A stretch of DNA of 33,080 nt from a virus: the IMG/VR virus record IMGVR_UViG_3300025674_000011, positions 1-33,080 of that record. One strand, given 5' to 3'. Numbering within the stretch: position 1 is the first letter of the stretch; each line of letters starts with the position of its first letter. The position numbers and the translations under genes are program-made. The notes beneath the pieces are model-generated. The model searched no databases. It was given only the letters and a program-made list of their open reading frames with translations, and was not told the origin of the DNA. Below, piece by piece: positions 1-33,080 of this stretch.

Positions 1-242
1 GGGTTCTCAGCAAAAGCCATATAAATGTATGTGCCACCACTAGTATTCATACCTGTACCACCATTACGAATTTTCATGCCATTTGATACAAAATCAGTAT
101 ATCTACTACTTCCAGTATCTTCGGCTGATGGGTCATCTGGATAAAGCCAACCTAAATCTGGATTTATATTACCTCTTTTATTGTCCATCATAATCCAATT
201 ATTTGTTGTATTTGTTTGTTTTATAATAATAAAAGCAGGTCT
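1..242. repeat. Circular-closure overlap, left copy
   Basis: This segment is identical to 32839-33080 as far as I compared it (both ends and the internal blocks match). The repeat lies inside an open fibre gene that reads continuously through the junction. It is therefore best explained as the overlap of a circular or circularly permuted assembly, giving a unit of 32,838 bp. A true direct terminal repeat inside a gene is less likely. Confidence 0.93.
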
Positions 243-2453
243 AAATCCTAGATAAATAAAGGGAGAGTCTGCTCCTGCTGAACCATTACCAGTATATGAA
301 TTTATGGAACTATAGCCCTCTACTGAATGGAAACAGTAGGCTATCATGTTAGGGTTGTTTGTAGAGGCATTAGTACCAAGCGTAATAACCGAAGACGTGG
401 GGTCTGTGTCATTCCAAGCAGATGTTGTGGTAACTGCTGCATTTGTGTTATCTAAATTTAGTAGTTTAGTACCACCTAATGCTGAATGATAAACACCCCA
501 TGACGATGCTCCGTCTCTATACTTAGTAATAATCATCTCAGGAGCTTGGTTCAGTCCATGCCCAACGGTTGCTCCTGCTGTAGCATTACCTACCCAGTTA
601 ACAATGCTAAACCCTGCATCTGTATTTGCACTTACTGAACTTGTTATAGAACCATCTGTATTGCTTACAGCAGTTCCTCCTGCTTTCCAGTTCCAAGCTA
701 CAAACGAACTTGCATTATTATTTGTTTCACCTGAGTAAGTACCATCAACAGTAAATCCATCTGTATCAAAAGATTGTCCAACCCAATTTGTATCTTCTGC
801 ATTAGTCAAATTTGAGTAAATAGCTTTGTTTGCACCCCTGACAGCATCTTGTAAAACATGAGCTGCACTAAATGATCTACTTTTGATCCATAGGAAATCA
901 GGCTGAAAACCCACACCAGTTATACTTTGTCCAGTTCCATTACCAGTATAAAGAACTGTATTAAAATAATCATCAGCTTGTGTATCTGCATTAGGACTAA
1001 TAGTAGGCTCTGGAAGATTAGCTGTGCATAATGCTAGATAGCCACTCGGTGGACTGTAATAGAAATCACCTATGCCATTACCATCTGTGTTGCCTTGTGC
1101 TGTTTTGTTTCCTGCGAAAGAACTGTCTTGTCCAAAGTTAAGAACCATTTGAGGTGTGCCAATAAACGAAAGGTCAGAAACCATTGGTAACATATGTGTG
1201 TAACCAGTTGATAGAATATTTTGTGTAGCAATAAGCGAATTATTTTTATACCATTTTACTTGTCGTGTTGCCGAATCCAAATCAATCGTACATCCAACAA
1301 TATCATTTTGTGTTGCTGTACCCACTGAAGTTTGAACTTGTACATTTTGTACCAATATTGCAGATTGGAAAAGTGACCAACCTGTTCCTACAGGGTTGGA
1401 ATTATCAGTACCTGCACCTTGTGTTGATAAATCATTTTCTTTATCCCACCCAATAACTATATATTCTGATGATGCAGAAGTTATTACTGTTTCAAAATAC
1501 CATTTACCACTTGAAACACCCATTGTTGCTTGAACTGATGAAGCAGCACCAGTTGATGTGTTTTCATATTGTAAATTACCCTCTGCAACAGCACCACCAC
1601 TTCCAAACTGTTGTAATACATTCAACGTAGCAAACCCATTCTCAGGACAATCAGGCATATCACAATCAGAAGCAACTATTCCACTAGATGAAAAGTGATT
1701 AGCATTGCCACTCGTATCAGCACCTATTGTGCTAGATGATGCACTACCAGTTCCAGTTTGATTGAATTGCAATCTAAAACCATTAGTGCCGTATGAGCCA
1801 GTATATTCTATGGGTATCCATACACCATTTTTTGTTTCGCCAAATGATGTAGGTGTTAACTGAGAACCATCAACAAAATTGACTTCTGCCATATAGCCAT
1901 CGAAGTATTGACCAGCAGGTGTAGCATCAACATCAATAACGCCTATGCGTTGAGATTGACCAGATTGGTTTGCTGATGTGTCAAAATTTAAACTAGGATA
2001 AGTGGAAGATGCAAACGAAGTTATTTGAACCCCATTTACATAAATTTTTATTCTATCTGATGCCGTTGCTTGAGTTGTATCAATAGCAAAAACAAAGTGA
2101 TACCAAGCTGATGGGTCACGAAATACTTGAGATGTTTCTAGATAAAAACTATTTACACCTCCGTGAGCTTCAGAAAAATACAATTGATCATTATATAACC
2201 GAAAAAACGCTCCAACATCAGTTCCGCCAGTTGAATTATCTCCAAATGAAAATGGAGTATATAAACCAGAACCTAGATTCCCACGCTTAACCCAACCACT
2301 CCAAGTCCAAGTTTTTCTATTACCTGCACTACTTGGTGTTCTACTTAAATAAGCACTACTGCCATCATCAAATCGCAATGACTGTGTAGCAACTCCATTG
2401 TAAAAACCACCAGAAGCATACATCCATTGTGAAGAACCAAAAGGACCTGACAT
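1..2453 (-). CDS. LamG/concanavalin-like tail fibre or receptor-binding protein (C-terminus across window edge)
   Basis: The frame is open from ATG at 2453 down to base 1 and continues from 32838 to a stop at 32814, about 825 residues in all. The start has a good ribosome site (AGGAG, 6 nt before ATG). The N-terminus reads MSGPFGSSQWMYASGGFYNG, followed by TWTWSGWVKRG, a pattern I know from LamG-like jelly-roll domains of marine phage fibres. A second concanavalin/SPRY-like block contains FQPDFLWIKSRS and RPAFIIIK, and the end contains TYIYMAFAENPF, a typical C-terminus of such proteins. It directly follows the T7-type fibre gene, so it is probably a distal fibre or side fibre that binds the host surface glycans. 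Fold assignment is from motif recognition only. Confidence 0.85.
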   Translation of the reverse strand, partial: MSGPFGSSQWMYASGGFYNGVATQSLRFDDGSSAYLSRTPSSAGNRKTWTWSGWVKRGNLGSGLYTPFSFGDNSTGGTDVGAFFRLYNDQLYFSEAHGGVNSFYLETSQVFRDPSAWYHFVFAIDTTQATASDRIKIYVNGVQITSFASSTYPSLNFDTSANQSGQSQRIGVIDVDATPAGQYFDGYMAEVNFVDGSQLTPTSFGETKNGVWIPIEYTGSYGTNGFRLQFNQTGTGSASSSTIGADTSGNANHFSSSGIVASDCDMPDCPENGFATLNVLQQFGSGGAVAEGNLQYENTSTGAASSVQATMGVSSGKWYFETVITSASSEYIVIGWDKENDLSTQGAGTDNSNPVGTGWSLFQSAILVQNVQVQTSVGTATQNDIVGCTIDLDSATRQVKWYKNNSLIATQNILSTGYTHMLPMVSDLSFIGTPQMVLNFGQDSSFAGNKTAQGNTDGNGIGDFYYSPPSGYLALCTANLPEPTISPNADTQADDYFNTVLYTGNGTGQSITGVGFQPDFLWIKSRSFSAAHVLQDAVRGANKAIYSNLTNAEDTNWVGQSFDTDGFTVDGTYSGETNNNASSFVAWNWKAGGTAVSNTDGSITSSVSANTDAGFSIVNWVGNATAGATVGHGLNQAPEMIITKYRDGASSWGVYHSALGGTKLLNLDNTNAAVTTTSAWNDTDPTSSVITLGTNASTNNPNMIAYCFHSVEGYSSINSYTGNGSAGADSPFIYLGFRPAFIIIKQTNTTNNWIMMDNKRGNINPDLGWLYPDDPSAEDTGSSRYTDFVSNGMKIRNGGTGMNTSGGTYIYMAFAEN

Positions 2454-2461
2454 TATCGCTC

Positions 2462-4141
2462 CTAACTAAAAGCTAATTGTGGAGTACCTAACAATATACG
2501 ACCACTAGCAACAACTATATATGGCACTACATCTGTGGCACTTGCTGCACTAGATAAAGTCAATCCTGCTCCACCTGCTGTTTCATAATCTGTGCCTAGT
2601 GATACTGTTCTGCCACCAGTTCCATCTTGTATAAATGTAATAAACCCAGACTGACCAACTTGCTCTGTTGTTGGATTGTCTAGTGTTACATTACCAGTTA
2701 ATGTAAGGACAAAGTTTTGGTTAGTCTGAAAGTTTAGTGTGACATTACCAGTATTAGTTGTGTCTGTGTCTGTGGTTGCTAGTGCAGTACCAGTTACTTG
2801 TATGCCTGTTGAGGTGGTGGAGAATTTTTTGACGTTATCGTAGTAAAGGTCTACTGAGCCATTAGTTGTTGCTCCTATTTTTTGTTCAGTTCCTGCTGCA
2901 TTATAAACATTAAAATTAGTAGCTGAAATATTAAAGTTTCCAGTTCCACTATCAACTATATGTGAGTTCGAGCCATCATGATAAATCTGTAAGTCATTAC
3001 CTGCACCAAATATGGCTTTGTTATTATCACCTAATGTTAAGTCACCAGTCATAGCATCACCAGTAACAGCAACAAAGTCAGTAGATGCAGATGTTGCAGC
3101 AGTACCTAATCCTAAGTTAGTTCTTGCTGTCGCTGCACTGCCTAAGTCTGATAAGTTGTTGGCAACAGTTAGAAAGTCAGCAGCAGTTAATGCTGCATCT
3201 GCCCATGCAGAACCAGTATACACCTTGAGGTTATTGCTTGTTGTATTGAAATACAAATCACCTGCATTGAGTGCATCGCCATCATTGTCTACAGACGGAT
3301 CACTTGACTTAGAACCTAAATAAGTATCATCAAAAGTATCTGCACTTAAAGCAGCGGCAGCAGCACTTGCAGCGGCGGCACTTGCACTATTAGATGCATT
3401 GGTTGCATTTGTACTAGCATTTTGTATTGCAGCAAGATTATCTGTTACGTTTTGTAGATTAGTTGTTTGACCTGCTACTGTAGTTACATTAGATGCAATC
3501 CCTGCTACTGTAGTTACATTACTAGATATACCTGCCACAGTTTGAATTGCATCAGTAGCATCTGTGCCATCTTCAATGTCAGCTAGTGTTGAAATATCTG
3601 CTGTTATTGCAGATAATGAACTAACATCTGCTATTGTAGGCCCTGCTTCTGCAGCACCAGTAGTAGCATTAAATCCTAAAACAGTACCAAGTCTGTCTGC
3701 TTTTAAAGGTAATGTTAAACTAACTGCTTCATCAGAATCCTGTAATCTTAAAGCTCTTGAGTTTTCATCATCAGCATCTGTTATCATAGTAAGCAGGGTA
3801 TCTAGCTCTGTATTTAACTTAGCTATCTCAAATGCACCTGCACTTGGAAAGTCAGTAGTTCGTGCTAGTGGAACATCCCTAGTTATAATAACAGTACTGC
3901 CACCTGAAGCACCTGTAACAGTTGTGGTTATTGTGCCAGTTGCACCATTGCCACCTGTTACTGTAAATAAAGTTGTGTTAGATGTAGATGGACTGTATGT
4001 TCTTGCCACATTATCTACGAAGACATTTAAATCCGTAGATCCATCAAAGAAAATAAATGGTACTGCAAAAGAAGTTTGGGTAACTCCCTCACTTACCGAG
4101 TAACTTATTCGTGGTGTATTGTCACTTAATGCTATAGTCAT
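2462..4141 (-). CDS. Tail fibre with T7 gp17-type N-terminal domain
   Basis: A 559-residue fibre. Residues 1-150 or so (ISYSVSEGVTQTSFAVPFIF, then VIITRDVPLARTTDFPSAGA and an LNTELDTLLTMITDADDENS helix) match the N-terminal anchor of T7-like tail fibres, which attaches to the tail tube. Next come a TVAG/SNVTT repeat segment and an Ala/Ser-rich stretch likely to form a trimeric coiled coil. The middle and end are beta-rich, with LQIYHDGSNSHI and DGTGGRTVSLG motifs common in fibre shafts. No chaperone or endosialidase domain is evident. It lies between the gp16-like internal protein and the LamG fibre, the T7 order. The anchor call is strong; receptor specificity cannot be inferred. Confidence 0.9.
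   Translation of the reverse strand: MTIALSDNTPRISYSVSEGVTQTSFAVPFIFFDGSTDLNVFVDNVARTYSPSTSNTTLFTVTGGNGATGTITTTVTGASGGSTVIITRDVPLARTTDFPSAGAFEIAKLNTELDTLLTMITDADDENSRALRLQDSDEAVSLTLPLKADRLGTVLGFNATTGAAEAGPTIADVSSLSAITADISTLADIEDGTDATDAIQTVAGISSNVTTVAGIASNVTTVAGQTTNLQNVTDNLAAIQNASTNATNASNSASAAAASAAAAALSADTFDDTYLGSKSSDPSVDNDGDALNAGDLYFNTTSNNLKVYTGSAWADAALTAADFLTVANNLSDLGSAATARTNLGLGTAATSASTDFVAVTGDAMTGDLTLGDNNKAIFGAGNDLQIYHDGSNSHIVDSGTGNFNISATNFNVYNAAGTEQKIGATTNGSVDLYYDNVKKFSTTSTGIQVTGTALATTDTDTTNTGNVTLNFQTNQNFVLTLTGNVTLDNPTTEQVGQSGFITFIQDGTGGRTVSLGTDYETAGGAGLTLSSAASATDVVPYIVVASGRILLGTPQLAFS
3471..3540. repeat. 30-bp tandem repeat in fibre gene
   Basis: The block cctgctactgtagttacatt occurs at 3471-3490 and again at 3501-3520, and a third degenerate copy begins at 3531 (cctgccacag). 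The period is 30 bp, so the reading frame is kept. On the coding strand it encodes the repeated TVAG-(I)-SNVT segments of the fibre. In-frame repeats like this can change fibre length by slippage. Confidence 0.8.
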
Positions 4142-4173
4142 AATTAACCCTTACAATTTTTTGTTACAAATGT

Positions 4174-7100
4174 CTATCTATTTCTGCCACCTGCTATTGA
4201 ACGCAAATCATCATCAAGTCCTAATAAACCTAATAATGGTGCATTATATGATATAGTTTTAAGACCCTCTTCGGTTCTATCATTTACTAAATCGTAAGCT
4301 CCATTAATCCATTCTCTGTACATATTAGGTGTAGCACCTAACATTCCAAATGCAGCATCCCATCCAGTAGCATTGTACCTACCTTTTAACCATGAATTAT
4401 CAGGATTATGCAAACCAAATGCAGCAGATGCCTCAATACCTCTATAAGCAATTTCAGAATATAGTCCTAATATTCCTGATCTATCTACAACTTGCATAAA
4501 TAATTCAGAATAATCTTTATCTTCAAACCACCAATCAGGTTTTCTTGTAGATAAAACTAAATAAGACATACCCATCAAAGCTATTGCACCTGACAATCTA
4601 TGCTTTTTATTTGGATCAAACATAGGTCTTAATATTCTTTGGTTTGCTGCAAAAGAAAAATTATAAAATTGAAATGGATAAGACATTACACCTGACTCTA
4701 TACGTGCTATAGGATAACGATAAGAGCCATCTGCTTGTTTGCCAACTGAAGCACGTGGATCAGGCTGTATACCCATCTTAGCCATATATGGTTTCCATTT
4801 TTTAAACACAAAACCATCAGCCATTGTAGGTCTATCAAAGGCTGTTGCGTGCATTATTGTATTTCTAGCACCATTATTAAGATATGTTTCCATTTGTGAT
4901 TTTAATTCACGATCTGCTTTGGTTTTTGTTGACCAACCTTGAATGTTTAAAAGTGGCATATCAGAATCAGTAAACTGCCAAGCACCATTCTCATACAATC
5001 TTTTAGCAAGATCTCTTGTTATTCCATATCTATTAAGTTCATCAATATCAAATTGATCTAAGTTATCATAATTTTTAATTTGATTGTAAAATTTAGGTAT
5101 ACGTATTGATGAGTCTATACCTTTACCTAAACTTGTAACAAATGAAAGAAAGTTAAATTTATAGAAAAGGTTTTCCATTGCCTCTGCACCCTTTTCTATC
5201 TTTCCCATTTGTAATGGTCTGGTCATTTCTCCAAGATATTTATCCTGTGCTATAGGTCTGTACATCTCCAAGCCTTCACCTACGTGTTGAACTTGTTTGG
5301 CATTTAATCTCATCTTATCAAAGTTACCATCAAGAGAACGAAATACACCTTTAATTACATTCCCCAAACCATGCTCAAGTACTGGCATAGCAACAGTTTC
5401 AGTTACTGCTGTAATACCTGCACCTGTAAGATATGTTACACCACTAAACTTCTTACCTATACGAGCAAACTTTGTATCCCATCTATTAGGTTCACGTGTC
5501 ATTTGCCCTGCAACTCTTTCGTAATCTGAAAGAAAATCAGATTTAATATTAGCTATAGCTCTTTGTGTATACTTTTTTGATGTTTGCATTTCTGCTTCCA
5601 TCATATCCATAATATAATCTATAGAGTCATCACCAAATTTCCTTGCATACTCTATTCTAAATCCCATATTTTTTGCATACTGAGATAGAACACCAAGATC
5701 TTTAACAATAAAATCTTTAACTTTCCACTCAGGTATATTGGTAGTTCTCATCATTATATGTTTGCCCTTGCCTACACCTAATGGAGTACTGTATCCCATA
5801 GGATCATCACCCATTGACAAGATATGAGAAACATCTTCTGCACCTGCTCTTTGTGCATCTTCTAAACTAGTTATAGGCAATCTTTCATTGCTATTGCCTG
5901 TCCATCTAGTTATAAAACCTTGATCTAAATAATGATCTGCAAATATATTTTCTAATTGTTTCTGCTTTGCAGGATCATTAAGCAACATTTGTTTGTCATA
6001 ATAGATAGCCCATTTATAATTATCACGTGTTTGTTGATAGCCATCATAAAAGTTCTTTTGTTTTAGTAAATTTTTTAAACTTAATTTATATATTTCTTTA
6101 GCAGCAGGATCTTTTTCTTTTTTTATTTTTTCACCTAACAGTGTTATACGATCATCCAACTTAACTAAAGCAGCTTTAACACTTGCAGGTGTATGAAACA
6201 CACCAACATCCTGTGCTAACTCATCAAAGTATCTATAAAACTGTGCTATACGTTCCATACCTTTACGTTTGTATTCAGGTATATCTGCGAAATAGGACTT
6301 ATTCCATGCAGGATTGCCATTTAAAATTTGCAACTCAACTATTTCTTCTCTAAATTCTTGCTTTGATGGAATCTTTTTTAAGTAATCTCTTGTTGCATCA
6401 TTAAAATATTTTGTTTCTATTTGTTTACCTAACTTTTGTTGAGCCTTTTGAAATGGTGTTAGGTAATCTATACCTGCTATTTGTCCTGTTCCCTGTACTT
6501 TATATAGCTCTTGCATATATAAATTATCAATATATTGCTCAACCTCTAATCCCTTAGCATTATAAACCTGTTGCATTACATCTATAGATTGTACTGGCCT
6601 ACCTTGCATAGATACAGCACCATTAAATCCTATTTGCATATTGTAATCTTTAACAATACTGGGTGCTTCTTGACCATCATACTTGCCAAATTGCAATCGT
6701 CTTGATGGTATAAGTTTATTTAAAAAACTTAATTTATCTATAGTAAGTTCCTTTAAACTAGAGCCTTTCATAACTGGATCTTTATCAAGTGGCACATCAA
6801 ACTTTTGATTAATCCTAAAGTCTGCTTCAAGTAGTTTAATTATTTCTTCATCAGTAACAAATTTTGTTTCTACAGGTGCATCCATTTCATTTGGATTTAT
6901 ATTTTTAAATTTAATTTGTGATGCTCTTTGTTCTGTTGCTGCTTTAAATTCTTTAAATGTACTTGATTTAATTATTTTATTAAGTTTATCTTGTGTTATT
7001 TTATTTTGATTATAATTATTAGTAACTAATTTTGTTATGTTTGCTAAAGTCTCACCAGTTTCAGATGCTTTTTTTTGCATCTCATCTTTATTATTTAATA

Positions 7101-8277
7101 ATTTTAATCTTGTTTCTTGTTCAGCATTAATTCTGTTTAACAATCTTTCAGTTTGACCAATGTTTTTTAGTGTATTTTTTCCATTTACAATAAAATCATC
7201 TAAGTTTTTAACATCTTTTATATTAGGCTGTTTTGTTTTTATTTTACCTATATCATTTGGATTTCTTGTAACACCCTTTGGATCTAATTCTGAAATATGA
7301 AATGCTGTTACTGGTTTAGCAGGAACATAATCTTTTATCTTTGAAACATCACCACTAAAATTTTCAATAGGAAAATCTTGTTTTCTAAATACATATATAA
7401 TATCACCCATGCTTGCATCTTGTGGTGGCACATCACTTTGTGCTATGCCCTGTTTCAAACCTTGCTTATTTAAATCTTTGTTTCTATTTGTTCTATGAAA
7501 AACGTAATCAGGAAACCTACCACCTTTACTTAATCCCTCTATTATTGTTTCTTTTGCTAAAAAATTATTATTATTTATTGTAGGGTCAGGATTATTTTTG
7601 GCTTTATGATTAGCTACAATTTTATTAAACTTATTTGTTACACCCCTTGCTCCACCTCCAAGTAAACCTGCAAAAACAGTATTACCTGCTACATTAACAA
7701 CAGACTCAGCATATGTATTAAATGGATCAAAGGGAGCACGAAGTGCCTCACTTCCCATACCAAAAAGAAATCCTATCTTACCTGATTCTTTAGCTACACC
7801 AAAGGCAGACTTAGCTGCCCATGCTGCCTTTATACCAGTATTAAACACTGGATGAAAGAAAGCTATATTTAATGGATCTACCACACCTGCGACAAGAGTA
7901 GCACCTAGTCCTGATCTTTGAAATACTTCTCTATTGGCTTGCATAGCCATCAAATCATTTTTTATATATTGGTAATGTTGTTTGTTTTTTGCTCTTGATA
8001 ATTCATCTGCATAAAAATAATCTTCATTATCTTGTATTTCTTTTAGCCAATCAAACGATTCATCATATGGTGTAGCAGCAAAATTAAAATATTCCATAGT
8101 TGAATTAGTAATAGGCAACCATTGATATTTTAAATTAGCTTTAAATCCCTCAATAAAAGTAGGCTCTACTCTACCCTCGCTATCAGGATACAAAAAATGT
8201 AAAGGCTCAATTTCTTTAGCAAAGTCACCTGTAGGAATAAATTCTTTGGGCTGAGTATCTGTGTATTCAAGCCTCAT
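4174..8277 (-). CDS. Large internal virion protein at the T7 gp16 position
   Basis: A 1367-residue protein, close in size to T7 gp16 (about 1,300 aa), in the same place: after the gp14- and gp15-like genes and before the fibre. By family role it would be ejected first and help carry DNA across the envelope. I do not see the transglycosylase domain that T7 gp16 has at its N-terminus; the lysozyme-like domain is instead in the neighbouring 1085-aa protein. Residues 120-215 have several small-residue hydrophobic stretches. Around 258-340 there is a possible extra domain (YVFHRTN, MGDIIYVFRKQDF). The start codon overlaps the previous stop by one base (TAATG at 8277), indicating translational coupling. 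Function is inferred from position and size. Confidence 0.8.
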   Translation of the reverse strand: MRLEYTDTQPKEFIPTGDFAKEIEPLHFLYPDSEGRVEPTFIEGFKANLKYQWLPITNSTMEYFNFAATPYDESFDWLKEIQDNEDYFYADELSRAKNKQHYQYIKNDLMAMQANREVFQRSGLGATLVAGVVDPLNIAFFHPVFNTGIKAAWAAKSAFGVAKESGKIGFLFGMGSEALRAPFDPFNTYAESVVNVAGNTVFAGLLGGGARGVTNKFNKIVANHKAKNNPDPTINNNNFLAKETIIEGLSKGGRFPDYVFHRTNRNKDLNKQGLKQGIAQSDVPPQDASMGDIIYVFRKQDFPIENFSGDVSKIKDYVPAKPVTAFHISELDPKGVTRNPNDIGKIKTKQPNIKDVKNLDDFIVNGKNTLKNIGQTERLLNRINAEQETRLKLLNNKDEMQKKASETGETLANITKLVTNNYNQNKITQDKLNKIIKSSTFKEFKAATEQRASQIKFKNINPNEMDAPVETKFVTDEEIIKLLEADFRINQKFDVPLDKDPVMKGSSLKELTIDKLSFLNKLIPSRRLQFGKYDGQEAPSIVKDYNMQIGFNGAVSMQGRPVQSIDVMQQVYNAKGLEVEQYIDNLYMQELYKVQGTGQIAGIDYLTPFQKAQQKLGKQIETKYFNDATRDYLKKIPSKQEFREEIVELQILNGNPAWNKSYFADIPEYKRKGMERIAQFYRYFDELAQDVGVFHTPASVKAALVKLDDRITLLGEKIKKEKDPAAKEIYKLSLKNLLKQKNFYDGYQQTRDNYKWAIYYDKQMLLNDPAKQKQLENIFADHYLDQGFITRWTGNSNERLPITSLEDAQRAGAEDVSHILSMGDDPMGYSTPLGVGKGKHIMMRTTNIPEWKVKDFIVKDLGVLSQYAKNMGFRIEYARKFGDDSIDYIMDMMEAEMQTSKKYTQRAIANIKSDFLSDYERVAGQMTREPNRWDTKFARIGKKFSGVTYLTGAGITAVTETVAMPVLEHGLGNVIKGVFRSLDGNFDKMRLNAKQVQHVGEGLEMYRPIAQDKYLGEMTRPLQMGKIEKGAEAMENLFYKFNFLSFVTSLGKGIDSSIRIPKFYNQIKNYDNLDQFDIDELNRYGITRDLAKRLYENGAWQFTDSDMPLLNIQGWSTKTKADRELKSQMETYLNNGARNTIMHATAFDRPTMADGFVFKKWKPYMAKMGIQPDPRASVGKQADGSYRYPIARIESGVMSYPFQFYNFSFAANQRILRPMFDPNKKHRLSGAIALMGMSYLVLSTRKPDWWFEDKDYSELFMQVVDRSGILGLYSEIAYRGIEASAAFGLHNPDNSWLKGRYNATGWDAAFGMLGATPNMYREWINGAYDLVNDRTEEGLKTISYNAPLLGLLGLDDDLRSIAGGRNR

Positions 8278-11200
8278 TAATCAAACTCCTGATCCATAAA
8301 ATCACTGTTATCTCTTATGTAAAATCCTAAAAGACCTGCTCTATCACCAACTCTTCTTCTTGTTTGAATATGCAATGGTGTTTTTGTATTTCCAAATTCA
8401 CCATAATTATATGCTTGATGAAATCCTGCTTGTCTAAAATAGTAAGCTCTTAACTCAGGATCATCTGTATTAATCGCTTTTGATACAGAATCATAGTATT
8501 TAACAAATGTTCTTTTTAATCTATCGTGTCCGAATTGATAGGAAAAATCTATTAATGCTTTCTGCCTATCAACAGCAAGCTCTGCAAAATTTGGGAACTC
8601 TTTATTATACTGTTCATATATATCTTTTATTTTATCTGTATAAACAAGGTCTGCTGTTTTTTGCCTCATACCCTCTATACCACCTAACCCCATCTTTCTT
8701 TTAAATTCATTTGCCTTAGTAAGTAATTGTTCTCTTGTTGCATTTTTGTTTGTAAGCAACCAACTTTGTAATGGCTTTAATTCAGATGCAAGTTGTGGTG
8801 GCATCTTCTCATAGTCTTTATCAGTGAGATATCTAATATTAAACCCTCTTCCTATAGATAAAGTATTTCTATCTATATAAGGTGCAGTCCTAAAGTTTTC
8901 TTTATTAGATGTATAATTTACTATCTCAATTAAATTATCTTGTATTTGAACTGCTACATCAGGAGTAAGAAGAGTATTGTAAATATCTTTTATCTTATCT
9001 GTTATGCCTTCCTTTAAAGACTTTGCACGTGTTAGTAATTGCCATGATGGATTTTCAAATCCCTTTTGTGTAATTTTGTTTTCAAGATAACTGCCTTCCA
9101 AACCATCAACATATTCGCTAAATGTTTTAAGGGTAGATAAAATCCTTGTTTCATCTTCTTGCGTACCAAACTTAGTTACACCCTCAAAGTCTTGCTGTGA
9201 TTTAGACCCAAATGATTTAGATGCTAGTGCGTATTCTCCTGAGTTAATTGGTTGCTCAAAGTTTTTAATAGCACTTAGTGTAGAATTATATGTTGAATCA
9301 AACTTATCGTTACCTATAAAATCTGAAAAGTCTATACTTTCTATATCAGGTTTTAATAATGATAAATCTTCAGGAGGTAATTTTGCATTTATTCTTTTTA
9401 ATCTTGAGTTAAATACTTGTTGTAAACTTCTATTCCTTGCTTCTTCAGCATTATAAGAAAGTTTTTTATCAAACTCTTTAGTATTAAAATACATTTCAAC
9501 ACCTTCATTATTTAATAAAGGTATTCCATTAGCATCGACAATAGTAAATGCTTGATCCCCAAACTGTGAGTTTCTATAGTCAGGTAATAAAAAATATTCT
9601 GATCCTAATAATCCTTCTGTCTTTGAAGTTTCAGCAACCATAGTATTAACGTGCAATTTAAACTTATCATAGTTACCATCAAGATATTTTCTTTTAGGTG
9701 AGAATCTTGTTCTTTGATCTGTAAGACCTATGTTTTGTACATCATATATAGTTTCATCTTCTATATATAAATTATCGTATGTTCCATTAATAACATCAAC
9801 AATGTTTTCTAAGTTAAACTCAGGAACACTTTCATTAGTTCCACCTTTTAATCTTTTAGTAACAAGAAGTTTTTGTACATATGGTTTCATTTGATACCAG
9901 TGCTGTGGCTTAACTTCAGTTTTTTCTAAAACAGATTCAAGGCTTTTATCTACAGATGTAACAGTTGCATCAGGAATAAACTCTTTAACAACCAATTTTA
10001 TATTTTCATTTAACTCCTTTTCAGTAGCAGGTATTCTTGAAAAGTAATTAAAAGCATCAACAATGTCACCACCATTTGCCCTAGCTACAGCATCAATAGC
10101 ATTAAACTTAAAGTATTCATCATCATAGCCTTTTAATTTTGATCTTCCATCTTTTGTATATGCTACGTTTTTCCACATATCTAAGACTCTTGATAGATAT
10201 GCAGTCTTTTGAGAACGATTTAATCCTGACATTGCACTAAGTGTTGTAATATCAGGATGCTTAAATAACTGATGCATTGATGATGGAATTACATTTTCGG
10301 TTCTAGCTTGCCTCAACACATAACTGTAATCCTCACTAGGCATTGTTAATAAATTCATAGATGTTACTTTTGTTCCTAGATTCTTACTGATACCTGCATT
10401 TAATCCCTCACGAACTTTATCTGTATTTTCTAATATAACAGGTGCATTAGATGTACCATTAACCATATTGGCATAATAAGAAGCAGTATAATCATCATTC
10501 ATTGCGTTCATAATTTTATCAGCATCACCTGATCTATTACTTATCTCACGAGTAATGATACCCATATCTGTTCTTGTAAGATCTAAACCATCTTTTAAAT
10601 CATATATTTTTTGTAAATCACTTATACTTATTGCACCATTAGACAAATTTATAACTGTATTAATAAGTTTTTGTGATGGCTTTTTGCTTTGCATTATTTG
10701 TTCAATGCCTTTTATTGCAGGCCCATTCTCACCTAACCTGTCTACAACTTGATTAACAACACCTAATGCTCTACTTCTTCTTAGCTCTGCATACAAATCA
10801 GCAGCAGCAGGTGCTTTTATATGACCTTCTGCTACTAAACTTTTAATATTAGTTTCAATTTCTTGAACTGTATTTTCAATATCAACCTGCATTTGTTGAT
10901 AAATCTCAGGGCCTTCTTCTTCTATATTAGATTGTTCAAGGTTTGATTGTGCATAAGTAAGAGTAGATAATGTATTAATATTATCTTTTGTTGTTAATAA
11001 TGTGTTTTGTGCAGCAACTCTTTCGTCTCTTGCTATTGTATCATTTAATATTTTGTTTGAGTGTAAGACTCTTTGATTTGTAACTTTAGTAATAAAGTCA
11101 GGAATGTATTGATCCATTCCATTATCTTTAAAGTTTTTAACGTGAGCATCTATATAACCATTAGCTAATTTATCAAATTTATCTTTATCATATTTATATT

Positions 11201-11534
11201 GGCTTTGTAGTCTTCCAAATTCTTCTTGTGCCATTAATCCTATGGCATTGCTATATCTTTCAGCTAAAATCTTTTGTGCATATGGAGCACCAACTTGTGA
11301 AAAATTAGCTTTTTCAAAAAGAACTTTACCATCTTTTGCTACTGCTAATGTTTTTGCTGTATTAATATCTGTCTTAATTGCATCTTGTCTTGCTTCTTCC
11401 CAAAAGATTTTTTGCATTGAATCGCCTAATTCAGCGACTGCTAACCCTAATTGTCTTGCACCTGTATCAGCAGCAACAACACCAACAGGTTGGTTTCTAA
11501 ATGTAGTAGGTTTTGATTTTATAAATTGTGCCAT
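8277..11534 (-). CDS. Internal virion protein (gp15 position) with C-terminal GH24-like lysozyme domain
   Basis: A 1085-residue protein in the gp15 slot. Residues about 870-1075 resemble a T4-type lysozyme. E879 in KENFRTAPYID is nine residues before D888, followed by LSIGRGFN, where S893 sits at the catalytic Thr position. Further on are KALIDFSYQFGHDRLKRT and QTRRRVGDRAG, which parallel the T4 lysozyme helices INMVFQMG and QTPNRAKR. It would act as a virion-borne muramidase opening the peptidoglycan during entry, the role T7 gives to gp16. The first 850 residues are helical and unrecognised. Thr to Ser, with one residue fewer in the loop, is the only deviation I see. Start and stop each overlap their neighbours by one base. 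Confidence 0.82.
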   Translation of the reverse strand: MAQFIKSKPTTFRNQPVGVVAADTGARQLGLAVAELGDSMQKIFWEEARQDAIKTDINTAKTLAVAKDGKVLFEKANFSQVGAPYAQKILAERYSNAIGLMAQEEFGRLQSQYKYDKDKFDKLANGYIDAHVKNFKDNGMDQYIPDFITKVTNQRVLHSNKILNDTIARDERVAAQNTLLTTKDNINTLSTLTYAQSNLEQSNIEEEGPEIYQQMQVDIENTVQEIETNIKSLVAEGHIKAPAAADLYAELRRSRALGVVNQVVDRLGENGPAIKGIEQIMQSKKPSQKLINTVINLSNGAISISDLQKIYDLKDGLDLTRTDMGIITREISNRSGDADKIMNAMNDDYTASYYANMVNGTSNAPVILENTDKVREGLNAGISKNLGTKVTSMNLLTMPSEDYSYVLRQARTENVIPSSMHQLFKHPDITTLSAMSGLNRSQKTAYLSRVLDMWKNVAYTKDGRSKLKGYDDEYFKFNAIDAVARANGGDIVDAFNYFSRIPATEKELNENIKLVVKEFIPDATVTSVDKSLESVLEKTEVKPQHWYQMKPYVQKLLVTKRLKGGTNESVPEFNLENIVDVINGTYDNLYIEDETIYDVQNIGLTDQRTRFSPKRKYLDGNYDKFKLHVNTMVAETSKTEGLLGSEYFLLPDYRNSQFGDQAFTIVDANGIPLLNNEGVEMYFNTKEFDKKLSYNAEEARNRSLQQVFNSRLKRINAKLPPEDLSLLKPDIESIDFSDFIGNDKFDSTYNSTLSAIKNFEQPINSGEYALASKSFGSKSQQDFEGVTKFGTQEDETRILSTLKTFSEYVDGLEGSYLENKITQKGFENPSWQLLTRAKSLKEGITDKIKDIYNTLLTPDVAVQIQDNLIEIVNYTSNKENFRTAPYIDRNTLSIGRGFNIRYLTDKDYEKMPPQLASELKPLQSWLLTNKNATREQLLTKANEFKRKMGLGGIEGMRQKTADLVYTDKIKDIYEQYNKEFPNFAELAVDRQKALIDFSYQFGHDRLKRTFVKYYDSVSKAINTDDPELRAYYFRQAGFHQAYNYGEFGNTKTPLHIQTRRRVGDRAGLLGFYIRDNSDFMDQEFD

Positions 11535-12013
11535 TATGTAATAAATCCCATATCTTTACTTGGATTAGGCATCATTGTGCTTGCTTTATATCCTGCACCC
11601 AGAATAGTTCCAAATGCTTTATATCTATAAGCTCTTGATATATTATTAGCCTTAGTAACTGCCATTACAGCCTGTTGTGCATATTTACTTTGTTCAGCAA
11701 GATTTTGATAGTTTGATCTAGCAGCAGCAGTTTGAGTATCCCTTTCTGCTTTTTCAAGTATTCTCTTATAAGATCTATCTGATCCTAAATCTCTACCAGT
11801 AACTCCTGCAACAGCAGCATTTGTAGATTTAAAGGTTTGTAAATTTTCCATAATCATATTATGTTCTTGCAGTGCTTGCAGCTTTCTAATCTTTGCCTGT
11901 GTTTTAATATTTCTTTCAGTTAATGCACCCTCTACTTTTGCACCTGCTGCTGCATCACTATATCCTTTTGCTGTTACTAATGCTGAACCTATTGCTAATG
12001 CTACTTGCCACAT
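11534..12013 (-). CDS. Small internal virion protein, gp14-like
   Basis: 159 residues, the usual size and place of T7 gp14-like core proteins, between tail tube B and the gp15-position protein. It starts with a hydrophobic Ala/Gly segment (VALAIGSALVTAKGYSDAAA) and then has a long charged helix rich in Gln, Ala and Arg (residues 30-125), typical of these proteins. In T7 the gp14 protein forms the outer-membrane part of the ejection channel. The ATG at 12013 overlaps the preceding stop by one base. The assignment rests on synteny and composition, not on a catalytic motif. Confidence 0.8.
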   Translation of the reverse strand: MWQVALAIGSALVTAKGYSDAAAGAKVEGALTERNIKTQAKIRKLQALQEHNMIMENLQTFKSTNAAVAGVTGRDLGSDRSYKRILEKAERDTQTAAARSNYQNLAEQSKYAQQAVMAVTKANNISRAYRYKAFGTILGAGYKASTMMPNPSKDMGFIT

Positions 12014-14271
12014 TAAAATGCCACCTCTACTATCATACCATTAATTTGAAGATCCAAAGGAAACGACTGAGATACTGTTACTCTTGGATCACGACTGTAA
12101 CCTAACATCCTAAACTCTTCCTTACCTGTAACTGCTACCCTATCTAAACTCATATCATCTGTAACATTTCTAATAATAAGATCTCTTGTTGTAGATGTAT
12201 CCTTTGGGCCAGTAACACTTACAGCAGTTGTTTCAAATAAATCTAATACAACTTTAGGAATCTGTCTAGGTTCTCCTGTTAATGGGCCACCTTGTATAGC
12301 AGCATCAATAGGTAATGTTTTGATTGTAGGTGTAAATGCGTAACCAATATAGGCTTGTGTTATACCACTCTTAACTGTTGAAGCATCTATCTGTCCACCT
12401 GATATAGTAAACTCACCAAGATAGTCATTACCATTTGTAGCTTTTACCACAGCATCATTCGCAAAATGTGATGTAGCTAATCCTGTAAACACACTAGCAG
12501 TTCCTGTAAAACTATCACAGAAATCCATAGGCATATCATCTTGAAACTCTTCTAAGAAATACTTGGTTGTGCCTGATCCATCATCTCTAGCTGCAACAAC
12601 AAACAATCTTTCATGTACAGAACATATACTATGCCATGTGCCTTGAGTATTCCACAATGCCCAACCTGCTTTCTCATCACCCCTTACAGAGTAAAACACA
12701 GCAATAGTTCCATCACTATTTATTAAAAAGGCATAAGATTCACTACGATTCAAAGCACCTTTAATAGATGCAATCTGTACTGGATCTATTATTAAATGTG
12801 GTGCAAGTCCTGATACAGCAACAGATGTATAAGCTGCTTCTGCATCAGTAAACAAAAACTCTCTCAATGCACTACCAGTTTTCTGTATAAATAAAGTAGC
12901 ACCATCAAACACAGTAGGTCTTACATAAGATGCACCATATGGTGTTTGTCTTCTTATCTGTGCATTAGATGGTGTAACTGGCTTATCTACTGGTGCTTGT
13001 ACAAATAACTCTGCACCTGTAGTAAATACTTGTAGATCTCTGTTAGATACTAAATGCCTTATAGTAAATATCTCACCTACGTTTGCTGTTAAATCTATAG
13101 CATCATCATCTTCTGCGTCACCAACATCAAAGTTAAAATACTGACCAGACTTACTACCCCATATACCATCAGGCTGTGCTAATGTACCACCAAACCATAA
13201 TCTGTTTTGATGAAATGTAACTGCAGCAGGATACCCTCTTAATGAAGAGTAACTTTGTTCTTGCCATTCAGATGTAGCTGCACCACTAATTATTCTTGGT
13301 GAACCACCACCTATAGCAGTTGATGATGCTGTATTTCCACAATCATACTCATAACTATTCTCATCAATAACTGTAATAGTATGTGTGCCATTTATATGAC
13401 TATTTGTAATACCACCTAATGAACCTGCTCTTTCTACTGTTATACTTGCTCCAGTAGCTAGTCCATGCAAAGCATCAGTAACCTTAATAATGCTAGAGTT
13501 TTCTATAGTTTCCAAAGAGTCAATCGGCAACTGTCTTCTTAGAGTTCCATTAATTGTAACTGTAACTGTAGTTGCATTTGTAAATGCTGTTATTCTACAT
13601 CTCGTTTCACCTATCAATAGATCCACACCCACATGACTAGAACTAAAGTAATCATCTGATGATGTTAATGTAACACCACTTCCTGTTGTAGCACTTGCCG
13701 ATATAGTTGTGCCTAGTGCTTGGAAAGGAAAGTATGGTTGATATATTTTATTACCATCTCTTGATTCATCAAAGTTAAATGTATCTACTGCAAATGTAGT
13801 AAGAGATGTTCTTGTAAGCAATCTAATCATAAATGTTTGATGAGCAATAAACATTACATCACCTTGCTGTGCAAAAGTAATCTCTTCAAGATAAGGTGCT
13901 GCTGTTGTATTTACTAACCATGTTTGCCCAGTAATAGTTTGTATAGATGATATATTCCCAGTAGTAGGACTAATCTGAAATATCTCTATTCTTTCATTAC
14001 TAAATGCTATTATATATTTTTCATCATCCGAAAATATAAAAGGTTCTATTCTTACTGACTGTCTTAAAGACGTAGAATGTGCAGGGTTACTTCCAAAGTT
14101 TGCCCATCTTTTTGTGCCAGTTCTTTTCTTTAATCCACCCTCAGACCTAATAAAAAAGTTTCTTACTTGCTCTGCAGCATTAGTATAAACCTTTGTATCA
14201 GTTCTTGATGTCAATGATGGGCTTACCTCTCCAAACTGAAAGTTATTTAATGGCACTCTTATTCTAGCCAT
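12013..14271 (-). CDS. Tail tubular protein B (gp12-like nozzle)
   Basis: 752 residues, matching the size of podovirus tail nozzle proteins. The N-terminus (VPLNNFQFGEVSPSLTSRTD, then VRNFFIRSEGGLKKRTGTK) is the hallmark of this family, where a GE(V/I)SP motif is followed by a GG..RRPGT-like motif. The middle carries RGYPAAVTFHQNRLWFGGT, also typical. Six copies would form the nozzle below the gp11-like adaptor. It starts one base after the stop of the gp11-like gene and runs into the gp14-like gene with a one-base overlap. Confidence 0.93.
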   Translation of the reverse strand: MARIRVPLNNFQFGEVSPSLTSRTDTKVYTNAAEQVRNFFIRSEGGLKKRTGTKRWANFGSNPAHSTSLRQSVRIEPFIFSDDEKYIIAFSNERIEIFQISPTTGNISSIQTITGQTWLVNTTAAPYLEEITFAQQGDVMFIAHQTFMIRLLTRTSLTTFAVDTFNFDESRDGNKIYQPYFPFQALGTTISASATTGSGVTLTSSDDYFSSSHVGVDLLIGETRCRITAFTNATTVTVTINGTLRRQLPIDSLETIENSSIIKVTDALHGLATGASITVERAGSLGGITNSHINGTHTITVIDENSYEYDCGNTASSTAIGGGSPRIISGAATSEWQEQSYSSLRGYPAAVTFHQNRLWFGGTLAQPDGIWGSKSGQYFNFDVGDAEDDDAIDLTANVGEIFTIRHLVSNRDLQVFTTGAELFVQAPVDKPVTPSNAQIRRQTPYGASYVRPTVFDGATLFIQKTGSALREFLFTDAEAAYTSVAVSGLAPHLIIDPVQIASIKGALNRSESYAFLINSDGTIAVFYSVRGDEKAGWALWNTQGTWHSICSVHERLFVVAARDDGSGTTKYFLEEFQDDMPMDFCDSFTGTASVFTGLATSHFANDAVVKATNGNDYLGEFTISGGQIDASTVKSGITQAYIGYAFTPTIKTLPIDAAIQGGPLTGEPRQIPKVVLDLFETTAVSVTGPKDTSTTRDLIIRNVTDDMSLDRVAVTGKEEFRMLGYSRDPRVTVSQSFPLDLQINGMIVEVAF

Positions 14272-14859
14272 TTAACTTCTCCTATTGGTTATAAACCTTG
14301 ATGTAGATAATTTTCTTGTTGTTTGCTGTTGTGAATCAAGATTTCTTGCTTTAGCCATAAGTAATTGACCTTTGGCTTCCATAACTTGCATCAATCCATC
14401 ATCTCTTGCTATTGATGTAGCAAATATAGAAGCTAATGCATATTCCACTGCTAACGAAAAGTAGCTTGGCCATGTGTCTTCTGTAGCTCTAAAAGTATAG
14501 TCAGCAATTAATACATCTTGTGTAGTAGAATCTGAGAATACTTTATCGCCATAAACTGTATATTCTATCAATCTATCATTAGTAGTTATACCATGAAGTA
14601 TTAAAAGATTACTTGGTAACTGATGTGCAATATCAAATCTACCTGTAGGAACTTCTGTTAATTGATTTAATACTGCTTGTTCTGTTGCAAATCGCCATCT
14701 TGCTGATGATAAGGTTGCTCTAACTGTGTCTTCATACATATTAGCTGCAACTAAGGCTTCAGTACTTGCAGTATCAAAAGATGTAATAGGCTCTGAACCT
14801 ATAAGAACCAATGCTCTTGATGCTATATCTATTGATGAATTTGCTGCAGTACTTGTCAT
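14272..14859 (-). CDS. Tail tubular protein A (gp11-like adaptor)
   Basis: 195 residues, the normal length for podovirus tail adaptor proteins. The opening segment, with IDIASRALVLIGSEPITSFD and then ANMYEDTVRATLSSARWRFA, fits the family pattern (ALxxLG, then YxxxRxxLLxxxxWxFA). It would form a dodecameric ring between portal and nozzle. Upstream, a 7-bp hairpin lies 8 nt from the start, and the G-rich sequence that could serve as ribosome site is within or beyond that hairpin, so expression may be tuned there. It is followed immediately by the gp12-like gene. Confidence 0.92.
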   Translation of the reverse strand: MTSTAANSSIDIASRALVLIGSEPITSFDTASTEALVAANMYEDTVRATLSSARWRFATEQAVLNQLTEVPTGRFDIAHQLPSNLLILHGITTNDRLIEYTVYGDKVFSDSTTQDVLIADYTFRATEDTWPSYFSLAVEYALASIFATSIARDDGLMQVMEAKGQLLMAKARNLDSQQQTTRKLSTSRFITNRRS

Positions 14860-14867
14860 ATAAGATA

Positions 14868-14885
14868 AGGGGGATTTCTCCCCCT
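14868..14885 (-). promoter_or_regulatory. Intercistronic hairpin with GAAA loop
   Basis: On the transcribed minus strand AGGGGGA pairs with TCCCCCT (7 bp) around a GAAA tetraloop. No U-run follows in the leftward direction, so it is a weak terminator candidate at best. It sits between the capsid/decoration genes and the tail genes and includes G-rich sequence near the gp11-like start. An mRNA stabiliser or a step-down of tail expression would fit. Confidence 0.6.
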
Positions 14886-14899
14886 CCCTTTATTTAGAT

Positions 14900-15169
14900 T
14901 TAGTCACTATCAGTAGCAGTTATTGCAACACCATTGACTATGTCAACTGTGCTACCATCATTCGCATTAACATATGAATGTGATACAACAGGTGTTCCAC
15001 CAGTTGCTGTAATACAAAGTATTACATCATTTACATTCAACATATTAGCTGCGTTATTGAAATAACCTGCTCCGTCAATAGTACCTTGAGCTTCTGTAGT
15101 TGAATAATACCAAAGGTTTTGACCTGAGCCACCACCGATACGTATTAAATTAGCTGCTTCAAATGCCAT
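14900..15169 (-). CDS. Small capsid-associated (decoration-like) protein
   Basis: 89 residues directly downstream of the major capsid gene. The sequence (RIGGGSGQNLWYYSTTEAQG, then FNNAANMLNVNDVI) is Gly/Asn/Val-rich and beta-like. I recognise similar short proteins next to capsid genes in marine phages, where they are often called head decoration or head fibre proteins. There is no charged binding motif, no signal peptide and no membrane segment. It begins 11 nt after the capsid stop and its transcript ends at the hairpin at 14868-14885. The role is inferred from position and general similarity only. Confidence 0.65.
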   Translation of the reverse strand: MAFEAANLIRIGGGSGQNLWYYSTTEAQGTIDGAGYFNNAANMLNVNDVILCITATGGTPVVSHSYVNANDGSTVDIVNGVAITATDSD

Positions 15170-15180
15170 GATCTATCTCC

Positions 15181-15996
15181 TTATGAGTTGTTGTCAAGGA
15201 CTTCATAGATACCATTGTTATCTATAACAACAGCACCCATTGACATCATTGAGGTTGCTAAGTGAGAAACTTTCTCAGGCACATAATTTAACTCAGTAGT
15301 TACATCTGCACCGATACCTAGACCCACTGAAGAAGTGTGGTAACCTATGTTCTTACCTGCAGTAACTGCACTAGTTGAGAATACTTTAAATCCCAAGAAC
15401 TCTTTCATAGACATTCCACCTGCGTAAGGTAGATTTTGCTCTCCAACAAAGTCGGATGAAGCAAACTCTGTGATGAGGAATAAGTCAGCATATCCTTTAG
15501 GATTCATAGCTAAATATCTTCCACCATCTTCAGGAACATCTGCAGCACCCATTGTCTCAAATAATGATAACAAGTCTTCTTTTGCTAAAGCTGAACCTGT
15601 GTCATGTATTTGTGTTGCATTTGCACCTGCATCCATTGCAGTGATAAGTAACTCGTCAGTCTTACGACCTAGAGCAGCAGCAGCAGATTGTGCTACAGCT
15701 TGTCTTTCGTCTATGTTGGTCTTTAACTCATCCAATTTGTCAATGTATTCTGCAGCATAATAGTCTGAGAGTGTTACATCAACTGTGGTGTGAGCTAGTT
15801 CCATTGGTGTAATCATACCATTTCTTGATTTAGTTGAGGCAGAACCAGTACCAATCTTCTGAAAACGTACTGTGCTTCCATTCACATTGCTTACAGTACG
15901 GACAGTATTTCTTAATTTACTACCCATTCTTTGATAAGCTAGATGAACTTCAGTTTCAAACTGCCTAATAAAGGCTGTATCAATTGTATTAGCCAT
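15181..15996 (-). CDS. Major capsid protein
   Basis: 271 residues, following the portal and scaffold genes as expected. The N-terminus (FIRQFETEVHLAYQRMGSKL, then NVNGSTVRFQKIGTG) and the later TLSDYYAAEYIDKLDELKTN and RYLAMNPKGYADLF segments look like an HK97-fold capsid: N-arm, E-loop, spine helix, P-domain. I recall close relatives among marine podoviruses. Ribosome site AGGAG lies 8 nt before the ATG. There is no separate scaffold domain and no visible protease, so maturation is probably by scaffold exit alone. The fold assignment comes from position and pattern. Confidence 0.9.
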   Translation of the reverse strand: MANTIDTAFIRQFETEVHLAYQRMGSKLRNTVRTVSNVNGSTVRFQKIGTGSASTKSRNGMITPMELAHTTVDVTLSDYYAAEYIDKLDELKTNIDERQAVAQSAAAALGRKTDELLITAMDAGANATQIHDTGSALAKEDLLSLFETMGAADVPEDGGRYLAMNPKGYADLFLITEFASSDFVGEQNLPYAGGMSMKEFLGFKVFSTSAVTAGKNIGYHTSSVGLGIGADVTTELNYVPEKVSHLATSMMSMGAVVIDNNGIYEVLDNNS

Positions 15997-16077
15997 AATT
16001 AGATCTCCTGTTTAAAATTAAAATTACTCTTTTCCAGTTATCCGTCTTCAGCTTCGTCTGGTTGTCCGTTTGGGCCA

Positions 16078-16611
16078 TCAGCTTTTAACAGGCTGTTCTT
16101 TATCCTTTATCAAAAATTTATCGTCTTTGCAACGTATAAATCTTAAAACCTGATAACCATTAATCATTACTGGCTCTTCTAGGATAGTAAAACCTAAGAA
16201 ATCCAACCAATCTATAGTCCTTGTATGGTCTGCAGGTACTACATTTTCTAGCTGATAGTATTGTTTTTGAAAGTAATCTACGACTTTTTTACTCCAAAAA
16301 AGAAACTTTCTTGAATGATCTTCAATAGAATATGTTCCTAATGCCCATATCTTTCCAATCATATGTTCATAAACTGGTGTTACACCAAACATCATAGCAG
16401 GTTTACCATCAAGTATTACAGTATAAGTTTCAGCTTTATGTTCCCTAAAACCTGCCATCAATGCACGAAAGGGAGTAGCACCATGTATCATGCACTCCCT
16501 TACATCTGTATCTCTTAAATTATCCTGTAAATAATTTATGTGAGATATATGTGCTTCTACAATGGATTGTCCACTGTAGATGCCACTACCCGTAAAGTTT
16601 TTTAAAGTCAT
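16078..16611 (-). CDS. gp13-like protein with GNAT-type fold
   Basis: 177 residues. The stretch ETYTVILDGKPAMMFGVTP, then IGKIWALGTY, KKVVDYFQKQYYQLENVVPA and TIDWLDFLGFTILEE follows the order seen in T7 gp13 and other phage proteins of the GNAT-like DUF2833 type. The typical acetyl-CoA loop (R/QxxGxG/A) is not obvious, so catalysis is doubtful. In T7 this protein is needed for virion morphogenesis. Here it lies between scaffold and capsid, not beside the gp14-like gene, and its start overlaps the scaffold end by 26 nt. The last codons overlap an acidic reading frame in +1 (see findings). Confidence 0.7.
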   Translation of the reverse strand: MTLKNFTGSGIYSGQSIVEAHISHINYLQDNLRDTDVRECMIHGATPFRALMAGFREHKAETYTVILDGKPAMMFGVTPVYEHMIGKIWALGTYSIEDHSRKFLFWSKKVVDYFQKQYYQLENVVPADHTRTIDWLDFLGFTILEEPVMINGYQVLRFIRCKDDKFLIKDKEQPVKS

Positions 16612-17329
16612 TATTCACCTGATCTACAAAGCCTCTATCTCTTCTAGCAGGATCATAATAACGTGGATCTCTCATTCTAGCCTCAACATCTTCTTGAGTC
16701 AGACCTGCAGGAACAGTAGCTTGATTTGAAATTGTAGTACTCTGCATTTGTTTCTGTATATATTCTACAGCCTTGATGCCTTCTGCAGATGTACCTAGTT
16801 GTGCTATTGCATCTTGCATTTCTGTTGGGAAAAACTTTTGCATAAAGAGTTGAGCAGACTCTACTCTTTGATTAGCATTATCACCAAGTTCTCGTTTTAC
16901 TTCTTCTAAGTTAGGTTGCTGTGCTTCTTGATACTCAGCAAACTTATTAACCCAATGAGAAAACTCTTCTTGTGAGTATCCGTTTTCCCATGCATACTCA
17001 GCCCATTCTTTTAATAATGGATTGGTTGCAGCCTCTTCTTCGCTTAATACCTCAGGTATTTGGTAGTCACCTGCACTAGCAGGTCTTTGTGAGAAGGCTT
17101 CTTCTTCTAACTTTTCCTGCAATCTTTTTTCTATCTCCTCTTCTTTCTGTCCTATCTTTGATGATAACTCAGAATAAGATTTAGCTAGATCTTCAGGTGT
17201 CTGAAACTTTTCAGGTAACCATTCAGGTCTTGTATTGGTTTCTGCTACAGTCTCCGTAGGCGAGGCTGTGGAGGCAGAGGTATTGTCTACAGGAGTTTCT
17301 GTAGCAGAATCTTGTGCAACTTCATTCAT
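16586..17329 (-). CDS. Scaffolding protein (gp9-like)
   Basis: 247 residues, very acidic and Glu/Gln-rich, with a Thr/Ser/Ala N-terminus (TSASTASPTETVAETNTRPE) followed by long predicted helices such as EEEIEKRLQEKLEEEAFSQR. There is a PEWLPEKFQTPEDLAKSYSE motif that I know from scaffold proteins of many podoviruses. The basic end (RDRGFVDQVNNDFKKLYG) would be the coat-binding helix-turn-helix. Placement between portal and capsid matches T7. The ATG overlaps the previous stop as ATGA. Confidence 0.9.
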   Translation of the reverse strand: MNEVAQDSATETPVDNTSASTASPTETVAETNTRPEWLPEKFQTPEDLAKSYSELSSKIGQKEEEIEKRLQEKLEEEAFSQRPASAGDYQIPEVLSEEEAATNPLLKEWAEYAWENGYSQEEFSHWVNKFAEYQEAQQPNLEEVKRELGDNANQRVESAQLFMQKFFPTEMQDAIAQLGTSAEGIKAVEYIQKQMQSTTISNQATVPAGLTQEDVEARMRDPRYYDPARRDRGFVDQVNNDFKKLYG

Positions 17330-17583
17330 TTCTTTATCCTTTGTCCGTGATTGATTCTTTTAACAATAAGAGCAACAAGGTATCGTTGCCCTTCCAAATG
17401 CCTAAGTTCGGCATCACTTATATTAGGCCCTGCTACTGCATCAACAGTAATGGACTTTAAGTATTGCAACACACTCTGACCTACAGGTGTATTGAATAAT
17501 GCTAATGTATCTTGTGATAATTTTTCATCTTGTTCACGAGGTCGTTGGTATCCATCAACCCCCAAGTATTTCGGTTGGGCCAC
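17326..17583 (-). CDS. Bbp19-like small protein between portal and scaffold
   Basis: 85 residues. The central pattern LALFNTPVGQSVLQYLKSIT followed later by HLEGQRYLVALIVKRI resembles the small Bbp19-type phage proteins (LFxxPxGxxVLxxL ... ExG.R..xL.I) that accompany portal genes in podoviruses. Function is unknown; some relatives are annotated as head-closure or packaging accessories. It overlaps the portal end by 29 nt and the scaffold start by 4 nt, so it is tightly coupled to head genes. Confidence 0.65.
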   Translation of the reverse strand: MAQPKYLGVDGYQRPREQDEKLSQDTLALFNTPVGQSVLQYLKSITVDAVAGPNISDAELRHLEGQRYLVALIVKRINHGQRIKK

Positions 17584-19108
17584 TTGGCATCTCTCCTTGC
17601 TGTGAGGCTTGTTGCATTTGTTGTGCCATCTGAACTAACTGCTGTCTCTCATCAGCATCTCTAATTAAGTTATCAGGCACACCAAATTTCTTTGCTAAGT
17701 ACAGTGCAGTTTCTTCTGAGGATATAAGTATGTTTAATATCTCAGGGCCAAATGAACCTGCTACTGTCTGTAAAAATCTATTTAGAGAAACTATATCTTG
17801 ATTAGATTGAGCTTGTGCTAGGGGAGAAACACTTCTAATCTTTACTTCTCTTCCGTTCACTGTAGGCATTTCTATTCGACCCTGTTGCCTGAGAATGTAA
17901 ATCACTCTCTGCAATAATGGCTGAACCATTTCAGCTTGCAATCTACCAAAAGCAGAACCTATTTTTCTTGATAGATCAGCCATACGTTCAGCAACTTCTG
18001 TAGCAGATGCAGGTGTCTTATTAGGATCACCTAGCATATCATTATACAATGCCCTCTTAATATTGTTTCTCATATCATTTAAAATAAGATTGGCTACATC
18101 AAAAGATCCTGCCGCTCTAATTGGCTGTAGTCCTTGAGTATTTGGTGCTTTAGGAATGACAGTTCCAGGGACTAAGTTAATAGTATCCACATTGATTACA
18201 CCATCATCATCTATCTGATAGATGCCTGATATAGCCATCTGTGCATTTTCAAGAATCATTTCTATAGTTAAGTTACAGGTTTTAATTGCACTTAATGCAT
18301 TTACTGCAGGGCCTCTACCATATATCTCACCACTAGCTTTACTCCATCTAAAAGCTATAAATGGATTAGAACCAACACCTTTGTATATTTCCTGCATAAT
18401 TAATTCTTTATTAGCCATGTCAATGACCATGTAAGAATACTTTTCTTCATTTATATCATCATATAATTTGCAAGACACTTCTAGTATTTTGCATTTGGAA
18501 TCAGGATAATTATTTATTCTTTGTAAAATATTAGGAGTTAATATTGCTTTTGGATAAGCTATCATAATATCTGAGTTCTTAATCATGCGTTCTCTAAACA
18601 CATGATCTACTCTACCATCAGGGCCAGTATCTAAAACAACATGAGGCAATGGGATAGATTGAAATCTTACAGGATTAATTGCGTCACCCTCTGTAACAAG
18701 TATGACTGCAGTACCTAATGCAAGATCTATAAAACATTCATGTATCTCTTGTGCAAAGTTAGATGTCTGTAATATCTCAAATACATAATCTGTAACAGCA
18801 TCTAATGCATTATTAACATCATCACGTTCTGCTTCAGGAACTTCTGTGCCAGTAACAAAGTCTGCCCATCTAGCAAAGTTAGGTGTCAACCCTGCTTGAA
18901 GTCTTGATGCAAACTCTTGTATACCAACAACTGCAGTTTCATCAAAGATCTTGTCATCTCGTCTTTGGCCGGGGGTATAGTTTTTAAAGCCTTGTCTTTG
19001 TGGAAGACAATACTCAAAGATCTCGTCATAAAGCTCCTCAAACTCTCGCCTGATAGTAAGAGCCTTCTCGTATCTTTGGATCATACCCTCTGCAGTTTTT
19101 TCATGCAT
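17555..19108 (-). CDS. Portal / head-tail connector protein (gp8-like)
   Basis: 517 residues, the normal size of T7-like connectors. Family marks include an early helix (YEKALTIRREFEELYDEIFE), YCLPQRQGF, DETAVVGIQEFASRLQAGLT with NFARWADF, FIAFRWSKASGEIYGRGPAV, and a Gln-rich C-terminus (LVQMAQQMQQASQQG). A dodecamer at the capsid vertex would serve as packaging channel and tail docking site. It starts one base from the upstream small gene stop (19108 shared). Confidence 0.95.
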   Translation of the reverse strand: MHEKTAEGMIQRYEKALTIRREFEELYDEIFEYCLPQRQGFKNYTPGQRRDDKIFDETAVVGIQEFASRLQAGLTPNFARWADFVTGTEVPEAERDDVNNALDAVTDYVFEILQTSNFAQEIHECFIDLALGTAVILVTEGDAINPVRFQSIPLPHVVLDTGPDGRVDHVFRERMIKNSDIMIAYPKAILTPNILQRINNYPDSKCKILEVSCKLYDDINEEKYSYMVIDMANKELIMQEIYKGVGSNPFIAFRWSKASGEIYGRGPAVNALSAIKTCNLTIEMILENAQMAISGIYQIDDDGVINVDTINLVPGTVIPKAPNTQGLQPIRAAGSFDVANLILNDMRNNIKRALYNDMLGDPNKTPASATEVAERMADLSRKIGSAFGRLQAEMVQPLLQRVIYILRQQGRIEMPTVNGREVKIRSVSPLAQAQSNQDIVSLNRFLQTVAGSFGPEILNILISSEETALYLAKKFGVPDNLIRDADERQQLVQMAQQMQQASQQGEMPSGPTEILGG

Positions 19109-19335
19109 TACTGATTATACTCATTGTAAAAGCCAATACCACCACCTGAACCACGAAGAAGTGATCTACGACCTGACCCCTTACGTCTTCTAGTAATGTT
19201 TTCTTCAAGAACATCTTGCCTAGCTTCAGTTCTTTTTGCTGTCTCTTCTTCTTTTTGAGCTTCTCTTTCCATCTCTTCTTCTTTTTCTTCAACTGTAGGC
19301 TCTGGAGTTCTTGGCCTACTACCACCTATACACAT
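19108..19335 (-). CDS. Small charged protein between terminase and portal
   Basis: 75 residues from ATG at 19335. I chose this start over a longer frame because AGGAG lies 7 nt upstream and the sequence then begins MCIGGSRPRTPEP, a common opening (MC.GG...P.P) of small proteins found between terminase and portal in podoviruses. The middle is a Glu/Lys-rich helix and the end has RRRKGSGRRSLLRGSGGG, a basic, Gly-rich tail. The ribosome site overlaps the terminase stop codon (TAAGGAG). The function is unknown. Confidence 0.75.
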   Translation of the reverse strand: MCIGGSRPRTPEPTVEEKEEEMEREAQKEEETAKRTEARQDVLEENITRRRKGSGRRSLLRGSGGGIGFYNEYNQ

Positions 19336-19345
19336 AGCAATCTCC

Positions 19346-20866
19346 TTACATTCTTGCCCATAAACCTTGACGTCTAGCCTGTTTAGGTCTGCGATTAAAT
19401 ACATCATACTCTACTCTAGCATTAAATGTATCTATTTTTTTTCCCATACCTAATACTTGCCTTCCCTCACCTGCACCCAACATAAGATACTGCATAGCAT
19501 CATGTATATGTGAGTACCTGTCTTTGAGAGGTTTATCTTCATATCGTTCTCCTGACACCTGCAATCGGCGATATTGATAACCACCCTCAAACCCTTTTAC
19601 CAATTCTTTACACCTAAAGTCAATTAAAATTCCTGATAAGCCATCTACCATCCTATTCAATACCGAAGAAACCGACTCTATTCTTAGTGCAACATCATTA
19701 CTATTCGTAGGTCTAGCAGTTAATCCTGCACCCCTTAATATCTGAAAAGGTGTGGATTCATCTGTCTGTGATCTGAAGTCACCTGCAGGATCACCAAAAA
19801 TATTTACCTCAAGGTTGTTATATCTTGTAGCTATCTCTGCCCTAAGTAGTTCAGCAAATCTTACAATGCCCATGTCAAATGCCACAATCTCCTGTAAGAT
19901 TAACCATCTACCTCGAACCTTTTGCCCAAAAACAGCAGCAGGTGTAAGACCAAAGTCAAGACCAATATACAACGGAACTCCATCAGCTACGGGTATTTCT
20001 TCTTTAGCAACGTGAGTATCTCTTACAAACATATTATAAACAGGCTTACCATCTTGAATAGAACCCAATCTATTCATAACATAAACATCTATCCAACTCT
20101 TAGTCTTACCTTGAACCAAGTTAGGATAATATGATTCTAAAATATTTCTTCTATTCTCTGCATCCTTGTTGGGTTTGTATCCAGTAATATTTCCATCTTC
20201 ATCTTTTTCCTCAAGCATCCCACTAGGTTGGGTAAAGAATACCCAGTTGTCAGGCTTAACTAACATCCTGCTTTCTTCCTTAGAAATATGGTCAGGTACA
20301 GGAACTTCACCTGACATGATTGGCCACCAGTGATCTTCTTCAGGACTATTCGTATCACAGATTACACCTGACCAAGTAGCACCACCCTCCCTCATTGAGG
20401 GGTATCGACCAACCCTCATAGTAGTAGCATCAATAATTGACTTGGGTATCTCTCTTGCTTCATTCACCCATACTCCTGTCAATTCAAGGGAGAGAAGTTT
20501 CTTGACATCTTCTGGCCGATCTAAAGCAAGAAAGATTACTTCCATATCAAGATCAGCCTGTGTAATATGATGAGTGTAAGGAACAGACCATTGGAACTTA
20601 CCCCAATCTTCCTCTGGAAACCAATCAAGCCAAGTCTTAATAGTTGTTGTTCTAAGTTGTGGATTCGTGTTTCTAATTATCGCCCAACGACTTTTACGTT
20701 TGCCATTCTCAGATTTTTTTTGCATTAAGGCACGTCTAAAAATTTCTATACAACATCCAACAGACTTACCACTTCCTACTGGGCCACGTATCCCACGAAA
20801 GAAAGTGTCATCTTTCATAAATGCCTTGAGAACTTCACCATCAGGTTTGTATTTAAACGTTATCAA
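19346..20866 (-). CDS. terL: Terminase large subunit (TTG start)
   Basis: 506 residues. Walker A is GPVGSGKS at residues 28-35. A Walker B-like strand GVWVNEARE is at 131-139, with Asn rather than Asp before the Glu. The nuclease half shows IGLDFG (D304), IFGDPAGD (D359) and YSHIHDAMQY (D456), the expected metal-binding acids. It pumps DNA into the prohead and cuts it. The frame opens after a stop at 20882, and the only start giving the conserved N-terminus is TTG at 20866; an ATG at residue 17 would still keep Walker A. It overlaps the upstream gene by 14 nt. Lies after the small terminase cluster and before the portal. Confidence 0.95.
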   Translation of the reverse strand: MITFKYKPDGEVLKAFMKDDTFFRGIRGPVGSGKSVGCCIEIFRRALMQKKSENGKRKSRWAIIRNTNPQLRTTTIKTWLDWFPEEDWGKFQWSVPYTHHITQADLDMEVIFLALDRPEDVKKLLSLELTGVWVNEAREIPKSIIDATTMRVGRYPSMREGGATWSGVICDTNSPEEDHWWPIMSGEVPVPDHISKEESRMLVKPDNWVFFTQPSGMLEEKDEDGNITGYKPNKDAENRRNILESYYPNLVQGKTKSWIDVYVMNRLGSIQDGKPVYNMFVRDTHVAKEEIPVADGVPLYIGLDFGLTPAAVFGQKVRGRWLILQEIVAFDMGIVRFAELLRAEIATRYNNLEVNIFGDPAGDFRSQTDESTPFQILRGAGLTARPTNSNDVALRIESVSSVLNRMVDGLSGILIDFRCKELVKGFEGGYQYRRLQVSGERYEDKPLKDRYSHIHDAMQYLMLGAGEGRQVLGMGKKIDTFNARVEYDVFNRRPKQARRQGLWARM

Positions 20867-21047
20867 TGTTTGTGTTAACCCCTATTCTTAACAACGTATC
20901 TACTGTCTCAGGCCCAATAACAGCTATAACTTTATCAGCTTCCCTATCAGTACAAAATTGTTCAGGGTGATGTTTCAGGTGGACTCTCTTTACCACCTCA
21001 CGAAGTATTCTTCTTTCTTCTATCTTTAATGTATGGAGAAAACTCAT
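20853..21047 (-). CDS. Small unknown protein upstream of large terminase
   Basis: 64 residues with a helical, charged start (KIEERRILREVVKRVHLKHH) and a compact end (ADKVIAVIGPETVDTLLRIG). I recall similar IGP(D/E)TVxxLIRIGV proteins just ahead of terminase genes in marine podoviruses, but know no function. Its end overlaps the terminase start by 14 nt, consistent with translational coupling of the TTG-started terminase. A packaging role is only a guess from position. Confidence 0.65.
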   Translation of the reverse strand: MSFLHTLKIEERRILREVVKRVHLKHHPEQFCTDREADKVIAVIGPETVDTLLRIGVNTNIDNV

Positions 21048-21056
21048 TCTGTTATC

Positions 21057-21317
21057 CTATGAATAAGATCTATAGCTTTTCGTTTTTGCTGCAATCTTTT
21101 TAGGCTGTTTAGATACTTGTCTACCTGCTCTAATCGCTTTTCGTTTAGCAGCCGAAGAGGCTGCGTATTCACTGGCACTAAGAGCCTTAATTGCTTTCTC
21201 AGGTAAATAACGTTCACCAGTTGCTTTTGGCCCTTGTGTACTAGGTTTGCCTGACTTAGTTCTCCACTTCTGTCTAGTCCATGCACGTAACGATCTCTGT
21301 GATTTTGCTAGTGCCAT
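21057..21317 (-). CDS. Basic DUF5872-like protein
   Basis: 86 residues, rich in Lys/Arg. The stretches SLRAWTRQKWRTKSGKPSTQ and RYLPEKAIKALSASEYAASS, then RKAIRAGRQVSKQPKKIAAK are a pattern I recall as DUF5872, common in marine phages and found beside small basic proteins. The function is unknown; the charge suggests nucleic-acid binding. The ATG overlaps the previous stop by one base (TAATG at 21317). Confidence 0.8.
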   Translation of the reverse strand: MALAKSQRSLRAWTRQKWRTKSGKPSTQGPKATGERYLPEKAIKALSASEYAASSAAKRKAIRAGRQVSKQPKKIAAKTKSYRSYS

Positions 21318-21481
21318 TACCTATAACCACCACCCTTTGACTTATATTGCTTTGCCAACATCTGTGCCTTTCTTGCACTCCATTGACCTGACTTACCACC
21401 CTTGTCACTCGCTTTGATCCTATTAAACAAAGCCTTTCTCATAGCAGGTTTGGTATAGTTTCCTGCAGCATTAACAGCCAT
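21317..21481 (-). CDS. 54-aa basic protein
   Basis: Reads MAVNAAGNYTKPAMRKALFN, then RIKASDKGGKSGQWSARKAQ and MLAKQYKSKGGGYR. The KP.(L/M)RK..F..IK...KGG..GQWSARKAQ pattern recurs in phages beside DUF5872-like genes, so I take this as a real gene despite its length. It starts directly after the preceding stop (TAAATG at 21484-21479) and overlaps the next start by one base. Strongly basic; a DNA- or RNA-binding role is possible but unproven. Confidence 0.8.
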   Translation of the reverse strand: MAVNAAGNYTKPAMRKALFNRIKASDKGGKSGQWSARKAQMLAKQYKSKGGGYR

Positions 21482-21586
21482 TTACTTTTTCTTACCCTTA
21501 ATAATTTTTTTAGGCATCATCTTTGGAGTGGCTTTCTTTGGTGGTCTACCTCTAGTCTTCCCATAAGTTCCTTTACCCATTGGCAT
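21482..21586 (-). CDS. 34-aa Lys-rich protein
   Basis: Begins MPMGKGTYGKTRGRPPKKAT and ends in a poly-basic tail. The start is set by a strong ribosome site (AAGGAG, 8 nt before ATG at 21586). A longer frame upstream is out of register with any ribosome site and overlaps the neighbouring DUF6321-like gene. MPMGKGTYG.xxGRPPKK is a recurrent short phage protein with an AT-hook-like GRPPKK motif. The function is unknown. Confidence 0.75.
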   Translation of the reverse strand: MPMGKGTYGKTRGRPPKKATPKMMPKKIIKGKKK

Positions 21587-21620
21587 AGTCGTCTCCTTTT
21601 CTAGTTTAATAAACTCATAC

Positions 21621-21917
21621 TTATTTCTTTGCCTTATTACGTTTACTAATTGCTCTAGCTTTGGCACGAGCATCTGCTTTACTACTCGCACCCCATGCAC
21701 GAAGCGATAATAATAATCTTGTAGGTTTTCCTTTAGCATCCCTCTCTGGCCCTCTCATCCCTGCCATCCGAGCCAAAAAAGAAGCTCGTCTTGGATTGTC
21801 ACCACTCTTAACAGGAGGCTTCAATGTACCTCCCTTATAGGAAGCACGACCCTTTGCATTTAATCCACCACTAGGATTCTTACCCTCTTTGCGTGTCCAT
21901 GCAGGTGTCTTAGCCAT
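21621..21917 (-). CDS. Basic DUF6321-like protein
   Basis: 98 residues. KTPAWTRKEGKNPSGGLNAK, then GRAS, KPPVKSGDNPRRASFLARMA and PTRLLLSLRAWGASSKADAR form a highly conserved pattern I recall as DUF6321, present in many marine and freshwater phages. The protein is strongly basic, with no membrane segment. A good ribosome site (AGGAAGATAGGC) precedes the ATG. It lies in the cluster of small basic proteins between the two terminase subunits; the function is unknown. Confidence 0.85.
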   Translation of the reverse strand: MAKTPAWTRKEGKNPSGGLNAKGRASYKGGTLKPPVKSGDNPRRASFLARMAGMRGPERDAKGKPTRLLLSLRAWGASSKADARAKARAISKRNKAKK

Positions 21918-21919
21918 GC

Positions 21920-22021
21920 CTATCTTCCTTGTTTGCTATGTAGTCCTTTACAGTATTTCCCATAAAAGTAATTACCAATCTTATTAAAGAATGTAAACAA
22001 TTTAAAATGTATTCCAATCAT
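21920..22021 (-). CDS. Candidate 33-aa protein
   Basis: A short frame reads MIGIHFKLFTFFNKIGNYFY, then GKYCKGLHSKQGR. It has an AAAGG ribosome site 6 nt before the ATG and ends two bases before the next gene's start. The aromatic, basic pattern is like short proteins near terminase genes in related phages, but I cannot name a family. It fills most of the gap between small terminase and the DUF6321-like gene. Confidence 0.5.
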   Translation of the reverse strand: MIGIHFKLFTFFNKIGNYFYGKYCKGLHSKQGR

Positions 22022-22138
22022 AACGTACCTTTTTGAACTATAATGTTTGAGTAAGACGTGTTGTAGTAGCACACGCACATATTTTTACCCCCACCCCTAC
22101 ACTATTACCATCTGCATATATCCCTGTAGCTCTACCAT

Positions 22139-22510
22139 CTATGTTAAGTCTATACTTACTGAGATATCACCACTGACTAAGTGCATGGCTCTATCTACTG
22201 GTTTATATCCTGCTCGATCCAGTATATCCTTACTTGCTTCTAGCTGTACGTACTCACTCTTAGCACTACTAGCTAGGTCTAATACCTTCCTAGAAGCTAT
22301 CGTAGCATTCAATCCTATACTCTCTCTAATCCTTTGTTGCATATACTCTTGGACATGAGGCAATCGCAAAGTCTTACTGGCTGTCACTCTTCCTGATTCG
22401 CCATCAGCATATCCTGCTTCTTTGCTTGCTTTAACTACACTACATCCTGTTGCTACAATCGTATCAACTAAGACCATCTGTTTTTTGGTTAACTTTCTTT
22501 GTGTAAGCAT
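22139..22510 (-). CDS. terS: Terminase small subunit
   Basis: 123 residues from ATG at 22510; a GTG two codons upstream is also in frame but leaves less room for the ribosome site (AAGGGGG, 5-6 nt before the ATG). The sequence LTKKQMVLVDTIVATGCSVV, KASKEAGYADGESGRVTASK, LRLPHVQEYM is the classic small-terminase helix-turn-helix pattern: many Pfam small terminases share AxxAGY...(A/S)..L..P.V..(Y/A)(I/M). It recognises the packaging site and recruits the large subunit. It ends at VSIDLT; an open −1 frame continues for over 30 codons (see findings). It is first in the leftward late unit. Confidence 0.92.
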   Translation of the reverse strand: MLTQRKLTKKQMVLVDTIVATGCSVVKASKEAGYADGESGRVTASKTLRLPHVQEYMQQRIRESIGLNATIASRKVLDLASSAKSEYVQLEASKDILDRAGYKPVDRAMHLVSGDISVSIDLT

Positions 22511-22530
22511 AAACACCCCCTTACCCCCTC

Positions 22531-22560
22531 TTTATGGAACAACTGAATATCACTTGTCAA
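22531..22560 (-). promoter_or_regulatory. Candidate sigma70-type promoter for late leftward unit
   Basis: On the minus strand TTGACA (22560-22555) is followed after 18 nt by CATAAA (22536-22531). The −35 is a perfect consensus and the −10 matches 4 of 6. Transcription would begin near 22524, leaving a leader of about 14 nt with the G-rich ribosome site of the small terminase. With no phage RNA polymerase in the genome, a host-type promoter is expected here. Confidence 0.55.
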
Positions 22561-22671
22561 GGGCTTTTATAACCTACTGTTTATAAAGGATTTATCGTGG
22601 TGGTTTCCATCATGCGTGTGCCATACCTAGTCGGAATTGCAAGAGTTCCCCTACAACCTAAGGCATCAGTC

Positions 22672-22856
22672 TCTGAGTCGCTAAGAGTGCGACTCAGATA
22701 CTGTGCAACGGATAGTAGCCCAACCTCTTCCCCTCATGCAATTCCTTTGTATGCATGGCAGTTTAATTCTTATAAAGACATGAATAACGTAGAATCGGTG
22801 AGCAATGGGATTGACCCATTCACACCGATCAAAAGATCTGAAGATCGCCCAGATCT
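22672..22856. other. Cluster of perfect hairpins
   Basis: Four inverted repeats lie close together: TCTGAGTCG with CGACTCAGA (22672-22680/22690-22698, 9 bp); CATGCA with TGCATG (22735-22740/22752-22757); ATCGGTG with CACCGAT (22794-22800/22823-22829), enclosing AATGGG with CCCATT; and AGATCTG with CAGATCT (22834-22840/22850-22856). They could be RNA helices or binding sites for dimeric regulators such as the XRE-like protein encoded at 26502-26732. Confidence 0.55.
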
Positions 22857-22919
22857 CTTGACTCTTCATGCGACAATATCCCTCTCTACGCACACTCCCT
22901 TTACTCTGCGAGGCACACG

Positions 22920-22948
22920 TTGGGAAAGCATGCTCCTGATATTATACC
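22920..22948 (+). promoter_or_regulatory. Candidate early rightward promoter
   Basis: TTGGGA (22920-22925), a 17-nt spacer, and TATACC (22943-22948), each matching 4 of 6 consensus bases. Transcription would begin near 22955 and cross the structured leader before the first early gene at 23126. This is a moderate match only; no better pair was seen between here and 23126. Confidence 0.35.
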
Positions 22949-22960
22949 ATACCACTAAAG

Positions 22961-23088
22961 GGGGTCGCTTCACCCCGTTTCGATAATCATGTTGTGATGG
23001 ATATTTGTTTCGCTCCATCAGCTTCGCTGATTAAACCCCTTGAGTGGCATGGACGAGTAAGGGTGTAGCTTTCCCAAAGTGTTTGGGA
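22961..23088 (+). promoter_or_regulatory. Structured early leader with competing hairpins
   Basis: GGGGT/ACCCC (22961-22965/22972-22976), TGATGGA/TCCATCA (22995-23001/23014-23020), ATCAGC/GCTGAT (23017-23022/23026-23031), CCCTT/AAGGG (23037-23041/23059-23063) and TCCCAAA/TTTGGGA (23072-23078/23082-23088). The second and third helices share bases 23017-23020 and cannot form together, as in an attenuator. The early ribosome site (AGGAG) follows at about 23112. Confidence 0.5.
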
Positions 23089-23125
23089 TTGAAACTTAAA
23101 CATATCTAACATAGGAGATAATGAT

Positions 23126-23692
23126 ATGACAAAAACTAAACTAAATACATTTAATGATATTTCAACAATCATACTAAACGAAATACCTGATTCATTATTC
23201 AATGACGTCAATAACTACCTTATCGACAGACCAATGAATGCTGATGGTACTAAACGTCAATCAACTGAACAAGGTGAGAGAATGGAAAATCCAAAATACA
23301 ATCTCGACTTGTTCTTAATGATTGGTGGCATTACAGTATCATGTGCTTATTCTCTTAAATCTGCCAAAGATTACTTGGATAAGACACAGTATACATACAA
23401 TCAAGATGTCGAAAGATTCAGCCAAGACGAGGTACGTGGTTCATATGTTGAGATTGCTTACATGGTAGCTCAAGATAAATACGAGATCTGTAAGAAAATG
23501 TATGACCAATTTGCGAACTTGTTTGAATCAGTCATGGGGTATGGTTGGGCGACCGAAAATGGTAAGGTACAACCTAACTATGGTATAGATTGGTTTCAAA
23601 ATAAGAAACAATACAAACTAGCCAAACAACCAATGCCTACTGTTACTACAAAGAAAGTAACTGCAAAAGACAGAGCACTTGGTGTAGCCTAA
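23126..23692 (+). CDS. Unknown early protein, 188 aa
   Basis: First gene of the rightward unit, with ribosome site AGGAG 8 nt before the ATG. The protein is soluble and mixed alpha, with no catalytic motif I recognise. The middle carries YNLDLFLMIGGITVSCAYSL and KSAKDYLDKTQYTYNQDVER; the C-terminus is basic (KKVTAKDRALGVA). First early genes of phages often alter host functions, but nothing in the sequence shows which one. A 7-bp hairpin lies just after its stop. Confidence 0.8.
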   Translation: MTKTKLNTFNDISTIILNEIPDSLFNDVNNYLIDRPMNADGTKRQSTEQGERMENPKYNLDLFLMIGGITVSCAYSLKSAKDYLDKTQYTYNQDVERFSQDEVRGSYVEIAYMVAQDKYEICKKMYDQFANLFESVMGYGWATENGKVQPNYGIDWFQNKKQYKLAKQPMPTVTTKKVTAKDRALGVA

Positions 23693-23701
23693 ACAACAAT
23701 C

Positions 23702-23728
23702 GAGGTAGGGGTTTTATACTTCTACCTC
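23702..23728 (+). promoter_or_regulatory. Intercistronic hairpin
   Basis: GAGGTAG (23702-23708) pairs with CTACCTC (23722-23728), 7 bp around a 13-nt loop. No U-run follows, so it is unlikely to terminate. It separates the first two early genes and could stabilise or process the mRNA. The 5' arm contains GAGG, and the arm CTACCTC could mask a ribosome site elsewhere; this is speculative. Confidence 0.5.
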
Positions 23729-23747
23729 ATAACATAGGAAAGAGATT

Positions 23748-24011
23748 ATGAAATATATAGAACGATTAAACAATGGTGACATAGATAATATGAAGTATAA
23801 ACATTATGGTAAACTTCATAAACACTGTAAATCTACACGTGATTATTGGAGTGAGAATATGTCAAGAGCTATATATCTTTGGAATAAACGTGGTGTAATG
23901 AGAATGTACAAAGACTACAGAAGAACATATGACCTATCTACATCAGCCATGTTAGTAAGAGAATTTGCATGGGATATGTGGGTAAAATCTAAACTGAGGA
24001 GTAGGGCTTAG
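23748..24011 (+). CDS. Unknown early protein, 87 aa
   Basis: Basic and aromatic (HYGKLHKHCKSTRDYWSENM, then RAIYLWNKRGVMRMYKDYRR), ending AWDMWVKSKLRSRA. No known family recognised. The start is preceded by a purine-rich ribosome site (AGGAAAGAGATT). The stop codon lies in the loop of an intrinsic terminator (24000-24036), which ends this first early block. The high Arg/Trp/Tyr content would fit binding to a host protein or nucleic acid, without direct evidence. Confidence 0.7.
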   Translation: MKYIERLNNGDIDNMKYKHYGKLHKHCKSTRDYWSENMSRAIYLWNKRGVMRMYKDYRRTYDLSTSAMLVREFAWDMWVKSKLRSRA

Positions 24012-24036
24012 GCTCTACTTTTCTTTTTATTTTTTG
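24000..24036 (+). terminator. Intrinsic terminator overlapping a stop codon
   Basis: AGTAGGGC (24000-24007) pairs with GCTCTACT (24012-24019), 8 pairs including one G-U, around the tetraloop TTAG, which contains the stop codon. A T-rich run, TTTTCTTTTTATTTTTT, follows. This is a well-formed rho-independent terminator for the first early block. Confidence 0.85.
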
Positions 24037-24107
24037 CAGACGTGAAGATTTCTCTCGCCATGCGAGGCTCGACAAATCTGCGAGTCGGGTCTCGCACACC
24101 CTGCAAA
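24033..24107 (+). ncRNA. Candidate structured RNA, three-way junction
   Basis: Closing helix TTTGCAG/CTGCAAA (24033-24039/24101-24107). Inside it, AGATTT/AAATCT (24046-24051/24074-24079) is capped by CTCGC-CAT-GCGAG (24054-24066), and it stacks directly on GCGAG-TCGGGT-CTCGC (24080-24095). All helices are perfect. CTCGC and GCGAG each occur twice, so the arms can swap partners. It follows the terminator, and its first bases overlap the T-run. Further hairpins lie downstream (GCCATC/GGTGGC 24113-24127; TCGTGG/CCACGA 24168-24186). No match to a known RNA family comes to mind. A 30-codon frame at 24060 lacks a ribosome site. Confidence 0.6.
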
Positions 24108-24167
24108 CTACAGCCATCTTTGGTGGCAACAACTGGAGGCTCGTCAACCTGAGCGTGTAATAGCTTG

Positions 24168-24186
24168 TCGTGGAAAAATACCACGA
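24168..24186 (+). promoter_or_regulatory. Hairpin before small membrane-protein genes
   Basis: TCGTGG (24168-24173) pairs with CCACGA (24181-24186) around AAAAATA. It is followed by TGGTTTTGAATTG, only a weak T-rich stretch, so termination would be partial at most. The first downstream gene starts at 24223 with its own GGAG site. Confidence 0.5.
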
Positions 24187-24222
24187 TGGTTTTGAATTGA
24201 ATTTAGAAAACGGAGAACGAAT

Positions 24223-24402
24223 ATGATTTACATTTCATGTATAATATTAGGAACAGTAGGCATATTATTATCATTGATATATGCTTATGAATGGTCAGGT
24301 GCAGACCCATATGTATTTAATTTTGTAGTCGCTTATACTATTAGCATTGCAACATTACATCATGGCTTGTACCACACAAGAAAAGTAATAAGGAGGAAAT
24401 GA
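24223..24402 (+). CDS. Small two-segment membrane protein, 59 aa
   Basis: Reads MIYISCIILGTVGILLSLIY, then AYEWSGADPY, VFNFVVAYTISIATLHHGLY and HTRKVIRRK. It has two hydrophobic segments (about residues 3-20 and 31-48) joined by a short polar loop, and a basic C-terminus expected to face the cytoplasm. Ribosome site GGAG lies 7 nt before the ATG. Its last bases carry the AGGAGG site of the next gene. The function is unknown; as an early membrane protein it could act in superinfection exclusion, but that is a guess. Confidence 0.75.
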   Translation: MIYISCIILGTVGILLSLIYAYEWSGADPYVFNFVVAYTISIATLHHGLYHTRKVIRRK

Positions 24403-24557
24403 TGAACAAGAAGTACATCAAACTACACATAGATAATGCCAGTGATACTGGCTACAGGAACAAGCACTGCATCAATATGATGCTAGAGTTTGTGTTGTCT
24501 ACTGCATTGTTTTGTATCGTAGGATACGTACTGTATGTAGTATGGCATATATTTTAA
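24402..24557 (+). CDS. Small single-segment membrane protein, 51 aa
   Basis: Begins MNKKYIKLHIDNASDTGYRN with a polar basic N-terminus; residues about 29-50 (FVLSTALFCIVGYVLYVVWH) form one membrane segment. The start at 24402 is favoured over an ATG three bases upstream because AGGAGG then has 5-nt spacing. It overlaps the previous stop by one base (TGATG). No family recognised. Confidence 0.75.
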   Translation: MNKKYIKLHIDNASDTGYRNKHCINMMLEFVLSTALFCIVGYVLYVVWHIF

Positions 24558-24578
24558 CGATTCAATATGGAGGACAAT

Positions 24579-25472
24579 ATGAATCACATGACAAAGACAG
24601 GACTAGAAAGACTAACTGCAGATCATTGGGAAGACTATGCTTTCCCAATAGAAACTGTACCGATCAAAGCTAACGTACATGATGATCCATCAGGTGACAT
24701 ACCAATACCTGATCGTGTTGCACTGATACGATCCGATACTAATGAGTATCTAGCAACACACTCATTGCAGTACAGACCAGTGTTACATCAAGATGTAGTG
24801 ATGCCTGTAATGAATATCCTTGATCGTATATCTAAGAACTATCATGTTAATGTACGTATGCATGACAATGGTGCATTGATGGTAGCCAAGTTTACTTGCA
24901 AAGATATCTTGATAGAAGATCCATCACTCAATGATTACATTGCTTATCAGATAACATTACGTAACTCATACAATGGTATGTGGTCAGTCATGATTAATGC
25001 GTATGGCTTGCGTATGTTCTGCATGAATGAATGTACTACACCTGATAAGATTGCTAACTTCAAACTCAAACACAATGGTATCTTCAACTATAACTTTGAG
25101 CATCTTGAACATTCACTTGATGTGTTTCGTAATAGTGAAGCCAAGTACAAAGCATGGCATAAGCAAAGTGTAGCAGATACTGTAGCAACTATGTTGTTTG
25201 AAAAAATATGTTACTCAGCAAGACCAACAATAGATGGTAAGCACTACAACGCAACGCAAGTATACAATCTTGAAAGACTATGGTCACAATACAAAAGCGA
25301 GATGGGTCGCACAGTATGGAGTCTGTACAATACAGTAACACACTGGGCATCACACCCAACAGAAGTATCACGACCAGAGAAGACTAAGGTTGAACGTAAC
25401 AATGCGTTCACTAAATACTTACAACACAACAACAATATATTTATTGACACACAGGAGGTAATCAATGTCTAA
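24579..25472 (+). CDS. DUF932-type protein
   Basis: 297 residues from ATG at 24579, chosen because GGAGG lies just upstream while the earlier ATG at 24567 overlaps that ribosome site. The stretch PDRVALIRSDTNEYLATHSL, then QYRPVLHQDVVMPVMNIL matches the DUF932 opening (ALVRxDTGExLGxVGxxYxPVQN). Later parts (DYIAYQITLRNSYNGMWSVM, RMFCMNECTT) fit the family's core. DUF932 proteins are widespread in phages and plasmids; the function is not established. It lies just ahead of the non-coding RNA unit and overlaps the next gene by 8 nt. Confidence 0.85.
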   Translation: MNHMTKTGLERLTADHWEDYAFPIETVPIKANVHDDPSGDIPIPDRVALIRSDTNEYLATHSLQYRPVLHQDVVMPVMNILDRISKNYHVNVRMHDNGALMVAKFTCKDILIEDPSLNDYIAYQITLRNSYNGMWSVMINAYGLRMFCMNECTTPDKIANFKLKHNGIFNYNFEHLEHSLDVFRNSEAKYKAWHKQSVADTVATMLFEKICYSARPTIDGKHYNATQVYNLERLWSQYKSEMGRTVWSLYNTVTHWASHPTEVSRPEKTKVERNNAFTKYLQHNNNIFIDTQEVINV

Positions 25473-25635
25473 TCAATATTACGAACAACTATTAGAACAA
25501 ACATATGAGAAAGTAGCTGATATGTCTGTTGATAAGTTCATGTCTATGTGTGAAGAATATAACATGGAAGTATCAATAATAGATAGTTTGGCACAAGAAC
25601 TAACATACAAACTAGTGGAGGCTAGAAGCGAATGA
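25465..25635 (+). CDS. 56-aa acidic protein
   Basis: Reads MSNQYYEQLLEQTYEKVADM, then SVDKFMSMCEEYNMEVSIID and SLAQELTYKLVEARSE. It is a helical, acidic protein with ribosome site AGGAGG 6 nt before the ATG, overlapping the end of the DUF932 gene by 8 nt and the next start as ATGA. No family recognised. The strong ribosome site and the tiling of start and stop codons are the evidence that it is real. Confidence 0.75.
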   Translation: MSNQYYEQLLEQTYEKVADMSVDKFMSMCEEYNMEVSIIDSLAQELTYKLVEARSE

Positions 25636-25889
25636 TTACATACTCAACAAAAGAACTTAAGTTATGCACAGAGTTTTCTCGTGTATCAACACCTGAGAAT
25701 TACAGATCTATGTATGAACATTTGGTTGAGGTTGCAAGACCTAATGCCAATGAGAACGCAGAGGTTTGGGTAAACAAAATGACAGTCAAGACTACAAAGA
25801 TGTGGGAGAAATGCAATGCAGATCAGCTTGATGACTCACATGAATTGTGGCTTGATGAACAATTACGCAAACAGTATATGGCTGTATAA
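25632..25889 (+). CDS. Unknown early protein, 85 aa
   Basis: A helical protein (KELKLCTEFSRVSTPENYRS, MYEHLVEVARPNANENAEVW, VNKMTVKTTKMWEKCNADQL). It is translationally coupled to the 56-aa gene by ATGA, and GGAGG lies 8-12 nt upstream. No known domain recognised. Its last 13 codons also contain the promoter candidate of the non-coding RNA unit (25852-25880). Confidence 0.75.
   Translation: MITYSTKELKLCTEFSRVSTPENYRSMYEHLVEVARPNANENAEVWVNKMTVKTTKMWEKCNADQLDDSHELWLDEQLRKQYMAV
25852..25880 (+). promoter_or_regulatory. Candidate promoter of the non-coding RNA unit
   Basis: TTGATG (25852-25857), a 17-nt spacer and TATATG (25875-25880), each 4 of 6 to consensus. The predicted start near 25887 lies just before the first helix of the RNA. 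TATAAG at 25885-25890 is an alternative −10 but has no −35 at the right distance. Confidence 0.45.
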
Positions 25890-26112
25890 GTATTCAATCT
25901 AACAAGCCGAAAGGTCACAGTCTTTAAACGGCCTATAGTCTATCCTGTAAGCTGACATTTAGTTCACTTGTGATGACAGATAGGTAGATATTGTTAGAGA
26001 GAAGCTGCTTACTAGTGCAATCATTTAGTCCTCCTATCCTATATGATTGATGGCCCACTAGTAAGTAGCATTAATTAATGGGGGATAATAGGGAGGGTTA
26101 CCCCCCTTTTTA
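25887..26112 (+). ncRNA. Candidate structured non-coding RNA, about 225 nt
   Basis: P1: TCTAACAA/TTGTTAGA (25898-25905/25991-25998). P2 inside: GCCG-AAAG/CTTT-AAA-CGGC (25906-25913/25922-25932, AAA bulged). P3 inside: CTATC-CTGT/ACAG-ATAG (25940-25948/25976-25983, one bulged C). P4: GCTGCTTACTAGTG/CACTAGTAAGTAGC (26004-26017/26056-26069; 13 Watson-Crick pairs plus one G-U), continuing as CAATCAT/ATGATTG (26018-26024/26043-26049) with an 18-nt loop containing CCTCCT. An intrinsic terminator follows at 26080-26112 and a promoter candidate precedes. No open frame of note. I recognise no known family (not tRNA, tmRNA or a clear 6S shape). Confidence 0.72.
26080..26112 (+). terminator. Intrinsic terminator of the non-coding RNA unit
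   Basis: GGGGG (26080-26084) can pair with CCCCC (26101-26106), or the inner GGGAGGG with CCCCCCT around TTA, followed by TTTTT. Either pairing gives a GC-rich stem and U-run. It ends just before the ribosome site of the next gene (ATG 26124). Confidence 0.75.
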
Positions 26113-26123
26113 TGGAGTATAAT

Positions 26124-26345
26124 ATGGACAAACTTTTAGAACAAAGACGACAAGGTTATCTTGCCTACTTCAAAGATGGAGTAGCTGATGGATTAATGTA
26201 TGGCGAGAGAGATGAAACAAAAACGTTTTCAACTTATTACAAACAAGGTTATGATTATGGTTTGACTTTGTATGAACAGCAAAACAATCAGCCAAATGAA
26301 GTAATCTATAAAACATGGGAGCAAAGAAATGGAAGAAAGATTTGA
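26124..26345 (+). CDS. Unknown 73-aa protein, possibly RMF/CrpP-like
   Basis: Start at 26124 is supported by GGAG 8 nt upstream; an earlier ATG at 26112 overlaps the terminator. The sequence RQGYLAYFKDGVADGLMYGE, then TFSTYYKQGYDYGLTLYEQQ contains G-x3-10-G ... G-Y-x-x-G spacing that loosely recalls ribosome modulation factor (GYxAxxxG...WxxGW) and the CrpP family. Key Trp and the NPY motif are absent, so this is only a suggestion. It is the first gene after the non-coding RNA terminator and overlaps the next start. Confidence 0.7.
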   Translation: MDKLLEQRRQGYLAYFKDGVADGLMYGERDETKTFSTYYKQGYDYGLTLYEQQNNQPNEVIYKTWEQRNGRKI

Positions 26346-26502
26346 AGATATATCACCAGAGCTAGATGAACTTGATCGTGCAGGTCATGTAAAGATACAG
26401 AGCTATTATGATTTTTATCAGGCAATGCTATTCTATCCTGAAAGAACTGATAAGCTACAACCTGCAGGTATGAATTCGACTGATAGAAATTATCGGTACT
26501 GA
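26329..26502 (+). CDS. 57-aa acidic protein
   Basis: Reads MEERFEDISPELDELDRAGH, then VKIQSYYDFYQAMLFYPERT and DKLQPAGMNSTDRNYRY. It overlaps the preceding gene by 17 nt and shares one base with the next start (TGATG at 26500-26504). GGGAG lies 8-9 nt upstream of the ATG. The acidic helical N-terminus and Tyr-rich middle match no family I know. Its reality rests on the tight tiling with flanking genes. Confidence 0.7.
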   Translation: MEERFEDISPELDELDRAGHVKIQSYYDFYQAMLFYPERTDKLQPAGMNSTDRNYRY

Positions 26503-26732
26503 TGACACCTGAACAAAGGTATCAGTACAATAAAATAATAGACACACTTATCAAGCAAAGAAAAGATCAAGGCCTTACTATAGAAAAGTTAGCTATGAAT
26601 ATAGGTACTGATACAAAAACTCTTGGTGATTGGGAGAGAAAAAATAAAGAGCCAAGACTATTTAACTTGTTGTGTTGGTGCGAGGCATTGCAAGTTTACT
26701 TAACTGCAACACTTAATGATGGAGAGTTCTAA
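26502..26732 (+). CDS. XRE-type helix-turn-helix regulator
   Basis: 76 residues, almost all a single XRE/Cro-type DNA-binding domain: LIKQRKDQGLTIEKLAMNIG (helices 1-2), TDTKTLGDWERKNKEPRLFN (recognition helix and loop), LLCWCEALQVYLTATL (helices 4-5). There is no dimerisation or peptidase domain, so it is closer to Cro than to CI. With no integrase present it more likely tunes early or late promoters than lysogeny. Palindromes at 22672-22856 are possible operators; this is inference. Its stop overlaps the next start (TAATG). Confidence 0.85.
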   Translation: MTPEQRYQYNKIIDTLIKQRKDQGLTIEKLAMNIGTDTKTLGDWERKNKEPRLFNLLCWCEALQVYLTATLNDGEF

Positions 26733-26917
26733 TGAAGTATGATTCAGATGCAATAGATGTATGTTGTGAAGAAATACTAGGACATACTAACTGGGCATAT
26801 GCAGATAAATCTGACTATGAAAAAATAATGAGCAGACGCAATGGAGATCATCCCAATAGTGATAGGATACATTCTATTGTTGTCTTCTATAATGATGATG
26901 TTTCAGATGCCCAGTAA
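26732..26917 (+). CDS. Unknown 61-aa acidic protein
   Basis: Reads DSDAIDVCCEEILGHTNWAY, then ADKSDYEKIMSRRNGDHPNS and IVVFYNDDVSDAQ. Translationally coupled by TAATG to the XRE gene. No family recognised. The alternative +1-shifted frame through 26841-26906 belongs to an N-terminal extension of the nuclease that I do not favour. Confidence 0.65.
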   Translation: MKYDSDAIDVCCEEILGHTNWAYADKSDYEKIMSRRNGDHPNSDRIHSIVVFYNDDVSDAQ

Positions 26918-27218
26918 AAGCAAAATCAAAGGTAACTACCACGAGAATTGGTTTGTAAAACTATTCACTTCATGGAAGTTACCTGTAAAAAAAGTACCAC
27001 TATCAGGTAGTCTTGGTGGTGAGCATACTGGTGACATCAAACTAGTAATCAATGGCAAAGAATATGTTGTTGAGATTAAGTATAGATCTGTTGATGGATT
27101 CCCTAATCCTTTCAAGGTGTTAGAGAATAGAGATCTTGCTATATACAAACGTAAGAATGGTGACCCTAAATGGGTAGCTATAATTCCTGATAAACTTTTT
27201 AAAGAGTTATTGAAATGA
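26907..27218 (+). CDS. PD-(D/E)XK nuclease, Holliday-junction-resolvase-like
   Basis: 103 residues from ATG at 26907. MPSKSKIKGNYHENWFVKLF is the usual opening of resolvase-like nucleases (xKSxxKGxxFExxxxxLF), with E13 the first acidic residue. GDIKL carries D43, and VVEIKYRS carries E56 and K58 of the E-x-K motif. A GxLGGEHTGD loop lies between. It would cut branched DNA during recombination or before packaging. A longer frame from 26841 adds a hydrophobic stretch but overlaps the upstream gene by 77 nt. No clear ribosome site is seen for either start. The stop overlaps the next start (ATGA). Confidence 0.75.
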   Translation: MPSKSKIKGNYHENWFVKLFTSWKLPVKKVPLSGSLGGEHTGDIKLVINGKEYVVEIKYRSVDGFPNPFKVLENRDLAIYKRKNGDPKWVAIIPDKLFKELLK

Positions 27219-27487
27219 AATACTTAACTGAAGATTGGCAACCAAGCTCAACAATTAAACAACAACTACTGGAGGTAGATCACAATGAAGAAACTAAATA
27301 CTTTAAATACTTCAATATCAGAAATCAAGTCAGACGAGAAGACTGGGATAATGAATATAAAAAATGGTGTGCAAGATCAAAGACTCGCAGACTTAGTTCT
27401 AACGCAGCAAAAAGAAATAACACCAAGCAGAGCAACAACACTAACAGTTTCTTTGCTAGAGTCCATGCTGAACTGCGTAATAAGTGA
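27215..27487 (+). CDS. DnaT-like small protein overlapping the loader gene
   Basis: 90 residues. Residues 5-55 (EDWQPSSTIKQQLLEV, YFKYFNIRNQVRREDWDNEY, KKWCARSK) follow the DnaT C-terminal domain pattern: W.PS, a short helix, (F)..Y(W/F), then xWD..(F/Y)..W. This domain binds ssDNA and helps primosome loading in DnaT and phage replication proteins. The remainder is Asn/Lys/Ser-rich and may be low-value sequence. It is coupled by ATGA to the nuclease gene. It overlaps the next gene by 203 nt in a different frame, unusual in this genome. Confidence 0.6.
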   Translation: MKYLTEDWQPSSTIKQQLLEVDHNEETKYFKYFNIRNQVRREDWDNEYKKWCARSKTRRLSSNAAKRNNTKQSNNTNSFFARVHAELRNK

Positions 27488-27932
27488 ATCAGTTACAGCA
27501 GAATATGATTTCAAAAGATGGGTGCTACCACGTGGAAACATATTCAGTGGCACTATCGAAGAACAAAAAGAACAGCACAGAAAAACTATTGGCTTGATGA
27601 AGAAGCTAATGGTTTGTGCCGATCAATCAACTATTGAGAACTGGATCATGGAAGTCTTGGTTTGTACTACTGCACAAGCAAGACTAACAGAAGCAGACTT
27701 GGCTTTGAAGTGCAGGGTGTATGCTAACAAACTGTCGCATATTCCTGCTGACATACTCAAGGCTGCGTGTGATGAGGTATGTAGAACCAGTACATTCTTT
27801 CCATCACTAGCTGAGTTCATTAAATATACAGACAAATCTTACATAAGACGTGTGCAATTAGTAGATAATATACTCAGTAAAATAGAAACTTACTCAGATA
27901 AAAACGATCATAATAATTATTTAAGTGCTTGA
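27285..27932 (+). CDS. Helicase-loader-like (G40P-type) replication protein
   Basis: 215 residues. Residues about 130-190 (ADLALKCRVYANKLSHIPAD, ILKAACDEVCRTSTFFPSLA, EFIKYTDKS) resemble phage replication proteins of the G40P loader type: a helix, (L/Y)..(I/Y)PADxxxxAxxE, then FFP(S/T)xAE(L/F). It would bring the host DnaB helicase to the phage origin. GGAGG lies 9 nt before the ATG. The first 67 codons overlap the DnaT-like frame (+1 register), so a later start or a frameshift-joined product cannot be excluded. Confidence 0.7.
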   Translation: MKKLNTLNTSISEIKSDEKTGIMNIKNGVQDQRLADLVLTQQKEITPSRATTLTVSLLESMLNCVISESVTAEYDFKRWVLPRGNIFSGTIEEQKEQHRKTIGLMKKLMVCADQSTIENWIMEVLVCTTAQARLTEADLALKCRVYANKLSHIPADILKAACDEVCRTSTFFPSLAEFIKYTDKSYIRRVQLVDNILSKIETYSDKNDHNNYLSA

Positions 27933-27990
27933 TTTATTTAGTAAAATAGATTAGGCTGATAGCAACTAACTTAAGAACGTGGAGGTCAAT

Positions 27991-28830
27991 ATGGAAGTTA
28001 GCACAATCAACCCTACCCAATCACCACACATTGAAGACTTTATTCGTGGCTCAGACATGATTGATATTATGAATGGGAACTGGAATAAGTTATGGAGAAT
28101 CAAGAAAGGTTTGCAAGGCAGACCTGATTTGTCTTTCCAATTCAATGTGCAACTTGGATTAGCTACAGAAGATTTCAATATCAAATGGGCTGAAGATAAT
28201 TATATGCTGAAGTTTAACAAGCAAGCCAAACGACAATTACAATATGGCTTAATTAAACTTACAGGTACACTTGATGGTTTCTCAGGTACTAACTCTGAAG
28301 ATAAGATTGAATACATTGGTATCGAGTGCAAGCATACATACTCCTACAATACTATGGATAAGATGCTTGAATATTATATGCCACAACTACAATTCTATAT
28401 ATGGATTGCAAAACTCAACAAGATAATATTCTCTGTTATCTTTGGTAATCAATGGAAAGCAGTAGAGGTATACCCATCAGAAGAATACTTAGATGGTATG
28501 AAAGAACAAATCAAATTGTTTTGGGAACACATAGTTCACAATACAGAACCTGATGATTTGGATTACAACACACAAGATTTACGTAACAATGTAGTATCTA
28601 TTGATGGTGTGCCTATTAACAAAATGACTGCACGAGATGCATCACAAAGCAATAGCTTTACAGAATACACACAACAATACTTGCAACATGAAGATGCTGC
28701 AAAAACATTTGAGGCTGCGAAGAAAGCCTTGAGAGAAGAGATCAGGCCTAATGAAAGGGAGGTATACAACGACCTGATATCAGTAAAGAGAGACAAACGT
28801 GGATCGGTACGTGTAACAAAGAAAGGGTAA
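27991..28830 (+). CDS. YqaJ-like / lambda-type recombination exonuclease
   Basis: 279 residues from ATG at 27991 (GGAGG 5-6 nt upstream; the upstream ATG at 27979 overlaps that site). LTGTLDGFSG carries the metal-binding D95, IGIECKHT has E112 and K114 of the E-x-K motif, and YYMPQLQFYIWIAKL is the Tyr/Gln helix typical of YqaJ exonucleases. With the ERF annealing protein next to it, it forms a two-component recombination pair that degrades one strand and anneals the other. The C-terminal part (KTFEAAKKALREEIRPNERE) is a charged helix. Its stop codon is inside a 9-bp hairpin. Confidence 0.85.
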   Translation: MEVSTINPTQSPHIEDFIRGSDMIDIMNGNWNKLWRIKKGLQGRPDLSFQFNVQLGLATEDFNIKWAEDNYMLKFNKQAKRQLQYGLIKLTGTLDGFSGTNSEDKIEYIGIECKHTYSYNTMDKMLEYYMPQLQFYIWIAKLNKIIFSVIFGNQWKAVEVYPSEEYLDGMKEQIKLFWEHIVHNTEPDDLDYNTQDLRNNVVSIDGVPINKMTARDASQSNSFTEYTQQYLQHEDAAKTFEAAKKALREEIRPNEREVYNDLISVKRDKRGSVRVTKKG

Positions 28831-28851
28831 GCCGATCACTACTTACCCTTT
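28802..28851 (+). promoter_or_regulatory. Hairpin with possible pseudoknot across a stop codon
   Basis: AAAGGGTAA (28822-28830) pairs perfectly with TTACCCTTT (28843-28851) and includes the exonuclease stop. Its 12-nt loop holds CCGATC (28832-28837), complementary to GATCGG at 28802-28807, so an H-type pseudoknot is possible. Only a short T-run follows, so it is more an attenuator or stabiliser than a full terminator. Confidence 0.55.
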
Positions 28852-28877
28852 ATTATCTATAACATCTGGAGGTCGAC

Positions 28878-29396
28878 ATGACAGACAATAAAACTAATAT
28901 CAAGAAAGCAGACTCAAGTAAAGCATATAACCTAAAGACTGCTATGCTTGAGTTTCAAAAACTATCCATCAGTGCAAGCAAAGATGGTAAGAACCCACAC
29001 TTTCATAGTAACTATGCTACTTTGGAAGCTGTAATAGAAGCAGTGAATCAAGGTAATCAGTTTGGTTTATTCTTTACCCAAGAAATAAAATTTCGAGATT
29101 TATATGACAGTAATGAAGATTTAAATCAAAGTACTTTATATCCGATTGTACGTACTACTGTACATCATGTAAATGATGACCATATATTTGTATCTGAATG
29201 TCCAATCTTACTGCAACCTGCTTCACTACAGAACCCACAAAAACTGGGAGCAGCCATAACCTACTTAAAGAGATACACTTTGCAGAGTGTGTACGGATTA
29301 CCATCAGAAGATGACGATGGTAACTTGGCAAGCAAGCCTTCAATAAAAACTGGAAACAGTAAATCATCACAAGGAGAACATGACGATGGATTATGA
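28878..29396 (+). CDS. erf: ERF-family single-strand annealing protein
   Basis: 172 residues. The motif MLEFQKLSISASKDGKNPHF, HSNYATLEAVIEAVNQG, QFGLFFTQE and the end KLGAAITYLKRYTLQSVYGL with PSEDDDGN are diagnostic for ERF: N/Y-A-T-L, then GxxxTYxxRYxLxxxxGxxxxDDDG. It anneals complementary strands at ends and breaks, and in P22 circularises the genome. It is the partner of the exonuclease upstream. GGAGG lies 5 nt before the ATG. The Ser/Lys/Gln-rich tail overlaps the next gene by 17 nt. Confidence 0.95.
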   Translation: MTDNKTNIKKADSSKAYNLKTAMLEFQKLSISASKDGKNPHFHSNYATLEAVIEAVNQGNQFGLFFTQEIKFRDLYDSNEDLNQSTLYPIVRTTVHHVNDDHIFVSECPILLQPASLQNPQKLGAAITYLKRYTLQSVYGLPSEDDDGNLASKPSIKTGNSKSSQGEHDDGL

Positions 29397-29784
29397 TAAC
29401 ACAGACAGAGGTAGCCTATTCAAACCACGAGCAGATGAAAGTCTGCTTGTGCAAGGCAAGATGGATAGCAATCGTAACGAATACAGAATTGTAATTATTA
29501 AGTCTTCATTGCCTGATGGCAAGATTGCAAGAGATGTATATCAAAAGGTTGGTACTATGTACGAGAACGAAAAGACAAACGAGAAAGCACCTGACTTCTC
29601 AGGGCCAGTACAATTCAATGGTCAGGAGAAACGAAGAATGGCTGCTTGGAAGACTGTATCAAAAGATGGCAGTACCAAGTTCTTGTCTTGTCGTGTTGGT
29701 GACTCAACACCACGTAGTGACGGATTCAGTAACAATCAAACAATCGATCATCACATAGATGATGATGTAGAAATACCATTTTAA
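29380..29784 (+). CDS. DUF736-like protein with SSB-type acidic tip
   Basis: 134 residues. NEKAPDFSGPVQFNGQEKRR, MAAWKTVSKDGSTKFLSCRV resembles DUF736 (KAPDF.....E.G.AW.K.S..G..YLSVK), a small OB-like family found mainly on plasmids. The last residues are DDDVEIPF, close to the DDDIPF tip by which bacterial SSB recruits its partners. Position after ERF supports a phage SSB-like role: coating ssDNA and docking host repair or replication proteins. The tip is unusual for DUF736, as I recall. Ribosome site AAGGAG lies close before the ATG, which overlaps the ERF end. Confidence 0.75.
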   Translation: MTMDYDNTDRGSLFKPRADESLLVQGKMDSNRNEYRIVIIKSSLPDGKIARDVYQKVGTMYENEKTNEKAPDFSGPVQFNGQEKRRMAAWKTVSKDGSTKFLSCRVGDSTPRSDGFSNNQTIDHHIDDDVEIPF

Positions 29785-29796
29785 TAGGAGGTAAAC

Positions 29797-30240
29797 ATGA
29801 TAGGCAAAGCTAGAAACACAGATCCAAGAACCTCACATGAGGCTGCACAAAGCATGGACACTAACAGACTAGAACGTATCGTACTAGATGCCATCAAAGC
29901 ACATGGCAAGAATGGTGCTACACACGACGAGGTATGGGATTACCTGCACCAAAGCAAAGGTAATCCCCAATACCGAGAGGGTAGCATCACACCAAGATAC
30001 AAACAACTAGAAATGAAAGGACACATCTTCACAAATGGCACTACTAGAAAAGGTAGGGCAGGTCGTGGGCAACTAGTTAGGTATTTAATTGACTACAAAA
30101 TAAATGCACAAGATATTCACGATGCTGTTTTGTTAGAGCAAGAAGAAAAAGATTACCAAGATGGCATGGCAAATCTACATGAAGATGCTGCTTGGTACAG
30201 ACACGAGCAACATTTAGAAAATATGAAGAAAAACTCTTGA
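29797..30240 (+). CDS. Winged-helix DNA-binding protein
   Basis: 147 residues, opening ARNTDPRTSHEAAQSMDTNR, a signature (NTDPxTSHxAA) seen in phage winged-helix proteins. It is followed by LERIVLDAIKAHGKNGATHD, EVWDYLHQ, SITPRYKQLEMKGHIFTNGT and a basic wing (RKGRAGRGQLVRYL). A C-terminal helix carries DAVLLEQEEKDYQDGM. Ribosome site AGGAGG. As last gene of the early unit it may control replication timing or the switch to late transcription, but no partner is shown. It could also be a helicase-loader-like helper. Confidence 0.75.
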   Translation: MIGKARNTDPRTSHEAAQSMDTNRLERIVLDAIKAHGKNGATHDEVWDYLHQSKGNPQYREGSITPRYKQLEMKGHIFTNGTTRKGRAGRGQLVRYLIDYKINAQDIHDAVLLEQEEKDYQDGMANLHEDAAWYRHEQHLENMKKNS

Positions 30241-30249
30241 TTTAAGAGC

Positions 30250-30282
30250 CATACAGTGGGGGTAAAGCACCCCTGCTGTATG
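30250..30282. terminator. Convergent hairpin between early and late units
   Basis: CATACAG (30250-30256) pairs with CTGTATG (30276-30282), and GGGG (30258-30261) with CCCC (30270-30273) inside. Rightward and leftward transcription meet here. A T-run is lacking on both sides, so it is a likely but not classical bidirectional terminator; rho or collision could contribute. Confidence 0.6.
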
Positions 30283-30302
30283 ATTGTAAGCAAACAATGC
30301 CT

Positions 30303-30749
30303 TTATGTCTGTATGTCTTTCATACGTTGAACAAGACGCATTGCCCTATTTGGCACTTGAGTTGCCCATTTAGATGCAGTCATTTCGTATGCAGCCTCAA
30401 ACCAATCACGTTTATCGACTGCTTCTTTCATCTTTTTAAACTTAGATAGTCTTGGTCTACCCATATTAAACATCATGTTGGCTATAATATGTTGTGCATC
30501 TACAGGTAGTACATCAAAGTCTTCATAAAGTTTTTTACATTCTTGTATTGTTACGTGTATATCTTGAGTAAGACAGTTGTTAACTCTTTCTTCTGATACA
30601 GGAGTACCTACAGGCTTTCCATATTCCTCATCCCATTCTGTAATAAGATGCCCTACTCCCATAGTAGGTAGTCCTAAATGGTCAAGATAGATTTCGTGCT
30701 TGATGCCCTCGTCTATAACGATTTCTTTTTTAAATTCCTCCATATTCAT
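30303..30749 (-). CDS. GH24 endolysin (T4-type lysozyme)
   Basis: 148 residues. The T4 triad is present: E14 in VIDEGIKHEIYLD, D23 in YLDHLG, and T29 in PTMGVGHLI, with T4 spacing (9 and 6). HIIANMMFNMGRPRLSKFKK and SKWATQVPNRAMRLVQRMKD match the later helices. It cuts the glycan strand of peptidoglycan at lysis. No signal sequence or SAR anchor is visible, so it needs the holin encoded just upstream in the same transcript (ATGA overlap). It is the last gene of the late leftward unit. Confidence 0.95.
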   Translation of the reverse strand: MNMEEFKKEIVIDEGIKHEIYLDHLGLPTMGVGHLITEWDEEYGKPVGTPVSEERVNNCLTQDIHVTIQECKKLYEDFDVLPVDAQHIIANMMFNMGRPRLSKFKKMKEAVDKRDWFEAAYEMTASKWATQVPNRAMRLVQRMKDIQT

Positions 30750-31141
30750 TTCGTCAATCCCTTTTGTTTTTCATATGTTCTAAGTGAACCTAAACCTAAC
30801 ATACCCATCAACACTGTCATCAATGAACCCATGTCAAATGTAGGTAACTCAGGTATAGCAACTCCGATATATGCACACAAGAATATAGTTACTGGTGCTA
30901 GTACAAAATGCCAACACAAAGCTATGCCACAAGTCCAACCTATGAATGGTCTCCAACCTGCAACAAAGATAGACTTGTGCTGTGCCTCTGCTTTGTTGAT
31001 CTCAAGCTGACCCTTAGCTAGTTCTTGTGCATGATTCTCAGCCATTGTTGCCACCTCATGTGCCAACTTATTCTTCATGTCTTTATCTTCAATAAACTTG
31101 CCAAGTAAATTACTTACTGGCCCAATCAATGCTGTTAACAT
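30746..31141 (-). CDS. GTA-type 3TM holin
   Basis: 131 residues. WRPFIGWTCGIALCWHFVLA, then IPELPTFDMGSLMTVLMG and MLGLGSLRTYEKQKG are the signature of the Holin_3TM / gene-transfer-agent holin family (WRPxxGWxxA...LP..D...L...LG.LGLxxxRTxEK). The first 56 residues are a charged amphipathic helix (AHEVATMAENHAQELAKGQL). Membrane segments are near 66-93 and 104-120. It forms the membrane lesion that releases the endolysin. It overlaps the endolysin start by 4 nt. Confidence 0.92.
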   Translation of the reverse strand: MLTALIGPVSNLLGKFIEDKDMKNKLAHEVATMAENHAQELAKGQLEINKAEAQHKSIFVAGWRPFIGWTCGIALCWHFVLAPVTIFLCAYIGVAIPELPTFDMGSLMTVLMGMLGLGSLRTYEKQKGLTK

Positions 31142-31350
31142 TACTTGTCTCCCTTATGTTCGTGACCCATCCATATACCAAACACACCTGTCATTACACC
31201 CATGACTACAGATACAAATGCTGACTGTGCTCCAGTAGGTGCATCTAAATCCATAAACCATTCAGCACATCTCCATGACATGACTGTACTAGCAAGCATC
31301 ATACATCTAGGTAGTATCTTCCATTTAAGAAACTGTTCAACTGTAACCAT
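31141..31350 (-). CDS. Small membrane protein in lysis region, 69 aa
   Basis: Reads EQFLKWKILPRCMMLASTVM, SWRCAEWFMDLDAPTGAQSA, FVSVVMGVMTGVFGIWMGHE. Two hydrophobic segments (about 14-30 and 43-60) with a short acidic loop. I recall such WK..PR.MM......W..EWF..L..P proteins in lysis clusters of marine phages. It might be an antiholin or accessory holin. TAATG couplings join it on both sides (31141 and 31350). Confidence 0.7.
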   Translation of the reverse strand: MVTVEQFLKWKILPRCMMLASTVMSWRCAEWFMDLDAPTGAQSAFVSVVMGVMTGVFGIWMGHEHKGDK

Positions 31351-31547
31351 TAGTACACCTTTACTTTATTTGTATCCACAAAAGGCACGAGTTTACATAT
31401 GCACTCATATGTTTGTGGCTCATTGCCTTTCATAAATGTTTGGTTATCTAATATGTTCTTGTAATGTATACACACGTTCACACTTTGAAAGTATATACCA
31501 CCATTAACAATACCATTTAATGTGCAAGCAAGTAAAAAGGCTGTCAT
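31350..31547 (-). CDS. Cys-containing small protein, possible lipoprotein
   Basis: 65 residues, MTAFLLACTLNGIVNGGIYF, then QSVNVCIHYKNILDN and ECICKLVPFVDTNKVKVY. A lipobox-like LLAC occurs at residues 5-8, but the preceding segment is too short and lacks a basic n-region, so lipidation is doubtful. Four Cys could form disulfides in the periplasm. The ending CxCKLVPxVDxxKVxVY recurs in marine phage proteins of unknown role, as I recall. An o-spanin role is possible given the lysis neighbours, not shown. Confidence 0.65.
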   Translation of the reverse strand: MTAFLLACTLNGIVNGGIYFQSVNVCIHYKNILDNQTFMKGNEPQTYECICKLVPFVDTNKVKVY

Positions 31548-32014
31548 ATTAAACCTTTCTTTCTAGCTATGATAGCCAAGACAGTAACCACACCTGCCAA
31601 TAAAGCAGAAACTAATATAGCCAATACAATTTTAAGAGCTATGTCTTTAATCTTTTCTCTTTGTTGTTCAGCTTTTATCCTAGCTTCTTTCCTAGCTTTG
31701 CGTGCATCAGCACAATAGGATATGTAATCATTGTAAAGATTGGCTCTGCCATATAGCTGCATGAACTCTCTGAGTTGTTCGTTCTTAACTCGTATCTCTT
31801 CAAGAGCCATAAACTCTTCTAGGTCATTGTCTTCTTTGCCTAGAAAGTTAGTCCAAATACTATTCTTTTTTTTATCTAAATCTTTTTTAAGTTGTTCCTC
31901 AGCACCTACGAATTTTGCAATGGCTGCTCCTGCTGAAGAAAGTTCACGACCATTTTCGATTGTCTGCTTGATAACTGCAAAAGCACTATTTGCCACCATT
32001 AGCATTTCAAGCAT
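31544..32014 (-). CDS. Helical protein with C-terminal membrane anchor
   Basis: 156 residues. The N-terminal part (ANSAFAVIKQTIENGRELSS, AGAAIAKFVGAEEQLKKDLD, KKKNSIWTNFLGKEDNDLEE) and a middle of long charged helices end in one membrane segment (about 127-148, LKIVLAILVSALLAGVVTVL) with a basic tail. I know similar proteins from many marine podoviruses without function. The anchor and coiled-coil character next to lysis genes make a spanin-like or virion-membrane role possible. Confidence 0.75.
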   Translation of the reverse strand: MLEMLMVANSAFAVIKQTIENGRELSSAGAAIAKFVGAEEQLKKDLDKKKNSIWTNFLGKEDNDLEEFMALEEIRVKNEQLREFMQLYGRANLYNDYISYCADARKARKEARIKAEQQREKIKDIALKIVLAILVSALLAGVVTVLAIIARKKGLI

Positions 32015-32018
32015 ATTG

Positions 32019-32246
32019 TCACCTACTTAAAACTTTGTCTAATTTATCTTCTAATCTATGTAATGCTTCCATAATACGATTTGATGTATCTCTTAAATCT
32101 TCTTTAGAAGCATATTCTTCTCTAGTTCTGTTTAACAGTATTTGTAGTCTGTTGACTTCTGCATATAAATTTTTAAATGCCCAAGCATATGGCACTATAA
32201 CTAATGTTAAAATTATATTCCAAATTATAGCTCCATCAACTGCCAT
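32019..32246 (-). CDS. Small membrane protein with coiled coil, 75 aa
   Basis: An N-terminal membrane segment (residues 6-24, AIIWNIILTLVIVPYAWAF) is followed by a charged heptad-like helix (LYAEVNRLQILLNRTREEYA, RIMEALHRLEDKLDKVLSR). This layout suits an i-spanin or XhlA-like lysis accessory, but it is short and no partner is confirmed. The ATG follows the upstream stop directly (TAAATG). Confidence 0.7.
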   Translation of the reverse strand: MAVDGAIIWNIILTLVIVPYAWAFKNLYAEVNRLQILLNRTREEYASKEDLRDTSNRIMEALHRLEDKLDKVLSR

Positions 32247-32804
32247 TTATATCTCGTCTGGAAAATTGTAGATTGGTGCTTTTCCTGTAGGCTGTGGAGG
32301 GTCTTGGTCATCCATAGGCACTACAAACAATGCCTTAAAAGCATCTAGTGTAGTACAAGCATTAATCGCTGTTTCTATTGTGCCACTAGCAGTTCTAACT
32401 GCATCTCTATAAGTTGTTATGTCAGCAGGAATAGCTACAGATTTCTCTGCATTTCTAACTACATACCAATCAGAAGCAGTTAATAAACCATTAGCAGTTG
32501 ATTTAGTTCTTTCTATCCAAATAGTCTTTAGACCTTTAGTAACGACTTGATTGCCATCTTGGTCTAGTATTGGATTGTTGTTTTCGTCAACCTCATTGAT
32601 ATCTGTTAGGCTTCTTTCAACATCTCTTGCCCAATAAAATCGTTCATCATAGCTAGTATCTACGTCATCTTGCCACGTTACACCCCAATGCTCTTTATCC
32701 TCTTCTGACCAAGCTGTTGCCCAATTATAAGGGTGTTTATATCCATTATCATCAGTCCAACTCTTGCCAACTTTTAGAGTTCTTCCATTGTATAACCAAG
32801 CCAT
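32247..32804 (-). CDS. Tail-associated / fibre-assembly-like protein
   Basis: 185 residues. It begins MAWLYNGRTLKVGKSWTDDN with Trp-rich segments (TYNW-type, EHWGVTWQDD) and later has LTASDWYVVRNAEKSVAIPA and DITTYRDAVRTASGTIETAI, the SDW..(R)..(E/D)......I......YR..VR pattern common to phage tail and fibre-assembly proteins. It lies directly after the LamG fibre gene, with AGGAG 6 nt before the ATG. A role in fibre attachment or folding is likely but unproven. Confidence 0.7.
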   Translation of the reverse strand: MAWLYNGRTLKVGKSWTDDNGYKHPYNWATAWSEEDKEHWGVTWQDDVDTSYDERFYWARDVERSLTDINEVDENNNPILDQDGNQVVTKGLKTIWIERTKSTANGLLTASDWYVVRNAEKSVAIPADITTYRDAVRTASGTIETAINACTTLDAFKALFVVPMDDQDPPQPTGKAPIYNFPDEI

Positions 32805-32813
32805 TATATTCTC

Positions 32814-33080
32814 CTATCTTGCATTAGCATATTTAAAAGGGTTCTCAGCAAAAGCCATATAAATGTATGTGCCACCACTAGTATTCATACCTGTACCACC
32901 ATTACGAATTTTCATGCCATTTGATACAAAATCAGTATATCTACTACTTCCAGTATCTTCGGCTGATGGGTCATCTGGATAAAGCCAACCTAAATCTGGA
33001 TTTATATTACCTCTTTTATTGTCCATCATAATCCAATTATTTGTTGTATTTGTTTGTTTTATAATAATAAAAGCAGGTCT
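32814..33080 (-). CDS. C-terminal end of the LamG-like fibre (second copy of window edge)
   Basis: The last 89 codons of the fibre gene that starts at 2453, reading RPAFIIIKQTNTTNNWIMMD through TYIYMAFAENPFKYANAR and stopping at 32814. The ATG at 33029 is an internal Met, not a start: the frame is open upstream to the window edge, and the bases repeat those at 1-242. The next gene's ribosome site lies within its last codons' downstream gap. Confidence 0.88.
   Translation of the reverse strand, partial: RPAFIIIKQTNTTNNWIMMDNKRGNINPDLGWLYPDDPSAEDTGSSRYTDFVSNGMKIRNGGTGMNTSGGTYIYMAFAENPFKYANAR
32839..33080. repeat. Circular-closure overlap, right copy
   Basis: Second copy of bases 1-242. Position 32839 equals base 1 and 33080 equals base 242. 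Confidence 0.93.

Follow-up and report, generated by a model that had tools for sequence, protein, structure and literature searches.

In the early region of T7-type phages, RNase III processing hairpins lie between cistrons. The put RNA of phage HK022, a structured RNA in the early operon and upstream of a terminator, promotes polymerase read-through of terminators. Larger structured non-coding RNAs of unknown function, GOLLD and ROOL (Rfam), are also found in phage genomes. In Alphaproteobacteria, the hairpins of the ar14/cuckoo small RNAs (CcsR, NfeR1) expose a C-rich anti-Shine-Dalgarno (anti-SD) motif on diverging stems; the CcsR RNAs lie behind a protein gene, are processed out of its mRNA and end in a terminator (PMC10746234, PMC10253847).

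We analyzed a 33-kb IMG/VR virus record (the window, taken at its full length), in which a first-pass annotation had placed a self-contained unit, with its own promoter, for an undescribed structured RNA. By comparison with related viral contigs, positions 25891-26111 are very probably a real, non-coding and structured stretch, which is a composite of module A, module B and hairpin T rather than one self-contained RNA gene (Table 1). That the RNA is structured and undescribed was upheld by covariation in A and B, by their unrelated gene contexts and by the absence of any relevant Rfam match at E<=10. A self-contained unit was not supported, as A and B are exchanged separately inside the early operon, where we saw no conservation of a promoter.

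The conserved loop of B resembles the anti-SD loops of the ar14/cuckoo RNAs. However, it reads CUCCUAU rather than CCUCCUCCC, B has one such loop where they have several, and B carries a conserved 3' bulge. Likewise, no DUF1127 gene was seen here and there was no Rfam match at E<=10. Instead of an ultraconserved CCUCCUCCC in the unpaired regions of several hairpins, the mark of that group, we found a single loop with UCCUCCUAU. As an intercistronic bulged hairpin in a phage early operon, B resembles the T7-type RNase III hairpins in geometry, but differs in its conserved loop and bulge sequence; we know of no counterpart of A in the T7-type early region. Unlike the HK022 put RNA, which has another architecture, A occurs without terminators and T occurs without A, a genomic pattern that argues against A being necessary for read-through of T. 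Compared with GOLLD and ROOL, A and B are much smaller, are exchangeable modules and have no Rfam match.

Table 1. Features of the early region of the window around the RNA modules (positions in the window).
Feature	Position	Strand	Description
DUF932 gene	24567..25472	+	PF06067, E=1.3e-14; same early operon, upstream of the RNA modules
85-aa gene	25632..25889	+	ORF; ends just 5' of module A; conserved in relatives
Module A	25891..26004	+	Three-way-junction RNA domain; RNAalifold consensus; CM matches in many phages
P1 of A	25898-25905/25991-25998	+	8 bp, UCUAACAA/UUGUUAGA
P2 of A (comparative)	25906..25915	+	GCC-GAAA-GGU, GNRA-capped 3-bp hairpin; RNAalifold
P3 of A	25920-25923/25986-25989	+	Alignment, covariation
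7-nt bulge of A	25924..25930	+	UUAAACG; conserved, P3-P4 junction; partly fixed by search patterns
P4 of A	25931-25934/25982-25985	+	Carries apical arm 25935-25981
Module B	26004..26069	+	Long bulged hairpin; outer stem 14 bp (26004-26017/26056-26069), inner stem 7 bp
Apical-loop motif of B	26029..26037	+	UCCUCCUAU; loop displays CCUCCUAU
3' bulge of B	26050-26055	+	AUGGCC; between outer and inner stems
Hairpin T	26080..26111	+	Terminator-like: imperfect stem, 5 G-C pairs, then T5
73-aa gene	26124..26345	+	ORF downstream of the modules; SD GGAG 26114-26117

Phage, host and early-region context

The window virus is a marine podovirus-like phage with a bacterial host. Given that its terminase and capsid protein are 65% and 52% identical to those of Pelagibacter phage Hodr, this host is likely of the SAR11 type. 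ARAGORN detected no tRNA or tmRNA genes in the window. The flagged interval sits in the rightward early region after DUF932, 56-aa and 85-aa genes, and on its 3' side lie small genes and those for an HTH_3 regulator, a RusA-like resolvase, a RecE-like exonuclease and an Erf-like protein. A DUF932-like protein also precedes RNA modules in L079, L081, L084 and L107. An in-frame ATG at 26112 extends the 73-aa downstream gene to a 77-aa ORF. In L008, L016, L033 and L035, hairpin T is separated from the conserved early gene that follows by the insertion of an extra ~65-aa gene.

In agreement with the first-pass annotation, the interval contains no gene; a protein-coding reading was ruled out by arm lengths that differ between homologues by non-multiples of three. 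The accompanying statement that other gaps in the genome are tiny was wrong, since conserved non-coding sequence also occupies 22517-23126 and 24011-24223. The former, ~600 bp between divergent genes, is 86-93% identical in several relatives and likely holds the early promoter region. The latter folds strongly (z=-4.7 for 23981-24090), and its hairpins are partly common to L016, L010 and L014. We rejected the promoter claimed for the RNA itself, as a consensus scan found none and the proposed -10 element, TATATG, is TATCAA in relatives that keep the RNA; the transcript start suggested near 25887 is unsupported.

Structure and covariation of A, B and T

Dinucleotide shuffling, suggested with the annotation as a check on the fold, gave z=-3.05 for the 226-nt interval, with none of 200 shuffles folding as well. 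In a 110-nt sliding scan of the window, however, the interval was outside the 28 best-folding stretches, and many others, coding included, folded as well or better. Fold energy alone is therefore weak evidence, and the case for structure rests on comparison. Covariation in related contigs, a second suggested check, is present in both A and B.

For module A, we aligned 16 distinct homologues, with L126 and L146 additionally found by the model. Relatives were recovered via neighboring proteins and via DNA patterns, and the copies adjoining the 85-aa gene were recovered independently of the RNA. Across this shallow set, in which the core is nearly invariant partly because the search patterns fixed it, 98.1% of cells were paired, four pairs were changed on both sides, and the covariation score (0.125 vs 0.059 in shuffles) was equalled in none of 500 shuffles and exceeded all slid controls. 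The window sequence of A alone has modest fold energy (z=-1.5). The consensus consists of P1, the GNRA-capped P2, a YACA linker, P3 (RUCU/AGAY), the bulge UUAAANG, P4 and an apical arm. The 8-bp P1 and the presence of a junction inside it had both been predicted correctly. AA/UU in P1 of the window becomes UU/AA or AU/AU in other phages, and the first P3 pair (31-100) is G-U, G-C or A-U depending on the phage; the comparative P2 is invariant, hence covariation speaks neither for nor against it. The P2 of the annotation, which is that of the single-sequence MFE fold, lacks covariation and is disrupted in L010, L011 and L109; it was rejected for the comparative P2/P3/P4, whose pairing holds in every sequence (100%) despite changes. 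L007/L010/L085 and L088 carry unrelated stems in place of the apical arm, which in L088 has shrunk to a tiny hairpin, leaving a compact A of ~66 nt.

Module B corresponds to the 14-bp plus 7-bp hairpin already recognized in the annotation and, folded alone, has z=-6.3. Its outer stem was 98.7% paired in 11 sequences, and the covariation score was 0.270 compared with 0.152 in shuffles (0/500 as high); four pairs were changed on both sides, all of them from one clade of two sequences, L084/L085. In this clade B is upstream of A, and the CUCCUAU loop and a similar bulge are set on largely different stems. Unrelated hairpins occupy the site of B in L078 and in L014, L015 and L017, whose DUF932 protein is ~50% identical.

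Regarding the intrinsic terminator proposed at the 3' end, a terminator-like hairpin is indeed present, but as an intrinsic terminator T is imperfect and was not picked up by a terminator scan of the window. In L003 the stem is perfect over 9 bp and is likewise followed by T5. L010 preserves the stem through compensatory change but has lost the T run, which suggests that T may do more than terminate transcription. By inspection, the loops of B and T are complementary, and compatible in the window, L010 and L081; as both resemble SD/anti-SD sequence, we did not count this pairing as evidence.

Rfam searches, also among the suggested checks, returned no hits in the whole window at the gathering threshold and nothing relevant for A+B or the minimal A of L088 when relaxed to E<=10. 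There was no credible match by blastn against GenBank phages and plasmids, and none to the exact cores scanned in GTDB genomes. Eight cultured phage records, Hodr, HTVC008M and HTVC010P among them, yielded nothing credible in a CM search; two hits in HTVC008M (E about 0.5) are without the core. In view of these searches, A, and less certainly B, is regarded as an undescribed family within the wide category of structured phage RNAs of unknown function, and its unusual trait is clean modular exchange. At least two small structured-RNA families are added (A and C, with B close behind), all compact, in a phage group whose nearest cultured relative infects Pelagibacter.

Modular exchange and candidate roles

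Judged from their distribution, A and B are two separate undescribed RNA parts that have been gained, lost and swapped among related viruses, RNA domains being exchanged as cleanly as protein genes. The A core is 84-100% identical between phages, while its flanks can be at chance level; between the window and L084, identity was 0.20 to the left, 0.95 in the core and 0.11 to the right. L006, L009 and L023 are without A, yet B and T persist there and the genes on either side are closely similar. The window and L081 have A-B-T in common after different preceding sequence, and L081 and L107 have A and its preceding sequence in common before different following sequence. Breaks in similarity coincide with the P1 helix of A, and A is found beside unrelated genes. 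Genes 3' of the modules include the 73-aa gene, a different 73-77-aa gene and, in L088, a methyltransferase-like gene, a variety that an accessory role fits better than control of one gene. The modules retain G-U pairs and keep one orientation with respect to the early genes, which points to RNA rather than DNA structure.

Sequence comparison makes it very probable that A and B are independently exchanged modules placed with T between early-operon cistrons, with invariant cores, variable stems and arms, and exchange at helix boundaries. Our preferred reading of how roles are divided among the three is offered only tentatively. A and B would be transcribed within the early mRNA, as their strand constancy and retained G-U pairs suggest. 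A would be an accessory RNA domain, not needed for operon expression, whose conserved core binds a host or phage macromolecule. B would be a hairpin between cistrons that determines the sites at which the mRNA is cut or stabilized, its loop perhaps additionally pairing with SD sequences, and T would end a fraction of transcripts. The dispensability of A and its position before different genes speak against both a single-pathway riboswitch and a need for A in passing T, and fit an accessory domain binding a common factor. For B, the unrelated hairpins at its site in distant relatives favor a processing or stability role; its conserved loop and bulge are unexplained by a simple processing hairpin.

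A reading confined to cis-acting mRNA elements, with B as an RNase III or stability hairpin, A shielding or processing the same mRNA and T trimming 3' ends, appears somewhat unlikely. The intercistronic position of B, its two stacked stems of ~21 bp with an asymmetric bulge, its replacement by unrelated hairpins in distant relatives and, in L079 and L088, the short distance from A to the gene downstream of it are all in keeping with it. However, the unpaired nucleotides of A and B are strongly conserved across unrelated contexts, which is not expected of processing hairpins, and close relatives are without A. We consider it unlikely that A, B, C and probably further small structured RNAs form an exchangeable early-region array acting in trans on host factors or defence. 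Such an array would be the RNA counterpart of swappable accessory protein genes, and modules acting in trans would represent a class of host-takeover or counter-defence factor that has been little explored.

It is improbable that B belongs to a trans-acting anti-SD RNA, in which its loop CCUCCUAU would pair with AGGAG of host or phage mRNAs and block translation, much as the ar14/cuckoo RNAs repress their targets through SD pairing. AUAGGAG, comprising the extra AU of the loop target, showed no enrichment at the gene starts of B-carrying phages over Hodr, a control without module A by model search and with no B-like region seen, and these sites were discarded as a phage target set of B. There is also no Rfam match, and one anti-SD loop rather than two or three. 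Such a role would nevertheless be consistent with conservation of the loop motif while the stems are replaced, as in the ar14/cuckoo design (PMC10746234), and A-B-T might derive from a 3' UTR and have its end at T.

More doubtful still is a regulated attenuator or antiterminator, where A (and B) would sense a ligand or bind RNA polymerase and in this way control how much transcription passes T into the replication genes. T does lie mid-operon with no conserved promoter seen between it and the downstream genes, and the T and B loops are complementary by inspection. However, L006 and L009 keep T and still have downstream genes without A, A occurs without T in L079, L084 and L088, and the downstream genes vary. 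That A is an undescribed self-cleaving ribozyme is very improbable, since despite the compact L088 form, conserved core, free peripheral arms and several sequence contexts, Rfam searches matched none of the known ribozyme families, no cleavage site is indicated and the arm-less forms have no CUGANGA core, which eliminated a hammerhead-like reading.

Further modules in related phages

Other phages carry different module sets, including C, at the matching early-operon site after a DUF932-like gene. Read from the sequences, the combinations are A-B-T in the window, B-T in L006, C-A in L079, B-A-C-D in L084, B-A-C in L085, A-C in L107 and L109, E-C in L150 and E-D-C in L154. Module C is a strongly covarying junction RNA of ~110 nt (UACCACUGGUUCAAUCGGGUCU...AGAUCAAC-hairpin-GUCAGCAAG), with nine covarying pairs and a score of 0.260 vs 0.108; loci tested had no Rfam match. 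By pattern it occurs in 31 viral contigs, one of which, L164, looks like chance, and carriers include L079, L084, L107, L109, L126, L146 and L150-L168. In L084, C is on the minus strand directly after A.

Modules D and E were recognized by inspection only. D is a hairpin element, GCATAGYCTTAARTCAAGTAAGGTCTTTCGTATCCTGAAACGGAGGCTATGC, found after C in L084 and L090 and before C in L154. E, CCATGTAAGCTGTCATTAAGTACACATTGG, stands alone in L150, L151 and L154, and its motif is the apical arm of A in the window (~25946-25973). Most arrays open, just 3' of the upstream gene, with a palindromic hairpin UUCC-N-4nt-N-GGAA (e.g., L107:10134, L152 and L165:1404), which is absent upstream of A in the window; its inner pairs are varied but complementary (GACGTC, CTGCAG, CATATG, TAGCTA). 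The 46-kb viral contig L168 encodes a permuted alphaproteobacterial-type tmRNA gene (4934-5446, minus strand; RF01849, 100.5 bits) with a possible ORF in the intervening segment, followed immediately by a short TTCC...GGA hairpin and module C.
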